Assembly (NCBI RefSeq): GCF_003751085.1
Contig: NZ_RJJY01000001.1
Location: 5,332,001-5,396,000 of the forward strand
Direction: 5' to 3'
Origin: Micromonospora sp. Llam0
GTDB lineage: Bacteria > Actinomycetota > Actinomycetes > Mycobacteriales > Micromonosporaceae
DNA: 64,000 nt
This document shows positions 1 to 64,000 of this stretch, one piece after another. A model generated the notes under the pieces. That model did not search any database. It saw only the letters and a list, made by a program, of their open reading frames with translations, and was not told the origin of the DNA. The position numbers were made by a program, and so were the translations under genes. The first letter of the stretch is position 1. Each line of letters begins with the position of its first letter.

Positions 1-1388
<1,388 letters not shown>

Positions 1389-1531
1389 ACCCGGGTCGGC
1401 GACCTCGGAACCCGGGCGGGGGCCGGTGAACCGTCGACGGGCTGCGGTGCCGGCCAGGCCGGTCGTTAAGGTGCCAGGGTGAGCATGCACAGTCCGCCCC
1501 GGCCGGCCGGCAGCACCGCAGGGTCCGCCCG

Positions 1532-2497
1532 GTGACGTCGATCTCGCCCGGCTGGTACAAGGACCCCGCAGACCCGACCACCCAGCGTTACTGGGACGGC
1601 GGCGGGTGGATCGGTGCGCCGTTGCCGGCCGACGCCACCCCGCCGGACGGGCCGCCGCCGGACGAGGAGCCGACGGCACCCGCCGAGCCGACGTCACCGG
1701 CTAGCGCCTCGTCAGCGGCACCGGCCGAGCCGGAGGGGGAACCGCCGCCGGGCTATCCGGCGCAGAGCTACCCGGCAGCGCCGCCGGGCTACCCGGCAGC
1801 GCCGCCGCCCGGTTGGGCGGGCTACCGGTTGCCGCCGCCGGAACCCCGGCCGCAGGGAATGGCGTTGGCGCCGCTCGGCGCCCGGCTGGCCGCCCGGCTG
1901 ATCGACATCGGCGCGGTGCTGCTGCTCAACATCTTCATCAACGGCTGGTTCGTCTGGCAGTACGTGGTGGAGACCTGGCCGACGTTCAACGAGATCTGGC
2001 GGCGGTCACTGGCCGACGACCGGTCGACCGAAGGGCTGCCGCAGGTCACCGAGCGCGCCTCCGGGCTGCAGATGGTGATCATCCTGCTGGCGGCGGCGAT
2101 CTGGTGGGCGTACGAGGTGCCGGCGGTCGCCAACACCGGCCAGACCCTCGGCAAGCGGCTGGCTCGGCTCAAGGTGGTGCCGGTCGAGCCGGGCGGGAAG
2201 CTCGGTTTCGCCCGGTCGTTCCGCCGGTGGAACACCCTCGGCCTGCCCACCCTGTTGTGGATCTGCTGCGTCGGCTTCATCCTTCAGCTGATCGACTGCG
2301 TCTACCTGCTGTTCGACCGCCCGCTGCGGCAGGCGCTGCACGACAAGTCGGCGCAGACCGTCGTGGTGCAGCTGCCGCCCGGCGTACCGGCGACCGCCGC
2401 CGGCCCCGGCGGTGGCCGGACCAGCGGTGGCCGGACCGGCGGTGGCCGGACCGGCGGGCCGGGCGCGGACCGCGACACCCCCGGAAGCTCCGCATGA
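1532..2497 (+). CDS. RDD family membrane protein with DUF2510 domain
   Basis: 321 residues. The N-terminus (PGWYKDPADP...RYWDG) is a DUF2510 motif. A proline/alanine-rich linker with tandem GYPAAPP-like repeats (about residues 40-105) follows, then an RDD domain with about three membrane helices (GAVLLLNIFI, MVIILLAAAI, WICCVGFILQLIDCVYLLF). The C-terminal tail is a Gly/Arg repeat (SGGRTGGGRTGG). Start is a GTG. The molecular role of RDD proteins is largely unknown; transport or envelope functions have been suggested. It ends 14 bp before pat, so the two are probably co-transcribed. Confidence 0.85.
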   Translation: MTSISPGWYKDPADPTTQRYWDGGGWIGAPLPADATPPDGPPPDEEPTAPAEPTSPASASSAAPAEPEGEPPPGYPAQSYPAAPPGYPAAPPPGWAGYRLPPPEPRPQGMALAPLGARLAARLIDIGAVLLLNIFINGWFVWQYVVETWPTFNEIWRRSLADDRSTEGLPQVTERASGLQMVIILLAAAIWWAYEVPAVANTGQTLGKRLARLKVVPVEPGGKLGFARSFRRWNTLGLPTLLWICCVGFILQLIDCVYLLFDRPLRQALHDKSAQTVVVQLPPGVPATAAGPGGGRTSGGRTGGGRTGGPGADRDTPGSSA

Positions 2498-2511
2498 CAG
2501 GAGGCCCCCCG

Positions 2512-3597
2512 ATGCCCCCCTCGCTCGGTCTGACCCGCGCCGACCTCGACGCGCTGCCCAGCTACGTGCCGGGGCGCAGCCCGGTCGACGTGGCCCGGGA
2601 GCTCGGCCTGCCGGAGGCGATCAAGCTGGCCAGCAACGAGGTGCCGTACGGGCCGCTGCCCGGCGTCGTCGAGGCGGTGGCGCAGGCGGCGGCGACGACG
2701 CACCGCTACCCGGACATGGGGGTGCTGGCGCTGCGGGCCGCGCTCGCCGAGCGGCTCGGGGTGGCGGCGGAGCGGATCGTCACCGGCTGCGGTTCGGTGG
2801 CGCTCTGCGAGCATCTGGTCCGGGCCACCTGCCTGCCCGGTGACGAGGTCGTCTACTCGTGGCGGTCGTTCGAGGCGTACCCGATCATCGCGGCGACCGC
2901 GGCGGCGAGCAGCCGGCGGGTGCCGAACACCGCGACGCACGGGCACGACCTGCCGGCGATGGCGGCGGCGGTGACCGGGCAGACCCGGCTGGTGCTGGTC
3001 TGCAACCCGAACAACCCGACCGGCACCAGCGTGCGCCGGGCCGAGCTGGACCGGTTCCTCGACGCGGTGCCGGACGACGTGCTGGTGGTGCTGGACGAGG
3101 CGTACCGGGAGTTCGTCACCGACGCCGAGGTGCCCGACGGCCTGGCCGCCTACGGTGACCGGCCGAACGTGGTGGTGCTGCGCACGTTGTCCAAGGCGTG
3201 GGGGCTGGCCGGGTTGCGGGTCGGCTACCTGGTCGCGCATCCCGAGGTGGCGTCGGCGGTACGCAAGGTGGCCACCCCGTTCGGCACCAACGCCCTGGCG
3301 CAGGCGGCGGCGCTGGCCGCGCTCGACCAGGCCGACGAGGTCCGCCGCCGGTGCGATCTGGTGATCGCCGAGCGGACCCGGGTCACCGACGCGGTGCGCA
3401 AGCTGGTGCCGGACGTGCCGGACAGTCAGGCCAACTTCGTCTGGCTGCCGCTGGGTGAGCGGGCGGTGCCGTTCGGCGCGGCCTGCGAGTCACGCGGGGT
3501 GATCGTGCGCCCGTTCGCGGGCGACGGGGTCCGGGTGACCATCGGTACGCCGGCCGAGAACGACGCGTTCCTGGCGGCCGCCGAGGCAGCCCTCTGA
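2512..3597 (+). CDS. pat: Aromatic amino acid / phenylalanine aminotransferase (HisC-like, PLP)
   Basis: 361-residue fold-type I aminotransferase of the HisC branch. LASNEVPYGPLP, GCGSVALCEHLV, WRSFEAYPI, CNPNNPTGT, DEAYREF and TLSKAWGLAGLRVGY agree with the actinobacterial Pat (HisC2-type) enzymes that transaminate aromatic amino acids rather than histidinol phosphate. Lys228 in TLSKAWG is the predicted Schiff-base lysine. The ATG at 2512 has AGGAGG 7 bases upstream; an in-frame ATG at 2494 overlaps the RDD stop but has no such site. Its position near hppD suggests it makes 4-hydroxyphenylpyruvate from tyrosine. Whether it is a histidinol-phosphate enzyme cannot be excluded from sequence alone. 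Confidence 0.85.
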   Translation: MPPSLGLTRADLDALPSYVPGRSPVDVARELGLPEAIKLASNEVPYGPLPGVVEAVAQAAATTHRYPDMGVLALRAALAERLGVAAERIVTGCGSVALCEHLVRATCLPGDEVVYSWRSFEAYPIIAATAAASSRRVPNTATHGHDLPAMAAAVTGQTRLVLVCNPNNPTGTSVRRAELDRFLDAVPDDVLVVLDEAYREFVTDAEVPDGLAAYGDRPNVVVLRTLSKAWGLAGLRVGYLVAHPEVASAVRKVATPFGTNALAQAAALAALDQADEVRRRCDLVIAERTRVTDAVRKLVPDVPDSQANFVWLPLGERAVPFGAACESRGVIVRPFAGDGVRVTIGTPAENDAFLAAAEAAL

Positions 3598-3631
3598 CGT
3601 TGCGGGTGCCGGTGACCCGGGTGCCGGCGGT

Positions 3632-5053
3632 TCAGGTACGGGCGACGATCACCGCCTCCTGCAGCCGGTAGTAGCGGTCGTCGTCGGCGTCCGGGTCGAC
3701 CGGCAGCCGCAGCCGCTCGACCGCCACGAAGCCGTCCTGCGCGGAGACGTAGCCGGGTGCCCAGTCGGTCGACAGCTCGCTCAGCAGGATCAGCACAAAA
3801 CTTGACAACTCGGCACCGGTCGCCGCGTCCAGGGTGATCAACTCCCGGGTGGCGGTCAGCAGGTGCGCCCGACCCGGCTGCACCGCGAGCAACCGGTCAC
3901 CGGTGCCGCCCGGACCGGGCCCCGCCGCCGACGGAATCGGCCGCCGCCACGCCTGCTCGCCGGTCCGTACCGCCTCGGCCACCACCGCCGGAGTGTCCCC
4001 GGTGGTGTCCAACCGGATCACCATCCCGTCGACCAGCATCGCGTCGACCGGGTCGAGCGGCGGCGCCGGCACCGGCTCCGGGCCGTCGACCAGCCAACCC
4101 CGGGACTGTCCCGCCCCGGTGGTACGCAGCGCCCCGCAGGCCGAACGGGCGGCCGCGCAGCCGATCGGCTCCACGGCCAGCCCTGGGCCGGCGCCCTCCG
4201 GCTGCCAGGTGGCCGTCAGCTGCCCGGTCGCGACGTCGTAGAACTCCACCGTCGGCGGGGCCGCGCAGCTGTTGACCAGGGCGAACCGGCCGCCGGTGGT
4301 ACTGAAGCCGGCGTCCCGGCAGGCGTCGCCCTGGCCGGGCAGCATGGTCCGCCACAACTCCCGACCGGTCGCGGTGTCGAACCCGGTCAGCTGGGACTCG
4401 CCGTGCGCCACCACCACCGACCGCCCGTCGGTGCCGCTGACCGCGGTGTGCAGACCGGACGGCGCGTAAACGGTCTGCGCCCCGGTACGCCGGCCGGCGT
4501 ACCCGGTGTCGACCGGCTGCGGGCCGGCTGACCGCCAGGCCACCTTGCCGCTGTCCGCGTCGATCGCCACGAGTTCGCCGTCCGTCCAGCGGCTCACCAC
4601 GGTGGAGCCGGTGGCGACGACGCCGGTCAGCTGCTCCGGCCAGCGCCGGAACGACCAGGCCGGGGTGACCTGGGTACGCATGTCGATCGGGCCGTCGGCG
4701 CGCACCTGACGGGTGGTGGCGTACACCCGGAACCGCCCGTCGACCAGCAGCGGCGCGGCGGACAGCTCGGCCACCGGGCCAGGCTCGGCGGTCGGCGGGG
4801 ACGGCTGGTAGCCGGCCGGGGTGACCACCTCGGCCGGGGCCAGCACCCGCCAGGCGACGACCGTCGCGGCGGCGAGGACGACCACCCCGGCCAGCACCCC
4901 GGCGGTGATCAGCTGCCAGCGCGGCCGGGACCGCCACCAGGGGCGTCGCCCGTCGGGCTGCGTCTCGTCGGGGTTCGCCTGCCCGTCGGCGGGGTGCGCC
5001 GAAGGGTCCGCTGCGTCCGCTGGGTGCTGGGTGTTGCTCGCCGGCTCGGCCAT
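3632..5053 (-). CDS. Membrane-anchored PQQ-like beta-propeller protein
   Basis: 473 residues. A polar, Asp/Pro-rich N-terminus of about 45 residues is followed by one membrane helix (LITAGVLAGVVVLAAATVVAW), then an extracytoplasmic domain with repeated blades of the PQQ/WD-like type (VAIDADSGKVAWRS, TGFDTATGRELWRT, ITLDAATGAEL). Such proteins are common in actinomycetes. The propeller is probably structural or ligand-binding rather than a quinoprotein enzyme, since no dehydrogenase catalytic residues are recognisable. The ATG at 5053 has a GGGGGGAGG ribosome site. It is transcribed convergently with pat. Confidence 0.75.
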   Translation of the reverse strand: MAEPASNTQHPADAADPSAHPADGQANPDETQPDGRRPWWRSRPRWQLITAGVLAGVVVLAAATVVAWRVLAPAEVVTPAGYQPSPPTAEPGPVAELSAAPLLVDGRFRVYATTRQVRADGPIDMRTQVTPAWSFRRWPEQLTGVVATGSTVVSRWTDGELVAIDADSGKVAWRSAGPQPVDTGYAGRRTGAQTVYAPSGLHTAVSGTDGRSVVVAHGESQLTGFDTATGRELWRTMLPGQGDACRDAGFSTTGGRFALVNSCAAPPTVEFYDVATGQLTATWQPEGAGPGLAVEPIGCAAARSACGALRTTGAGQSRGWLVDGPEPVPAPPLDPVDAMLVDGMVIRLDTTGDTPAVVAEAVRTGEQAWRRPIPSAAGPGPGGTGDRLLAVQPGRAHLLTATRELITLDAATGAELSSFVLILLSELSTDWAPGYVSAQDGFVAVERLRLPVDPDADDDRYYRLQEAVIVART

Positions 5054-5135
5054 CGGGCACCTCCCCCCGCACCCTACCGAACCGGACAGCAGACGCTGTC
5101 CTCTCGCGCGACACCTTCGCCGACCTGCCCCCTAC

Positions 5136-5756
5136 CTACTGGTGGCCATCGCCGCCGTGGCGCACCTGCCCCTGCACGTGCTGGGCAGCGGCCACACCCT
5201 GGTCCCGCACTGAAGACGCGCCCTGGGTAGCCGTCGAACGAACCGACTCGGCCGCCTGCTGGGCCAGCTGCCGCTCCTTGCCGCTGGCGGGCAGCAGCGC
5301 GGCGGCGAGCGCCCCGACCCCGAACGCCACCAGCCCGGCCGCCAGCGGGCTGCCCTCGGTCCGCTCCCGGGTCATCTGCGGCACGTGCCGGACCCGGTCC
5401 GCCGCCGTTTCGGCGGTGTGCGAGAGTCCCTCTGCGGCCTGGTGCGCCATGTTCCTGGTCTCCGAACCGGCGTGCCGTGCCATGCCCCTGGTCGCCGAGC
5501 CGGCGTACTGCGTCTGCCCGGCGACCTGATGGCCAACGTCGGACGCGCGGTGGGTAGTGGTATCTCGGAAGTCGACCGCGGTGCCCATCACCCGGTCCCG
5601 CAGCCGGGCGATCCGGCCCCGGCCCCGGACCCGGTCCATCTGGTCGCTGGCGATCTGCCCGGGCCGGGCCCGGTACGCCAACGCGTCGACATCCTCGCTC
5701 AGTTCGCCACGGGTTGCCTCGATCCGCTGACGGATCCGCTCTGGTTCGTCGTACAT
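5136..5756 (-). CDS. DUF3618 family envelope-associated protein
   Basis: 206 residues starting MYDEPERIRQRIEATRGELSE, the signature of DUF3618, with a predicted amphipathic region (residues 1-50), an Ala/His/Thr-rich middle with MARHAGSETRNMAHQA-type repeats, and one hydrophobic segment (LAAGLVAFGVGALAAALLPAS). A GGGAG site precedes the ATG at 5756. It is last in a short operon after two genes interrupted by in-frame stops (5810-6720). Families of this kind travel together (holin-like, DUF3618) and are inferred to act at the membrane, but no function is established. Confidence 0.75.
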   Translation of the reverse strand: MYDEPERIRQRIEATRGELSEDVDALAYRARPGQIASDQMDRVRGRGRIARLRDRVMGTAVDFRDTTTHRASDVGHQVAGQTQYAGSATRGMARHAGSETRNMAHQAAEGLSHTAETAADRVRHVPQMTRERTEGSPLAAGLVAFGVGALAAALLPASGKERQLAQQAAESVRSTATQGASSVRDQGVAAAQHVQGQVRHGGDGHQ

Positions 5757-5809
5757 GTCAGACTCCCTCACCTGTTGTGCTCGACGGTCCCGCTGATGGT
5801 TTCCCGGTC

Positions 5810-6223
5810 TTAGCGACCCCGGACCGCGTCGGGTATCTCCCGGGCGGTCTGCATGGTGCGGGGCAGTCCACGGATCTCCCTGGCCCGACCCCGCGCCATC
5901 GTCAACAGGACCACCGCGATCACCGCCCACACCGCCGCCACGATCAACGCGGCCCAGCTCTGGTCCATCACGTTCGACAGCCCTCACCAGAGCGCGTACG
6001 AGAGGAAGAACAGGGTCAGCAGGCCGGCGATCGCCGCGCCGGCGAACATCCCTCCGGCCTGGCCGACCTTGCCCGCGTCCTGCCGCAGCTCCGCCTTTGC
6101 CAGCTCGACTTCCTGGCGCAACAAGGTGGACAGGTCGCTGGAAACCTCGCCCAGCAGCTCACCGAGGGAGGCCTGCGCGCGTCCGTCCCCGGCCACAGCC
6201 TGTTCCCGCTGCATCGACTTCAT
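5810..6223 (-). pseudogene. Phage holin superfamily III-like membrane protein with in-frame TGA
   Basis: Reading from the ATG at 6223 gives an amphipathic N-terminus (SDLSTLLRQEVELAKAELRQ), then a membrane helix ending LFFLSYALW and a TGA at 5984-5986. The same frame continues without a break as GLSNVMDQSWAALIVAAVW... to REIPDAVRGR and a TAA at 5810-5812. This is the second membrane helix and the conserved tail expected of the family (from memory, the family has LSYALWWGL here, so TGG has become TGA). Full length would be about 137 residues. Either a recent nonsense mutation or a read-through stop. The upstream neighbour carries a similar lesion. Confidence 0.75.
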
Positions 6224-6720
6224 CGGTTCACCCCACCTCCGGGAGAGCCCGGATAGCCGTCGCCGTCGGGATAGCGGCCATCGCCGTACGCGCCCAACCC
6301 GTCGCCGATGTCCGGCCGGTGCCCGTCGCCGCCCGAGTCCTGCTGGCCTTGCTGGCTCGAGCCGGTCTGGCCGCCGCTGAGACTGCGGGTGAGCCGACCA
6401 ACGACCAGCCCGGCGAAGGCCGCCCCGGCGAGGAAGGTCCCCGGGTGCCGTCGGGCGTACTGCCGGACCTCGTCGACCAGCTCACCCGGCTGCCGGTTCT
6501 CCAGCCAGCCGGCCGCCTGCTGGGCGGCGTCGGAGGCACGGCGTGCCAGCTCGCCCGCCAGGCCGTCCGATTCGCTCTTGCTCGCCATCTCCTGGAGTTC
6601 GTTGCCGATCGTCCGCAGCCCGTCGGCGGCCCGATGCTGCTAGGTGCTGGCCTGCTCCCGCAACTGGTGCGGACCGGCCCCGCCGGGTGACGACGACTCC
6701 GTCGTGTGTTGCGCCTGCAT
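6220..6720 (-). pseudogene. Glycine-rich membrane-associated protein with in-frame TAG near its start
   Basis: From the ATG at 6720 (AAAGGGGG upstream) the frame reads MQAQHTTESSSPGGAGPHQL..., hits TAG at codon 27 (6640-6642), and continues in the same frame QHRAADGLRTIGNELQEM into a 122-residue open segment containing RRASDAAQQAAGWLENRQP, a short hydrophobic stretch (TFLAGAAFAGLVVGRL) and a Gly/Asp/Tyr-rich tail. Re-initiation at the internal ATG at 6588 is possible but its GGAG touches the start codon, which is poor spacing. The change is compatible with CAG to TAG. It overlaps the following gene by 4 bp. Best read as freshly inactivated. Confidence 0.7.
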
Positions 6721-6905
6721 CCGAACACCCCCTTTCGGCTCCATCCGGGTCGGATGGACCTGCAGCGCATACCCGTGATCGAAGGGTGGCCACCTCGCGG
6801 AGGAGAACTACCAGTGCCGGACCGGTAGCGTCGCGTCGACCCGCAGGCCGCCGGCCGGCTGCGCGTTGGCCGGCTTACCCGGCTGGTGGGGCTCCGGTGA
6901 CAGAG

Positions 6906-8180
6906 TCACGGGCCGAGGAGGGCCAGTGGAACGACGGCGATTCCGTCCGCGCGCCGGTACGCCGCCGGGCCGGTGGTGACGACCACCGCGTCCAGCAGGT
7001 CTTCACCCAACCGGGCCCGCAGCCACCGCAGGTGCGCGACGTCGTCGTCACCGACGGTCGGCGCAAGCTTTACTTCCAGCGCGACAACCCGCTGATCGGC
7101 GCGCTGCACGATCAGGTCGACCTCGTGGCGGCCGTCCCCGGTCCGCAGATGGTGGATCGAGGACTCGGCTCCCTGTGCGTAGACCCGGATGCACAGTGTC
7201 ACCAGCGACTCGAAGAGCGCACCCAGCAACGGTCCCATTCGGGGCTTGGCCCCAGCAGGGGTTGATTCGTTGAGCAGCGCTTCCCGGCTGGCTCCGAGCA
7301 GCCGAGCGGCAAGCGCGGGATCGGCGAGGTGGTGTTTGACGGCGCGGCCGAGCCGGGTGAAGGTGCTTCGACTCGGCGACCAGCCCGGCACGGGATCCAA
7401 CAGCCAGAGTTGGGAAAGCACGTCACGATAGGCGACGGTGGTGGTTTTGGCGGGCTTGTTGCTCTCGCCCGGCGTCGCCGCGTCGAGGATCGCTGTGTAG
7501 GAACTGGTGGTCGCGGTGGCGCTCGCGTACGCCGCCAACCATCCCCGGAGCGTCTCGGGTCGGCGTACCAGATGCCCCTGCTCTGGAAAGTCACGCTCCA
7601 CGATCCGGGCAAGGTAGCCGTCGAGTTGCGCGCGACGCGCTCTCGACGGCAGTTGTCGGATGGCGGGAAACCCTGACCGGACGATCTCCTCGGCGTAGTC
7701 GACAAGGCTCACCGGTGATTCGCCGACGATCTCCGGTCGTCGACCGGAAAGCAGGTCGCACAGACTGACCGTGGGTTCGGCGACCGCCCGCTCGACAAGG
7801 GTCATCGGCCGCATCCGCAGTTGCACGATCCGACCCGCTCCGGAGTGGGTGGGCGCCGAGGTCGGGGTGGCGCTGCCGGTCAGCACGAACCTTCCCGGCG
7901 ACGGGTCCCGGTCGACGCTGCGTCGCACCAGGTCCCACACCGTCGGTTCCCGCTGCCACTCGTCGATGAGGACCGGACCCGGGAGACGGTCGAGACGCTG
8001 TGGGTCGGCCCGCAACAACTCGCGCTGCACGGGATCGTCCAGCGCGATGAAGGTTGCTCCCCGACGTTGCCCCGTCGCCGTCTTGCCCACCCCCTTCGGC
8101 CCCTCAATGCTGATGGCGGGTAGGCCAGGGAGCAGTTCATCCAGCTCCTGGTCCACAATCCTTGCCTGATAGGCGTTCAC
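6906..8180 (-). CDS. AAA-type ATPase with DUF4143 domain
   Basis: 424 residues, GTG start at 8180. Residues 1-150 form an AAA_14 ATPase: Walker A GPKGVGKTAT, Walker B-like VLIDEWQ, and VLTGSATP. Residues about 200-400 form the DUF4143 domain, ending in a nuclease-like fold segment (EVDLIVQRADQRVVALEVK) that resembles the PD-(D/E)XK core. Proteins of this family are widespread and functionally undefined; defence or regulatory roles have been proposed. Transcribed alone, with four imperfect 23-bp repeats directly upstream and a possible -10 (TATAAC, 8210-8205) inside them. Confidence 0.85.
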   Translation of the reverse strand: MNAYQARIVDQELDELLPGLPAISIEGPKGVGKTATGQRRGATFIALDDPVQRELLRADPQRLDRLPGPVLIDEWQREPTVWDLVRRSVDRDPSPGRFVLTGSATPTSAPTHSGAGRIVQLRMRPMTLVERAVAEPTVSLCDLLSGRRPEIVGESPVSLVDYAEEIVRSGFPAIRQLPSRARRAQLDGYLARIVERDFPEQGHLVRRPETLRGWLAAYASATATTSSYTAILDAATPGESNKPAKTTTVAYRDVLSQLWLLDPVPGWSPSRSTFTRLGRAVKHHLADPALAARLLGASREALLNESTPAGAKPRMGPLLGALFESLVTLCIRVYAQGAESSIHHLRTGDGRHEVDLIVQRADQRVVALEVKLAPTVGDDDVAHLRWLRARLGEDLLDAVVVTTGPAAYRRADGIAVVPLALLGP

Positions 8181-8185
8181 CAGCT

Positions 8186-8277
8186 GAGACTACTTATTGC
8201 AGATGTTATACGCTACCTTTTTCACGCCTCCTAGACTACTTTTTGCGCGTCTACTGGGCTACTTTCTGCCGGTCGAC
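8186..8277. repeat. Four imperfect 23-bp tandem repeats upstream of the DUF4143 ATPase
   Basis: Units at 8186-8208, 8209-8231, 8232-8254 and 8255-8277 share a core CTACtttttgC and align with roughly 14-17 of 23 identities to the third unit. The exact 23-bp period places each core on about the same helix face. The array sits between the end of the efflux permease gene and the GTG of the ATPase gene, in unusually AT-rich DNA for this genome, and overlaps the likely promoter. Most likely binding sites for a regulator, possibly the ATPase itself. Confidence 0.7.
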
Positions 8278-8287
8278 ATGTGGTCGG

Positions 8288-9499
8288 TCAAGCGGTGGCC
8301 AGGGCCCGGGTCGGTGGCAGCCGGGCGGCCCGCAACGCCGGATAGCCGCCCGCGACGACACCGACCAGCAACGCCCCACCCAGCCCGGCGAGGGTCGCCC
8401 CCGGCGGCACCACCACCGGCCAACCGTTGGCGATCGCGTAGCCGGCGGTGGCGGCCAGGCCGAGCACCGTACCGGCGAGGCCGCCGAGCAGCGACAACGC
8501 CACCGACTCGGTGAGGAACTGCGCCCGGATCTGGCCCCGGCTCGCACCGAGCGCCCGGCGCAGCCCGATCTCCGACCGGCGTTCCAGCACCGAAATCACC
8601 ATCGTGTTCGCCACCCCGATCCCGCCGACCAGCAGCGCCACCCCGGCCAGGGCCAGGAACAGCGACGCGAAGCTGCTCTCCGTGGCGCGTTTGGCGGTCA
8701 GCGCGTCCGACGGCCGGGTCACCCGCACGGTGCTGGGCCGCTGCGGATCGATCGTCGCCGGCAGCACCGCCCGGACCGCCTCGATCGCCGGCTCGTGCGC
8801 CCGCAGGTAGATCACCGTCGGATGCCCGCCGAAACCCAGCTTCTCCTCGGCGGCCGGCCAACCGACCAGCGCCGACCGGTCGATTTCCGGAGCCAGCGGC
8901 AGCGGCTCCAGGATGCCGATCACGGTGAACCACTCGTCGCCGACACGTACCTGCGTCGGTGAGTCCGCCGGCCCCAGGCCGACGATGCCCAGCCGGCTCG
9001 CGGCCACCGAGCCGAGCACCACCGTCGGCAGGCGTTCGGTGCCGGCGTCGAGGTAGCGGCCGGTACGCAGCCGCGCGTCGAGCGTCGCCGGCAGGCTCGA
9101 CTCACTGGCCAGCACGGTCAACCCGGAACCGTCGCGCGGGTCGATCCAGTCGGAACGGCGGATCACCGTATTGGTGTTGGCGACCGCGCTGGTCGCGGTC
9201 ACCGGACCGATCCGCGCCACCATCGCCGGCGACTCGACCGGCAGCCGGGTGACCCCGTCCTCGTCGGATTGGGCCGTCGCCTGCAGCAGGTTCACGCCGA
9301 GCGCGGACAACTCGGCCAGCAGTGCCCGTTCGCTGGCCGCCGGGATGCCGGTGACCACGATCATCGTGGCGATGCCGAGCGAGATGCCCAGCGCGGACAG
9401 CGCCGCCCGCAGCCGGCGGGTCCGGATACCGACCAGGCCGAGCCGGAGCAGGTCCAGCGGGGCCAGCCGCACCGGACGGGGCAGCTCCGCCCGGCTCAT
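8288..9499 (-). CDS. ABC transporter permease, MacB/FtsX type
   Basis: 403 residues with the MacB/FtsX topology: one N-terminal helix ([20 protein letters not shown]), a large extracytoplasmic domain (about residues 45-270), then three C-terminal helices ([19 protein letters not shown], the [15 protein letters not shown] region and [22 protein letters not shown]). [15 protein letters not shown] is the family signature loop. It overlaps the ATPase gene at 9496 by 4 bp, and that gene overlaps the adaptor gene, so the three form one operon for a mechanotransmission-type efflux or envelope system. Confidence 0.92.
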
Positions 9500-10191
9500 G
9501 ACGCCGCCACCGGCTGCCGGCGGACGTCGCCGACCAGGCGGCCGTCCCGGATCTCCACCCGGCGCGGCAACCGCGCCGCGATGTCGCGGTCGTGGGTGAT
9601 CACCGCGATCGTGGTGCCGTCGGCGTTGAGCGCGGTGAGCAGGTCGAGCACGGCGCGACCGGTGGCGGTGTCCAACGCGCCGGTCGGCTCGTCGGCCAGC
9701 ACCAGCGCCGGGTCGTTGACCAGCGCGCGGGCGATCGCCACCCGCTGGCGTTCCCCGCCGGACAACTGCCGGGGCAGGTGACCGACCCGGTGGGCGAGCC
9801 CGACCCGGGCCAGCGCCTCGGCGGCCAGCGGCCGACGGCGGCGGCGCGGTACTCCCGCGTACAGCAGGCCGGTGGCGACGTTCTCGGCGGCGGTCAGCCC
9901 GTCGGTGAGGTGGAACTGCTGGAAGACGAAGCCGAGCAAGCGCCCGCGCAGCGCCGACAGCTGCCGGTCGGACAGAGCGGTCACGTCGTGGCCGCCGAGC
10001 CGGACCGCGCCGCTGGTCGGGCGGTCCAGGGTGCCCATGATGTTGAGCAGAGTGGACTTGCCGGAGCCGGACGGGCCGACGATGGCGACCAGCTCACCGG
10101 CGTGGATGTCGAGGTCGACGTCGGTCAGCGCGGCCACCCCGCCGGGGTAACACATCCCGGCCCGCACCACCGACAGCACCGGGACGCTCAC
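9496..10191 (-). CDS. ABC transporter ATP-binding protein, MacB/LolD type
   Basis: 231 residues with Walker A ([12 protein letters not shown]), Q-loop (FVFQQFHLT), signature [15 protein letters not shown], Walker B ([12 protein letters not shown]) and H-loop (AVITHDRD). This combination is typical of the ATPases paired with FtsX-like permeases. It overlaps the permease gene by 4 bp and the adaptor gene by 4 bp, and would energise the permease encoded at 8288-9499. Confidence 0.93.
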
Positions 10192-11507
10192 GACGTGGTC
10201 ACCACCGTCATGCCCTCGTCGAGACCGTCCCCGGTGACCTCGACCATGCCTCTGGTGAACAGCCCGGTCTCGACGGCGATCAGGGCACCGTCGGTCAGCT
10301 GCACCGCGTACCCGCCCTCGGCGAGCGCGAGCAGCGCGCCGACCGGTACGGCGAGGACCTGCTCGCGTACCTCGGTGCGGAACTGCACCCGGACCGGCGC
10401 GGATTCCAGCTCGCCGAGCACCGCCGGGTCGTCGGGCACGGCGGTGAGGCTCAGCTGCGGCCCCTGCCCCGGCTGGCCTTCGGGATCGGCGACGACGGTG
10501 CCGACCGCGGCGATCCGGCCGGGGACGGTGGCGCCGTCGGGCAGGGTGATCGTCACCGGCGCGTCGGGCAGCATTCCGCTCGCCTCGCCGGCTCCCACCC
10601 GTACCGTGATGATCTTGTCTGTCGGGGTGACCGACATGATGTCCGTCGCGGCACTGTCCCCGGCCAGCGCGGCGACCGCGTCGACCCGGACCTTTCCCGG
10701 AAGTACCGCCACCTCGCCGGGCCGCAGCGTGCCGGTGGCTGGCGCGTCGCGATCGCGCTGCCAGCGTTCGATGGCCGAGATCAGCTCCGGGGTGAGGACC
10801 GCGTCGCCGGTACGGACGGTGACCATGCCCCCGGCGGAGGTCGGCTGCCGGCCAGAGTCGGGGGTCGGCTGCCGACCGGAGTCGGCGGTCTGCTCCGGGT
10901 CCGCAGACTGCTCCGGGTCCGGCGTCTGCTCCGGGTCCGGCGACTGCTCCGGGTCCGGCGACTGGGCCGCATCCTGGTCAGCGGCGGTCGTCGCCGCCGG
11001 CACCGCGACCGTGGCACCGACCGGCGGCTGCCAGCCGATCCGGTAGCCCAACGCCTCCAGGTTGTCGGCGACCACCCGCACGTCGCGGCCGACCAGATTC
11101 GGCTGGTCGAGGGTACGGAACAACGGCGTGCCGCCGTAGAACAGCAGCACCGGCTGATCGTCCACCCGGTACAGCTGCTCGCCACGCTCGATCACCGCGC
11201 CCTGCTCCGGCAGCCAGGTCAGCACCCCGTCGCTGGAGCCCCGCACCGGCCGGGCCGCGCCGTAGCCGAGGGTGCCGGCCAGCTCCCGGGCGTCGGAGAT
11301 GTCCATCCGGACCACCTCGGTGGTCGCCACCCAGACCGGCTCCGGCGTCGCGGCGTCCGCGTCGGCCGTCGCGCCCCGACCCGGCCAGCCCCAGCCGACC
11401 ATCGTCCCGGTCACCGTCAACCCGGCCACCACCATCGCGGCAGACAGGCCGTACGCCAGCGGTCGCCGCCACCGGCGACCGGCGAACGTTCGCAGGAAGA
11501 ACACCAT
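10188..11507 (-). CDS. Membrane-fusion-type adaptor with split peptidoglycan-binding domain
   Basis: 439 residues. N-terminal signal anchor ([21 protein letters not shown]), a barrel-sandwich/lipoyl-like segment ([21 protein letters not shown]), a PG_binding_1-like domain ([19 protein letters not shown] ... [17 protein letters not shown]) split by a low-complexity insert of SPDPEQ repeats, and a C-terminal beta domain of the efflux adaptor type ([17 protein letters not shown]). It is the periplasm-side partner of the MacB-like pair downstream. The ATG at 11507 opens just ahead of the signal anchor; no strong ribosome site is visible. It diverges from the response regulator, so the 88 bp between them probably carry both promoters. 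Confidence 0.8.
10890..10961 (-). repeat. Four 18-bp tandem repeats encoding S/T-P/A-D-P-E-Q
   Basis: Exact-period 18-bp units at 10890, 10908, 10926 and 10944 encode [18 protein letters not shown] and SADPEQ. A second, longer degenerate repeat (DSGRQPT, twice) follows in the protein. The array interrupts the predicted peptidoglycan-binding domain of the adaptor as a flexible acidic linker. The near-identical units suggest recent expansion by slippage. Confidence 0.9.
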
Positions 11508-11594
11508 GCCGGCCAGCGTCGACGGCGATTGTGAGGAACCTGTCAGACCGGTACGGTGCGATTTCCCACCGCCGCGCCGACGCCAAGGCGCAGT

Positions 11595-12302
11595 ATGGTT
11601 CGCCCCGTGGCTGCCCATGTGCTGATCGCCGAGGACGACCGGCGGCAGGCCGAGGTGCTGCGCCGGTACGTGGAGTCCGACGGACACCGGACCACAGTGG
11701 TCCACAACGGGCGCGACGCGCTCGACCAGGCCCGCCGGCACCGCCCGCAGCTGCTGCTGCTCGACGTGATGATGCCCGGCCTGGACGGGCTGAACGTGTG
11801 CCGGATCCTGCGCCGCGAGTCGGACCTGCTGGTGCTGATGCTCACCGCCCGCGCCGACGAGGACGACATGCTGCGCGGGCTGGACCTGGGCGCCGACGAC
11901 TACCTGACGAAGCCGTACTCGCCGCGGGAGCTGATGGCCCGGGTCCGGACGTTGCTGCGCCGGGTCGACCGGGTGCCGCGCACCATCGACGGGGTACGGC
12001 GGGTCGGTACCCTCGCCGTCGACCCGGTCCGCCGCGAGGTCACCGTCGACGGGCGGCCGGTCGTCTGCACGCCGGGCGAGTTCGCGATCCTGGCCGCCAT
12101 GGCCGAGCAGCCGGAACGGGCCTTCACCCGGGCCCACCTGCTGGAGCACACCCGGGGCCTGGACCGGGACTCGACCGAGCGGGCCATCGACACCCACATG
12201 GTCAACCTGCGCCGCAAGATCGAACCGGACGTACGCCGGCCCGCGTACCTGGTGACGGTGTACGGCATCGGCTACAAACTCCGCGACCCGGCCAATGGCT
12301 GA
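11595..12302 (+). CDS. OmpR-family response regulator
   Basis: 235 residues. Receiver domain with the acidic pair (AEDD), phospho-acceptor Asp57 in LLLLDVMMPGLDG, the T of MLTARAD and Lys of YLTKPYSPREL; then an OmpR/PhoB winged helix (EFAILAAMAEQPERAFTRAHLLE ... DTHMVNLRRKIEPD). Start at 11595 (ATG) or 11607 (GTG); neither has a strong ribosome site. Its stop overlaps the histidine kinase start. Divergent from the adaptor-ABC operon, which is its likely target. Confidence 0.92.
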   Translation: MVRPVAAHVLIAEDDRRQAEVLRRYVESDGHRTTVVHNGRDALDQARRHRPQLLLLDVMMPGLDGLNVCRILRRESDLLVLMLTARADEDDMLRGLDLGADDYLTKPYSPRELMARVRTLLRRVDRVPRTIDGVRRVGTLAVDPVRREVTVDGRPVVCTPGEFAILAAMAEQPERAFTRAHLLEHTRGLDRDSTERAIDTHMVNLRRKIEPDVRRPAYLVTVYGIGYKLRDPANG

Positions 12303-14322
12303 GCCGACCGGGGCCAGGGCCGGGGCCGGGTCGGCGGCTGGCGCTGAGCCGACCGGCGACGCGTCGGCCACCGGGGGTGCCCGGGTACCGCTGCGGCACA
12401 GCCTGGTGCTGCGGCTGCTCGGCGCGTCGGTGCTGGTGACGGTCTGCGCGGTCGTCGCCACCGCCTGGCTGACCGTGGAGTCGACCACCCGGGCGATCGA
12501 ACAGGAACAGGGCCGCTCCCTCGCCGACGACGTCAGCATCTACGACACGTTGATCACGTACGCGGTCGAACACCGCGACTGGTCGGGAGTCGCGCCGACC
12601 GTCGACGAGCTGGCGGCGCGTACCGGCCGGCGGATCGTGCTGCTCGACCCGGTGACCCGCGGCCCGGTCGCCGAGTCGGCCCCCGGACCGGCGCTACCCG
12701 GACCGGCGCTACCCGGGCCGTCGCTGCGCGATGCCCGGCCGTCGGCCACCGTCGACCCGCTCGACCTCGACCCGGCGTTGGCCGGGGCCGCCGCGACGGT
12801 CACCAGCCAGGTGGCGAACGTCGCCGCGACGGCCGCCGGGCAGGAGTCGAACATCGACGCCCGGGTGGTCGGGCCGTACCGGCCCACCGACGACGAACGG
12901 GCGATGCTGCGCGAGGCCGCCGAGGAGTACCTCACCTGCGTCGGCCGCGACGGCGGCACCGCCGAGATCGTCGAGCTGCCCAGCGGTCGACCGACCGTCG
13001 AGATCGGCTCTCCGGCCGGGGCGTCGACCGCCGACCTGATCAGACCTGCTCCCGGCCCGGACACCGGGGTCTGCGCGAAACCGGAGGTGCTGGAGGAGCC
13101 GACCCGTGGCGAGATGGGCCCCTTCGAGGAACTACTCGACCTCACCAGGACCTGCCTGAGCCCGGTGGTCGACCAGATCGACCTGACCGTCTCGGCGGAG
13201 TTCACCGTCGAGGTGGTCCGCGCGCTGCCGCGCGTACCGTCCGACGCGCAGCTGCGGGCCTGCGTGGAGGAGAGCCGCCGCAGCCAGCTGCGACCGTACG
13301 TGGCCCCGCCGGTCCTGCTGTTCGTCACCGACCCGGCGGCCGCCGGCCCGGAACCGACGACGGTCAACCTGTCCACCGGCAACCTGCTGCGGATCGCCGG
13401 CGTCGCCGGCCTGGTCCTGCTGCTCACCGTCGCGGTCACCGTCGGCGTCGGGATGCGGCTGGTCCGGCCGCTGCGGGCGCTGACCGAGGCGGCCCGCGCG
13501 CCGGTCGACCGGCAGCACCGGGTGCCGGTCACCACCCGCGACGAGATCGGCTACCTCGCCACCGCCCTCAACGACCTTGCGCAGCGGCGCGACCAGCTGG
13601 AACAGCAGCGCCGGGCGATGGTCAGCGACGTCGCGCACGAGCTGCGAACCCCGTTGACGAACATCCGGGCCTGGCTGGAGGCCGCCCAGGACGGGCTGGC
13701 GCCGGTGGATCCGCGTACCCTCACGCTGCTGACCGAGGAAGCCACCCTGTTGCAGCACGTCATCGACGACCTGCGGGATCTGGCCGCCGCCGACGCCGGG
13801 ACATTCACGCTGCACCCGGAGCCGACGTTCGTCGGCGACGTCCTCACCCAGGTCGTCGAGGCCAACCAGGGTGCCGCGACCGCCGCCGGGGTCGCCCTGC
13901 GGTTGGCGGTGCACGGCGACCCGGAGGTCACCGTCGATCCGGTACGGCTGCGTCAGCTCGTCGGCAACCTGGTCGGCAACGCGGTGCGGCACACCCCAGC
14001 CGGCGGGTCGGTCACCGTCGACTGTGCGGTACGCGGCGACGGCTGGCTGACCGTCGAGGTGGTCGACACCGGGGTCGGGATCGCCGCCGACGACCTGCCG
14101 AAACTGTTCGACCGGTTCTGGCGGGCGGACGCCTCCCGCAGCCGGGCCACCGGCGGCAGCGGGCTTGGCCTGCCGATCGCCCGGCAACTGGCCCGCGCCC
14201 ACGGCGGGGACATCACCGTGGCCAGCGAGCCGGGCAGGGGCACGCACGTCACGGTACGCATCCCAGCCCAGCCACCCAGCACACGCCACACCTCACGGCT
14301 GCTCGATGCCCGGACACGGTGA
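12295..14322 (+). CDS. Membrane sensor histidine kinase
   Basis: 675 residues. Cytoplasmic Ala/Gly-rich start, TM1 (about 35-57, LLGASVLVTVCAVVATAWL), an unusually large extracytoplasmic sensor of about 300 residues with several cysteines, TM2 (LLRIAGVAGLVLLLTVAVTV), HAMP (MRLVRPLRALTEAARAP), HisKA with His448 (SDVAHELRTPL), and HATPase_c with the N box (LVGNLVGNAVRHT) and G boxes (DTGVGIAADD, GGSGLGLPIA). It overlaps the response regulator gene by 8 bp. Its 3' end is duplicated at 14825-14902. The pair plus the adjacent MacB-like pump resembles envelope-stress or antimicrobial-peptide sensing modules. Confidence 0.92.
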   Translation: MAEPTGARAGAGSAAGAEPTGDASATGGARVPLRHSLVLRLLGASVLVTVCAVVATAWLTVESTTRAIEQEQGRSLADDVSIYDTLITYAVEHRDWSGVAPTVDELAARTGRRIVLLDPVTRGPVAESAPGPALPGPALPGPSLRDARPSATVDPLDLDPALAGAAATVTSQVANVAATAAGQESNIDARVVGPYRPTDDERAMLREAAEEYLTCVGRDGGTAEIVELPSGRPTVEIGSPAGASTADLIRPAPGPDTGVCAKPEVLEEPTRGEMGPFEELLDLTRTCLSPVVDQIDLTVSAEFTVEVVRALPRVPSDAQLRACVEESRRSQLRPYVAPPVLLFVTDPAAAGPEPTTVNLSTGNLLRIAGVAGLVLLLTVAVTVGVGMRLVRPLRALTEAARAPVDRQHRVPVTTRDEIGYLATALNDLAQRRDQLEQQRRAMVSDVAHELRTPLTNIRAWLEAAQDGLAPVDPRTLTLLTEEATLLQHVIDDLRDLAAADAGTFTLHPEPTFVGDVLTQVVEANQGAATAAGVALRLAVHGDPEVTVDPVRLRQLVGNLVGNAVRHTPAGGSVTVDCAVRGDGWLTVEVVDTGVGIAADDLPKLFDRFWRADASRSRATGGSGLGLPIARQLARAHGGDITVASEPGRGTHVTVRIPAQPPSTRHTSRLLDARTR

Positions 14323-14333
14323 GACCGACATAA

Positions 14334-14477
14334 CGTCGGACAGATCGGCGCACGTTGATGCAGGTCAGCCAGGCGATCGAAGCGCTCAGCAGGGAAGGGC
14401 CAGCACTTGGCCGACCACTGGTCGACACAGCCAAAGGGTCTGCCCTGCCGAATCTGAAGGAACTTCGGCCAGACTGA
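14334..14477 (+). pseudogene. HigB-like (Gp49) toxin remnant
   Basis: The frame opened at 14334 reads ...MQVSQAIEALSREGPAL, GRPLVDTAKGSALPNLKELR, then PD and a TGA at 14475. The GPALGRPLVD...K.S...NLKELRP segment is the central conserved block of phage-derived Gp49-like HigB/RelE toxins. The catalytic C-terminal half is missing and the N-terminus is truncated. It abuts and slightly overlaps an XRE antitoxin fragment in another frame. A decayed toxin gene. Confidence 0.7.
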
Positions 14478-14808
14478 CCATCTGACTGACCCTGAGGCCC
14501 GCTCGTGGGATGACCTGAAGCGCAACCTGGGCTTCTCTACGGCTGAGCACGAGGAGATCGAAGTCGGCGCCGAGCGTCTGATCGCTGAAGCTCGCGCCTT
14601 CCGGCTTTCCGAGATCCGGCGACGTCAGCACACCACGCAGAACGAGGTGGCGAAGGCTATGGGGGTGACTCAGGCCCGCGTCTCTCGCATCGAGAAAGGA
14701 CAGTTGGAGCGGAGCGAGGTCGATACCCTTGCAGCATATGTACAGGCTCTCGGTGGCAAGCTAAAAATCGTCGCCGACTTCGGGGATGAAAGCTACGTGC
14801 TGGGATAG
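14458..14808 (+). pseudogene. XRE/HigA-type antitoxin remnant lacking a start codon
   Basis: An open frame of 116 codons ends at TAG 14806. It contains RLIAEARAFRLSEIRRRQ, an HTH (QNEVAKAMGVTQARVSRIEK), then TLAAYVQALGGKLKIVADFG and DESYVLG, which is the standard layout of HigA antitoxins paired with Gp49-like toxins. No ATG, GTG or TTG exists in frame before the HTH: a TGA at 14455-14457 closes the frame and the first in-frame GTG is inside the helix. With the truncated toxin upstream this is a dead toxin-antitoxin locus, probably joined by an internal deletion. Confidence 0.7.
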
Positions 14809-14824
14809 CTCTGTCGTAGCCCGC

Positions 14825-14902
14825 GTGGCCGGCGAGCCGGGCCGGGGCACGCACGTCACGGTACGCATCCCAGCCCGGCCGCCCGGCACACTCCACACTC
14901 AG
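14825..14902 (+). repeat. Partial duplicate of the histidine kinase 3' end
   Basis: Bases 14825-14902 repeat 14218-14295 with only a handful of differences, and the frame reads VAGEPGRGTHVTVRIPARPP to a TAG at 14918. The two copies flank the HigBA remnant as direct repeats. Either the toxin-antitoxin segment entered with a homologous tail, or a tandem duplication was later filled. Confidence 0.85.
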
Positions 14903-14937
14903 CGTCACCTCTCTGGATAGGGGTCCCGGTTCAGTCT

Positions 14938-14975
14938 TGATGCCACAGGTGCATCAAGATGCACCTGTGGCATCA
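14938..14975. terminator. Perfect 18-bp inverted repeat with 2-base loop
   Basis: The arms 14938-14955 and 14958-14975 are perfect reverse complements (core GATGCCACAGGTGCATC). It lies between the converging HigA remnant/kinase side and the lipoprotein gene. No T-tract follows, so it may be a bidirectional terminator or a protein-binding palindrome. Confidence 0.6.
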
Positions 14976-15012
14976 GAGCGTGAGAGGCACCATGGGGTAC
15001 CCGGGTCACCGG

Positions 15013-15651
15013 TCAGCCCTCGATGAACGCCTCCGCTTCACATTCCTCGATCTCGTTACCGGGCGGCAGCCCGTCGTTGAGCATCAGACTGTCACCGTCG
15101 GCGTAGGCGTCAACCCCTCGGTCCTGCAGGCATTTCACCCAGACCTGCAGCTTGTCGCGGTACGTCGGGTCGAGCCGCATGGACCGTTCCCACAGCTCTT
15201 CGGGCTCCAGCGAAGCGCATGCCTCGGCGGCCCTACGCGCGGCGGCCTGCTCCTCGGCGGTTTCGGGAGCGCCGGCGGCCAGCGGCGAATCGCCGCTGTC
15301 CTGCGGCACCCGAACGTGCTTGGGCAACCCGTTGTCCTCCAGGCACTGCTGGTAGATGGCGTAGAGACGGTCCTCCTCCTCCGGCGACGTGTCGGGGCGG
15401 ATCAACGGGCGTTCGGCCTGCGGCGACGGCGACGTGTCCGGTGCGGTGCTGCCTACGATCGTGGCGACGCCGCCGTCACCGGTCGAGCCGGAGGCGCCGG
15501 TCGTCGTACCGCCGGCTGCCGCCGGGTCCTGGTCCCCGCCGCCGCACGCGGCCAGCAGCCCGATCGCCGTCACCGCCAGCGCGACCGCCAGCGGGGCGGA
15601 CCGGCGGCCTGATCGGATGCCGGACCGGCGGGGGTGTCGAAATGTCGTCAT
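15013..15651 (-). CDS. Putative lipoprotein
   Basis: 212 residues. Basic N-terminus, hydrophobic h-region and lipobox (GLLAAC) followed by a Gly/Ser/Thr/Asp linker; then a domain with three or four conserved-looking cysteines (YQQCLEDNGLP, EACASLEPEELW, VWVKCLQDRGVDAYAD, EIEECEAEAF). This pattern of CLxDxG repeats occurs in uncharacterised actinobacterial lipoproteins located near two-component/ABC efflux modules like the one to its left, so it is probably part of that module. Start at ATG 15651; an upstream TTG at 15672 is possible. Confidence 0.75.
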   Translation of the reverse strand: MTTFRHPRRSGIRSGRRSAPLAVALAVTAIGLLAACGGGDQDPAAAGGTTTGASGSTGDGGVATIVGSTAPDTSPSPQAERPLIRPDTSPEEEDRLYAIYQQCLEDNGLPKHVRVPQDSGDSPLAAGAPETAEEQAAARRAAEACASLEPEELWERSMRLDPTYRDKLQVWVKCLQDRGVDAYADGDSLMLNDGLPPGNEIEECEAEAFIEG

Positions 15652-15741
15652 GCGAGCGAGGTTGCCGAGCAACCGTCAGGATCCTGTCAGCACCGTCGGG
15701 GCCACATCATCGGAGATGCTGCCCACCGCCGGCCGCGCTAG

Positions 15742-17410
15742 CTTGATTTTTAACCCGTCGGTGGCGGGCGCCGGTTGCTCCTGTGAGGATTCCGGCGTGT
15801 CGGGCTGACGTGGGAACGGCCACCGTTGATGATCTTCGGGTTCCCTGGCAAGGACGCGAGATCAAGGCGGTGGCCGTGGCCACGATTTTGGACCATCTGA
15901 GTGGGCTGGTGTTACCCGGCTCTGTCTCGACCGGGCCGGTGAGGGATCCGGCGGAGGTGTTGGCCGGGTTTCGGCGGGACTTCCACCAGGCCCTGTCACG
16001 GCGGTCGGATGCGTTGTTCGAGTTGACCGACGCGGTGTTGTGCGCGGATGGGCCGGTGCGGTCGTTGCCCGGGTTGTCGCTGGTAGCGGAGTACCGCCGT
16101 GGGCACGGCGCGTTGTACGACGCCTTGGCCGCCGGGCGGGTTGACGTGCAACGGCTGCGTACGGCGGTGGCGGCGGTGCCGCCGCCGCGGGCGGCTGACG
16201 GGCGGCTCGTCCTGGCCGTGGATGTGACGTGCTGGCTGCGGCCGGAGGCGCACACGTCGCCGGAGCGGATCCTGTGTCACACCTACGGCCGTGGCAGGGA
16301 CCAGCACATCGGAGTTCCGGGCTGGCCGTATGCGTTCGTTGTGGCGTTGGAGACCGGCCGCACCTCGTGGACCGCACCGCTGGACGCGGTCCGCTTGGCT
16401 CCGGGTGCGGATCTGGCGGCGGTGACCGCCGCCCAGTTGCGGGACGTGGTCGGCCGGTTGATCGCCGCCGGCCATTGGCGGCCCGGCGATCCGCAGGTCT
16501 GGGTGGTGATGGACGCAGGCTACGACGCGGCCCGCCTGGCCTGGCTGCTGCGGGACCTGCCGGTGCGCGTCCTGGCCAGGCTGCGCTCGGACAGGGTCCT
16601 GCGCCGACCCGCGCCACCACCGCTGCCCGGCCGGCGGGGCCGGCTGCCCCGCCACGGCGCCGAGTTCATCTTCGGCGACCCCCGCAGTTGGGGTGCCCCG
16701 GATGTGACCACGGTGACCGATACCCGCCTCTACGGCACCGTCACCGCCCGAGCCTGGCACCGCTTGCATCCGAGACTGACCCGCCGCGCGGCCTGGACCG
16801 ACTGCCCTGCACTGCCGATCCTGGAAGGCACCGTGATCCGTCTCGACGTCGGGCGGCTGCCGTCGGGCGCGACCGCGAAACCGGTATGGTTGTGGTGGTC
16901 CACCGGTATCGACCACGAGCCGGGCCACGATCCCAGCCCGGATCCGGCGATGATCGACCTGTTGTGGCAGGCGTTCCTACGCCGCTTCGACATCGAGCAC
17001 ACGTTCCGGCTGTTCAAGCAGACCCTCGGCTGGACAGTGCCGAAACTGCGCGACCCGCACGCCGCCGACCGGTGGACCTGGCTGATCATCGCCGCCTACA
17101 CGCAGCTGAGGCTGGCCCGGCCACTGGCCGCCGACCTGCGTCACCCATGGGAACGACCAGCGCCACCCGAACGGCTCACCCCATCCCGGGTCCGCCGCGG
17201 ATTTCGGCACCTACGTCCGACAAGCACCTGCCCCGCCAGCGCGCCGAAACCCACCCGGCCAGGCCCCGGACGACCACCCGGCACACCCAACCGTCACCCC
17301 ACCCGCCGCTACGACGTCCACACCGTCACCAGCAGCCAAACCGGGAAGACGACCTCCAGAAAGAAAAAATCGGCCAATCCCAGACCACGCCGCACAGGTT
17401 AAAGATCAAG
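15742..17410 (+). mobile_element. IS701-like insertion sequence, copy 1
   Basis: 1669 bp. Terminal inverted repeats: left CTTGATTTTTAACCCGT, right end complementary to CTTGATCTTTAACCTGT (15 of 17 match). CTAG is present immediately outside both ends (15738-15741 and 17411-17414), fitting the YTAR target duplications of IS701-type elements. It contains one transposase gene. A copy that appears identical lies in inverse orientation at 18451-20119. Confidence 0.88.
15783..17402 (+). CDS. IS701-like DDE transposase, copy 1
   Basis: 539 residues, GTG start. RNase H-fold acidic residues are apparent: Asp in [11 protein letters not shown], Asp in [12 protein letters not shown], and Glu in [16 protein letters not shown] with the family Y/K region. 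N-terminal part carries [15 protein letters not shown] and [13 protein letters not shown]. The Pro/Arg-rich tail ([17 protein letters not shown]) is typical of the group. It appears intact and gives the same protein as the copy at 18459-20078, so both insertions look recent. Confidence 0.9.
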   Translation: MRIPACRADVGTATVDDLRVPWQGREIKAVAVATILDHLSGLVLPGSVSTGPVRDPAEVLAGFRRDFHQALSRRSDALFELTDAVLCADGPVRSLPGLSLVAEYRRGHGALYDALAAGRVDVQRLRTAVAAVPPPRAADGRLVLAVDVTCWLRPEAHTSPERILCHTYGRGRDQHIGVPGWPYAFVVALETGRTSWTAPLDAVRLAPGADLAAVTAAQLRDVVGRLIAAGHWRPGDPQVWVVMDAGYDAARLAWLLRDLPVRVLARLRSDRVLRRPAPPPLPGRRGRLPRHGAEFIFGDPRSWGAPDVTTVTDTRLYGTVTARAWHRLHPRLTRRAAWTDCPALPILEGTVIRLDVGRLPSGATAKPVWLWWSTGIDHEPGHDPSPDPAMIDLLWQAFLRRFDIEHTFRLFKQTLGWTVPKLRDPHAADRWTWLIIAAYTQLRLARPLAADLRHPWERPAPPERLTPSRVRRGFRHLRPTSTCPASAPKPTRPGPGRPPGTPNRHPTRRYDVHTVTSSQTGKTTSRKKKSANPRPRRTG

Positions 17411-17414
17411 CTAG

Positions 17415-18446
17415 GGCGTGTATCAAAGTCGGTCACAGCCACTCGTTGATCGCCGCGACCTGCACGGTCGCCTCGTACCGGACCGCGAGCTTGTCGTAGC
17501 GGGTCGCGACGGCACGGTTGCGCTTGAGCCGGTTGATCCCGCACTCTACCGCGTGGCGCTGCTTGTAGATCTCGGGGTCGAAGGCCGGCGGCCTGCCGCC
17601 CTTCGACCCCTTCTTCCGCCGGTTGGCGTCCTGGTCGGCCTTCGACGGGATCGTCGCGGCGACACCCCGTCGACGCAGGTAGGCACGGTTCGCCTTCGAC
17701 GTGTACGCCTTGTCCGCCAGCACCCGGTCCGGACGGGTCCGGGGCCGACCGGCCCCGACCCGGGGCACCCGCACACCGTCGAGGACCGTCGTGAACTGCG
17801 GGCTGTCGCCACGCTGCCCGCCGGTCAGCACGATCGACAGCGGTTTCTGTCCCTGTTCACAGCCCAGGTGCAGTTTCGTGGTCCGTCCGCCACGGGAACG
17901 CCCCAACGCGTGGTCGTCGGGTTCCGACCCGGTACCGCCGGGTGGTTCGGCCTGCAGATCCCCCTTTTACGCGCTCCGGCGGCGTGCTGGTGCGCTCGGC
18001 TGATCGTGGAGTCCACGGACACGTCCCAGACGATCCGTCCCGCCGCGTCGGCCAGGGCCTGCAACGCGGTCAGGATCCTGGCCCAGGTCCCGTCGCGCTG
18101 CCACCGGCGGAACAGGGCGTACGCCGCCGCCCAGGAGCCGTAGTGGTCGGGGATGTCCCGCCACGGGGCGCCGGCCCGTGTGCGCCACCGGATCGCGTCG
18201 ATGAGCTGCCGTTTCGTTGATGCGGGCGGTCGGCCCGGTCGGCGTGCGGTGGGCAGGAGAGGCTCCAGGACTGCCCACTGCGCGTCCGTCAGGTCGTGCC
18301 GCCTCGTCACCGCTACGCTGGTCACGAGGTCTCCGTGTTGATGGTTCGTCTTGGTCGATAAGCCATCTACCGGAGGCCTCGCTGTTTACCGGGCAGCGAC
18401 ACGCCGGAAGTTCGTCACCCGCCCACGGCCGACTTTGATACACGCC
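17415..18446 (-). mobile_element. IS5-family element (IS427-like)
   Basis: Bounded by inverted repeats GGCGTGTATCAAAGTCGG at 17415 and its complement ending at 18446. CTAG follows at both junctions, where the two IS701-like copies begin. Two overlapping transposase frames run leftward. If this element duplicates TA, its insertion into a TA site would itself have produced the CTAG sequences used by the flanking elements. Confidence 0.85.
17433..18325 (-). CDS. IS5-family transposase, two frames joined by -1 frameshift
   Basis: The first frame (18325 down to 17825, GTG start) begins with [18 protein letters not shown] and carries [16 protein letters not shown] and [20 protein letters not shown]. 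The second (17906 down to 17433) carries [36 protein letters not shown] and [15 protein letters not shown], the C-terminal catalytic block. The match to known IS5 transposases switches frame at AAAAGGGGG (17968-17960), a plausible slippery site for programmed -1 frameshifting. D-D-E residues are split across the two frames. Confidence 0.85.
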
Positions 18447-18450
18447 CTAG

Positions 18451-20119
18451 CTTGATCTTTAACCTGTGCGGCGTGGTCTGGGATTGGCCGATTTTTTCTT
18501 TCTGGAGGTCGTCTTCCCGGTTTGGCTGCTGGTGACGGTGTGGACGTCGTAGCGGCGGGTGGGGTGACGGTTGGGTGTGCCGGGTGGTCGTCCGGGGCCT
18601 GGCCGGGTGGGTTTCGGCGCGCTGGCGGGGCAGGTGCTTGTCGGACGTAGGTGCCGAAATCCGCGGCGGACCCGGGATGGGGTGAGCCGTTCGGGTGGCG
18701 CTGGTCGTTCCCATGGGTGACGCAGGTCGGCGGCCAGTGGCCGGGCCAGCCTCAGCTGCGTGTAGGCGGCGATGATCAGCCAGGTCCACCGGTCGGCGGC
18801 GTGCGGGTCGCGCAGTTTCGGCACTGTCCAGCCGAGGGTCTGCTTGAACAGCCGGAACGTGTGCTCGATGTCGAAGCGGCGTAGGAACGCCTGCCACAAC
18901 AGGTCGATCATCGCCGGATCCGGGCTGGGATCGTGGCCCGGCTCGTGGTCGATACCGGTGGACCACCACAACCATACCGGTTTCGCGGTCGCGCCCGACG
19001 GCAGCCGCCCGACGTCGAGACGGATCACGGTGCCTTCCAGGATCGGCAGTGCAGGGCAGTCGGTCCAGGCCGCGCGGCGGGTCAGTCTCGGATGCAAGCG
19101 GTGCCAGGCTCGGGCGGTGACGGTGCCGTAGAGGCGGGTATCGGTCACCGTGGTCACATCCGGGGCACCCCAACTGCGGGGGTCGCCGAAGATGAACTCG
19201 GCGCCGTGGCGGGGCAGCCGGCCCCGCCGGCCGGGCAGCGGTGGTGGCGCGGGTCGGCGCAGGACCCTGTCCGAGCGCAGCCTGGCCAGGACGCGCACCG
19301 GCAGGTCCCGCAGCAGCCAGGCCAGGCGGGCCGCGTCGTAGCCTGCGTCCATCACCACCCAGACCTGCGGATCGCCGGGCCGCCAATGGCCGGCGGCGAT
19401 CAACCGGCCGACCACGTCCCGCAACTGGGCGGCGGTCACCGCCGCCAGATCCGCACCCGGAGCCAAGCGGACCGCGTCCAGCGGTGCGGTCCACGAGGTG
19501 CGGCCGGTCTCCAACGCCACAACGAACGCATACGGCCAGCCCGGAACTCCGATGTGCTGGTCCCTGCCACGGCCGTAGGTGTGACACAGGATCCGCTCCG
19601 GCGACGTGTGCGCCTCCGGCCGCAGCCAGCACGTCACATCCACGGCCAGGACGAGCCGCCCGTCAGCCGCCCGCGGCGGCGGCACCGCCGCCACCGCCGT
19701 ACGCAGCCGTTGCACGTCAACCCGCCCGGCGGCCAAGGCGTCGTACAACGCGCCGTGCCCACGGCGGTACTCCGCTACCAGCGACAACCCGGGCAACGAC
19801 CGCACCGGCCCATCCGCGCACAACACCGCGTCGGTCAACTCGAACAACGCATCCGACCGCCGTGACAGGGCCTGGTGGAAGTCCCGCCGAAACCCGGCCA
19901 ACACCTCCGCCGGATCCCTCACCGGCCCGGTCGAGACAGAGCCGGGTAACACCAGCCCACTCAGATGGTCCAAAATCGTGGCCACGGCCACCGCCTTGAT
20001 CTCGCGTCCTTGCCAGGGAACCCGAAGATCATCAACGGTGGCCGTTCCCACGTCAGCCCGACACGCCGGAATCCTCACAGGAGCAACCGGCGCCCGCCAC
20101 CGACGGGTTAAAAATCAAG
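18451..20119 (-). mobile_element. IS701-like insertion sequence, copy 2 (inverted)
   Basis: 1669 bp, same terminal repeats as copy 1, with CTAG at 18447-18450 and 20120-20123. Orientation is opposite to copy 1, so the pair forms a giant inverted repeat around the IS5-family element. The right end truncates an SDR gene remnant. Confidence 0.88.
18459..20078 (-). CDS. IS701-like DDE transposase, copy 2
   Basis: 539 residues, the same translated protein as the transposase at 15783-17402, including the catalytic acidic residues. Absence of any difference between the copies indicates very recent duplication or gene conversion. GTG start. Confidence 0.9.
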
Positions 20120-20123
20120 CTAG

Positions 20124-20586
20124 GGGCAAGCGGGAAGGCCACGCCGGTCAGCTCCTCGGAAGCCGGCGAGCCCACCTCGGTCAGGCGACGGTGCAGCTCT
20201 GCGGTGAACAGCAGGTTCGCCAGCTTCGACTGGGCGTACGCCTGGAAGGCCCGGTAGCGGCGACGCTGCCAGTTGAGGTCGTCGAAGTCGATCGTGCCAG
20301 CGCGGTGGCCGCTCGAGGAGACGGTGACCACCCGTTGGCGGATCCGGGGCAGCAGCAGGTTGGTGAGCGCGAAGTGCCCCAGATGGTTGATGCCGAACTG
20401 CAGCTCGAATCCGTCGGCCGTGCGGCCCAGCGGCGGGATCATCACCCCGGCGTTGTTGATCAGCGCGTCGACTGGCTCGGTGGACTTCTCGGCGAAGGCG
20501 CGGCCCTTGGCGGGGTCGCGGACGGCGAGCACGACCCGCGCGCCCCGGGCGGCGAGTGCGCGGGCGGCGGCGCGACCGATGCCGCC
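20124..20586 (-). pseudogene. Short-chain dehydrogenase remnant (three lesions)
   Basis: Reading leftward: [27 protein letters not shown], then abruptly [79 protein letters not shown]. This is a retinol-dehydrogenase-like SDR with the NNAG and YxxxK motifs. The glycine-rich TGxxxG start is missing, about 20-25 residues between the second and third strands are deleted (near 20502), and the C-terminus is cut at the IS junction. Clearly non-functional. Confidence 0.8.
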
Positions 20587-20936
20587 GGGGAGCAGTTCAG
20601 GCCGCGACTGCAGGCCATGGCCGCCGCCCACTTGCGGTTCGCCACCGAGGACCCGCACTGCTGGAGCTGATGTTCGCCACCAAGCACCGGCCCGGCGCCG
20701 ACCTGCCCGGCGAAGTCGCCGCCGCGCCGATCGGGCTGATGCAGAACCTCATCGAGGAGGGGCAGGCGCAGGGCCACCTGGCGCCGGACGATCCGGAGCG
20801 GGTGGGCGTCGTGCTGTTCGCGACCCAGCAGGGCATCGCCGCCCTGATCAACGGGAACCTAATCCCGGCCGAATCGCTCGACGGGATCCTGGAGACGGCC
20901 GTCGACCAGTTCATCCGAGGAGCACGGCCCGACTGA
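20587..20936 (+). pseudogene. TetR-family regulator remnant, C-terminal half, frameshifted
   Basis: Plus-strand frames read [20 protein letters not shown] and, after a one-base loss near 20655, [60 protein letters not shown] and DQFIRGARPD. This is the ligand-binding half of a TetR-type regulator. The DNA-binding half is missing. It abuts the SDR remnant head to head at about 20587, which indicates that a deletion fused a divergent regulator/SDR pair. Confidence 0.7.
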
Positions 20937-20939
20937 CCG

Positions 20940-21935
20940 TCAGCCGGCGACAGCCAGGCGGGCGAGGTGCTCGTCGGTGAGGTCGAGCGAGACGCCGTCG
21001 AGCGCCGCTTCCAACTGGTACGGCTTGCTGCCACCCAGGATCGGGCGGATGCCCTGCGCCACCAGCCAGGCCAGCACCACCTGCCCACGGGTCGCGCCGG
21101 TGTCCCGGGCGACGTCGTCAAGCGCCGCGAGCCGCCGCGTACTGCCCGGGTGGTCGTACACCGGCGGGACCGGCTTGGCCGGGTCGTCGTAGGCACCGGA
21201 CAGCAGCGGCGTGTACGCCCACACCTCCAACCGGTACGCCTCGGCGATGTCCCGCTGCTCGTCGCTGAGCAGACCGAACGGATGCACCACTCCTTCAGGC
21301 AGCGTGCCGGGGCGGGCCCGCAGATAGGTGGCGTTCAGCTGCAGGGCGTCGATCGGCCGGGTACCGGTGGCGGCGGCGTGGGCGCGGGCCCGCTCGATCC
21401 GCCAGGCCGGATGGTTGGACGCGCCGACCCGACGGACCGCACCGGACGCGACCAGGTCGGCGACCGCGTCGACGGTCTCCTCGATCGGCGTGGCCCGGTC
21501 CTCCTGGTGCAGCCAGAGCAGGTCGACGCTGTCCACGCCCAGCCGGTCCAGGCTGCCGGCGAAGGCGTCGGCGACGGCGCGACGGCTCAGCCCGGCCCGC
21601 ACCTGCGGCCACGACCCGGCCCACAGCGGCTCGGCACCGAGCTTGGTCGCGATGCGCACCCGCTGCCGTACGCCGGGGCGGGCGGCGAGCCACCGCCCGA
21701 TGACCCGTTCGCTGTCGCCGCCCCGGCCATCCTGGCTGGCCCAGAAGGCGTAGCAGTCAGCGGTGTCGATCCACTCGCCGCCCCGCTCGACGAACCGGTC
21801 GAGCAGCGCGAACGAGGTCTTTTCGTCGATCCGGGTGCCGAACATCATCGCGCCCAGCACCAGCGGCGAGGCCGGTGCCGACGCGCTGCTGGTGGTCGAG
21901 GTGGCGGCGGTGGTCGCGGTGTTCTCGTACGTCAT
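20940..21935 (-). CDS. Aldo/keto reductase
   Basis: 331 residues, a TIM-barrel NADPH-dependent oxidoreductase. Catalytic Asp in DTADCYAFW, Tyr in the same loop, Lys in RIATKLGAEP and His in LLWLHQEDRAT are visible; the C-terminal NADPH-binding segment is VVLAWLVAQGIRPILGGSKP. Physiological substrate unknown. The ATG at 21935 is about one base pair from the predicted transcription start of a MerR-type promoter, so a leaderless message is likely. No MerR gene is adjacent. Confidence 0.9.
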   Translation of the reverse strand: MTYENTATTAATSTTSSASAPASPLVLGAMMFGTRIDEKTSFALLDRFVERGGEWIDTADCYAFWASQDGRGGDSERVIGRWLAARPGVRQRVRIATKLGAEPLWAGSWPQVRAGLSRRAVADAFAGSLDRLGVDSVDLLWLHQEDRATPIEETVDAVADLVASGAVRRVGASNHPAWRIERARAHAAATGTRPIDALQLNATYLRARPGTLPEGVVHPFGLLSDEQRDIAEAYRLEVWAYTPLLSGAYDDPAKPVPPVYDHPGSTRRLAALDDVARDTGATRGQVVLAWLVAQGIRPILGGSKPYQLEAALDGVSLDLTDEHLARLAVAG

Positions 21936-21942
21936 GCGTCCC

Positions 21943-21973
21943 ACCCTGCGACCTCGAGCGCACTCGAAGTCAA
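21943..21973 (-). promoter_or_regulatory. MerR-type promoter/operator of the aldo/keto reductase
   Basis: On the minus strand TTGACT (21973-21968) and CAGGGT (21948-21943) are separated by 19 bp, the over-long spacer typical of MerR/SoxR-regulated promoters. The spacer holds an imperfect dyad, ACTTCGAG-TGCG-CTCGAGGT. The predicted start of transcription falls at or next to the ATG. Confidence 0.65.
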
Positions 21974-22096
21974 GCAAGCGGTACCGCCGGCGGTATGACC
22001 GCCTACTCGAAGCCTCGCCAGCGCGGTTGCCGACTTTTCCGCCGACCACCCCGCACCATGGGAAACAGCAGGTCGAACGGGGTGAGGAGAGCGATC

Positions 22097-22627
22097 GTGG
22101 CAGCACCGGTGGACAGCGTCGGCAAGGATCTGCAGGCGATGCGGGCGGGCGTCGAACGGGCCCGGACAGCCGCAGCGGCGGCCCAGCAGGAGGCCGAGCG
22201 GGTCGCCGGCCAGGCTGCTGCCGGCGGCTTCAGCGGCATCGTGGCCGGCATGATCCAGGTACGCAACACGCTGAAGGAGCTGCAGGCGGGGCTGACCGGG
22301 GTCGTCGGCACGCTCGACGAAGCGGCGGCCACCGTGGTGCCGGTGCCGAGGGAACCGTCACCGGCGGAGGTGCTGGCCACGCTTGGTCGGGCCGGCGACA
22401 AGCTGCGCACCGTCCAGGACGGGATCGGCGCGGCCGCCGCCAAGGCCGACGAGGCGGCAGGGCTGGTGGCTCGGGTGCTGCAGGGCGGCGACCCGGCCCA
22501 GCTGATCGGCACGCTCGGCACCGTCAAGGAGACGCTGGCGGCGGTACGGCAACGGGCCGGCACCGTCGACGAGTCGCTGACCGCTGCCGCCGCCACCGCC
22601 CGACGGGTCGGTAACCCCGGCACCTGA
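22097..22627 (+). CDS. Coiled-coil protein, DUF6244-like
   Basis: 176 residues, GTG start with GGTGAGGAGAG upstream. Almost entirely helical and Ala/Glu/Thr-rich (VERARTAAAAAQQEAERVAG, IQVRNTLKELQAGLTGVVG, LGRAGDKLRTVQDGIGAAAA), with no membrane segment or catalytic motif. It resembles a Micromonosporaceae-restricted family that I remember as DUF6244, of unknown function; the general look is that of small secreted or cytoplasmic coiled-coil (ESX/WXG-like or surface-associated) proteins. Function not assigned. Confidence 0.7.
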   Translation: MAAPVDSVGKDLQAMRAGVERARTAAAAAQQEAERVAGQAAAGGFSGIVAGMIQVRNTLKELQAGLTGVVGTLDEAAATVVPVPREPSPAEVLATLGRAGDKLRTVQDGIGAAAAKADEAAGLVARVLQGGDPAQLIGTLGTVKETLAAVRQRAGTVDESLTAAAATARRVGNPGT

Positions 22628-22696
22628 CGTATGCCGCTGTGGCATGTCCATCCCAGAGCGGAGCTACCAGTAGCCAGAATTTTGACCGTCGCCAGA

Positions 22697-22861
22697 ATGG
22701 CCCCCATGGAGACCATCCCGATAACAGAGGCCAAGGCCCGGATCGCCGAACTCGCCGACAGGGTCGCCCGGTAACACGACCACTTCAGCCTCGCGGATCT
22801 ACGCCAGTCCCGAGAGGACTTCGCCTCCGGCGACACCCACTCGATGGACGACGTTCGGGCA
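22697..22861 (+). pseudogene. Phd/YefM-type antitoxin remnant
   Basis: ATG (22697 or 22706) begins METIPITEAKARIAELADRV and AR, then TAA at 22772. The frame continues HDHFSLADLRQSREDFASGD and THSMDDVRA. The first part is the DNA-binding start of Phd/YefM antitoxins and the second is the usual C-terminal tail (LRxSRxDFAxGDT). The middle (TRNGRPxAVL block) is missing. No toxin gene is adjacent. A decayed antitoxin. Confidence 0.65.
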
Positions 22862-22948
22862 TCGTGCGCTCAGGCAGGCAGAATCCACTTGCCACAGCCT
22901 CCTACCCTGAGTGTCACGGATCGCTCCGCTTGAGACGCTGGAGGCGTC

Positions 22949-23344
22949 ATGAACTTTGCCGCTGCAGTTCGCTCTGTGCTCACCCAGTACGTCGGGTTCA
23001 GCGGGCGGGCCCGCCGCTCCGAGTACTGGTGGTTCGCCCTCTTCTCTCTCCTCGTCAGCATCGTGACCTCGATCCTCGACACCGCGCTGGGCACCAACTT
23101 CGAGGACTCCACCAACGGCGTCATCGGCCTGCTCGTCAGCCTGGCGCTGTTGCTGCCGTCGTTGGCGGTCGCCGTACGCCGGCTGCACGACACCGACCGG
23201 TCCGGCTGGTGGATCCTGATCGGGCTGATCCCGATCATCGGCTGGATCGTGCTGCTGGTGTTCTACGTGCAGAACGGGACGCCCGGCCCGAACCGCTTCG
23301 GCTCCGACCCCAAGGACGTCGCCGGGTTCGGGGCAGCCGTCTGA
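22949..23344 (+). CDS. DUF805 family membrane protein
   Basis: 131 residues. The start MNFAAAVRSVLTQYVGFSGR and RARRSEYWWFALF is the DUF805 signature, followed by four hydrophobic segments, the RRLHDTDRSGWWIL loop and a GPNRFGSDP tail. Widespread small membrane proteins of unknown function, sometimes linked with phage or stress genes. Ends at a long hairpin. Confidence 0.88.
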   Translation: MNFAAAVRSVLTQYVGFSGRARRSEYWWFALFSLLVSIVTSILDTALGTNFEDSTNGVIGLLVSLALLLPSLAVAVRRLHDTDRSGWWILIGLIPIIGWIVLLVFYVQNGTPGPNRFGSDPKDVAGFGAAV

Positions 23345-23358
23345 CGCCCGGACAGCGA

Positions 23359-23419
23359 CACGATGTGAGGCTGAGATACCTATCGACGAGCTGGTTAGGT
23401 ATCTCAGCCTCACATCGTG
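23359..23419. terminator. Perfect 24-bp inverted repeat, 13-base loop
   Basis: Arms 23359-23382 and 23396-23419 are perfect reverse complements (core GAGGCTGAGATACCTA). It lies between the convergent DUF805 and DUF397 genes and could terminate both. The length and perfection are unusual for a simple terminator; no T-tract is visible. Confidence 0.65.
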
Positions 23420-23444
23420 GCAGTCAGCGCAGGTGCGGGCGCGG

Positions 23445-23765
23445 TCAGACGGTGAGGGTGCCGCCCTTGGTAGCCGTGATGAAGGCGGCCCAGCTCGCCG
23501 GGGAGATCACCAGCACCGGGCCGGCCGGGTCCTTGGAGTCCCGCACGCCGACCACCCCGCCCAACTCGTCGGCCACCTCGACGCAGTCGCCCTGATCGTT
23601 GGAGCGGCTGCTCTTCCGCCAGGTGGCGTCGGCCACCTCGACGCAGTCGCCCTGATCGTTGGATCGGCTGCTCTTACGCCAGGTGGCGTCGGCCACCTCG
23701 ACGCAGTGCCCCTGAGCATTGGATCGGCTGCTCTTACGCCAGGTGGCGGTGGACAGGTCGATCAT
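23445..23765 (-). CDS. DUF397 protein with three tandem N-terminal repeats
   Basis: 106 residues, about 40 longer than usual for the family. The DUF397 opening (ATWRKSSRSNxQGDCVEVAD) occurs three times in a row, followed by the single normal C-terminal part (VVGVRDSKDPAGPVLVISPA, WAAFITATKGGTLTV). DUF397 proteins are small partners of XRE/DUF5753 regulators, a pairing seen throughout filamentous actinomycetes and influencing development or antibiotic production. It overlaps its XRE partner by 4 bp. Confidence 0.9.
   Translation of the reverse strand: MIDLSTATWRKSSRSNAQGHCVEVADATWRKSSRSNDQGDCVEVADATWRKSSRSNDQGDCVEVADELGGVVGVRDSKDPAGPVLVISPASWAAFITATKGGTLTV
23569..23748 (-). repeat. Three 60-bp tandem repeats inside the DUF397 gene
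   Basis: Units 23569-23628, 23629-23688 and 23689-23748 differ by only a few bases. Each encodes one 20-residue DUF397 opening motif. Recent in-frame triplication. Confidence 0.93.
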
Positions 23766-24634
23766 GACTCGTACTCCTTTGCGGTCCGGGCGAGGAGGTC
23801 ACGTGTCGCGGCCTGACCCAGCGCGGCGGCCGTCAGGTCATCGAAGGCCATCGTATAAGAATCGGCTTCATTAGGGCGGTCCAAATAGAGCGCGCCGGTG
23901 AGGCCCTCGACGTAGACGGTGGTCGGCTCCAGCTCGGCGGGGAAGTCGAGCATCACGAAGCTGCCAGTCAGAGATCCGCTGTGGACACCGGCGCTGAACG
24001 GGATCAGCCGGATCGAGACGTTCGGCAGTTCGTCGACCTGGATCAGCCGGCGCAGCTGGGCGGCCATCACCGCCCCGGAGCCGACCGGGCGACGGATTGC
24101 TGCCTCGTCCAGCAGGATGTCGAACCGGGGTAGATGCGGCTCCATCCGGGTGAGCAGCTTTGCACGCTGCAGCCGTGCCGCCACCCGCTGCTCGATGACC
24201 TCGGGCGACAGGCGCAGCGGGTTGCGCGTGAACACCTCGGTCGCGTACTCGCGGGTCTGCAATGGGCCGGAGATGAGGTCGACGTGGTACTCGCGGAGGT
24301 GGGAGGCGGCCTCCTCCAAGCCGATGAACAGCTCGAACCAGGACGGGATGCTGGCGTAGTCGTGCCACCAGCCCTTCTCCTTGGTCTTCGGAGCCAGCGC
24401 GGCCAGCGCCTCGATGGTCTGCAGATCAGCGCCGTACAGCTCGCAGAGCAGCACCACGTCCTCGGCGCGGATCGGCACCTCGCCGCGCTCCATCCGCAGC
24501 AGCTTGGTCGCCGACCAGTCCAGCTCCCGAGCCGCCGTGGTCTGCGGGACCCGGGCCAGCCGCTCCCGCAGCCGACGCAGCTCCCGACCGAGCTGGCGTC
24601 GCGGTACCGAAGAGTTCAACAGGGCCAAGGACAT
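23762..24634 (-). CDS. XRE family regulator with DUF5753 domain
   Basis: 290 residues. HTH near the N-terminus (LGRELRRLRERLARVPQTTA, ARELDWSATKLLRMERGEV), then the DUF5753 ligand-like domain (SWFELFIGLEEAASHLREYH, LQTREYATEVFTRNP, LLDEAAIRRPVGS, VSIRLIPFSAGVHSGSLTGS). The ATG at 24634 has an AGGAGG site. Forms a two-gene unit with the DUF397 gene. Direct ATTGATCA repeats lie just upstream and may be its own operator. Confidence 0.92.
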   Translation of the reverse strand: MSLALLNSSVPRRQLGRELRRLRERLARVPQTTAARELDWSATKLLRMERGEVPIRAEDVVLLCELYGADLQTIEALAALAPKTKEKGWWHDYASIPSWFELFIGLEEAASHLREYHVDLISGPLQTREYATEVFTRNPLRLSPEVIEQRVAARLQRAKLLTRMEPHLPRFDILLDEAAIRRPVGSGAVMAAQLRRLIQVDELPNVSIRLIPFSAGVHSGSLTGSFVMLDFPAELEPTTVYVEGLTGALYLDRPNEADSYTMAFDDLTAAALGQAATRDLLARTAKEYES

Positions 24635-24651
24635 TGGTGCCACCTCCTGGA

Positions 24652-24674
24652 ATTGATCACCTGCGGATTGATCA
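24652..24674. promoter_or_regulatory. Direct ATTGATCA repeats upstream of the XRE gene
   Basis: ATTGATCA occurs at 24652-24659 and 24667-24674, a 15-bp spacing, each containing the palindrome TGATCA. The position just ahead of the XRE ribosome site suits an autoregulatory operator. Inference only. Confidence 0.4.
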
Positions 24675-25004
24675 TGCACGTCTGGCAGGTCAACTCTCGG
24701 TCGACCGAGGTCTATTCGACTGACTGGCCATATCTCTACCACATGGCCCCAACACTGTTGCGTTGGCGCAGATTGACCGACAGACTCTTCTTCGTTCGGG
24801 AACGGGATCGAAGCGCCGCAAATCGGCGCTGACCTTTCGTCGACGAATACGGCATGACCGATCGGTGGGCCGGCAAACCATCCGAACGGTCAGCGCCGTT
24901 CTCCCCAATCAGGCGTGGCGGCCGGCACGGCACCCCCGAGCCGTCCGGCCGCCACGCCGCCGGAGAAACCCCAGCTCACCACGCTTACGCGAGAGGGTGA
25001 AGCG
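24675..25004. other. 330-bp intergenic region between divergent XRE and small-protein genes
   Basis: No convincing gene. It contains the XRE promoter side and, at 24912-24958, a strong hairpin (14-bp arms GGCGTGGCGGCCGG and its complement, plus an inner ACGG/CCGT pair) without T-tract. The hairpin stands about 50 bp ahead of the small ORF at 25005, so it could be a 5' leader structure. Confidence 0.5.
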
Positions 25005-25151
25005 ATGTCGTCGATCAGCTTCGGGATCGCCATAATCAGCTCCGCCATGATCGGATTTCTCGCCGGTCTGCTGAGCTTCAAGGTGAAGAGCCGCTGGTGT
25101 CCGGACTGCGGAGCGATGACCTACCCGCAGCCGCCACCCCCGCCGACGTAG
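25005..25151 (+). CDS. Small single-helix membrane protein with CxxC
   Basis: 48 residues: one membrane helix (IAIISSAMIGFLAGLLSF), a KVKSRWCPDCG zinc-ribbon-like or redox CxxC motif, and a proline tail (PQPPPPPT). GAGAGGG lies ahead of the ATG. Small genes of this kind often accompany XRE/DUF397 loci in actinomycetes. No function is known. Confidence 0.6.
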   Translation: MSSISFGIAIISSAMIGFLAGLLSFKVKSRWCPDCGAMTYPQPPPPPT

Positions 25152-25265
25152 ACCCTAACGCCACAGCGCCGCCGACCTGCGTGCAATTTCCACGGCGGCC
25201 AGTGACCGCAGCAAAGTAATCCCCAGACGACTTTCTCAGACGGCAATACTGACGCGAGGAGAATC

Positions 25266-25736
25266 ATGGCGTACCGCAATGACAAGCCCGACCGGTTCAC
25301 CCGCCGGCCGCAGCCGTCGGAACAGATCAACCGACGGCCCACAGCGGGCCGCCCGCCGCTGCCGAGCCGGGTGCCCGGCGAAACCGACATCGACAGCGAC
25401 CCGCGCTTCAACCTGGTCGGGGCGGGCTGCGTCGCCCCGGCACCCCGCGACGGCGGACACGACCGGATCGACAGCGAGCCGGACCAGGTTGACGACGGGC
25501 CCGGTCACGCCGACGACGGCGGTCAGCCGCCGGACGGCGACCTGGCGCTCGTCGCGAAGATCGCCAAGCGGATGGCCGAGCGGCACATGCCGGACCGGAC
25601 CGGCGGCTGCCGACACTGTGGAGGCACGTACTGCGAACTGTTCCTGGAGGCGCTCGCGGTGCTGGACCGGCGCGACCCGGCCGCCGCCCGACGGATCCGG
25701 GCCGTCCTGCAGTACGCCAGCCTCACCCCGCCCTGA
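25266..25736 (+). CDS. Hypothetical protein
   Basis: 156 residues. A basic, proline-rich N-terminus (MAYRNDKPDRFTRRPQP), an acidic low-complexity centre (about 60-90), and a helical C-terminal part with CRHCGGTYCELFLEAL, whose three cysteines could bind a metal. GAGGAG precedes the ATG. It follows the small CxxC membrane protein on the same strand and converges on the signal peptidase gene. Not recognised beyond this. Confidence 0.65.
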   Translation: MAYRNDKPDRFTRRPQPSEQINRRPTAGRPPLPSRVPGETDIDSDPRFNLVGAGCVAPAPRDGGHDRIDSEPDQVDDGPGHADDGGQPPDGDLALVAKIAKRMAERHMPDRTGGCRHCGGTYCELFLEALAVLDRRDPAAARRIRAVLQYASLTPP

Positions 25737-25786
25737 CCCGTGCCGCAGAGCTGGCGCCTGCCGCTGGACCGACACCGGCCTATCGG

Positions 25787-26260
25787 TCAGGGACGGTGGG
25801 CATCGTGGCGCGGCGAGCCGCGTCGGGTGTACCGATAGACCACTTTGCCGAGGATCTGGTCGGTGGGGCACGGGCCGAACTGCCGGGAGTCGGCGCTGCG
25901 CGCGTAGTCGCCGAGGAGATAGACGTGGCGTTCGGGCACGACAACCGGCACCGCTGCGGTCGTGACGGTTTCACCTGGCAGGGCGGCCACTCGCTTGATG
26001 AACCAGCGTCGGGAACCAACAGTGCCGGTGAGCCGCGCGCGGTCCTTCCAGCCCCGGTCCGGATCGGGACGGCTGACCACCACGATGCTGCCTTTGCCAA
26101 TCCGCTGCGCCCCCCGGCGGACCACCACCCGGTCACCGGGCACCAACGCCGGGGACATGCTCGGGCCGTCGACCGTGATCACCAGGTAGGTCCGGCGGAG
26201 CCAGACCGCCAAGCCACCGATCGACAGGGCTATCGCGCTCGGCAGCAGCCACCACGTCAT
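25787..26260 (-). CDS. S26 family signal peptidase (type I, compact)
   Basis: 157 residues, last gene of the peptide operon. One N-terminal membrane helix (LLPSAIALSIGGLAVWL), catalytic Ser34 in DGPSMSP and Lys89 in RRWFIKRVAALPGE, and the later box HVYLLGDYARSADSRQFGPC. Type I signal peptidases cut after an AxA motif. It is shorter than a housekeeping LepB. The precursor peptide at the head of the operon has AEAQA just before its cysteine-rich part, so this enzyme is the obvious candidate for leader removal. Start at ATG 26260; it follows the ATPase gene by 14 bp. Confidence 0.88.
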   Translation of the reverse strand: MTWWLLPSAIALSIGGLAVWLRRTYLVITVDGPSMSPALVPGDRVVVRRGAQRIGKGSIVVVSRPDPDRGWKDRARLTGTVGSRRWFIKRVAALPGETVTTAAVPVVVPERHVYLLGDYARSADSRQFGPCPTDQILGKVVYRYTRRGSPRHDAHRP

Positions 26261-26274
26261 CGAGGGTCTGCCGC

Positions 26275-27051
26275 TCAGCCGGTAGCCGGGCGAGCGGTGT
26301 CTTTGATGACGCGTCCGTCTCGGATCTGGATGACACGGTCGCAACGCGCGGCGAGGCCCGGGTCGTGGGTTGCGATGATCAGTGAGGCCCCGACCCGCTC
26401 GCGGAGACCGAACAGGAGCTCCATGATGTCTTCCCCGGTCTGGCTGTCGAGGTTTCCAGTGGGTTCGTCGGCCAGCACGAGCATCGGGTCGTTGATCAAG
26501 GCTCGCGCGATGGCGACACGCTGTTGCTGCCCGCCGGAAAGCTTCGACGGCAGCGAACCCTCTCGGCCGGCAAGTCCGACGGCGTCGAGAATCTGCTTCG
26601 CCTTGGCCCGTCTGTCAAACGAGGTCTTGTAGGGCAGCAGAGGCGCGATCACATTGTCCGCTGCGGTCAGTGTGGGCAAGAGGTGGAATCTCTGGAACAC
26701 GAATCCGACCCGCCGCCGATATTCGGCCAGTCGACGCCCCTTGATCCCGGTGACCGGCTCGCCCGCTACCTCGATGACACCCGAATCAGGTGTGTCGAGT
26801 GCCCCGATCAGGTGCAGTAACGTGGATTTACCAGACCCGGATGGCCCGGTAAGGGCGACGATCTCGCGCTCGCGCATCTCGAAATCTATGTTCCGGCACG
26901 CGTAAATCGGCTCACTGGCGTCGGTATGGTAGGTCTTGGACAGGTCGACCACCCGTACGATCGGCTGGTCACCCTCGCTATCCGACCCGCCTGAGGTGGG
27001 CTGAGACTCATCACCCAGCACGTTATCGCCCTGGGCATTTTTGCTTATCAC
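26275..27051 (-). CDS. ABC transporter ATP-binding protein (partner of FtsX-like permease)
   Basis: 258 residues with an extra acidic N-terminus of about 30 residues. Walker [17 protein letters not shown]-loop GFVFQRFHLLP, signature [16 protein letters not shown], Walker [14 protein letters not shown]-loop IIATHDPGLA: the LolD/MacB class. Its natural partner is the 912-residue permease at 30086-32824, although three genes separate them. GTG start overlapping the exporter gene by 4 bp. Confidence 0.92.
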   Translation of the reverse strand: MISKNAQGDNVLGDESQPTSGGSDSEGDQPIVRVVDLSKTYHTDASEPIYACRNIDFEMREREIVALTGPSGSGKSTLLHLIGALDTPDSGVIEVAGEPVTGIKGRRLAEYRRRVGFVFQRFHLLPTLTAADNVIAPLLPYKTSFDRRAKAKQILDAVGLAGREGSLPSKLSGGQQQRVAIARALINDPMLVLADEPTGNLDSQTGEDIMELLFGLRERVGASLIIATHDPGLAARCDRVIQIRDGRVIKDTARPATG

Positions 27052-28964
27052 GCGGTTATCCGTTCCGACTCGTCAACTATCTCGGCACTGGTCCCTTCTG
27101 GCCGGGCGGACGACTCGCCTTCGCCGGCCGCATAGCCGGCTGCCTGCAGGTTGAACAGACGGGCGTATTCACCACCCTTGCCCAGCAGGGACGCGTGTGA
27201 ACCTTCCTCGATGACCACCCCACCCTGCAGCACCACGATGTGGTCGGCTTGCCGCACTGCAGCGAGGCGATGGGATATCAGAATGCTGGTCGAGCCCAGT
27301 CGATGGCGTGTGAGCTTTTCGTTTATCTCCTGCTCGGCGGCAGGATCGAGCCCAGACGTCGGCTCGTCCAGGATCAGGACATCCCGTCGGGTCCTCATGA
27401 ACGCGCGGGCCAGAGCGAGTCGCTGCCACTGCCCGCCGGACAACACGACTCCGGAGCTGAGATCGTCCCGGTCTGCGGGCACGAAAATGCGAGACAGCAT
27501 GGTGTCATATCCATCAGCCAGCTTCTCGATGAAATCGTCGGCACCTGTCCTGCCTGCCGCAGCAGCGATCTGCGATTGGTCTGCGTGATTCGCGACATCG
27601 CCGATGCCGATGTTCTCGGACACCGAAAGATCATACATCATGTAGTCTTGGAAGACAGCGCTGATCCTCGCCCTGAGGGCACGGGCCGAAACATGGCGGA
27701 TGTCGGTCCCGTCCCATTTTATCCGGCCCCTGGTCGGCTCGTACAGGCGACACAGAAGCTTGACCAGGGTGCTCTTGCCAGCACCGTTCAACCCCACCAG
27801 ACCGAGGGTCGCACCATGGGAGAGCGTGAAGCTTACACCCTGCAGGATCCAGGGGCCGTCGTTGGTGTACCGGAACCAGACGTCCTGGAACTCTATCCGG
27901 CTTGACAGGGGCGACAGCGATGCCGTCGACTCACTTTCCGAATTGCGCCGAGACATGTCGATAATTGCAACATAATGAGAGAATCCAAGTAGCGCCTGGT
28001 GGCCTGCGGCGATTGAGGCGACGAGTCCACCGAGCGCCATCTGCACGCCGGTCACCGAGGCGATGAACGCGGTGATGTCGCCGATGTCGAACGCTCCGCG
28101 TGTCGCCTCGGCGACCATCCAGACCAGGCCACAGCCCGCGATCGTGGCGCTCAGCCCGGCCAGCGGCCCGTGGCTCAGCACGACCCTTCGGTCGAATTTG
28201 TCCTCCGTGGAGTTTATCTGGCGGGTCTCGCTGCGCATTCTGCCGAGGAGAAACCCTCCGAGGTTGAACAGGCGGAGTTCCTTGGCGGCAGCCAGGTCGA
28301 GCATGAGCGCCTGGTAGAAGAGCTGACGCCGGTTACGCGGGCTCAGTTTCCAGGCCATCTGGGCCTGCTGCCGGCTGATCGAGAGTTGTACGACCAGGAC
28401 GGGCACCGCCGCCACGACCGTCACGGCCGTGACAATCGGACTGATCGCCATCAGAACGACGATGAAGCCGGACACCGAGATGGCGTTCTGCATCGCCCCG
28501 AACAGAGCTCCGGAAACCCGGTCCGGGGCACTCATCGCGTTCTCGTGCGCGAGACGTAGCCTGTCTCTGAACTTCGGGTCTTCGAGGACCGCGATGTCGT
28601 CGAATCCGTTGACTGTCGAGAACAGCCGGTCCTGCACGATGATCGCGGCCTGCCGCCGTAGGCGCGCTTTGACATAGTTCGAAAGGTGTGGCAGGAGGGC
28701 CGCGAAGGCGCCGAGCACCGCGATGGCGGCAACCGCCAGGAGCGGCTCGAGACCCGCAGCATCAGGGAACTGAAGAGAATTTACCAGTTCCTTCGTCAGC
28801 CACGCGACGCAAGCCGGGATGAGGCCGAGCGCGACTGTGATCGCCACCGAGCACACGAAGGCTATCGGACCGGCCCGGAACGTGAGCGCGAGCGCCTTTG
28901 CCGAACAGGCGACAAGTCCACGCCAGCCGACCAGCACCTTCGGGTCAGAACGCGAGGTCGCCAC
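27048..28964 (-). CDS. ABC exporter (fused membrane and ATPase domains)
   Basis: 638 residues. A type IV exporter-like membrane domain with about five to six helices (residues 20-330: FVCSVAITVALGLIPACVAW, LLAVAAIAVLGAFAALLPHL, VSGFIVVLMAISPIVTAVTV) followed by an NBD (Walker A GLNGAGKSTLVKLL, signature VLSGGQWQRLALARAF, Walker B VLILDEPTSGLDP, H-loop LISHRLAAV). There is no N-terminal C39 peptidase domain, so leader cleavage must be done elsewhere, fitting the S26 peptidase in the operon. Likely exports the cysteine-rich precursor. GTG start two bases after the thioredoxin stop codon. Confidence 0.9.
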   Translation of the reverse strand: MATSRSDPKVLVGWRGLVACSAKALALTFRAGPIAFVCSVAITVALGLIPACVAWLTKELVNSLQFPDAAGLEPLLAVAAIAVLGAFAALLPHLSNYVKARLRRQAAIIVQDRLFSTVNGFDDIAVLEDPKFRDRLRLAHENAMSAPDRVSGALFGAMQNAISVSGFIVVLMAISPIVTAVTVVAAVPVLVVQLSISRQQAQMAWKLSPRNRRQLFYQALMLDLAAAKELRLFNLGGFLLGRMRSETRQINSTEDKFDRRVVLSHGPLAGLSATIAGCGLVWMVAEATRGAFDIGDITAFIASVTGVQMALGGLVASIAAGHQALLGFSHYVAIIDMSRRNSESESTASLSPLSSRIEFQDVWFRYTNDGPWILQGVSFTLSHGATLGLVGLNGAGKSTLVKLLCRLYEPTRGRIKWDGTDIRHVSARALRARISAVFQDYMMYDLSVSENIGIGDVANHADQSQIAAAAGRTGADDFIEKLADGYDTMLSRIFVPADRDDLSSGVVLSGGQWQRLALARAFMRTRRDVLILDEPTSGLDPAAEQEINEKLTRHRLGSTSILISHRLAAVRQADHIVVLQGGVVIEEGSHASLLGKGGEYARLFNLQAAGYAAGEGESSARPEGTSAEIVDESERITA

Positions 28965-28966
28965 GG

Positions 28967-29494
28967 TCAGCGTTCGCGAGGCAGTGATGCAGCGCCAGCC
29001 CCGCTGGCGATGACCCGGCCGGCGGAGTCACTGGCGATGAAGGTCGGGAAAGCGAAGACAGCGAAGCTCCTCGCGAAGTCGCCTTCCTTGGAATCGAGCA
29101 CGGTCGTGGCGATCCCGCCCAGCTGCTCGATGAAGTGAGTGGCGTTCTCGCGCTCGCCAGCTATGACGGCGATGGCCTGAGACTGCCGCAATGACTGACT
29201 CCGCACGTACTCGATGAAGTGCGGGATCGACGGGCCACACGCTGAGCAGCCGGTGGAGATAAACGCGAACACCGCCTGCTCCTGACCGACTCTCGCAACC
29301 GACACCTCGGCACCGTCAAGCGCGGTAGTCGTGAGATCCGGCAGCGACGAACCAACCGCGAGCCCGGACACGGGAGCCGAATTGACAGGCGCTGACTGGT
29401 CCTGTCGGAGCCGACGGATCACCGCTGCGGTCAACGACAGATTGATGAGGGATATCGCCCCGATCAGCACGACGGACGCAACTACGTAGGTCAT
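28967..29494 (-). CDS. Membrane-anchored thioredoxin-fold protein (TlpA/MauD-like)
   Basis: 175 residues from ATG 29494. One N-terminal anchor (YVVASVVLIGAISLINLSL), then a thioredoxin fold outside the membrane with the active site Cys83-Ser-Ala-Cys86 (STGCSACGPS) and a cis-proline at about residue 150 (FAFPTF). The order next to a MauE-like protein mirrors MauD/MauE, which are needed to form the many disulfides of the methylamine dehydrogenase small subunit. Here the presumed substrate is the eight-cysteine peptide. An upstream GTG at 29509 is an alternative start. Confidence 0.85.
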   Translation of the reverse strand: MTYVVASVVLIGAISLINLSLTAAVIRRLRQDQSAPVNSAPVSGLAVGSSLPDLTTTALDGAEVSVARVGQEQAVFAFISTGCSACGPSIPHFIEYVRSQSLRQSQAIAVIAGERENATHFIEQLGGIATTVLDSKEGDFARSFAVFAFPTFIASDSAGRVIASGAGAASLPRER

Positions 29495-29518
29495 CGCTTT
29501 CCCAACCACTTTTGGGGG

Positions 29519-30082
29519 TCACAGTGGAGGTGTGCCGACACCCGACCCCGGCGAGGTGTCAAAGAGATCGACTATCTCATCGTAGTAGGTAACCAGTAGC
29601 GCAATGACGAATGCGCCCAGGACGCTCATGGCGACACCGCCCACGTGCAGATCGGACAAGTTCCCGTCTGCCTGGAAGACGTGGATGACCAGGCCGGCCC
29701 CAGCGATGGTGATCAGGATCAGGTTTCGATAGATGTGCCGCTTCCCGAGGTCGCTCGTTGGCCGCCCGAAGCACGCGCACGGGACGCTGATCTTCTGTTT
29801 GACCGCGGTCGCGACGCCGAGAGTAAGCACGACGAGCAGGCCGATCGCTGCAACCTGCCCGGCGGCGGCAACCCACGGCACGAGCATCGCCACCGCGATC
29901 GTCAGCTCGGCCGCGAGCAGTAGCGCCGTGACCACGGTGACGACCGCTCGTCGCGACTGCGGCAACTGCAGCAGGAGCGCGATCGCGGCCTCGGCTTCGG
30001 CTCGGGCGCGCAGCTTCCCGACCGCCGACACGGCGAACACCCCCACCATGGCCAGCTGGAAGGCCAGCCCCAGATAGGTCAC
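29519..30082 (-). CDS. MauE/DoxX-like redox membrane protein
   Basis: 187 residues with four or five membrane helices (YLGLAFQLAMVGVFAVSAVG, AVVTVVTALLLAAELTIAVA, VAAIGLLVVLTLGVATAV, LILITIAGAGLVIHVF, MSVLGAFVIALLVTYY) and the family CxC motif Cys102-Ala-Cys104 in VPCACFG. MauE-like proteins are thought to relay redox equivalents across the membrane to a MauD/TlpA thioredoxin. GAGGAG overlaps the end of the permease gene. Nine bases of spacing to the thioredoxin gene imply coupled expression. Confidence 0.85.
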   Translation of the reverse strand: MTYLGLAFQLAMVGVFAVSAVGKLRARAEAEAAIALLLQLPQSRRAVVTVVTALLLAAELTIAVAMLVPWVAAAGQVAAIGLLVVLTLGVATAVKQKISVPCACFGRPTSDLGKRHIYRNLILITIAGAGLVIHVFQADGNLSDLHVGGVAMSVLGAFVIALLVTYYDEIVDLFDTSPGSGVGTPPL

Positions 30083-30085
30083 CTG

Positions 30086-32824
30086 CTACTCCTCGACCAG
30101 AAGGCGGGTGACCGGGCGACGCCGCAGGGACTGGATCGGTGGGATGGCGGCGAGGGCTGCAGCGACGACGCCGGCGCCGGCCACGGCGAGCGCCATCGGC
30201 AGCAACCTGGCCACGCTGGCATCAGCGCCACCGGCCAGCAGTACCGCGAGACCGAGGCCCAGGGCCGCGCCCGGGACCGCCCCGAGTAGACCCAGCAGCA
30301 CGCCCTCGGTGAGAACCAGCCGGGCTATCGATGTGTGCGTCCAACCGGTCGCCTGCAGCGCGGCGAACTCGGAGGCTCGCTCCCGCACGTTCAGGAACAC
30401 CACGTCGGCGATCGCGACCGTGGCAAGGACCAGCATCGCGACCACGGCGGCCAGATCCGGCCCACGTACCTGAACGGCGATCGCGTCACCGAGCAGGCTG
30501 CCGACCAGGACACCCTGGAACGCCCAGGTGATGGCGACCAGCAGCGTCAGCGCCGTCACCGCGACAGCCAACGCCGCGCCGCCTAGCGCGGTACGCCCCG
30601 GTGTCCGGCGGATATTGACCATCGCGAGACCGGTGAGTCCGAGGAACAGCCGGGCGCGGCGGCCGGTGACGACGGCCGGCCGGACAGCCTCCATGGGATC
30701 GGCCCGCGACGCTTGCACCGCCGGGATCAGGCCGGCGGCGAGCGACACCAGGATCGCGGCCGGAATGGCGAGCACCGCTCGCGCCCAGGGCACCTCGACA
30801 CCTACGGGCCCGCCGATCAGCCACGCCCCCGCCGACGCCAGCACGCCTGCGGCAAGCCCGATGACCAGCAGCTCGCCCAACACCACGGCGAACAACGACC
30901 GCCGCGGCCAGCCCAGGCAGGCGAGCACGCCAAGCTCGCTGCGCCGGGCGCGCACTGCGGCGGCGGACGAGTTGCCGATGAACAGCGCACAGACCACAAG
31001 GACCAGGACGAACAGGATCAGCGACTTGCGCTCCACCGCTTCGCTGATCACCACTCCGACGCCCTTCTTCGACCACCATTCGGCGAGTGACAGGTCAGGC
31101 CGGCCGAACTCGCCGGCCGGCAGCGCCACGGTCCGCTCGGTCGGCGACGAGCCGACAGTGATGTCGACGTGCAGGCCGGTCTCCTGCGCGATCCGCTCCG
31201 CTACGACCCGGACCCGTTCCCGGGACACCTCGTCGATGCCGGTCACGCCGGCGACCCGCACCCGGATCGCCGCCACCGGCCCCGGCCCGGAAGACCGGTC
31301 GAAGTTCCCGTAGAAGGATGCTGCCGAATCCAGGGTGGTCAGCAGCAGCGGCGGCTGCTGCAGATAGCCGGCCGGGTTGCTGGACGGCAGCAGTGGCGCT
31401 CCGCCCAGCAGCCGCTGCGAGGTCTCGTCCGCGCCCTCCAGACCGGGCGACTGATAGGCGCCCAGTGGCACCTCGGACAAGGCCGAAAAGGTGTCGATCA
31501 GCTCGGGATCGAACCGGCCGGTCAACGTAAACTTGGGGTGGGTCACCTGTCGACCTATGGCCAGCCCGTGCAGTTGCAGTTCACGGAAACTCCGGTCATC
31601 GGCCGCGATCGGCGCGGTACCGATCCGACCGCCGAACAACCCCTGCCACACCTCGCTGGCGACCTCCTGGTCCCGGGGGATCAGCGCGCCGTCGGACCTG
31701 GTGTCCCACTCGACCGGTCCGGCCGTCCAGTACGCTTCTACCGCGTTGCCGAACGTATGTCCGAGGTCGCGAAGCAAAAATGCGTCAGCAGCCCCACCGT
31801 CGACCTCAATCGATTTGACCGGGAATCCGGAGGCGCTGTCGGCGAAACTGTCCGCAGCGGTGATGCTCTCCCTCGTCCCGACGAACTGTTCCGCGATATC
31901 GCGCGGCAGTTGCTCGACTTCCACAATCGCCTGCTGGTCGACGTAGCTGTCGCTGGCCGCGATCACCGGGACCGTCCGGGTCCAACCGTCGCCCTCCCCG
32001 GCCGCCGCAGCCCGGCTGTCGGGCAGATAACTCCCGGAGACCATCGCGTCGTCCAGACCGATCAGCTCGGCCTCGGCCGCTGGGTCGATGGCGGCCAGGA
32101 CGTACGGAATGCGCCAGTCAAGCAGGAACGCCTGGTCGGCGTACTCACGGCTGTCCTCGTTTAGGGAGTAACACTGCACAGTCTCGCTCATCGTCGATTC
32201 TTGCGACGAACCGGCCTGGATGTCGAGCGCTTTGCCGCAGATGTTGACCCGCGCGCCGGATGGAAGGATCTCGTCCAGAAAGCTGCCGAACGGGTTCTCG
32301 TCGGTGACCGAGACGATATCCCGGTGCGCAACCGGGTTCGGAGTGAAGTAGATGTAAGCTTCATCCGGCCCGATCGTGCTCAAGCCACGGTCCATGCGCC
32401 AGTTGACGGTGAGCCGGAAGGCCGATCGTTCTCCATCCGGTACGACATCGGACAGGTCCACCGGGACACGAAGCTCCGGGACGGCCATACCGATGAGGGC
32501 GATCGGCGCCGCCACCTCCACGCCGGGCAGGCTGCGGATCGCATCGACCTGTTCCAGGCTGATGCCGCCGGGTGCCTCGGTGAGGAAGTTGGGTCGAACG
32601 ACCCCGGTCGCCGTCTCCTGGTCGGAAATCGACTCCGCGGGGCGGACGAGGATGTCGTACGCGGTGCGGGCGTTCGCCTCCACCGTGCCAATGACGTCGA
32701 GCCGTGACGTCTCGGCCGTGCCGGTGAGCACCGTGAAACTGGTGACCGCGACGAACAGCCCAAGGAGCAGGGCGATCGACCGAGTCCACCGGCGGATAAC
32801 CTGCGACCACACAACCCGCAACAT
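30086..32824 (-). CDS. Large FtsX/MacB-like ABC permease (two FtsX modules)
   Basis: 912 residues from ATG 32824. One N-terminal helix (SIALLLGLFVAVTSFTVLTG), a long extracytoplasmic region of about 550 residues, then two sets of helices with the FtsX signature loops VRARRSELGVLACLGWPRRS and VRERASEFAALQATGWTHTS. Tail SLRRRPVTRLLVEE. Permeases of this architecture act in bacteriocin/antimicrobial-peptide export, immunity or envelope sensing. It follows the precursor gene after a hairpin and pairs with the ATPase at 26275-27051. Either exporter accessory or self-protection. Confidence 0.88.
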   Translation of the reverse strand: MLRVVWSQVIRRWTRSIALLLGLFVAVTSFTVLTGTAETSRLDVIGTVEANARTAYDILVRPAESISDQETATGVVRPNFLTEAPGGISLEQVDAIRSLPGVEVAAPIALIGMAVPELRVPVDLSDVVPDGERSAFRLTVNWRMDRGLSTIGPDEAYIYFTPNPVAHRDIVSVTDENPFGSFLDEILPSGARVNICGKALDIQAGSSQESTMSETVQCYSLNEDSREYADQAFLLDWRIPYVLAAIDPAAEAELIGLDDAMVSGSYLPDSRAAAAGEGDGWTRTVPVIAASDSYVDQQAIVEVEQLPRDIAEQFVGTRESITAADSFADSASGFPVKSIEVDGGAADAFLLRDLGHTFGNAVEAYWTAGPVEWDTRSDGALIPRDQEVASEVWQGLFGGRIGTAPIAADDRSFRELQLHGLAIGRQVTHPKFTLTGRFDPELIDTFSALSEVPLGAYQSPGLEGADETSQRLLGGAPLLPSSNPAGYLQQPPLLLTTLDSAASFYGNFDRSSGPGPVAAIRVRVAGVTGIDEVSRERVRVVAERIAQETGLHVDITVGSSPTERTVALPAGEFGRPDLSLAEWWSKKGVGVVISEAVERKSLILFVLVLVVCALFIGNSSAAAVRARRSELGVLACLGWPRRSLFAVVLGELLVIGLAAGVLASAGAWLIGGPVGVEVPWARAVLAIPAAILVSLAAGLIPAVQASRADPMEAVRPAVVTGRRARLFLGLTGLAMVNIRRTPGRTALGGAALAVAVTALTLLVAITWAFQGVLVGSLLGDAIAVQVRGPDLAAVVAMLVLATVAIADVVFLNVRERASEFAALQATGWTHTSIARLVLTEGVLLGLLGAVPGAALGLGLAVLLAGGADASVARLLPMALAVAGAGVVAAALAAIPPIQSLRRRPVTRLLVEE

Positions 32825-32874
32825 CGCTACCAACCTGTGTTCGTACAGCCCGAGAGCCGTCTTTCCAGGCGGGC

Positions 32875-32903
32875 CCCCGGCCGGACATCCAGGCCGGCCG
32901 GGG
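32875..32903 (-). terminator. GC hairpin between precursor gene and operon (attenuator)
   Basis: CCCCGGCCGG (32875-32884) pairs perfectly with 32894-32903 across a 9-base loop. It sits in the 116 bp between the precursor stop codon and the permease start. No U-tract follows. A partial terminator or 3' stabiliser at this place would allow much more precursor than transporter to be made, as in many peptide operons. Confidence 0.6.
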
Positions 32904-32940
32904 TTCCCACCTCCTACAAGTGCATCCGATCAGATGTGTG

Positions 32941-33126
32941 TCAGCACGTCGCGTCTGCCCAGCAGTCGTACGAGGTGCAGGCATCGTTCATCACCTTGCA
33001 TCGGATGTCCGGCGCAATGCAGAACTCGCAGTAGATGTAGCCACACGGACAGGGTGCGGCCTGCGCTTCCGCTTGCGGCACCAACCGCTCCAGCAGGGCT
33101 TCGCCGATCTTATTGAAGATTCGCAA
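32941..33126 (-). CDS. Cysteine-rich secreted peptide precursor (61 aa, 8 Cys)
   Basis: TTG start with GAAGGG 8 bases upstream; a TGA five codons before it and the absence of an in-frame ATG fix the start. Residues 1-23 (MRIFNKIGEALLERLVPQAE then AQA) form an amphipathic helix ending in an AxA site, without the hydrophobic core of a Sec signal. Residues 24-61 carry eight cysteines at 26, 28, 33, 36, 43, 50, 55 and 61 (PCPCGYIYCEFC, then APDIRCK, NDACTSYDC, ATC). This gives a mature, acidic product of about 38 residues able to form four disulfides. It heads the operon with MauE, TlpA, ABC exporter and S26 peptidase. No precursor family was recognised; zinc binding is an alternative for the CxC/CxxC cluster. 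Confidence 0.78.
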   Translation of the reverse strand: MRIFNKIGEALLERLVPQAEAQAAPCPCGYIYCEFCIAPDIRCKVMNDACTSYDCWADATC

Positions 33127-33447
33127 TCCCTCGACCCTTCACTCATGGATGGCTTCGTCAGGTCGATGCCATCTGTGGTCCAAGCTCGCGGCAGCTGCGC
33201 ACCACAGTTTGTCTGGCCGTCAGCCTCGTACGCAACCCTGAATCCGCAACCGGCGGCATCATGCCCTGGCTCTGCCCGATACCAGACCTACCGGCCGGCA
33301 AGACGTGAGCTGCGAAAACATCTCCTGTCCAGGTCGTATCACAGGTGATGCGGTCAGCGAGACGATTTTTGGCTGCCCCATGGTTGCACCGAGAATCAGT
33401 CAGACCACAATGGAGGACCTATGAATGCGATCCACAGTAACGGGAAG
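33127..33447. other. Intergenic region upstream of the peptide operon
   Basis: About 320 bp without a convincing gene, between the fumarylacetoacetase stop and the precursor TTG. It must contain the promoter of the peptide operon. Base composition is visibly lower in GC than the flanking genes. I see no clear inverted repeat or family-specific operator, and a 40-codon open frame (33259-33381, minus) has no supporting feature. Confidence 0.6.
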
Positions 33448-34701
33448 TCAGGCAGCAGGCTGAACGGTACCGGCGACTTCGCCGAAGCCGATCGTCGTGC
33501 CGTCCGGGCCGGGGGCGGTGGCCGTGATGACGACGGTGTCGCCGTCTTCGAGGAAGGTGCGCTCGGACCCGTCGTCCAGTTTGACCGGCTCGGTGCCGCC
33601 CCAGGTCAGCTCCAGGAACGAGCCGACCTGGTCACGCCGGGCCCCGGAGACGGTGCCGGAGGCGTAGAGGTCGCCGGTGCGCAGCGACGCGCCGTTGACG
33701 GTGAGGTGCGCCAACTGCTGCGCCGGGGTCCAGTACATGCCGGCGAACGGCGGCTCGCTGACCCGGGTGCCGTTCCACTCGACGACGATCGACAGGTCCA
33801 GGCCGCGCCGTGACGACTCAGCGAGATACGGCAACACCGGCGGGTCCTGCGCCGGGGCCGGCACCCAGGCGTGGTCGAGAGCTTCCAGCGGCACCACCCA
33901 CGGGCCGACCGAGGTGGCGAACGACTTACCCAGGAACGGGCCGAGCGGCTGGTACTCCCAGGCCTGGATGTCCCGGGCCGACCAGTCGTTGACCAGGGTC
34001 ACCCCGAACACGTGGTCGGCGAACCGGTCGGTCGGCACCGGGTCACCGAGCGCGGTCGGCACCCCGACGACGAAGCCGACCTCGGCTTCGATGTCGAGCC
34101 GGCGGGACGGGCCGAAGACCGGACCGTCGGAGCTGCGCCGCTGCCCGCTGGGGCGCACGATCGGCGTACCGGAGACGACGACGGTGCCGGCCCGGCCGTG
34201 GTAGCCGATCGGCAGGTGCCGCCAGTTGGGGGTGAGCAGCGGCTGCCCGGGGCGGAAGATCTGCCCGACGTTGCTGGCGTGCTGCTCGGACGAGTAGAAG
34301 TCGACGTAGTCGCCGACCGCGAACGGCAGCACCAGGTCCACCTCGGACAGCGGGACGAGCAGCGGCTCGACGGCGGCCCGGTGCTCGGTCTCGGTGAGCA
34401 GTTCGACGATCCGCCGCCGCACCGTCGTCCACTGTGCCCGGCCGAGGGCCAGGAAGGCGTTGAGGGTCGGCTCACACAGCGCGCCGCCGGCGAGGATCAG
34501 GTCGGCATCTTCCGCGCCGCGCAGGTCGAGCACGAAATCGGCGATCCGTACGCCGAGCCGCCGCTCCCCACCGCCGGGCAAGCCGCCGGACGTGCCGCCG
34601 TCGGGCGAGCCGGCCGCACCCCTGCGGCGGAAGGCACCGTACGGCAGGGTCTGCACCCCGTACGGTGAGCCGTCGGCACCGGGCACCCAGCAGGTCGTCA
34701 C
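33448..34701 (-). CDS. fahA: Fumarylacetoacetase
   Basis: Hydrolyses fumarylacetoacetate to fumarate and acetoacetate, last step of tyrosine degradation. 417 residues. N-terminal SH3-like domain (WVPGADGSPYGVQTLPYGAF) and a C-terminal FAH domain with YVDFYSSEQHASNVG, DFYSSEQHA, EAEVGFVVG, VNDWSARDIQAWEYQPLGPF and LGKSFATSVGPWVVPLEAL; the metal-binding Asp/Glu residues sit in these boxes. The GTG at 34701 with GGAGG and a 4-bp GTGA overlap with the preceding gene decide the start. Its operon is divergent from hmgA. Confidence 0.93.
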   Translation of the reverse strand: MTTCWVPGADGSPYGVQTLPYGAFRRRGAAGSPDGGTSGGLPGGGERRLGVRIADFVLDLRGAEDADLILAGGALCEPTLNAFLALGRAQWTTVRRRIVELLTETEHRAAVEPLLVPLSEVDLVLPFAVGDYVDFYSSEQHASNVGQIFRPGQPLLTPNWRHLPIGYHGRAGTVVVSGTPIVRPSGQRRSSDGPVFGPSRRLDIEAEVGFVVGVPTALGDPVPTDRFADHVFGVTLVNDWSARDIQAWEYQPLGPFLGKSFATSVGPWVVPLEALDHAWVPAPAQDPPVLPYLAESSRRGLDLSIVVEWNGTRVSEPPFAGMYWTPAQQLAHLTVNGASLRTGDLYASGTVSGARRDQVGSFLELTWGGTEPVKLDDGSERTFLEDGDTVVITATAPGPDGTTIGFGEVAGTVQPAA

Positions 34702-35549
34702 GCGAATCCTCCGTTGATCAGCCCCAGCCGGACCAGGTCGGTCAGCGGGTCGGTGATGCTGCACGACCCGAAACCTACCCACAGCGGCCGGTCGGCACCG
34801 CCGCGCGTACGGGCCGGCTCGATCAGCCGGGCGGCGTCGGTGGTGGCGAGCAGTTCGGCGACCTCGGCGACCTCCGCGCCCTCGGCGGCGGTGATCGTGG
34901 CGGCGAGCACGTTGAGGAAGCCGTGGTGAGTGAAGCCGGTCTCCGGGTCGGTGTCGCGGATCGCGTGGTGCAGGCCGGCGGTCAGTTTGAACGGCAGCGC
35001 CCGGTCCCGGCAGGCGCAGATCACGGCGGCCAGCTCGACCGGGGTGGGGAACAGTTCGGCGGCCAGCCCGCCGGTGCGGAACTTGGCGGCGACGTCGACG
35101 CCGCCGGCCCGCGCCTCGGCGAGGCTGTCCAGGGCGGCGAGCAGCCCCCAGGTGAGCGGCACCTCCGCGTACCCGCTGATCTTGGGCCAGCCGGCCAGGG
35201 CGGTGAGCAGCGCGCGCAGGCCGGGCTGCGGGTCCTCGCCGCGTTTGGCGACGGCGACCTCGACCTGCCGGGGCCGGAGCCGGTCGGTCGGCAGCGCTTC
35301 GACGGCGGCCGGCAGCGCGGCCACGCCGGTGTCGCCGATCAGGCCGATCTCCAGCTCGTCGCCCGGCCCGACCAGTCGCCGCGCCACGTCGATCTCGGAC
35401 GCGGGCAGCAGGAACGGGCCGACCAGGTCGGTGTACCAGGCGGTGCGGTGGCCACGGTGCGCGGTGACCGCGTCGGGCAGGTCGGCGTTGCCCGGCGGGA
35501 AGACCGCGGCGTCGTCGACGAGGCCGGTGAAGATCCTGGGTACCTGCAT
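34698..35549 (-). CDS. Unknown protein of the homogentisate catabolism operon
   Basis: 283 residues from ATG 35549 (GAAGG 7 bases upstream). No signal peptide or membrane helix. Conserved-looking segments are PRIFTGLVDDAAVFPPGNAD, GPFLLPASEI, KISGYAEVPL, GGVDVAAKFRTGG, FKLTAGLHHAIR and GFTHHGFLNVLAA. Proteins like it occur beside fumarylacetoacetase in actinobacteria; the regular alpha/beta pattern with KxRTGG and KLTAGLHH suggests a TIM-barrel enzyme, but no reaction is known to me. The 4-bp overlap with fahA indicates a linked role. Confidence 0.7.
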   Translation of the reverse strand: MQVPRIFTGLVDDAAVFPPGNADLPDAVTAHRGHRTAWYTDLVGPFLLPASEIDVARRLVGPGDELEIGLIGDTGVAALPAAVEALPTDRLRPRQVEVAVAKRGEDPQPGLRALLTALAGWPKISGYAEVPLTWGLLAALDSLAEARAGGVDVAAKFRTGGLAAELFPTPVELAAVICACRDRALPFKLTAGLHHAIRDTDPETGFTHHGFLNVLAATITAAEGAEVAEVAELLATTDAARLIEPARTRGGADRPLWVGFGSCSITDPLTDLVRLGLINGGFA

Positions 35550-35593
35550 TGACACGCCTTCGAACCTAGTGGATTCTACGATTAACGGACAAC

Positions 35594-35614
35594 AGCGTCC
35601 GATTATCGGACGCT
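35594..35614. promoter_or_regulatory. Palindromic operator between fahA operon and hmgA
   Basis: AGCGTCCGAT-T-ATCGGACGCT is a perfect 10-bp-arm palindrome in the 100-bp divergent gap. A related half site (TTAACGGACA, 35583-35592) lies just beside it, so two binding sites may overlap the two promoters. The likely regulator (an IclR or similar family) is not encoded next to it. Confidence 0.7.
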
Positions 35615-35649
35615 ACCGGCCGGTCAACGGGGAGATACGGAGGGTAATC

Positions 35650-36819
35650 ATGCCCTACTACCGCAGCGTTGGCGAGATCCCCCGCAAGCGCCACACCCAG
35701 TTCCGCCAGCCCGACGGCACCCTGTACGCCGAGGAGCTGATGGGCCAGGAGGGCTTCTCCGCCGACTCGTCCCTGCTCTACCACCGGCACCCGCCGACCG
35801 CCATCGTCGCCGCCGAGTCGTACGACCCGCCGCCGACGCGCCGGCTGCCGAACCGTCCGCTCACCCCACGGCACCTGCGCACCCACAAGCTGGACACCGG
35901 GCATACCGACGCCGTCCTCGGCCGGCAACCGCTGCTGGCCAACGACGACGTGCGCATCTCGTACGTCGTCGCCGACCGGCCGTCCCCGCTGTACCGCAAC
36001 GCCACCGGCGACGAATGCCTGTACGTCGAGTCCGGTGCCGCCCGCGTCGAGTCCAGCTTCGGGGTGCTCGGCGTCACCTCCGGCGACTACGTGATCATCC
36101 CGACGTCGGTGGTGCACCGGATCGTGCCCGTCGACGACGTACCGCTGCGGCTGCTCACCGTCGAGGCGACCGGCCACATCGGACCGCCGAAGCGCTACCT
36201 GTCGGTGCGCGGCCAGTTCCTGGAACACTCGCCGTACTGCGAACGCGACATCCGCGGGCCGGGCAAACCGCTGCTCATCGACGGCACCGACGTCGAGGTC
36301 TACGTGCGGCACCGGCAGGGCTGGACCGGCCACGTGTACGCCCACCACCCGTTCGACGTCATCGGCTGGGACGGTCACCTCTACCCGTGGGCGTTCAGCA
36401 TCTACGACTTCGAGCCGATCACCGGCCGGCTGCACCAGCCGCCGCCGGTGCACCAGACGTTCGCCGGCCCCAACTTCGTGATCTGCTCGTTCGTGCCGCG
36501 CAAGGTCGACTACCACCCGCAGGCGGTCCCGGTGCCGTACAACCACCACAACGTCGACTCCGACGAGATGCTGTTCTACACCGGCGGCAACTACGAGGCG
36601 CGGCGCGGCTCCGGCATCGAGCAGGGCTCGATCTCGCTGCACCCGGCCGGGTTCACCCACGGGCCGCAGCCGGGCGCGGTCGAACGGGCGCTCGGCGCCG
36701 ACCACTTCGACGAACTCGCCGTCATGGTCGACACCTTCCGTCCGCTGGACCTCTGCGACGCCGCACTGTCCGTCGAGGACACCGGGTACGCCTGGACCTG
36801 GGCCGGCAACGCCCGCTGA
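35650..36819 (+). CDS. hmgA: Homogentisate 1,2-dioxygenase
   Basis: Opens the homogentisate ring to maleylacetoacetate with a non-haem iron. 389 residues, the shorter bacterial form. Cupin fold with QFRQPDGTLYAEELMGQEGF at the start, EATGHIGPPKRYL, SVRGQFLEHSPYCERDIRGP and the metal-binding block YNHHNVDSDEMLFYTGG, followed by HPAGFTHGPQPGAVE. GGAGGG lies ahead of the ATG. No maleylacetoacetate isomerase is seen in the window. Confidence 0.93.
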   Translation: MPYYRSVGEIPRKRHTQFRQPDGTLYAEELMGQEGFSADSSLLYHRHPPTAIVAAESYDPPPTRRLPNRPLTPRHLRTHKLDTGHTDAVLGRQPLLANDDVRISYVVADRPSPLYRNATGDECLYVESGAARVESSFGVLGVTSGDYVIIPTSVVHRIVPVDDVPLRLLTVEATGHIGPPKRYLSVRGQFLEHSPYCERDIRGPGKPLLIDGTDVEVYVRHRQGWTGHVYAHHPFDVIGWDGHLYPWAFSIYDFEPITGRLHQPPPVHQTFAGPNFVICSFVPRKVDYHPQAVPVPYNHHNVDSDEMLFYTGGNYEARRGSGIEQGSISLHPAGFTHGPQPGAVERALGADHFDELAVMVDTFRPLDLCDAALSVEDTGYAWTWAGNAR

Positions 36820-36863
36820 CCGGCGCTACCGCTGGCTCGGCACGGCGCGCTACCGCTGGCCGA

Positions 36864-38087
36864 CTACTGCTGGTCCGGTGGTCGGGCGGTGGCCTGGCGC
36901 AGCACCATGAACTGAGCGACGGCGGCCGCGACGATCGCCGACACCAGCAGCCACGGGGTGGCGATCGCCGCGTAGCAGAAGATCAGCACCGGGGCGGCGG
37001 CGGCCGCGTACACCGCCGTCGCCAGCCGGCGGTCCACCAGCTGCGACACCACCTCGAGGATCCGGCCGCCCGGCACCCGCCGGGCCAGCACCCAGACCAG
37101 CACGAACCCGCCGAGCGCGGCGACCACCGCCCAGCCACGCGACGCCTCGCTGCCGGCCAGGCAGGCCACCGTCACCGCCGCGATCATGCTGTAGCCGGCA
37201 CCGATCAGCACCAGCCGGCGCAGCTCCTCCTCGGGTGTCGGCGGCCGCTCCAGCCGGGGGTCCATCGGCACCGACCCGGGCGGTGCCGGAGCCCACCGAG
37301 GGGATCGGGCCGGCGCGGGCGGTGGCGGCGGTGCCATCGCGGTGGCCCGCTCGGCGAGCACCGCCAGCTCGGCGGCGTACCGTCGCTGTTCCAGGTGGAT
37401 CACCCCGACGTCGTGCTGCGCCTCACCGATCAGCGGGTCCAGCCGCAGCGCCTCCCCGTAGGCCCGGTGCGCCAGGTCGAACAGCTCCAGCCGGGCCCCG
37501 ACCAGCCCCAGCACCAGATGCGCCTGGGCATCCTGCGGAGCCAGCTCCACCCCCCGCCAGGCCGCGTTGAGCGCCGGCTGGCCGTTGCGCGAGCCGGCCA
37601 GGATCGCCGCCCCGCTGCGCTGGGCGTACGCGTCGTCCGGGTACGTCGCCAGCAGGTCGGTGGCGAGCCGGGCGGCGTCGGCGTACCGCCGCAGGTCGAT
37701 CAGCGCCAGCCCGCGCACCACCAGCAGGGCGACCCGGTCCGACGGGCCGGGTCGAGCGCCGCTGCCGGCACCGGTGCCGGCAGCACCGTCGGCTGGTGAG
37801 GTCGGTGCTACCTCGGCCGGTGTGGCCGCTGCGGCTTCTGCCGACCGTGGGTTGGGCACATCGTCCGCCCACGCGTCGATCGCGGCGAGGGCCTGCTCCG
37901 GGCGGTCGGCGGCGAGATGCACCCGGGCCAGCATGATCCGGGCGGCCACGCTGTCCGGGTCGAGGGCCACCGCGAACCCGATCTCACCGGCCGCCTCGTC
38001 GTAGCGGCCCAGGTCGGCCAGCAGCCCGGCGCGCTGCAGGTAGCCGTCGACGTCGGTGGGCGGCTCGGGGGAAGACTCGCTCGACAC
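36864..38087 (-). CDS. TPR-like repeat membrane protein
   Basis: 407 residues. Residues 1-260 contain tetratricopeptide-like helices (YLQRAGLLADLGRYDEAAGE, IMLARVHLAADRPEQALAAI, AHRAYGEALRLDPLIGEAQH), interrupted by an Ala/Gly/Ser-rich stretch. The C-terminal 130 residues hold four hydrophobic segments (LIGAGYSMIAAVTVACLAG, GWAVVAALGGFVLVWVLA, LATAVYAAAAAPVLIFCYAA, WLLVSAIVAAAVAQF). It begins 9 bp after ispF and is probably co-transcribed with it. Scaffold-type function, otherwise unknown. Confidence 0.75.
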   Translation of the reverse strand: MSSESSPEPPTDVDGYLQRAGLLADLGRYDEAAGEIGFAVALDPDSVAARIMLARVHLAADRPEQALAAIDAWADDVPNPRSAEAAAATPAEVAPTSPADGAAGTGAGSGARPGPSDRVALLVVRGLALIDLRRYADAARLATDLLATYPDDAYAQRSGAAILAGSRNGQPALNAAWRGVELAPQDAQAHLVLGLVGARLELFDLAHRAYGEALRLDPLIGEAQHDVGVIHLEQRRYAAELAVLAERATAMAPPPPPAPARSPRWAPAPPGSVPMDPRLERPPTPEEELRRLVLIGAGYSMIAAVTVACLAGSEASRGWAVVAALGGFVLVWVLARRVPGGRILEVVSQLVDRRLATAVYAAAAAPVLIFCYAAIATPWLLVSAIVAAAVAQFMVLRQATARPPDQQ

Positions 38088-38096
38088 CTGTCGAGC

Positions 38097-38582
38097 CTAT
38101 CCGGGCGGTCCGGACGGATAGACGAGCGCGACCGCCAGGCCGGCGAGGCCTTCGCCCCGGCCGGTCAGCCCGAGCCCGTCGGTGGTGGTCCCGGAGACGG
38201 TCACCGGGGCGCCGGCGGCGGCGCTGAGCAGCTGCTGCGCCTCGGCCCGCCGGGGTCCGATCTTGGGCCGTACGCCGATCACCTGGATCGAGACGTTGCC
38301 GATCACGAAACCGGCGGCGACCACCCGCCGGGCCGCCTCGGCCAGCAGGTCGACGCCGGCGGCCCCGGCCCACTGCGGTTCGGCGACGCCGAAGTTGGCG
38401 CCGAGATCACCGAGGCCGGCGGCGGAGAACAGCGCGTCGCAGGCGGCGTGCGCGGCGACGTCGCCGTCGGAGTGCCCGGCCAGCCCGGTCTCGCCCGGCC
38501 AGTGCAGGCCGGCGACCCAGCAGGGCCGGTCGGCGGCGAAGGCGTGCACGTCGGTGCCGACACCCACCCGGGGAACGATCAT
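38097..38582 (-). CDS. ispF: 2-C-methyl-D-erythritol 2,4-cyclodiphosphate synthase
   Basis: 161 residues, fifth enzyme of the MEP isoprenoid pathway, a trimer with Zn. The metal-binding residues are in GVGTDVHAF (Asp, His) and the conserved [11 protein letters not shown] and [13 protein letters not shown] follow; [15 protein letters not shown] closes the protein. Follows ispD with a 52-bp gap containing a short inverted repeat (TTCATGA...TCATGAA). Confidence 0.95.
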
Positions 38583-38634
38583 CGCGCTGACTCGGCCTGG
38601 AAAGCGTTCATGACCGGCTCGGTCCGAAGGACGA

Positions 38635-39360
38635 TCATGAAGGCAGGGTACGGGTCGCCGGCTCGGTGGCGAGCAGGTGCTCGGCGATCACCAGATCGAA
38701 CGGGCGGGTGATCTTGAGCGCCCGCTCCGAGCCGGGCACGCAGAGCACCGGTACGCCGATCTTCTCCACCAGACCGGCGTCGTCGGTGTGCGGATCGACG
38801 GCGTCGGCGTGCGCGGCGACCAGCACGTCACGCCGGAACCCCTGCGGGGTCTGCACGGCCCGCAGCGTCGACCGGTCGACGGTGGCCAGCACGGTCTCGT
38901 CGGCGTCCACCGACTTGATGGTGTCGACGACCGGGAGCACCGGGATGACGGCGTCGGCGCCGGCCCGGACCGCGGCGGCGACCGAGTCGACCAGGTCGGG
39001 TGGGGTCAGGGCGCGGGCCGCGTCGTGCACCAGGACGATCTGCGGGCCGGCGGGGACGGCGGTGAGCGCGGCGGCGACCGAGGCCTGCCGGTGTGCGCCG
39101 CCCGGCACCACGATCAGCGGCAGCCCGGCCGTGGCGGGGATGAGCAGGTCGCGGACGTCATCCACGTCGGCGGGTGGGGCGGCGACCACGATCACCGCGA
39201 CCGAGGAGGCGGCGGCCAGTCGACGCACCGCGTGCACCAGCAGCGGTACGCCGCCGAGCGGCCGGAGTGCCTTGGGGGCGCCGGGTCCGAGCCGTAGCCC
39301 GGCACCCGCCGCAGGAACGAGGACCGCGACGTCACCGCGTTGCTGGAAGTGCGCGGTCAC
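38635..39360 (-). CDS. ispD: 2-C-methyl-D-erythritol 4-phosphate cytidylyltransferase
   Basis: 241 residues, third MEP-pathway enzyme. The CTP-binding loop [29 protein letters not shown] (the conserved HDAAR), [35 protein letters not shown] and [12 protein letters not shown] are all present. GTG start at 39360. The carD-ispD-ispF order is conserved in actinobacteria. Confidence 0.94.
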
Positions 39361-39412
39361 GTCGCGGTCCTCGGTGCAGGTGGCAACAGACTATCTATGG
39401 GTGGAGAGTTGC

Positions 39413-39898
39413 CTACGCGTCGGTGAGCACCTTGTCGAGCAAGGTCTCTGCCTCGTCCTTGGTGCTCTTCTCCGCAAGCGCGACCTCACCGACCAGGATG
39501 TCCCTGGCCTTGGCGAGCATGCGCTTCTCGCCTGCGGACAGCCCCCGCTCCCGCTCCCGACGCCACAGGTCACGAACGACCTCGGCGACCTTGAGTGGGT
39601 TTCCGGATGCCAGCTTCTCGAGGTTGGCCTTGTACCGCCGCGACCAGTTGGTCGGCTCCTCGGTGTGCGGGGCGCGGAGGACGTCGAAGACCTTGCCGAG
39701 GCCTTCTTCGCCAACCACTTCGCGCACGCCGACGATCTCGGCGTTCTCGGCGGGAACTCGCACCGTCAGGTCACCCTGCGCAACCCTGAGGACGAGGTAC
39801 TGCTTCTCCTCGCCCTTGATGACACGAGTCTCGATTGCCTCGATGAGTGCGGCCCCGTGGTGGGGGTAAACAACGGTCTCGCCGACACTGAAAACCAT
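39413..39898 (-). CDS. carD: CarD family transcriptional regulator
   Basis: 161 residues. N-terminal Tudor-like RNA-polymerase beta-binding domain ([39 protein letters not shown]) and C-terminal helical DNA-binding domain with the conserved Trp ([40 protein letters not shown]). CarD stabilises RNA polymerase open complexes at many promoters, including rRNA. AAAGGGG lies ahead of the ATG. Confidence 0.96.
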
Positions 39899-40226
39899 AG
39901 GTTCGAAGCCCCTTTCGCTGTGTCTAGGGTAACACGCTCAGGCACCGATGTCCCGTCACAGTCTGAGCCGTAAGCGCAGGTCAGAGGGGCTGTGAGAGGT
40001 CTTTCTCGAGCTTGACACGCAACCGCCAGTAGGTTTTGAACACGCTAAGTAACAACCAGATCAGCAGTCAGCTAACTGGTTGGACGTGCCAGATGGGACG
40101 CGTTTCGGCACTTCCAGCATATCGTCCGGCGGCTGCCCACGCCCCGGCACTGGCGGAACCAGGTTCGTTGCGGGACCCTGATACCTAGACCCCGATCGAC
40201 CCGGTGGGCGAGCGGCTGGGGGTGCT
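39899..40226. other. Intergenic region upstream of carD
   Basis: 328 bp between divergent genes. On the minus strand a stretch TTACCCTAGACA about 30 bp before the carD start could be a -10 region. Nothing else recognisable; no RNA gene seen. Confidence 0.45.
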
Positions 40227-41012
40227 GTGGGCAGGACAGGCAACAACGGTGATGGGTGGTCGGACGGCGCCGGGGCGCCCGACGACCTGCCCGAGATCCC
40301 GCCCGAGTGGGGCCCGATCGTCATCCCCGACGATCCCGGGGCGCTCGCCGAGGAAGCAGCACAGGTCCGCCGGGAGCTGCACCGCACCCGACGGCGGGAC
40401 CACTGGCACCGGCGGTTCGGCATCCACCCCGGCGACACCGGCCGGGCCGGCGGCAGCGGGCACCGCCCACACGAGATCGCGGCCCTCCGGCTACCGCTGA
40501 TCATCATGCTGGTAGCGGTCCTCGCCGCGATGATCAGCATGTTCACCGTCGCCTGGTCCGACCGGCCCCAGCCCACCGCCAGCCCGGCACCATCGGCTCC
40601 CGCCACCTTGCCCGACCGCCCGCTGCCCGCCCTCGACCTGATCGACGACTCCGGCACCTCGGTCCCGCTCCGGTCGCTGCTGCCGGCGGCGATCCTGCTC
40701 GTCGAGGGCTGTGAGTGCGCCGACCAGATAACCGCAGCGGCTGCCGCCGCCCCGGCCGGAGTCTCGGTGGTCGCGGTCACCAGCGGCGCCACCAGCCCCG
40801 GCACCCTGCCGCCGGTGCTCGCCGACAGCCTCGGCACCCATCTGCTGGCCGACCCGGCCGCCGGGATCCGCAACTTCGTCGACGTCCCGGCGACCGCCGG
40901 CACCGCCACCGCGCTGCTGGTCACCGAGACCGGCGAGGTCATCCGGTTGGTGCCGCAGGCCGACTCGGTCGAGACGTACCGCGCCGACCTGGCCCTGCTG
41001 GTCGGCCCCTGA
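40227..41012 (+). CDS. Hypothetical membrane-anchored protein, thioredoxin-like outside
   Basis: 261 residues, GTG start. Acidic then His/Arg-rich cytoplasmic part of about 90 residues (PEWGPIVIPDDPGALAEEAA), a membrane helix (LIIMLVAVLAAMISMFTVAW), a Pro/Ser linker and a C-terminal domain of about 130 residues (LPALDLIDDSGTSVPLRSLL, ILLVEGCECADQIT, RNFVDVPATAGTATALLVTE). The secondary-structure pattern and the ECEC pair resemble an AhpC/TSA-like thioredoxin fold, but the resolving-cysteine context is not standard. Function not assigned. Confidence 0.65.
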   Translation: MGRTGNNGDGWSDGAGAPDDLPEIPPEWGPIVIPDDPGALAEEAAQVRRELHRTRRRDHWHRRFGIHPGDTGRAGGSGHRPHEIAALRLPLIIMLVAVLAAMISMFTVAWSDRPQPTASPAPSAPATLPDRPLPALDLIDDSGTSVPLRSLLPAAILLVEGCECADQITAAAAAAPAGVSVVAVTSGATSPGTLPPVLADSLGTHLLADPAAGIRNFVDVPATAGTATALLVTETGEVIRLVPQADSVETYRADLALLVGP

Positions 41013-41080
41013 GCCCGCCGCAGCCGCTGCCTCCCGCCGGGGAGCGGGACCACCGCCAGGGAGCGGGCGCGGGCGGCGGG

Positions 41081-42178
41081 TCAGCGGCTGAGCAGCGCGG
41101 CGTAGAGCGTCAGACCCGGGCCGAACGCCAACATCACCACCTGACGCGGCGGCGGCCCCGCCCGCCGCAACCGGTCCAGAATCAGCAGTACGGTCGGCGA
41201 CGAACAGTTGCCGTACGCCGCCAACGTCTCCCGGGACGCGGACATCGCCTCGTCGGACAACCCCAGCTCCCGCTGCACCACATTGAGGATGCGCGGCCCA
41301 CCCGGATGCACCGCCCAACCATCCACCTGCGACACAGTCAGTCCGTGCCGGGCCAGCAGATCACCCACCAGCGCCCGCACGTGCACCGACAGCACCTGCG
41401 GCACCCGGGGCGACAGACCCATCCGGAAGCCGAGGTCGGTCACCTCCCAGGTCATGTGGTCGGCGGTGGAGGCGTCGGTGGCCGACACGACCTCCCGTAC
41501 GGCGTAGCCGCCGGGCGGCGGCGGGCCGCCGGCCCCGTCGGTCGGTGCCAGCACCACCGCCGCCGCCGCGTCGGAGAACAACGCGTGCGCCACGATCTGC
41601 TGGGTGTCCACCCGGCGGGCCGGCGGCTGGATGTGCAGGCTGGTCAGCTCGGCGCAGAGCAGCAGCGCCGGGCGGCCCCGGGCGGTGACGAAGTCGGCCG
41701 CCGCACCCAGCCCGGGCAGCGCCGCGTAGCAGCCCATGTGCCCGACGAACAGCCGCTGGGTGTCGGCGGCCATGCCGACGTCCCGGGCCAGGATGATGTC
41801 CAGTCCGGGCGTGGCGTACCCGGTGCACGAGCAGACCACGAACAGACCGATCTCCCCGGCGGTCAGCCCGGCCTGGGTCAGCGCCCGGTCCACCGCCTCC
41901 TTGCCCAGCGGCAACGCCTCGACCTGGTAGCGGCGCATCCGGCGCTCGGTCGGCCAGTCCGCGACATCCTCCAGCAACGGGCTCACCGCCGCCTGCCGGG
42001 TGCGTACCCCGGAATTGGCGAAGATCCGCTCCGCGAGCGCCCGGGTACCGCCGTCGTAGCGCGCCGCGAAGAAATCCCGCCACAGCTCGTCCTGGCTGGC
42101 CGACGGCGGCAGCGCCAGCCCGAGCCCGACCACCGCAGCCGACGACCGGCCCGCCAGCGGCTCCGACGACCGGCTCAC
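41081..42178 (-). CDS. Type III polyketide synthase (alkylresorcinol synthase-like)
   Basis: 365 residues from GTG 42178. The catalytic triad is visible: Cys150 in GHMGCYAALPG, His in WAVHPGGPRIL and Asn in AYGNCSSPTV. It condenses a fatty acyl starter with malonyl-CoA; bacterial homologues of this branch make alkylresorcinols. With the acyl-CoA-dehydrogenase-like flavoprotein, methyltransferase and divergent UbiA gene it has the gene content I remember for the agq cluster of Actinoplanes missouriensis, which makes alkyl-O-dihydrogeranyl-methoxyhydroquinones. It overlaps the flavoprotein gene by 4 bp. Confidence 0.9.
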   Translation of the reverse strand: MSRSSEPLAGRSSAAVVGLGLALPPSASQDELWRDFFAARYDGGTRALAERIFANSGVRTRQAAVSPLLEDVADWPTERRMRRYQVEALPLGKEAVDRALTQAGLTAGEIGLFVVCSCTGYATPGLDIILARDVGMAADTQRLFVGHMGCYAALPGLGAAADFVTARGRPALLLCAELTSLHIQPPARRVDTQQIVAHALFSDAAAAVVLAPTDGAGGPPPPGGYAVREVVSATDASTADHMTWEVTDLGFRMGLSPRVPQVLSVHVRALVGDLLARHGLTVSQVDGWAVHPGGPRILNVVQRELGLSDEAMSASRETLAAYGNCSSPTVLLILDRLRRAGPPPRQVVMLAFGPGLTLYAALLSR

Positions 42179-43344
42179 CACCGGGGCGCCGATCCGTCGC
42201 GGTCCGGGTCCCCGCCGATCGTCGCCACGCCGAGCCAGTCGGCGCAGACGTCCGACGTCGGCGGGTGCAGCGCACCGCAGCGGGCGTCCCGGTAGAGCCG
42301 TTCCAGCGGATGTCCCCGGCGGGTCGCCGAGGTCCCGGCCGCCTCCAGCATCGACGACGCCACCTCGGCCGCCGTGCCGCCAGCGACCAGCTTCGCCCGC
42401 CACACCCACTGGTTGGTCGCCGGGTCGCCCGGGTCGGCGTCCACCCGGCGGGCCGCCTCCCGCACCGTCAGCAGCGCCGCGGCGGCCGCCGCGTCGGCCC
42501 GGCCGATCCGGGCCCGGACCGCCGCCAGGTGGGTCAACCCCCGCTCGGTGAGATGCTCCACCGCCGCGTCCACCGCCGCCCGGGCCACCCCGGCGTAGAC
42601 CGCCGCGTAGCTGGCCACCATCCAGTGCGGCATCAGCTGGGCCACCACCAGAGCCAGCCCTTCCACCCCGCCGAGCAGGGTCCGCGGGCCGACCGTCACG
42701 TCCAGGTGCAGGTCGTGCGAGCAGGTGGCCCGCATGCCGAGCGAGTCCCAGCTCTGCTCCACCCGCAGGCCGGGCGTGTTCGCCGGGACCAGGAACTGCG
42801 ACACCACCGACTGGTCGTCGGCGTGCCGGGCGGCGACCAGGTACCCGGAGGCGTGACCGGCCCCGGAACAGAACGCCTTGGCCCCCTTGATCTGGTATCC
42901 ACCGTCCACCCGGTGGTAGACCGTGGACAGCTGGGAGAGCCGGGAGCCGGCCCCCCGCTCGCTCATCGCCACCGCGTACCAGGCGCCGGACGCCGCGTCG
43001 GCGAGCAGCTCGTCCCGGGCCGCCAACGCCTCGTCCCGCAGCCCCATCGCCTCGGCGAGGTTGTCGTCGACCGCGCCCAGCGCGCCGGTCACCGAGGCGT
43101 GCATGTTGAACACCAGCGCGGTGGCGCCGTTACCCCGGGCCAGTTCGTACGCCACCTCGGCGTAGTCGGCGAAGCCGGCGCCCCGCCCGCCCAGCCGCTG
43201 CGGAACCATCAACCCGAACAGCTGTTCCTGCCGCAGGTCGGCGAAGTCCGCCACCGGGAAGGTGCCGGCCCGGTCGTGTTCACCCGCCCGCGCCGCCAAC
43301 CGTGGCACCACCCGCCGCGCCGCCGCCAGTGCATCCGCAACCAT
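42175..43344 (-). CDS. Acyl-CoA dehydrogenase-like flavoprotein (probable ring hydroxylase)
   Basis: 389 residues from ATG 43344 (GGAAGGGG upstream). Acyl-CoA dehydrogenase fold: EVAYELARGNGATALVFNMH, YAVAMSERGAGSRLSQLSTV, GYQIKGAKAFCSGAGHASGY, WDSLGMRATCSHDLHLDVTV, GVARAAVDAAVEHLTERG. In type III PKS clusters, members of this superfamily, like the group D flavin monooxygenases, are thought to hydroxylate the resorcinol ring rather than oxidise acyl-CoA. The clustered position between the PKS and a methyltransferase supports that reading; true dehydrogenase activity remains possible. Confidence 0.8.
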   Translation of the reverse strand: MVADALAAARRVVPRLAARAGEHDRAGTFPVADFADLRQEQLFGLMVPQRLGGRGAGFADYAEVAYELARGNGATALVFNMHASVTGALGAVDDNLAEAMGLRDEALAARDELLADAASGAWYAVAMSERGAGSRLSQLSTVYHRVDGGYQIKGAKAFCSGAGHASGYLVAARHADDQSVVSQFLVPANTPGLRVEQSWDSLGMRATCSHDLHLDVTVGPRTLLGGVEGLALVVAQLMPHWMVASYAAVYAGVARAAVDAAVEHLTERGLTHLAAVRARIGRADAAAAAALLTVREAARRVDADPGDPATNQWVWRAKLVAGGTAAEVASSMLEAAGTSATRRGHPLERLYRDARCGALHPPTSDVCADWLGVATIGGDPDRDGSAPRW

Positions 43345-43386
43345 TGCCGCCCCTTCCGCCGTCGACCTGCCCACCTGCTCGTCCGC

Positions 43387-44124
43387 TCAGCCCACCTTGA
43401 CCCCCCTGCCTTGGTAGAGCACCGAGGTGGACCAGGTCGGCACCATCCGCCGCCGGGGTTTCCAGAGTGCCCGGTCGGGAGCCGATCGGCGTAGCGGCGC
43501 GCGCACCAGCCAATCGATCAGGCTGAAAACGCTCGGCCGCAGGCCGCGTACCGCCAGCCGTACGCCGTGCCGGGCGCACTCGGCGACCAGCCGCTGCGGA
43601 CGGACGAACAGCGCGGGGTCGTGGATGCCGCGCGGCGCGACCGGCAGGCGTTCACCCAGCTCGACCGCGATCAGCCGGCTGGCCAACGTGGCGTTCAGGG
43701 TGTCCAGCACCAGCAGCCCGCCCGGCCGCAGCACCCGGCACGCCTCGGCGACCGCCGCCGACAGGTCCGGTACGTGCTCCAACAGCTCCCCGGCGGAGAC
43801 CACGTCGGCCACCCGGTCGGCCAGCGGCAGCCGGGTCGCGTCACCGCGTACCGGCTCGACGCCGTGCCGGGTCGCCTGCCGCAACGCCGAACCGACCAGG
43901 TCGACCCCGACGTGCCGGTAGCCCTTGCCGCGCAGATGGGGGGCGAGCAGGCCGGCCCCGCAGCCGATGTCGACCAGCACCGCCCCCGGCCGGGCCGCCG
44001 GTGGGACCAGCCGGGCCCGCGCCTCGGCGATCCAGTGCAGCATCTCGAACGCGCCGGCCGGCCGCCACCACTCGTCGGCCAGCACGTCGTACTGGCGGGG
44101 GTCGTTCGGCGGCAGATCCGGCAT
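43387..44124 (-). CDS. SAM-dependent methyltransferase, UbiG-like
   Basis: 245 residues from ATG 44124. SAM-binding motif I VLVDIGCGAGLLAPHL, motif post-I YRHVGVDLVGSAL, DATRLPLADRVADVVSAGEL, and the UbiG-type start QYDVLADEWWRPAGAFEMLH. UbiG enzymes O-methylate catechol/hydroquinone intermediates. In this cluster it should methylate the hydroxylated alkylresorcinol. First gene of a three-gene operon, 47 bp from the divergent prenyltransferase start. Confidence 0.88.
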   Translation of the reverse strand: MPDLPPNDPRQYDVLADEWWRPAGAFEMLHWIAEARARLVPPAARPGAVLVDIGCGAGLLAPHLRGKGYRHVGVDLVGSALRQATRHGVEPVRGDATRLPLADRVADVVSAGELLEHVPDLSAAVAEACRVLRPGGLLVLDTLNATLASRLIAVELGERLPVAPRGIHDPALFVRPQRLVAECARHGVRLAVRGLRPSVFSLIDWLVRAPLRRSAPDRALWKPRRRMVPTWSTSVLYQGRGVKVG

Positions 44125-44171
44125 TGACTGAGCGTGGCATGACCAGCCGGTAACAGCCACACTTGGCGGAT

Positions 44172-45011
44172 ATGTCGCGCCGCGTGTCCGCATTGATCAA
44201 GGCCAGCCACCCCGAACCGGCGGTCGCGGTCACCACCGTGACCGCCCTGCTGGCCTGGGGCGTCGGTCACCGTCCGGCCGGGATCGCGCTGGTCGCCGCC
44301 ACCGTCGCGGCCACTCAGCTCGCCGTCGGCTGGACCAACGACTGGCTGGACGCCGGTCGCGACCGGCAGACCGGACGGGCCGACAAGCCGGTCGCGACCG
44401 GCGTGGTCAGCCGGCGCACGGTGGGCGTCGCCGGGCTGGCCGCCGCGCTGGCCACCCCGTTGCTGGCCGCGCCGACCGGGCTGGCCGCGGCGTTGTGCAT
44501 CACCGCCGCGCTGCTCAGCGCGCTGGCCTACAACTGGCCGTTGAAATCCACTGCTGTGTCGGTGCTGCCGTACGCTTTCTCCTTCGGGGCGCTGCCCGCC
44601 TTCATCGTGCTCGCGCTACCGGGTGCGCCCGCGCCACCGGCCTGGCTGGTCACCGCCGCCGGGCTGCTCGGCGCCGGCGCGCACTTCGCCAACGTACTGC
44701 CGGATCTGGCCGACGACGCCCGCACCGGCGTGCGCGGTCTGCCGCACCGGCTCGGGGCCACCGGTTCGGGGGTCGCGGCGGCCGGGTTGCTCTTCGCCGC
44801 CACCGTGACGCTGGTCGTCGGCCCGCCCGGGCCGCCGTCGTGGGCCGGGCTCGTCGCGGTCGCCGGCACCGCGGTCATTCTGCCGACCGGCTGGTACGCG
44901 GCCCGGCGAGCCGCCCGCCGGGCAAGCCGCTCGGACGGCGTCTTCCGGGCGGTGCTGCTGGTCGCCGTGATCGATGTGGTGCTGCTGGTGGCCAGCGGCC
45001 CGGTCGGGTGA
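44172..45011 (+). CDS. UbiA family prenyltransferase
   Basis: 279 residues with about eight hydrophobic helices. The two Asp-rich motifs are NDWLDAGRDRQTGRADKP (NDxxDxxxD) and LPDLADDARTGVRGLP (DxxxD), which bind the Mg-diphosphate of the prenyl donor. Divergent from the PKS operon, so it probably prenylates the alkylhydroquinone. A UbiA of general quinone metabolism is a less likely alternative because no menaquinone genes are near. ATG 44172 chosen; a TTG at 44163 is in frame. Confidence 0.88.
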   Translation: MSRRVSALIKASHPEPAVAVTTVTALLAWGVGHRPAGIALVAATVAATQLAVGWTNDWLDAGRDRQTGRADKPVATGVVSRRTVGVAGLAAALATPLLAAPTGLAAALCITAALLSALAYNWPLKSTAVSVLPYAFSFGALPAFIVLALPGAPAPPAWLVTAAGLLGAGAHFANVLPDLADDARTGVRGLPHRLGATGSGVAAAGLLFAATVTLVVGPPGPPSWAGLVAVAGTAVILPTGWYAARRAARRASRSDGVFRAVLLVAVIDVVLLVASGPVG

Positions 45012-45122
45012 GCGCCGCCGATCACGGATTCTCGGGTCCGTGGCGGGGCGCGGATCACCGCCAACTACCCTGGAGCCGGCCTGCGCGGGGCTCGTCGCCG
45101 CGCCGTGACAAGGAGGACCGAC

Positions 45123-45776
45123 GTGACGCCCTCGACCAGGGGACACCGCCGAGTCGCGGTGCTGTTCGCCGGCGCTGCCGCAGCCAGCGGCCTGCTGCTC
45201 AGTGGCTGCGGTGCCGGCCAGCTCGCGGAGACCGCGACCAAGGCGACGGCGATCAACGGAGTCAACCTCGAGTCGCCGGACGGCGCGGTGTCGGTGCGCG
45301 ACCTCTCGGTGCCCTATCCCGGGGTGGAGGGCTACCCGGCCGGCGGCAGCGCACCGGTCGAGGTCGGGCTGTTCAACAACACCGATGACCCGGTGATGGT
45401 ACGGGTCAGCGCCGCCCCGGTCACCGACGAGGACTGGGCGACGGTGGTCGGGGCCCAGTCGGTGGTGATCGGCGGCTCCGAGCAGACCGGGCCGACTCCG
45501 TCGCCGGAGCCGGGCACCGTCGAGGTGCCGCAGCCGGACCCGGGCCGGGACGCGATCGTCCAACTGCCGGCCAACGGCTGGGCGCTGTTCACCACCGACG
45601 ACACCGAACCGCTGCGGGTGACCGGGCTGGCCGACCCGCTCGCCGCCGGGTACTCGGTGAACCTGGCCTTCGAGTTCAGCACCGGCGGCGCGCCACTGGT
45701 GGTCGCCGCCCCGGTGGACATGCCGCTCACCCCGGCCCCGCGCGCGCCCGCCGAGCACGACGAGGCAGAGCACTGA
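45123..45776 (+). CDS. Putative lipoprotein (copper-chaperone-like fold)
   Basis: 217 residues. Signal with lipobox LLLSGC, then a single beta-rich domain (INGVNLESPDGAVSVRDLSV, APVEVGLFNNTDDPVMVRVS, LPANGWALFTTDDTEPLRVT, LAFEFSTGGAPLVVAAPVDM). The layout resembles the PCuAC/DUF461-type lipoproteins of actinobacteria but the Met/His copper ligands are not evident. GTG with AAGGAGG upstream. Directly precedes radA, possibly with a 4-bp overlap. Confidence 0.75.
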   Translation: MTPSTRGHRRVAVLFAGAAAASGLLLSGCGAGQLAETATKATAINGVNLESPDGAVSVRDLSVPYPGVEGYPAGGSAPVEVGLFNNTDDPVMVRVSAAPVTDEDWATVVGAQSVVIGGSEQTGPTPSPEPGTVEVPQPDPGRDAIVQLPANGWALFTTDDTEPLRVTGLADPLAAGYSVNLAFEFSTGGAPLVVAAPVDMPLTPAPRAPAEHDEAEH

Positions 45777-47245
45777 GCTCGCGGTCGATCCCCCGGGGCG
45801 CCGGCGGCACCGGAGGGGGGCGCGGTGGTGCCGCGCCGCGCAGCCGGGCAGCCACCCGCGAGCCGCGGCCCGCGTACGAATGCGACGCGTGCGGGCACCA
45901 GCCGCCCAAATGGGTGGGCCGGTGCCCGGAATGCGGCGAATGGGGCTCGGTGATCGAGTCGGTGGTCAGCGGCCCGGTGGTCTCCGGCCGGGTGGTCAGC
46001 ACCCGGATGCCGACCGAACCGGCCCGGCCGATCGCCACCATCAGCGCCGCACCCGCCAAGGCCCGGCCGACCGGTGTCGGCGAACTCGACCGGGTGCTCG
46101 GCGGCGGCCTGGTACCCGGCGCGGTGGTGCTGCTGGCCGGTGAGCCCGGGGTCGGCAAGTCGACCCTGCTGCTCGACGTCGCCCAGCAGTGGGCCGCCGG
46201 TGCCGGCAGTCCGTCGCTGGTGGTCAGCGGCGAGGAGTCGACCAGCCAGGTGCGGCTACGCGCCGAGCGGATCGGCGCGCTGCACGAAAAGCTGTACCTG
46301 GCGGCGGAGAGCGACCTCGGGGTGATCCTCGGCCACCTCGACGCGGTCCGGCCCGGTCTGCTGGTGCTCGACTCGGTGCAGACCATCTCGATGCCCGGCT
46401 CGGACGGCATCCCCGGCGGCGTCACCCAGGTCCGGGCGGTCACCGCCGCACTGGTCGCGGCGGCCAAGGAACGCAACATCGCCACCGTGCTGGTCGGCCA
46501 CGTCACCAAGGACGGCCAGGTCGCCGGCCCCCGGGTGCTGGAGCACCTGGTCGACGTGGTGCTGCACTTCGAGGGCGACAAGCACTCGTCGCTGCGGATG
46601 GTGCGCGGCATGAAGAACCGGTTCGGCGCGGCCGACGAGGTCGGCTGCTTCGAGATGCACGAAGGCGGCATCAGCAGCCTGCCCGACCCGTCCGGACTGT
46701 TCCTCACCCGCTACACCGAACCGGTGCCCGGCACCTGCGCCACGGTGGCGATGGAGGGCCGGCGGGCCCTGGTCACCGAGGTCCAGGCGCTGATCGGGGC
46801 GACCGTCGCCGGCTCGCCCCGGCGCACCGTGTCCGGGCTCGACGGTGCCCGGCTGGCGATGGTGCTGGCGGTGCTGCAACGGCGTACCGAACGGCTCACC
46901 CTGCACGACCGGGAGGTGTTCGCCGCGACGGTCGGCGGCATCCGGGTGGTGGAGCCGGCCGCCGACCTCGCGGTGGCACTGGCGGTCGCCTCCGGCGGGC
47001 TCAACCTGGCCGTCTCCCCGCAGCTGGTGGCGATCGGCGAGGTCGGGCTCACCGGTGAGGTACGCCGGGTCGGCGCGGTCGCCCGGCGGCTCGCCGAAGC
47101 CGCCCGGCTCGGCTTCCGGTACGCGCTGGTACCACCCGGTACGGCCGGTTCCGGCACCGACCCGATGCCACCGAACATACAGGTCACCGAGGTCAACGAC
47201 GTACGGGCCGCGTTGCAGGCCGCAGCGCGCGCCTCAGCCGGCTGA
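45773..47245 (+). CDS. radA: DNA repair protein RadA (Sms), apparent CTG start
   Basis: 490 residues. A RecA-like DnaB-type helicase that drives branch migration in recombination. N-terminal C4 zinc finger ([20 protein letters not shown]), Walker [14 protein letters not shown], RadA KNRFG motif ([15 protein letters not shown]) and the Lon-like C-terminal domain ([20 protein letters not shown]). A start at GTG 45914 would delete half of the zinc finger. The only suitable in-frame codon upstream is CTG 45773, overlapping the lipoprotein stop (CTGA) with GAGG 7 bases before it. radA-disA adjacency is conserved; RadA is known to modulate DisA. Confidence 0.9.
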
Positions 47246-47304
47246 ACCGGTGCGACAGTAACCGCGGCAGCACCCACCGCACGGCGGTCCGTAGACTGTT
47301 GCCC

Positions 47305-48510
47305 GTGGCGATCGACCGCGATGCGAACAAGACTGCCAGCGCCAGCGCCGGCACCGGTGCCGGCGCGGCCGGCCGGGTCGGTGCCGTCGGTACGCCGGCG
47401 CGCACCATCAGCGCCGGCACCTCGGCGCTGACCAGCCCGGCGGCCACCGGAGATCCGCTGCGGGCCAACCTGGCGCTGATGGCGCCCGGCACCGCGCTGC
47501 GGGACGGGCTGGAACGGATCCTGCGCGGCCGGACCGGGGCGCTGATCGTGCTCGGCTACGACAAGCAGGTCGAGGCGCTGTGCACCGGGGGCTTCCCGCT
47601 CGATGTCGAGTTCTCCTCCACCCGGGTCCGCGAGCTGTGCAAGATGGACGGCGCGGTGGTGCTGTCCAGCGACGGCACCCGGATCGTCCGGGCCGCCGTG
47701 CATCTGATGCCGGACCCGTCGATTCCGACCGAGGAGTCGGGCACCCGGCACCGCACCGCCGAACGGGTCGGCCGGCAGACCGGCTACCCGGTGATCTCGG
47801 TCAGCCAGTCGATGCGGATCATCAGCCTCTACGTCAACGGTCAGCGGCACGTGCTGGACGACTCGGCCGCCATCCTGTCCCGGGCCAACCAGGCGTTGGC
47901 CACCCTGGAGCGGTACAAGCTGCGGCTGGACGAGGTGTCCGGCACGCTCTCCGCACTGGAGATCGAGGACCTGGTCACCGTCCGCGACGCGGTCGCGGTG
48001 GTGCAGCGGCTGGAGATGGTCCGACGGATCGCCGACGAGATCGCCGGGTACGTCGTCGAGCTGGGCACCGACGGCCGGCTGCTGGCGCTGCAGCTCGACG
48101 AGCTGATGGCTGGCGTGGACGCCGACCGGACCCTGGTGATCCGCGACTACCTGCCCACCGTACGCAAGGCGCGGACCCTGGACGAGGCTCTGGTCGAGTT
48201 GGACCTGCTGACCGCCACCGAGCTGATCGACCTGGTCGCCGTGGCCAAGGCGATCGGGTACGCCGCCTCCACCGAGGCGCTCGACGCGGCGGTCAGCCCA
48301 CGCGGTTTCCGACTGCTGGCGAAGGTGCCCCGGCTGCCGGTGTCGGTGGTGGACCGGCTGGTCAACCACTTCGGCAGTCTGCAACGGCTGCTCGGGGCGA
48401 CGGTGGAGGACCTGCAGGCCGTCGACGGCGTCGGTGACGCCCGGGCGCGCAGCGTACGGGAAGGTCTGTCCCGGCTGGCCGAAGCGTCGATCCTGGAGCG
48501 CTACGTCTGA
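47305..48510 (+). CDS. disA: DNA integrity scanning diadenylate cyclase
   Basis: 401 residues. Synthesises c-di-AMP from ATP and pauses at recombination intermediates. DAC domain with the catalytic DGA ([15 protein letters not shown]) and RHR ([15 protein letters not shown]) motifs, a helical spine, and a C-terminal HhH domain ([20 protein letters not shown]). GTG start at 47305; an in-frame TTG two codons upstream is possible. A poorly conserved Ala/Gly/Thr-rich tail of about 45 residues precedes the cyclase domain. Confidence 0.95.
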
Positions 48511-48555
48511 GTCGCGCCGGAGTCGGCGTAGCTGCGCGAGGGACGCGCCCGGTCG

Positions 48556-49332
48556 TCAGCCGGTGATGGTGATGACGAACGGCTCGCTGACCTTCGAGCC
48601 GAGTCGGGCGAAGAGCTGGTACTCGCCGGCCGCCGGATGGTCACCGGCCGCGACGTTGTTGGCGCACTCGCTCGCCGCCCGACCGTTCCAGGCCACCTGG
48701 TAGTCGCGGGCCGTGCCGGGCCCGAAGGTGCGCACGTCGGTGCCCCGGGCGGCCCCGCAGGTGTCCGACGACCAGATCAGCTCCGCGCCCCGCTTGAGGT
48801 ACAGCTCCTGCGGGTCGGCGCCCACATCCCGGTCGCAGGTACGGCTGGAGACGTTCTGCACCCGCAACTGCATGGCCAGGGTGACGCCCTTCTGGGCGGT
48901 GGCCTGCGAGGCTGCCGCGGTCAGCAGGATCTCGTCGTCGGTACAGGTGCCGGCGGCCGGACCGACCGGGCCGCCAGGGGCGTTCTGGTCGCCGGCGCCG
49001 GGCTGCCCGCCGCCGGTCGTGCCGTCGTCGCCCGTACCGCCGCCGGTGCTGCCACCGCCGGCGTCGCCGTTGCCGGCGTCGCCGTTGCCGGCGGTGTCGG
49101 GGTCGTCGCCGTCGTCGGTGCCGACACCGTCCTGCGGCTCCGGGGACGAGGTCGTCGGGGTGAGCACCTCACCGGACGGGGTCGGGGTGGGATCGGCCTG
49201 CGACCGCCCGGTCTGGTCGGAGCCGACGCAGGAGTAGGCCACGATGAACAGCAGGAGCAGCAGCGCCCCGAGCACGACGGCACGCCGCCGCCAGTAGATG
49301 GCGGGTGGCAGCGGGCCAACCGTCAGTCGCAT
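48556..49332 (-). CDS. Hypothetical secreted/anchored protein
   Basis: 258 residues from ATG 49332. One membrane helix near the start (AVVLGALLLLLFIVAYSCVG), a long Gly/Asp/Thr/Pro linker (residues about 50-125) with GNGDAGNGDAGGG repeats, and a C-terminal beta-sandwich-like domain with four cysteines (GTCTDDEILLTAAAS, SSRTCDRDVGADPQELYLKR, SSDTCGAARG, SECANNVAAGDH). Probably an extracytoplasmic adhesion- or binding-type domain (DUF4232-like). No function assigned. Confidence 0.65.
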   Translation of the reverse strand: MRLTVGPLPPAIYWRRRAVVLGALLLLLFIVAYSCVGSDQTGRSQADPTPTPSGEVLTPTTSSPEPQDGVGTDDGDDPDTAGNGDAGNGDAGGGSTGGGTGDDGTTGGGQPGAGDQNAPGGPVGPAAGTCTDDEILLTAAASQATAQKGVTLAMQLRVQNVSSRTCDRDVGADPQELYLKRGAELIWSSDTCGAARGTDVRTFGPGTARDYQVAWNGRAASECANNVAAGDHPAAGEYQLFARLGSKVSEPFVITITG

Positions 49333-49398
49333 GATGGCACACCGTATCGGCAAGACCGGACCGATCGGCCGCGACGCGCCGAGGTCCGGGGCGCCCGG

Positions 49399-49959
49399 TC
49401 AGAGATATGTCTTACGCGGGAAGACGGCGTGCGCCCCGGCCACCCGGTCCAGAAACAGCAGACCGGCACAGTGGTCGATCTCGTGCTGAGCGGCCCGCGC
49501 TTCGAACCCGTCGGTGACCAGGCGTACCGACTCGCCGGTACCGGGCAGTTGCGCCTCCACCACGACCCGGGTGGCCCGTTTCACGTCACCGGTGAGATCC
49601 GGCACCGACATGCAGCCCTCCCGGCCCGGCCGCCACCGGGTGGCCTCGATCAGCCGGGCATTGCACAGGACGAACGTGCCGTGCCCGGTGACCGTCTTCG
49701 GATGCCCGGTCACGTCGACCGCGAAGACCTGCGCGCTGATCCCGATCTGCGGCGCGGCCAGGCCGACACAGCCGGGCGAGACCCGCATCGTGGCGACCAG
49801 GTCGGCGGCGACCTGGACCGTCCCGGCAGCGCACGGATCCACCGGCTCACCGGCCCGGCTGAGCACCTGGTCGGGTGCGGCGACCACCGGGACCACCCGC
49901 CCCGGTACGCCGAGCGTCGTCTCGGTCCAGTCGGCCAGGGTACGGCTGACCGTGCTCAC
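49399..49959 (-). CDS. def: Peptide deformylase
   Basis: 186 residues from GTG 49959. Removes the formyl group from nascent proteins. The three metal-enzyme motifs are present: GLAAPQIG, EGCMS and QHEIDH (HExxH). A 4-bp GTGA overlap with the ACT-domain gene fixes the start and implies coupled translation. Confidence 0.94.
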   Translation of the reverse strand: MSTVSRTLADWTETTLGVPGRVVPVVAAPDQVLSRAGEPVDPCAAGTVQVAADLVATMRVSPGCVGLAAPQIGISAQVFAVDVTGHPKTVTGHGTFVLCNARLIEATRWRPGREGCMSVPDLTGDVKRATRVVVEAQLPGTGESVRLVTDGFEARAAQHEIDHCAGLLFLDRVAGAHAVFPRKTYL

Positions 49960-50468
49960 AGCACGTCCGAGTCGACCGACCGGAGGCTCACCTCGACGTC
50001 GAGCGCCCGGGCCGTCTCGGACAGCCGCCGGCCGACCTCGGCCGCCGTACCGGCGGGCAGTACGACCTCGGCGATCAGCACGTAGAGCGGGCCGGTCAGC
50101 CGGGTGGTCAGGTCGGTGACGTTGCCGCCCGCCTCGGCGACCACCCGGGTCACCGCCGCGACGATGCCGAGCCGGTCGGCGCCGTACACACTGAGCAGGT
50201 GAGGTTCGCCGCCCACCGGCTGCTGGCCCTCCGCCGGAACCGGCCGTACGGTGGCCAGTAGTTGGCCGTCGGCGGTGAGCGGCCGCAGTGCCTGTTGCAC
50301 CGCGGCCTCGGCCGGACCGGCGCAGACCAGGGTCATCGCGAAGTGGCCGCGCAGCCGGGTCATCGTCGAGTCGGTCAGGTTGGCACCGAGATCGGCCAGC
50401 ACCTCCGCGACGTCCGCGACGATGCCGGGCCGGTCGCGCCCGATCACGGTGATCGCGAGTTCGTTCAT
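49956..50468 (-). CDS. Tandem ACT-domain protein (GcvR-like)
   Basis: 170 residues from ATG 50468. Two ACT domains: residues 1-75 (AITVIGRDRPGIVADVAEVL, LTDSTMTRLRGHFAMTLVC) and residues 88-168 (LSVYGADRLGIVAAVTRVVA, NVTDLTTRLTGPLYVLIAEV). Stand-alone ACT pairs bind amino acids and regulate metabolism, GcvR being the best-studied relative. The ligand is unknown. Confidence 0.85.
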   Translation of the reverse strand: MNELAITVIGRDRPGIVADVAEVLADLGANLTDSTMTRLRGHFAMTLVCAGPAEAAVQQALRPLTADGQLLATVRPVPAEGQQPVGGEPHLLSVYGADRLGIVAAVTRVVAEAGGNVTDLTTRLTGPLYVLIAEVVLPAGTAAEVGRRLSETARALDVEVSLRSVDSDVL

Positions 50469-50584
50469 GCCAGCAGTCTGCCCGACCGGGTGCCGGCCCG
50501 ACCGGGCGGCCCGGCACCCGTGTCCCGTCCAGGGACGGCCTGGGCCGGGGCCGGCAGCCGTGGCATGGCAGGATCGGCGGGGCC

Positions 50585-51481
50585 ATGCGTGACGTGAGTT
50601 TCGCCGACACGGCGATCGAATGGTTCGACCACAACGCCCGTGACCTGCCCTGGCGGGAGCCGGGGGTCGGTGCCTGGGCGATTCTGGTGAGCGAGGTGAT
50701 GCTGCAACAGACCCCGGTGGTCCGGGTGCTGCCGGCGTGGCGCGGCTGGCTGGACCGGTGGCCGGACCCGACGGCGCTGGCCGCCGACTCACCGGCCGAG
50801 GCGATCCGGATGTGGAACCGGCTCGGCTACCCGCGTCGGGCGTTGCGGCTGCACGAGTGCGCCACGGTGCTGACCGAGCGGTACGACGGCAAGGTGCCGA
50901 CCGGCCTGGACGAACTGTTGGCGCTGCCGGGAATCGGCACCTACACCGCCCGGGCGGTCGCCGCGTTCGCCTACGGCCAGCGGCATCCGGTGGTGGACAC
51001 CAACGTCCGGCGGTTCGTGGCGCGGGCGGTCGACGGGGCTGCCGACGCCGGGCCGGCGACCCGCCCGGCCGATCTCGTTGCCACCGCCGCGTTGCTGCCG
51101 GCCGAGCCGGCCCGGGCGGCCCGAGCCAGCGCCGCGTTCATGGAGCTGGGAGCGGTGGTCTGCGTGGCCCGGACACCGCGCTGCGGGATGTGTCCGGTGG
51201 CCGGCCGCTGCGCGTGGCGGGCAGCCGGCCGGCCGGCACCGACCGGGCCGACCCGCCGACCGCAGCGGTACGCCGGCACCGACCGGCAGGTCCGTGGCCT
51301 GCTGCTGGCGGTGCTGCGAGAGGCGACCGGGCCGGTGCCGCAGCAACGGTTGGACGTGGTGTGGGGCGACGATCTGCAGCGCCGTCGGGCACTGGCCAGT
51401 CTGATCGAGGACGGCCTGGTGGAGCCGGTGGCCAGCGACGGCACGCCGCCGACCGGGTACACGCTGGCCGGTCAGGGCTGA
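50585..51481 (+). CDS. mutY: A/G-specific adenine glycosylase
   Basis: 298 residues. Excises adenine opposite 8-oxoguanine. DNA-glycosylase core with WREPGVGAWAILVSEVMLQQ, HhH LPGIGTYTARAVAAF, catalytic Asp in VVDTNVRRFVAR, and the [4Fe-4S] ligands in CVARTPRCGMCPVAGRC. The C-terminus is short and Arg/Leu-rich, with no clear NUDIX-like 8-oxoG recognition domain, as in other actinobacterial forms. Ends at a strong hairpin. Confidence 0.93.
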   Translation: MRDVSFADTAIEWFDHNARDLPWREPGVGAWAILVSEVMLQQTPVVRVLPAWRGWLDRWPDPTALAADSPAEAIRMWNRLGYPRRALRLHECATVLTERYDGKVPTGLDELLALPGIGTYTARAVAAFAYGQRHPVVDTNVRRFVARAVDGAADAGPATRPADLVATAALLPAEPARAARASAAFMELGAVVCVARTPRCGMCPVAGRCAWRAAGRPAPTGPTRRPQRYAGTDRQVRGLLLAVLREATGPVPQQRLDVVWGDDLQRRRALASLIEDGLVEPVASDGTPPTGYTLAGQG

Positions 51482-51514
51482 CGACCTGCGGGCTGACGGC
51501 TGACGCCGCAGACG

Positions 51515-51554
51515 CAGTGCGGCGCCGACGGCTTTCGCCGTCGGCGCCGCACTG
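51515..51554. terminator. Perfect 18-bp stem, TTTC loop, between mutY and clpC
   Basis: Arms 51515-51532 and 51537-51554 (core GCGGCGCCGACGGC) are perfect complements. It lies between convergent genes, 33 bp after mutY and 18 bp from the clpC stop. Likely a bidirectional terminator. Confidence 0.8.
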
Positions 51555-51571
51555 ACAGTCGACTGCCGGTC

Positions 51572-54103
51572 CTACTCGTCCGAGCCGGCCGCCGTGGCAC
51601 CGCCGAGGTCGGCGGGAACCGCGTCCGGTACGGCGACCGGCCGGTCGGCGCCCTGGAACACCAGCTTGGACTTGTCGATGTCGTCCGGGTCGCCCTCGCA
51701 GTCGATGACCACGATCTGACCCGGCTTGAGCTCGTTGAACAGGATCCGCTCCGACAGGTTGTCCTCGATGTCGCGCTGGATGGTCCGGCGCAGCGGCCGA
51801 GCCCCCAGCACCGGGTCGAAGCCCTTGTTCGCCAGGTACTTCTTGGCGTTGTCGGTGAGCTCCATGCTCATGTCCTTGTTCCGCAGCTGGGTCTCGATCC
51901 GCGCGATCATGATGTCCACGATCGACAGGATCTCGGTCGGGTTCAGCTGGTGGAACACGATGGTGTCGTCGATCCGGTTGAGGAACTCCGGCCGGAAGTG
52001 CTGCTTCAGCTCGTCGTTGACCTTCTGCTTCATCCGGTCGTAGTTCGAGTCGTTGTCCTCCGACGCCTGGAAGCCCAGCGACACCGCCTTGGCCACGTCC
52101 CGGGTGCCCAGGTTCGTGGTCAGGATGATCACGGTGTTCTTGAAGTCGACGATCCGACCCTGACCGTCGGTGAGCCGCCCGTCCTCCAGGATCTGCAGCA
52201 ACGTGTTGAACACGTCCGGGTGGGCCTTCTCGATCTCGTCGAACAGCACCACCGAGAACGGCCGACGCCGCACCTTCTCGGTCAGCTGGCCACCCTCGTC
52301 GTAGCCGACGTACCCGGGTGGGGCACCGACCAGCCGGGACACCGTGTACCGGTCGTGGAACTCGGACATGTCCAGCTGGATCAGGGCGTCCTCGCTGCCG
52401 AACAGGAACTCGGCGAGCGCCTTGGACAGCTCGGTCTTACCGACACCGGACGGGCCGGCGAAGATGAACGAGCCGGACGGCCGCTTCGGGTCCTTCAGGC
52501 CGGCCCGGGTCCGCCGGATCGCCTTCGACACCGCCCGGACCGCGTCCTCCTGGCCGACGACCCGCTTGTGCAGCTCGTCCTCCATGCGCAGCAGCCGGGA
52601 GGTCTCCTCCTCGGTCAGCTTGTAGACCGGGATGCCGGTCCAGTTGCCCAGCACCTCGGCGATCTGCTCGTCGTCGACCTCGCTGACCACGTCGAGGTCG
52701 CCGGCCTTCCACTCCTTCTCCCGCTGCGCCTTCTGCCCGAGCAGCTGCTTCTCCTTGTCCCGCAGCTGCGCGGCCCGCTCGAAGTCCTGCGCGTCGATCG
52801 CGGACTCCTTGTCGCGGCGCACCTGGGCGATCCGCTCGTCGAAGTCACGCAGGTCCGGCGGCGCGGTCATCCGGCGGATCCGCATCCGGGCACCGGCCTC
52901 GTCGATCAGGTCGATCGCCTTGTCCGGCAGGAACCGGTCGGAGATGTACCGGTCGGCCAGCGTCGCCGCCGCCACCAGGGCGGCGTCGGTGATGCTCACC
53001 CGGTGGTGCGCCTCGTACCGGTCCCGCAGACCCTTGAGGATCTCGATGGTGTGGGCCAGCGACGGCTCACCCACCTGGATCGGCTGGAACCGGCGCTCCA
53101 GCGCGGCGTCCTTCTCCAGGTGCTTGCGGTACTCGTCGAGGGTGGTCGCCCCGATGGTCTGCAGCTCGCCACGGGCCAGCATCGGCTTGAGGATGCTCGC
53201 CGCGTCGATCGCGCCCTCGGCCGCGCCAGCGCCGACCAGGGTGTGGATCTCGTCGATGAACAGGATGATGTCGCCCCGGGTACGGATCTCCTTGAGCACC
53301 TTCTTCAGGCGCTCCTCGAAGTCACCGCGGTAGCGGGAGCCGGCGACCAGCGCACCCAGGTCGAGGGTGTAGAGCTGCTTGTCCTTCAGCGTCTCGGGCA
53401 CCTCGCCCTTGATGATCTTCTGGGACAGGCCCTCCACCACGGCCGTCTTGCCGACACCGGGCTCGCCGATCAGCACCGGGTTGTTCTTGGTACGGCGGGA
53501 GAGCACCTGCATGACCCGCTCGATTTCCTTCTCCCGGCCGATCACCGGGTCGAGCTTGCCCTCCCGGGCCGCCTGGGTCAGGTTCCGGCCGAACTGGTCC
53601 AGTACCAGGCTGGTCGACGGGGCCGCCTCGCCGGCCGCCGCGCCGGCCGCCGCCGGCTCCTTGCCCTGGTAGCCCGACAGCAGCTGGATCACCTGCTGGC
53701 GGACCCGGTTGAGGTCGGCGCCGAGCTTGACCAGCACCTGGGCGGCGACGCCCTCGCCCTCGCGGATCAGGCCGAGCAGGATGTGCTCCGTGCCGATGTA
53801 GTTGTGGCCGAGCTGCAGCGCCTCCCGCAGCGACAGCTCCAACACCTTCTTGGCCCGCGGCGTGAACGGGATGTGCCCGCTCGGCGCCTGCTGGCCCTGG
53901 CCGATGATCTCCTCGACCTGTTGACGCACACCTTCCAGCGAGATGCCCAGACTCTCCAGGGCCTTCGCCGCCACGCCCTCACCCTCGTGGATGAGGCCGA
54001 GCAGGATGTGCTCCGTGCCGATGTAGTTGTGGTTGAGCATCCGGGCTTCTTCCTGAGCCAGGACGACAACCCGTCGCGCTCGGTCGGTGAACCGCTCGAA
54101 CAT
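51572..54103 (-). CDS. clpC: ATP-dependent Clp protease ATP-binding subunit ClpC
   Basis: 843 residues, Hsp100 unfoldase feeding ClpP. Two N-domain repeats ([40 protein letters not shown] and [19 protein letters not shown]), AAA-1 ([32 protein letters not shown]), UVR-like middle domain ([20 protein letters not shown]), and AAA-2 ([21 protein letters not shown]-type ClpP loop region). C-terminus Ala/Gly-rich. An essential chaperone-protease component in actinobacteria; a possible ClgR box lies upstream. Confidence 0.96.
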
Positions 54104-54300
54104 GCCCTCGTGCTCCTCACGTGCCGTGCGCCAGTGGTCTTGGCGGGCCAGCGCACGAGCCTCCAGGCGGAAGCTCGTGCCATCACTCTATCGCCGTGGG
54201 CCGACTCCGCTCCTGCCGTGTCGGGCCGGAGCAGGGGCGATCCGCAACGTTTACCCCAACTGTGCCGGGTTGCTGGCTGTTCCCCGAGGCTTCGGCGCTA

Positions 54301-54314
54301 CGCGGTGAGCGAAA
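54301..54314 (-). promoter_or_regulatory. Candidate ClgR operator upstream of clpC
   Basis: Minus strand TTCGC-TCACC-GCG, matching the TTCGCnnnnnGCG core reported for ClgR sites in Streptomyces and Corynebacterium, about 200 bp ahead of the clpC ATG. ClgR activates clpP and clpC in actinobacteria. Only one site was seen, so moderate confidence. Confidence 0.45.
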
Positions 54315-54383
54315 TCCGCTCGGTCCGGTGACCGGGCGCGGCGTCGGCTCACCGGGACGCGCCGTCCGTACCGCCACCGCCCG

Positions 54384-54432
54384 ACCGGTTGTCCACAGGC
54401 CTGTGGACAACCGGTGCACAGGCTGTGGACAA
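54384..54432. promoter_or_regulatory. Three DnaA boxes, two in a perfect 32-bp palindrome
   Basis: TTGTCCACA (the high-GC actinobacterial DnaA box) is at 54389-54397, its complement TGTGGACAA at 54402-54410 and again at 54424-54432. The first two form a perfect 32-bp palindrome 54384-54415. There is no dnaA/dnaN or box cluster of oriC size near, so this is not an origin. Confidence 0.7.
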
Positions 54433-54533
54433 CCTGCCACGCTCTGGCCGGACACGCTCTGGCCGCAGCGGTGTCGCCGCAGGGCAGTATCGCCGCAGGA
54501 TCGCGCCGCAACCGCCAAACCCCCCCAAAAAGG

Positions 54534-54570
54534 GACACGAGGTACGGATGAGACATCCGTACCTCGTGTC
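54534..54570 (-). terminator. Intrinsic terminator of lsr2
   Basis: Perfect 17-bp arms 54534-54550 and 54554-54570 with a 3-base loop (TCT on the minus strand), followed on the minus strand by CCTTTTTGGGG. Correct orientation for lsr2, 53 bp past its stop codon. Confidence 0.85.
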
Positions 54571-54623
54571 ACTGGCTCCGACTGGCCGACGAGGGCTGGC
54601 CGGTACCGGCACGCCTGGGACGA

Positions 54624-54974
54624 TCAGCGCCCGGCTTTGGCGTGGTACTCGTCCACGATCTCCTGCGGGATACGCCCGCGGTCGGAGATCTCCTTGCCCT
54701 CCTTCTTCGCCCAGGCCCGGATCGCCCGGTTCTGCTCACGGTCAGCGGCGGCACCGCCCCGACCCCGCGCGGCCCGACCACCCACGACCACGCCACCGCG
54801 GCCGATCTTGGTACCAGCAGCCACGTACGGAGCGAAAACCTGCCGCAATTTGTCCGCGTTCTTCTCCGAGAGGTCGATCTCGTACTGGACGCCGTCGAGG
54901 GCGAACTTGACGGTCTCGTCGGCGTCGCCGCCGTCCAGATCGTCGACCAGCTTGTGAATGATCTGCTTGGCCAC
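54624..54974 (-). CDS. lsr2: Nucleoid-associated protein Lsr2
   Basis: 116 residues. N-terminal dimerisation domain (MAKQIIHKLVDDLDGGDADE, TVKFALDGVQYEIDLSEKNA) and C-terminal AT-hook-like DNA-binding domain (NRAIRAWAKKEGKEISDRGR, IPQEIVDEYHAKAGR) with the RGR minor-groove motif. An H-NS-like silencer of AT-rich horizontally acquired DNA, thus a likely player in silencing the lower-GC peptide operon of this window. Confidence 0.96.
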   Translation of the reverse strand: MAKQIIHKLVDDLDGGDADETVKFALDGVQYEIDLSEKNADKLRQVFAPYVAAGTKIGRGGVVVGGRAARGRGGAAADREQNRAIRAWAKKEGKEISDRGRIPQEIVDEYHAKAGR

Positions 54975-55083
54975 AGGCCGTTGTCCTTCCGAGCACGTTC
55001 TCCCGCAATCAAGAGCACAATAGCCCGAAAGATGCGCCAGCCGTCAATAGGACGCGCAAACTCCCCGAGAAAAATTTGGCCGA

Positions 55084-56601
55084 CTACTCCGGACGGACCA
55101 GAGGGAAGAGGATGGTTTCGCGAATACCCAGGCCGGTCAGGGCCATGAGCAACCGGTCGATTCCCATTCCCATGCCCCCGGCCGGCGGCATTCCGTACTC
55201 CATGGCCCGGAGGAAGTCCTCGTCGAGGCGCATCGCCTCCGGGTCACCGCCGGCGGCCAGCCGTGCCTGGGCCACCAGCCGCTCCCGCTGCACCACCGGG
55301 TCGACCAGCTCGCTGTACGCGGTCGCCAGCTCGACCCCGCGCACATAGAGGTCCCACTTCTCGGCCAGCCCCGACTCGGCGCGGTGCGCCCGGGTCAGCG
55401 GGCTGGTCTCCACCGGGTAGTCCCGCACGAAGGTCGGCTGGAGCAGAGTCGGCACGACCAATTCCTCGAAGAGTTCCTCCGCCAGCTTGCCCGGACCCCA
55501 CTTCGGGTCCACGGTGACATCGAACTTCTCGGCGTAACGCAGCAACTGCGCTCGGTCGGTCCGTACGGTGACTTCCTCACCGAGAGCTTCCGACAACACT
55601 CCGTACAGAGTCACCGTACGCCACTGGCCGCCAAGGTCGAACTCCGACCCGTCGGCGTAGGTCACCACATGTGACCCACTGATCGCGCTGGCGCACTCCT
55701 GTACCAGATCCCGGGTCAGCCGCGCCATGGTGTCGTAGTCCCCGTACGCCTCGTAGGTCTCCAACATGGCGAACTCGGGCGAGTGCGAGGAGTCAACCCC
55801 CTCGTTGCGGAAGTTCCGGTTGATCTCGAACACCCGGTCGATGCCGCCGACCACACAGCGCTTGAGGAATAGCTCGGGAGCGATTCGCAGATACAGATCG
55901 ACATCGAGAGCGTTGCTGTGCGTGACGAACGGCCGGGCCGCCGCGCCGCCGTGCAGCACCTGCAGCATCGGCGTCTCCACCTCGGTGAAGCCCCGCTGGT
56001 GGAACGAGTCGCGCAGGGTACGCAGCACTGTCGCCCGGGTCCGCACGGTCCGACGCGCCTCCGGGCGGACGATCAGGTCGACGTACCGCTGCCGGACCCG
56101 GGCCTCCTCGCTCAACGGCTTGTGCGCCACCGGCAGCGGACGCAGCGCCTTGGCGGTGATCTGCCACGAGTCGGCGAGCACCGAGAGCTCACCCCGACGG
56201 CTGGTGATCACCTCGCCGGCCACCCCCACGTGGTCGCCGATGTCGACCAGCCGCTTCCAGTCCTCCAGCCGCTCGGCACCGACCCGGTCCCGGGAGAGCA
56301 TCACCTGCAACTCGGTGCCGTCACCCTCACGCAGAGTCGCGAAACAGAGCTTGCCGGTGTTCCGCACGAAGATCACCCGGCCGGTGACCGCCGCCTGCTC
56401 GCCGGTGGCGGTGTCGATCGGCAGGTCGCCGAAGCGCTGCCGCAGCTGCGCCAACGACGCGGTCCGGGGGAACCCGACCGGATAGGGCTCAACGCCCTGG
56501 GCCAGCAGCCGGTCCCGCTTATCCCGGCGCACCCGCATCTGCTCGGGCAGATCCGCTGCGGAATCGTCGGGTACGGTCACGTGCTCGGTCACGGTGGGCA
56601 T
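55084..56601 (-). CDS. lysS: Lysyl-tRNA synthetase, class II
   Basis: 505 residues. OB-fold anticodon domain ([20 protein letters not shown]) and class II catalytic core: motif 1 region ([20 protein letters not shown]), motif 2 ([20 protein letters not shown]), motif 3 ([15 protein letters not shown]). Start set at ATG 56601 although GAGG abuts it; upstream TTG/GTG codons give a few residues more. No fused domain is present. Confidence 0.94.
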
Positions 56602-56708
56602 CCTCAACACAGGGGGTACGGACAACGGTGCGACCTCGTGGTCACGGTCCGGCCACGAGCGTACTCAACCAGGGTTCTGTGACGCAGCTGACAAGGCCGC
56701 GACGGGGA

Positions 56709-57467
56709 TCAGGTGTTCCGCTCGTACACCATCCGCAGGCCGATAAGGGTGATCATCGGTTCGTGGTGGGTGATGGTGCGGCACTCAGCGATCACCACCG
56801 GGGCCAGTCCGCCCGTCGCGATAACCGCGCTGAGCTGCCCCAACTCCGCCGCCATCCGCTCCACGATGCGGTCCACCTGGCCGGCGAAACCGAAGTACAT
56901 GCCGGACTGCAGGCACTCAACGGTGTTCTTGCCAATCACCGACCGGGGCCGGGTCGGCTCGACCTTGCGCAGCTGGGCGGCGCGGGCCGACAACGCGTCG
57001 AAGGATATCTCGATACCGGGAGCGAACGCCCCGCCGAGGAACTCACCCCGGGCGCTGATCACGTCGAAGTTGGTGGTGGTGCCGAAGTCCACGACGATCG
57101 ACGGGCCACCGTACAAGGTGTGCGCGGCGAGGGTGTTGACCACCCGGTCCGAGCCGACCTCCTTGGGGTTGTCGATCGCCAACTGCACCCCGGTCCGCAC
57201 CCCCGGCTCCACGATCACGCTGGGAATGTCGCCGTAGTAGCGGCCGAGCATCGTCCGCAGCGAGCGCAACGCCGCCGGTACGGTCGAGCAGGCGGCCACC
57301 CCGGTGAGCTCCACCGAGTCCCCGGCGAGCAGCCCGCGGAACATCAGGCCGAGCTCGTCGGCGGTGGACCGGGCATCGGTCTTGATCCGCCAGGAGTGCA
57401 CCAGCTTGTCCCCGTTGAACGTGGCCAGCACGGTGTTGGTGTTACCGATGTCGATGCAGAGCAGCAT
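56709..57467 (-). CDS. coaX: Type III pantothenate kinase
   Basis: 252 residues. Phosphorylates pantothenate, first step of CoA synthesis. ASKHA phosphate-binding loops LLCIDIGNTNTVLATF, VGSDRVVNTLAAHTLYGG, IVVDFGTTTNFDVISARGEF and ATGGLAPVVIAECRTI. GAGGGG precedes the ATG. Its co-location with panC, panD and nadBC groups cofactor genes. Confidence 0.94.
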   Translation of the reverse strand: MLLCIDIGNTNTVLATFNGDKLVHSWRIKTDARSTADELGLMFRGLLAGDSVELTGVAACSTVPAALRSLRTMLGRYYGDIPSVIVEPGVRTGVQLAIDNPKEVGSDRVVNTLAAHTLYGGPSIVVDFGTTTNFDVISARGEFLGGAFAPGIEISFDALSARAAQLRKVEPTRPRSVIGKNTVECLQSGMYFGFAGQVDRIVERMAAELGQLSAVIATGGLAPVVIAECRTITHHEPMITLIGLRMVYERNT

Positions 57468-57483
57468 GTCGTCCCCTCGACGG

Positions 57484-58431
57484 TCAACCGGCGGTCCGGC
57501 CGGCATCGGCCGACACGCCCGTACCGGCCGACACGCCCGCACCGGCCGGTCGCAGATCCAGCGCGATGTCCATGATCGGCGAGGAGTGGGTCAACGCCCC
57601 GACCGACAGGTAGTCCACCCCGGTCCGCGCGTACCGGGCCGCGTTGGCCAGGGTCAACCCGCCGGTGGCCTCCACCTCGACCCGGTCACCCACCTCGGCG
57701 ACGACCGCGCTCAGCAGCTCCGGCGGCATGTTGTCGCAGAGCAGGAACGACGCCCCGGCCTCGACCGCCTCGACCGCCTCGGCCAACGTGGTCACCTCGA
57801 CCTCCACCGGTACGCCGGGGAAGGCCTCGCGCACCCGGCGGTACGCGGCACCCACCCCGCCGGCGGCCAGCTTGTGGTTGTCCTTGACCATCGCCACGTC
57901 GTACAGACCCATCCGCTTGTTGCCCCCGCCGCCGACCCGGACCGCGTACTTTTCCAGCGGCCGCAGCCCGGGAGTGGTCTTGCGGGTGTCCAGCACGGTC
58001 GCCTTCGATCCGGCGAGGGCGTCCGCCCAGGCCCGGGTGTGGGTGGACACCCCGGAGAGCCGGCTGATCAGGTTGAGCGCGGTCCGCTCGCCGGTGAGCA
58101 GGGTACGGACCGGGCCGGTCAGCGTGGCCAGCACCGTACCGGCCGACACCCGGTCCCCGTCGGCACGGTGCAGCCGCACCTCGACCGGCGTACCTGCCGA
58201 CGGCACCGCGTCGAACACGGCGGCGACCAACGGCAGACCGGCCACCACCCCGGCGGAGCGGGCCACCAGTTCGGCCGTACCGAGCTGCCCCGGGTCGATG
58301 GTGGCGGCCGACGTCACGTCCAGCCGGTCCGGGCCGAGATCCTCGTCCAACGCGGTCGTCACCACCCGGTGGACCACCTCCGGGTCCAGACCGCAGGCCC
58401 GCGACGCGGCGACGGTCACCTCGCTACGCAT
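57484..58431 (-). CDS. nadC: Nicotinate-nucleotide pyrophosphorylase (carboxylating)
   Basis: 315 residues. Converts quinolinate and PRPP to NaMN. Motifs: ALDEDLGPDRLDVTS, TGERTALNLISRLSGVSTHT, VLDTRKTTPGLRPLEKYAVR, GGGGNKRMGLYDVAMVKDNH, VEATGGLTLANAARYARTGV. An Ala/Gly-rich tail (AGAGVSAGTGVSADAGRTAG) exceeds the usual end. It overlaps nadB by 16 bp. Confidence 0.94.
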   Translation of the reverse strand: MRSEVTVAASRACGLDPEVVHRVVTTALDEDLGPDRLDVTSAATIDPGQLGTAELVARSAGVVAGLPLVAAVFDAVPSAGTPVEVRLHRADGDRVSAGTVLATLTGPVRTLLTGERTALNLISRLSGVSTHTRAWADALAGSKATVLDTRKTTPGLRPLEKYAVRVGGGGNKRMGLYDVAMVKDNHKLAAGGVGAAYRRVREAFPGVPVEVEVTTLAEAVEAVEAGASFLLCDNMPPELLSAVVAEVGDRVEVEATGGLTLANAARYARTGVDYLSVGALTHSSPIMDIALDLRPAGAGVSAGTGVSADAGRTAG

Positions 58432-60119
58432 GACGGCTCCCAGGTGAGAGTGGGCTGCCCGACCGGACCGAGCGCGCTGACCAGATGCCCGAGCCAGCCC
58501 TCGGCCGCCGCCGGGAAATCGTCACGCCAGTGACAACCCCGGGTCTCCTGCCGGGCGTACGCCGCCGCCACCAGCGCGGTGGCGACGGTGACCAGGTTAG
58601 TCGCCTCCCATCCGGCGGTGCCCGGCGTGCCCCGGCTACCGGCGAGCCGGCGCAGCTCGGCGGCGGTGCCGTCGAGCGTCGCGGCGGAACGCAGCACTCC
58701 GGCGCCCCGGCTCATCGCCCGCTGCAGCGGCTGCCGGGCATCGGCCGGCAGCAGCCAGCCGTCGGCCTGGTCAGCCTGGTCAGCCGCCCGGCCGGTGCCG
58801 GCCGGTTCCAGCTGCGGCGGCAGCTCGCGGGTGATGTCCCGGGCGATCCGCCGGGCGAAGACCAGGCCCTCCAGCAGCGAGTTGCTGGCCAGCCGGTTGG
58901 CGCCGTGCACGCCGGTGCAGGCCACCTCGCCGCAGGCGTACAGGCCGGGGATGGTGGTCCGGCCGTGCAGGTCGGTGCGGACGCCGCCGGACGCGTAGTG
59001 GGCGGCCGGTGCCACCGGGATCAGCTCCTCGGCGGGGTCGATTCCGATGGCCCGGCAGGACGCCACGATCGTCGGGAAGCGCCGGGCCAGGAACTCGCCG
59101 CCCAGATGCCGGGCGTCGAGCTGCACGTGGTCGACGTCGACCGCCGACATCACCCGGTGGATGCCCTTGGCGACCACGTCGCGCGGTGCCAACTCGGCGA
59201 GCTCGTGCTGGCCGAGCATGAACCGCTTGCCGTCAGGGTCGAGCAGCCGGGCGCCCTCGCCGCGCAGCGCCTCGGACACCAGCGGCTGCTGGCCGCTGCC
59301 GCCGGCGGCACCCGGCACCGCCAGGGCCGTCGGATGGAACTGGACGAACTCCAGGTCGGCCACTGCCGCGCCGGCCCGCAGCGCCAGCGCCACCCCGTCG
59401 CCGGTGGAGACCGCCGGATTGGTGGTGGTGGCGAAGACCTGCCCCATCCCGCCGGTGGCCAGCACCACGGCGCGGGCCAGGATCGCGCCCACCCCGTCCG
59501 GGGAGCCCTCGCCGAGCACGTGCAGAGTGAGCCCGCAGGCCCGAGCCGGCCCGCCGGCGGCGTCCGGCGCGGCACGCAGCAGGTCGACCACCAGGGCGTG
59601 CTCGACCAGCCGGATCCACGGGTCCCGACGGACCGCGGCGTGCAACGCCCGCTGCACCTCGGCACCGGTGGCGTCACCGCCGGCGTGCACGATCCGGTTG
59701 GCCCGGTGACCGCCCTCCCGGGTGAGCAGCAGCACACCGTCGGCGTCCCGGTCGAACTCGGCGCCGACCCGGATCAGCTCCCGGATCCTGGCCGGCCCCT
59801 CCTCGACCAGCACCCGGACCGCGTCCGGGTCGCACAGCCCCACCCCGGCGGTCTCGGTGTCCTGGGCGTGCGCGGCCGGGGTGTCCAGCGGGTCCAGCAC
59901 GGCGGCGATCCCACCCTGTGCCCACCGGGTCGACCCGTCGTCGATGTTGACCTTCGTCACGACGGTGACGTGCAGCCCGGCTTCCCGCAGATAGAGCGCG
60001 GCGGTCAGGCCGGCGATGCCGGAGCCGACGACCACCACGTCGGTGGTCTCCGCCCAGCCGGGATCCGGCGCGGCGAGCCGGCCGGGCAGCTCGGGCAGGG
60101 CCGGGATACGCAGTCGCAT
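58416..60119 (-). CDS. nadB: L-aspartate oxidase
   Basis: 567 residues from ATG 60119. FAD-dependent oxidation of aspartate to iminoaspartate, the first de novo NAD step. FAD-binding GSGIAGLTAALYLREAG, VTKVNIDDGSTRWAQGGIAA, the active-site EGGHRANRIVHAGGDATG and ACGEVACTGVHGANRLASNS, SLLEGLVFARRIARDI. nadA was not seen in the window. Confidence 0.93.
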   Translation of the reverse strand: MRLRIPALPELPGRLAAPDPGWAETTDVVVVGSGIAGLTAALYLREAGLHVTVVTKVNIDDGSTRWAQGGIAAVLDPLDTPAAHAQDTETAGVGLCDPDAVRVLVEEGPARIRELIRVGAEFDRDADGVLLLTREGGHRANRIVHAGGDATGAEVQRALHAAVRRDPWIRLVEHALVVDLLRAAPDAAGGPARACGLTLHVLGEGSPDGVGAILARAVVLATGGMGQVFATTTNPAVSTGDGVALALRAGAAVADLEFVQFHPTALAVPGAAGGSGQQPLVSEALRGEGARLLDPDGKRFMLGQHELAELAPRDVVAKGIHRVMSAVDVDHVQLDARHLGGEFLARRFPTIVASCRAIGIDPAEELIPVAPAAHYASGGVRTDLHGRTTIPGLYACGEVACTGVHGANRLASNSLLEGLVFARRIARDITRELPPQLEPAGTGRAADQADQADGWLLPADARQPLQRAMSRGAGVLRSAATLDGTAAELRRLAGSRGTPGTAGWEATNLVTVATALVAAAYARQETRGCHWRDDFPAAAEGWLGHLVSALGPVGQPTLTWEPSCVAR

Positions 60120-60192
60120 GGGCAGAGTCAACCGCGCCCGCCCCGGTGACGGGCCGCCGGGGCGGACGGATGTGGGCCGGTACACCCGGCCG

Positions 60193-61098
60193 CTACTCGT
60201 ACTGGATGGGCAGGCCCTCGGTGCCGGCGTCCTTGAGCGACCGCTCGACGTTGCGTTCGTCGAGCCACAGGTAGCAGCGGACGCCCCGGTTGCCGGCCGC
60301 CCACTCGGCGGCACCGCCCGGCAGCGAGATGACCCCGGTACGGAACTGCAGGTTGCCGTCGAGCGGTACGTCCGCGTACCGGCCGATCACCTTGCGGCAC
60401 TCGGTGTGGAACTGGTTCCAGTCCCGGTCCCGGGTCGGATACTCGATGTCCGGTGCCTGCCAGACCCCGGCGAACTCCGCGTTGTGCGGCTCGTCGCACT
60501 CCTCGGCCGGCATGGTGTCGATCGCGCCGTTGTCGTCGTTGCGGACCGCGTAACAGGTCAGGTGTAGCGGCGACGGCTCGGCCAGCACGTCCCGCAGGCT
60601 CGCGGTGCGCGACGCCGTACCGCCGTTGTCCTCGACGTTGGTCACCTCGGTGACGTCGCAGCGGAACCAGCGGGCGCCGCCTTCCCAGGCAGCCGGGGAC
60701 GGCACCGCCACCCCCACCCAGAGCCGGCCGAGCCGCCAGTCGGCGCCGACGTACTCGCTGGTCGCGGAGTCACACTCGGCGTACGCGACGCGGATCTCGG
60801 GTGAACCCTGCGCCGGCGGCGCGGTCGCCTCCGCCGCCTCGGCGCCGAAGGTGCCGACGTGCGCCGTCTCCACCCGGTGCGGGGTCGTGCAGTCGACCGG
60901 GCTGTACGACGACAGGTAGGCGGTCTCGGCGAAGTCCCCCGGGTGGCAGACCTCGGCCGGCGGCACGAACGGGCTCGGCTCGGGGATCGGCTGCCAACTG
61001 TTGGTGAGCTCACCGTCCACCCCGGCGGGCAGGCCACACCCGGTCAGGCCGAGCGCAAGCGCTCCGCCGACCGCGACAGCGGCGGTCCATCGGCGCAT
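60193..61098 (-). CDS. Septum-formation family lipoprotein
   Basis: 301 residues from ATG 61098 (GGGAGG upstream). Lipobox LGLTGC. Two repeats of a cysteine-rich module with the CxxPH pattern (PVDCTTPHRVETAHVGTF and EECDEPHNAEFAGVW), typical of the actinobacterial septum-formation family. The protein is predicted to be anchored outside the membrane; the biochemical role is unclear. Confidence 0.8.
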   Translation of the reverse strand: MRRWTAAVAVGGALALGLTGCGLPAGVDGELTNSWQPIPEPSPFVPPAEVCHPGDFAETAYLSSYSPVDCTTPHRVETAHVGTFGAEAAEATAPPAQGSPEIRVAYAECDSATSEYVGADWRLGRLWVGVAVPSPAAWEGGARWFRCDVTEVTNVEDNGGTASRTASLRDVLAEPSPLHLTCYAVRNDDNGAIDTMPAEECDEPHNAEFAGVWQAPDIEYPTRDRDWNQFHTECRKVIGRYADVPLDGNLQFRTGVISLPGGAAEWAAGNRGVRCYLWLDERNVERSLKDAGTEGLPIQYE

Positions 61099-61208
61099 CG
61101 AGTCCCTCCCACGGGCTGGCTGGCAGGCGGTCCGGACCGCCGAGCATACGACACCTTCGAGTGACCGTACGGTCACCGCCCGGCTTCCGGTCGGCAACCA
61201 CCACCACG

Positions 61209-61655
61209 CTAAGGCCTGCCGGCAACCACCGGCCAGCCGGCGGCGGTGTCGCCACGGACCGGGTCGCCGACCACACCGGCGGGTGCCCCGGCCGGGTCGG
61301 CGTCGAGCTGGATCACCCGGTTGGCGGCGTCGACGTGCACCACCCGGGGCTGGTAGGCGCGGGCCTCGGCGTCGGTGAACTGCCCGTACGCGATCAGGAT
61401 CACCAGGTCGCCGGGGTGCACCAGGTGGGCGGCGGCCCCGTTGATGCCGATCACCCCGCTGCCCCGGGCCCCCTCGATGACGTACGTCTCCAGCCGGGCG
61501 CCGTTGGTCACGTCGACGATCGCCACCTGCTCGCCGGGCAGCAGATCGGCGGCGTCCAGCAGGTCGGCGTCGACGGTGACCGAGCCGACGTAGTGCAGAT
61601 CGGCCTGGGTGACCGTGGCCCGGTGGATCTTGGACTTGAGCATGGTGCGCAGCAT
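61209..61655 (-). CDS. panD: Aspartate 1-decarboxylase
   Basis: 148 residues. Makes beta-alanine for pantothenate. Self-cleavage site Gly24-Ser25 in HYVGSVTVD forms the pyruvoyl group; [20 protein letters not shown] is the conserved start. The A of its ATG is shared with the panC stop codon (TGATG), so the two are translationally coupled. Confidence 0.95.
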
Positions 61656-62605
61656 CAGGAACCTTCCGATCGGGAGCCGGTCAGCTCCACCGGGGCGTTG
61701 TCGATCAGCCGGGTGTCACCGACCCGGGCGGCGATCAGCAGCCGGGCCGGGCCGGGCACCGCCGGCCCCAGCTCGGGGTCGGTCAGCGCCAGGTAGTCGA
61801 GCTCGGCGGCGTCGCCGGTGTGCCGGTCGAAGGCGGCCCGACCGGCGGCCAGCACCTCGTCGGACGAGCCGCCCGCCGCAGCGGCGTCCACGCCGGCCCG
61901 CAGCGCGCCGGCCAGCCCGAGCGCCACCTGCCGCTGCCGGGGCGACAGGTAACGGTTGCGGCTGGACCGGGCCAGCCCGTCCGGCTCGCGGACGGTCGGC
62001 ACGCCGACGATGGTCACCGGCAGATCCAGGTCACGCACCATCCGCCGGACCAGGGTCAGCTGCTGGTAGTCCTTCTCCCCGAAAAAGGCCAGGTCAGGTC
62101 GGGTGATCTGGAGCAGCTTCAGCACCACGGTGAGCACCCCGTGGAAGAAGCCCGGACGGCTCGCCCCCTCCAGGATCTCCCCCACCGGCCCTGGGTGGAC
62201 CCGGACCTGCGGTGCGCCGTCCGGGTAGACCTCGGCCCGGCCCGGCGCGAAGACCGCCCGGACCCCGGCCCGCCGGCACACCTCCAGGTCGTCGTCGATG
62301 GTGCGCGGGTACCGGTCGAAGTCCTCGGTCGGCCCGAACTGCAGCGGGTTGACGAAGATCGTGGCGATCACGTGGTAGGCGCGGGCCGCCGCCGCACGCA
62401 GCAGGGCGGCGTGCCCGTCGTGCAGGGCACCCATCGTCATCACCACCGCCACCGAGCCGGACCAGCCGGTGCGCAACGCGGCGAGTTCGGCGCGGGTCCG
62501 GACGACCTGCAGCCCGGTCGGCGCGGTCGGGCTGGTCGGCGCGGTCGGCGCGGTCGAGGTGGTCGGGGCCTGGCTCATCGCGCTCATCGGACCCGCCGCG
62601 CTCAT
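61655..62605 (-). CDS. panC: Pantothenate synthetase
   Basis: 316 residues. Condenses pantoate and beta-alanine with [23 protein letters not shown] (HxGH), [55 protein letters not shown]. The first 30 residues are low-complexity ([16 protein letters not shown]) and several in-frame ATGs exist; 62605 overlaps the upstream gene by 4 bp. Confidence 0.94.
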
Positions 62606-63558
62606 CGGACCCGCTCCCGCCGCCGGCCCGACGTGGCGACCGGCTCCCGGCTGGCCAGCACGTCGAGCAGCGGCACCGCAGCGGCGGCCGGCAGCCGGCC
62701 GGCGGCGATCGCCCGGTCGGCGGTACGCCGGGCCAACGCCAGATAGCTGGGCAGGCTCTCCGCGGCGGTGTCAGCCAGCCGGTCCAGGTGCCGGGCCACG
62801 GTGCCGGCGTCGCCGCGCGACACCGGCCCGGTCAGCGCGGCGTCGCCGTGCGCCAGGGCGTTGTCCAGGGCGGCGCGCAGCAGCGGTGCGAGCACCCGAG
62901 CAGGGTCGGCGACCCCGGCGTCGCGCAGCCGGTCGCTGGCCTCGTTGACCAGGGTGACCAGGTGGTTCGCGCCGTGTGCCAGGGCGGCGTGGTAGAGCGG
63001 CCGGTCCGTCTCGGCGACCCACTCGACGGTGCCGCCCAGCGCTGCCACCAAGCGGGTGGCCAGCGGCCGCAGCGGCCGGTCGGCGGTCACCCCGTAGCTG
63101 ATCCCGGGCAGCCGGTCCAGGTCGCCGCGCTCGCCGGTGAAGGTCATCGCCGGGTGCAGCGCCAGCGGGGCGGCGCCGACCGCAGCGGCCGGGGCCAGTA
63201 CGGCGAGACCGTGCGCCCCGGAGGTGTGCGCCACGACCTGGCCGGGCCGCAGCGCGCCGGCCGTCACCAGGTAGGCCAGCACGGTCGGCAGCACGTCGTC
63301 GGGCACCGCGAGGATCAGCAGCTCGGCGGCGTCGGCGACGTCGGCGACCGGTCGGGGCTCGACGCCGGGCAGCAGCCGGCGGATCCGGTCCCGGCTGGCC
63401 GGGCTGGCCCCGGAGACCGCGGTGACTCGATGGCCGGCGGCGGTCAGGGCGGCGGCGAGCACCGCGCCGACCCGGCCGGCGCCCACGACCCCGACAGCGG
63501 GGTCGGTCACCCGGGCAGCGGGAACGTCCACCGCCGTCGGGCGCGCCGATGCGCTCAT
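62602..63558 (-). CDS. Rossmann-like DUF2520 protein
   Basis: 318 residues from ATG 63558. NAD(P)-binding start [64 protein letters not shown] and a C-terminal helical domain ([20 protein letters not shown]), the pattern of the DUF2520 family resembling ketopantoate/hydroxyacid reductases. In actinobacteria it lies next to panC, so a role as a ketopantoate reductase in this pathway is possible but unproven. Confidence 0.85.
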
Positions 63559-63671
63559 GATGTGATCCAGTCCTCGAAACGGGGGTACCGGTCGATGCCA
63601 GTATGCGCCGTGGCAACGGACCGGAAACAACGGTGTGTGAAAACCTTCACCCGCTGATCTAGGGTGGCCCG

Positions 63672-64000
63672 GTGCTGACCTGGCGGGACGCCATCACCAC
63701 CGCGCTGTACGGACCGGACGGCTTCTATGTGACCGGTGGCACCCCGGTGCCCGCCGCGCACTTCTCGACCAGCGCGCAGACCGGTACGCCGTTCGCCCGA
63801 GCGGTCCTGCGGCTGCTGTGCCGGGTCGACCGCCTGCTCGGCCACCCGGACCCGGTCGACCTGGTCGACGTCGGAGCCGGCGGCGGTGAACTGCTCAGCG
63901 CCGTACACCGGCTGCTCGCCGACCCGCCCGACCGGCTCGCCGACCCGCCCGGCCAGCTCGCCGACCGGATCCGGCTGACCGGCGTCGACCTGGCGCCCCG
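63672..64000 (+). CDS. SAM-dependent methyltransferase (COG1565-like), 5' part
   Basis: GTG at 63672. The frame reads VLTWRDAITTALYGPDGFYV, HFSTSAQTGTPFARAVLRLL, DLVDVGAGGGELLSAVHRLL and runs off the window. The YGPDGFY start and VGAGGGELL motif fit the COG1565/NDUFAF7-like methyltransferases, which sit near pan genes in actinobacteria. Divergent from the DUF2520 gene. Confidence 0.8.
   Translation, partial: MLTWRDAITTALYGPDGFYVTGGTPVPAAHFSTSAQTGTPFARAVLRLLCRVDRLLGHPDPVDLVDVGAGGGELLSAVHRLLADPPDRLADPPGQLADRIRLTGVDLAP

Follow-up and report, generated by a model that had tools for sequence, protein, structure and literature searches.

A shared leader associates hypervariable cysteine-rich peptides of actinomycetes with a putative export and oxidative folding cassette

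Results

A seven-gene operon begins with a cysteine-rich precursor

The window (the whole stretch of 64,000 nucleotides analysed, from Micromonospora sp. Llam0) carries between positions 25787 and 33126, all on the minus strand, the seven ORFs that an earlier note on this DNA had placed there. The gaps between them range, as described, from -4 bp (exporter and ATPase) to 107 or 116 bp (precursor and FtsX, depending on the start codon chosen). The first ORF (32941-33126) has a TTG start with GAGGG directly upstream and encodes, as the note had read it, 61 residues with eight cysteines. Its leader, residues 1-23 (MRIFNKIGEALLERLVPQAEAQA, 33058..33126), has an AxA end and is of a type common to 147 distinct peptides. 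From the ORF reading and a homologue (P0009, below), the core comprises residues 24-61 with all 8 cysteines (32941..33057, stop codon included). The precursor has no Pfam or NCBIfam match. Between it and the machinery genes lies a GC-rich perfect 10-bp hairpin (32875..32903, minus strand), with a z of -2.5 relative to dinucleotide shuffles (1 of 200 equally good); it has no T run, and a pattern search found no terminator.

The machinery genes start with an accessory FtsX-type permease (30086..32833, or from an alternative ATG at 32824; PF02687). It is followed by a MauE-family membrane protein (29519..30082; PF07291, 69 bits for a cut-off of 27), whose CxC reads CAC, and by a membrane-anchored thioredoxin-fold protein of the TlpA/ResA/MauD kind (28967..29509, or to 29494; Redoxin, PF08534), in which the announced CSAC motif is present. 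Among NCBIfam models only StoA and ResA match the latter, both under cut-off. The ABC exporter (27048..28964; PF00005) combines a transmembrane domain and an ATPase, and a Pfam scan gave no C39 match, in line with the note. The last two genes encode an accessory ATPase of the LolD/MacB/FtsE type (26275..27051; PF00005, best NCBIfam model LolD, under cut-off), presumed to be the partner of FtsX, and an S26 signal-peptidase-like protease with a single N-terminal transmembrane segment (25787..26260; PF10502, and TIGR02227 over cut-off).

Pfam and NCBIfam revealed neither lanthipeptide, glycocin or lasso enzymes, as previously stated, nor any other known modifying enzyme beyond disulfides among the seven genes. 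MauE and MauD-like proteins might point to orthodox maturation of a methylamine-dehydrogenase-like enzyme, a reading we find hardly credible: the window genes read include no subunit of that enzyme, which agrees with the note, and the thioredoxin is not a MauD by the TIGR02661 cut-off. The light chain model PF02975 had no match in the genome itself, but its control matched nowhere either, so that absence of the light chain is not proved. The matches of 36 precursor family members that were scanned did not include the light chain.

The leader defines a family with hypervariable cores

The family of 147 was collected with score and cysteine filters, leaving out a broken copy (G004) and an ORF whose match to the leader was judged false and which was removed manually (L059, 19528-19881). 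In an early search, one of six matching genomes (G098) was counted as false, the ORF having an internal stop and no match to the larger model. Paralogues are included, so members are not independent in the counts below. A homologue, P0009 from Micromonospora sp. LOL_015, is 85% identical to the window precursor and keeps 8/8 cysteines. Across members picked by their leader, mean pairwise identity was 36-38% for leaders versus 14-18% for cores, cysteine-cysteine pairs excluded. Between G013 and G032, two genomes carrying many precursors, pN/pS pooled over 10 pairs was 0.61, and below 1 in 9 of them.

The cysteine number is even in 142 members and odd in five, to be compared with 261 even and 122 odd among other small ORFs with at least 4 cysteines; just 60 of the 147 have 8 or 10. 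The AxA end is kept in 133/147 by a strict pattern. The leader is poorly hydrophobic: its best 10-residue hydropathy is 1.0 in the window and 1.05 in the family median, while TlpA anchors reach 3.06 and a set of 52 Sec-like N-termini 2.47. A Sec-exported peptide was rejected on this basis. A double-glycine/C39 bacteriocin was rejected as well, the exporter having no C39 match and the leader ending in AQA.

The cores of 36 members gave scattered weak matches or none in Pfam and NCBIfam, none of them convincing. A profile of 36 precursors had no match among PDB sequences up to E 10, and hence found no solved defensin there; an actifensin or defensin, as judged by sequence, was rejected. AlphaFold2 gave for the window precursor a leader helix alone (residues 2-15), at low confidence (mean pLDDT 55).

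Precursor and machinery genes co-occur in several families

The earlier note held that its proposal would fall if the short ORF were not conserved beside these genes elsewhere. We found it beside MauE, TlpA, exporter and S26 genes in several actinomycete families. Outside the window the survey yielded 42 places, or 36 regions once tandem places were merged; the precursor occurs with all four machinery genes in 32 of these regions, and with two or three of them in the remaining 4. An exporter-based scan recovered at least 4 cassette loci among 80 loci listed, and none of the 76 other ABC loci among those matches, which come from mixed taxa, carries any of the set; we take the recurrence in the 32 regions to exceed chance. 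In a sample of the phylum, 2 of 396 were positive, both from the window's class, which is a lower bound; since few candidates were scored per genome (16, 8 or 21 by survey), all survey counts are to be read as such.

Could the cassette serve a different exported protein, the short ORF being incidental? MauE and TlpA families do serve other proteins elsewhere, and four loci show machinery and no precursor (L180, L181, L217, L218). No precursor reached the threshold used in Actinomadura barringtoniae or on a short MAG contig of Micromonosporaceae, although both carry machinery genes. The precursor is present in 36/36 regions, an argument that is circular given that regions were found by the leader model. 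TlpA alone, however, also led to it in 3 of 4 genomes, and the exporter alone did so in two of the four named loci (L216, L219), which makes an incidental ORF very improbable. In the reverse test, 394 genomes were searched with a TlpA model, which matched in at least 26 of them and at 53 places or more; 39 of the 53 coincide with precursor places when the two lists are compared by reading. Five of the other 14 were read: four have a leader-like cysteine-rich ORF (scores 9-26), and around the fifth, in G416, there is no precursor within 3.5 kb.

The FtsX permease, which the note had included in the set, is not part of its core: a scan of 45 loci showed it only in the window, the near relative L013 and two of the 36 regions (L070 and L088). 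Annotation of recurring neighbours covered two kinds of gene. BTAD/SARP-type regulators adjoin many cassettes. A multicopper-oxidase-like gene lies near 3 of 47 cassettes (L066, L078 and L081, Pfam having been run on L066 only). Such a neighbour, the abundance of cysteine and pairs such as CPC and CC found in members would suit a carrier that binds a metal or cofactor, instead of a miniprotein built on disulfides. We give this little credence, as cysteine spacing varies greatly among members while the leader stays conserved.

Conserved residues and membrane topology of the machinery

Catalytic positions are well conserved among cassette copies. All 27 aligned MauE proteins (of 35 found) match PF07291 and keep both cysteines of the CxC. 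For TlpA (31 aligned of 40 found), the first active-site cysteine is invariant and the second is present in at least 90%. Serine and lysine, which we take to be the S26 catalytic residues, are invariant in 28/28 aligned proteases (of 38 found). The exporter of the window is 41-51% identical to 17 others (18 aligned of 38 found, its own included). The note had paired the S26 protease with the AxA site of the leader, and cleavage at that site is predicted.

The note had further claimed that the genes cover every step towards a secreted disulfide peptide. The gene set is indeed present and co-occurring, and it may cover these steps, but the anchor charges of TlpA and S26 do not fit a location outside. 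With start codons from our own gene caller, positive charge is higher after the transmembrane segment than before it in 42/43 TlpA anchors; the same holds for 35/43 S26 anchors, with the reverse in 4/43. By the positive-inside rule, these charges argue for TlpA and S26 domains facing the cytoplasm. Disulfide formation in the cytoplasm would be odd, and the charges thus count against an oxidase acting outside.

They are compatible with another, rather unlikely, explanation, in which the export cassette is the same and the redox proteins serve to reduce or isomerise, perhaps from the cytoplasmic side, so that the precursor stays threadable or wrong disulfides are mended, net oxidation being spontaneous or due to a general Dsb-type system. 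ResA and DsbE are reductants, and at E≤0.01 14/31 TlpA relatives match ResA and 4/31 DsbE, while 8/31 match MauD (TIGR02661). Moreover, in two Streptomyces-type clusters (L063 and L069) one copy of TlpA lacks the second active-site cysteine and another has CPSC. Even cysteine numbers, on the other hand, suit a fully oxidised product, and the MauE/MauD precedent is linked to disulfides, yet PMC7794033 calls this link speculation for MauE and unclear for MauD.

Dispersed precursors in two relatives

Two relatives have 58 and 34 dispersed precursors versus one and two exporters of cassette type; the genome with 58 (G013, Actinorhabdospora filicis) has a single such exporter, with an S26 gene adjoining. 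This disproportion suggests that the leader probably acts in trans, a reading limited by the machinery genes of G013, not all of which are linked. Dozens of scattered peptides around one or two exporters look like a large store of secreted miniproteins.

A shared promoter was sought upstream of the dispersed precursors. A near-palindrome (at most one mismatch) precedes 16 of 46 precursors read in G013 and 5 of 27 in G032. It was rejected as not specific, because the pattern occurs 603 times across the G013 genome, versus 4 in a reversed control. Upstream motif fits scoring above 8 numbered 28 in G013 versus 19 on shuffled sequence, and 19 versus 19 in G032.

Discussion

The best reading of these sequences is, in our opinion, probably that the leader guides export and oxidative folding of disulfide peptides whose cores are hypervariable, with S26 cutting at AxA. 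The operon would then yield a single miniprotein, rich in disulfides and secreted. Its precursor of 61 residues, still reduced, would be directed by a short amphipathic, non-Sec leader to the ABC exporter dedicated to it, the MauE/TlpA pair would join the eight cysteines at the membrane, and the S26 protease would cut the leader off after AQA. The mature peptide would count about 38 residues and contain four disulfides. The extra FtsX permease/ATPase pair of the window probably provides producer protection or onward peptide transport. Because the leader is shared and the core hypervariable, one machinery could serve many precursors, and in the two relatives, one or two exporters seem to be enough for dozens of unlinked precursor genes. 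We infer the order of steps, the direction of electron flow, the cleavage site, the topology and the role. For the latter, antagonism of neighbours is the likeliest candidate, proposed tentatively.

On a wider scale, the evidence leaves us evenly divided on whether this is a class of disulfide miniproteins that is widespread among actinomycetes and addressed by the leader. The amphipathic leader common to its members would be the ticket for export and oxidation, and dozens of unlinked precursors with even-cysteine, hypervariable cores would depend on one or two exporter/MauE/TlpA/S26 sets, forming a venom-like repertoire in individual genomes (58 in one and 34 in another).

The model offers a concrete pathway by which Gram-positive bacteria may fold multi-disulfide miniproteins, and a likely role for MauE/MauD-like pairs beyond methylamine metabolism. 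The leader is a search handle for peptides that are numerous and so far uncharacterised. Should a single machinery truly take dozens of unrelated cores, a laboratory actinomycete could also be used to make disulfide peptides by design. The carriers are soil bacteria related to antibiotic makers, and repertoires of such size raise the question of their use by single genomes.

Comparison with known systems

In methylamine dehydrogenase maturation, MauD/MauE act on a subunit of an enzyme and not on a miniprotein guided by a leader, and we know of no dedicated exporter or S26 protease there. Common to both are a MauE family protein, a thioredoxin-like partner and a multi-disulfide substrate (PMC7794033).

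A leader-core precursor with its own processing genes, one mark of a RiPP in the strict sense, is what we find at the locus; for the other, modification beyond disulfides, the seven genes include no known enzyme. Prochlorosins have a leader-core arrangement too. As far as the source was compared, they also resemble the present peptides in having many precursors for one promiscuous machinery, but they are lanthipeptides modified by an enzyme of the ProcM group, which has no counterpart among the window genes (PMC10783134). Actifensins are likewise secreted peptides of actinobacteria, with three disulfides, a leader, ABC genes and several paralogues; they differ by a defensin-like fold, a GxE leader end and a subtilisin-like protease in the locus, and no MauE, TlpA or S26 was found in the parts of the paper compared (PMC6989792). 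In TMcin of staphylococci, leader removal is likewise linked to the membrane and a disulfide oxidoreductase is dedicated to the peptide; its own features, in the parts compared, are a transmembrane helix in the precursor, one disulfide, an S2P-type protease and the DsbA-like TmcD (PMC13252029). A term search of a review of RiPP leader proteases gave no mention of signal peptidase or S26 (PMC10885120).

We found no published description of the leader family at the level of titles and abstracts. The earlier note's statement that no named class has this gene set overlooks decRiPPter, a computational study of Streptomyces whose candidate RiPP families include some with MauE and one with MauE and MauD (PMC7794033, compared in part). 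Its strict filter demands a transporter, a peptidase and a regulator, and its main text does not mention signal peptidase or thioredoxin. The exporter/S26 core, the common leader, the even cysteine rule and the dispersed precursors are unnamed in the parts compared, which concern Streptomyces only. As here, the decRiPPter families combine a MauE homologue, no other mau genes and precursors with at least 8 cysteines; by this description, rather than by proof from precursor sequences, they are likely the same families as those described here.

The window operon

Re-reading the sequence confirmed the seven minus-strand genes that the earlier note had described at window 25787-33126. In Pfam scans of these genes, the FtsX permease matched PF02687, the MauE protein PF07291 (69 bits, for a cut-off of 27), the thioredoxin-like TlpA protein Redoxin (PF08534), and the ABC exporter with its separate ATPase gave two ABC_tran matches. 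The S26 peptidase matched Peptidase_S26 (PF10502) and, above cut-off, the NCBIfam signal peptidase I. No Pfam match was found for the precursor and, as had been claimed, the scan detected no C39 peptidase domain in the exporter. Against NCBIfam, the thioredoxin matched StoA and ResA, both far under their cut-offs. The precursor starts at a TTG codon with GAGGG immediately 5', and a homologue in public databases, from Micromonospora sp. LOL_015 (85% identity), starts at the same position. Separating the precursor from FtsX is a strong GC-rich hairpin (32875-32903) that lacks a T run and could allow excess production of the precursor.

Outside the operon, a minus-strand gene at window 23445-23765 encodes a DUF397 protein that PF04149 matches three times, and that contains three near-identical copies of the unit ATWRKSSRSNDQGDCVEVAD. 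Its counterpart in locus L013, from genome G004 of the same genus, has two copies (475-735).

A precursor family sharing its leader

The 61-residue precursor was searched in 101 relatives, and 6 genomes matched, one of which (G098) is probably false. Matches share a leader, with a consensus of roughly M(R/K)xxNKxxDRLLxRLVPxAxAxA, and diverge in the core. Precursor alignments of 11 rows (class-wide search) and 36 rows (order-wide search) matched 22/394 and 32/298 genomes, respectively, and a phylum-wide search using the TlpA partner 2/396. Protein matches were from Micromonospora, Actinorhabdospora, Phytomonospora, Fodinicola, Microbispora, Nocardiopsis, Nonomuraea and Streptomyces. Matched precursors are named hypothetical or uncharacterised protein in databases, with one UniRef "Secreted protein". 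Thirty-six precursors were scanned and gave only scattered weak matches in Pfam and NCBIfam; a profile built from them found no match among PDB chains.

Among 147 distinct precursors, 133 have a leader ending in P...AxA when a strict pattern is applied, the remaining 14 having mostly VxA or no Pro. Mean identity is 36-38% for leaders and 14-18% for cores outside paired Cys, a gap somewhat inflated because members were selected by leader. This leader is no Sec signal: its best 10-residue hydropathy has a median of 1.05, whereas the median reaches 2.47 in 52 Sec-like N-termini and 3.06 in TlpA anchors.

At L013 (9780-11510), the precursor is split by an insertion element, flanked by the leader and core fragments, and the rest of the operon is intact. 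ORF 10445-11443 has an rve integrase core in Pfam and the preceding ORF has no Pfam match; IS3 type would be our guess.

Signs of a disulfide product

The number of Cys is even in 142 of the 147 precursors (4 in 6 of them, 6 in 76, 8 in 49 and 10 in 11) and odd in 5, compared with 261 even and 122 odd for small ORFs of the same loci with at least 4 Cys; we weigh this as a contrast and not as a probability, because paralogues are not independent. For ten precursor pairs from Actinorhabdospora filicis (G013) and Phytomonospora endophytica (G032), at least 50% identical, pooled uncorrected pN/pS was 0.61, and below 1 in 9/10; the ORFs are therefore under coding constraint. In the partners, the MauE CxC is invariant (27/27 aligned), as are the Ser and Lys taken as catalytic in S26 (28/28); all 31 aligned TlpA keep the first active-site Cys, and at least 90% of them the second. 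Two clusters of family f33 (L063, L069) each have two TlpA copies, one with CGPT, devoid of the second active-site Cys, the other with CPSC.

A recurrent five-gene core

The earlier note had proposed searching for the precursor beside MauE, TlpA and S26 genes across actinobacteria. Every class-survey precursor place outside the window was covered, as 36 regions of 13-20 kb, using models built here. Precursor, exporter, MauE, TlpA and S26 were all present in 32/36, in variable gene order. At the thresholds used, two of the others were without MauE, one without exporter, and one had just MauE, TlpA and precursor. Among the matches listed, 0/76 loci of other ABC exporters had any cassette part, a mild control because most come from unrelated taxa.

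Because the precursor had served to find the 36 regions, the converse search is important. With the TlpA model, 26/394 genomes matched, including all 22 of the precursor survey, at 53 places or more; 39 of the 53 listed coincided with precursor places (two lists compared by eye). Five of the 14 others were read: in four, a leader-like Cys-rich ORF lies close to TlpA (scores 14.9 at L192, 9.2 at L194, 25.4 at L195 and 26.4 at L204); the fifth (L203, genome G416) has none within 3.5 kb. Of four named cassette loci found via the exporter, among the matches listed, two include a precursor (Nonomuraea sp. SYSU D8015 and Streptomyces atratus OK807); at the threshold used, none was detected in Actinomadura barringtoniae and a short Micromonosporaceae MAG contig.

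Five members of the gene set proposed in the earlier note thus recur. Of 45 loci scanned, just four showed the FtsX permease (the window, L013, L070 and L088), which is therefore accessory. From these co-occurrences, we infer a minimal core of precursor, exporter, MauE, TlpA and S26.

BTAD/SARP-type regulators adjoin the cassette in 28/47 loci (single-linkage clustering; BTAD confirmed in 10/10 sampled). A multicopper-oxidase/cupredoxin-like gene was identified by Pfam at L066 (13589-14995), with related genes near cassettes L078 and L081. At L157 (10177-12700, Phytomonospora), TlpA and S26 are immediately followed by a carrier/thioesterase gene and an AMP-binding (adenylation-type) gene; next to these are two precursor ORFs that overlap and have odd numbers of Cys.

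Dispersed precursors

Genome searches found 59 precursor places in G013 and 33 in G032, which became 58 and 34 peptides after DNA reading; the window's genome has 1, and G010 at least 14 places. G013 has one cassette-type exporter and G032 two (above 680 bits, other ABC exporters scoring at most 375). In G013, one S26 gene adjoins the exporter (L180), and the surrounding 20 kb yielded no precursor; one cassette-type MauE and two TlpA genes are elsewhere, one TlpA with a precursor immediately upstream (L138). Long perfect stems often lie 3' of precursors (mean longest 8.4 bp, versus 5.5 in shuffles, 147 precursors), as expected where precursor genes are transcribed alone. In the simplest reading of these genomes, many precursors would share a single exporter and a single oxidising set by means of the common leader. 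G064 has the opposite arrangement, with 4 cassette-type exporters, 6 TlpA and only 7-8 precursors. The G013 genome also contains 603 occurrences of the near-palindrome GTCCAYNNKGGAC, versus 4 for the reversed control.

Proposed mechanism

The system probably works by export, oxidation and cleavage: the precursor would be synthesised in the cytosol, its leader helix would bind the exporter, and the peptide would pass through the membrane, where MauE/TlpA may join its cysteines in pairs and S26 cleave after AxA. Topology is the weak point. The flank following the N-terminal transmembrane segment carries more positive charge than the preceding one in 42/43 TlpA and 35/43 S26 (4 reversed), on start codons from in-house gene calling, so that by the positive-inside rule both domains would face the cytoplasm. 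The rule may break down for such very short N-termini; otherwise TlpA and S26 would work on the cytoplasmic side, for instance as reductants. MauD probably also has charged residues after its anchor.

Comparison with known systems

The observation made in the earlier note was correct, and the central part of its interpretation holds. The decRiPPter study (PMC7794033) lists three mauE-containing candidate families from Streptomyces, of which one has mauD as well; their precursors have at least 8 Cys, and a precursor-modification role is proposed. These families are very likely the same system as that of the window, as judged from their description rather than from precursor sequences. The class was already predicted, though uncharacterised in the literature covered; our search, with most subscription journals outside its scope, found no later paper on it. 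As far as the sources seen describe them, prochlorosins resemble this family in having many precursors per machinery, actifensins in their disulfide-peptide output and TMcin in its dedicated oxidoreductase, but all three differ in their defining enzymes. The present analysis adds the family defined by its leader, a minimal core of five genes, the Cys parity, the accessory status of FtsX, and the tens of dispersed precursors around one or two exporters.
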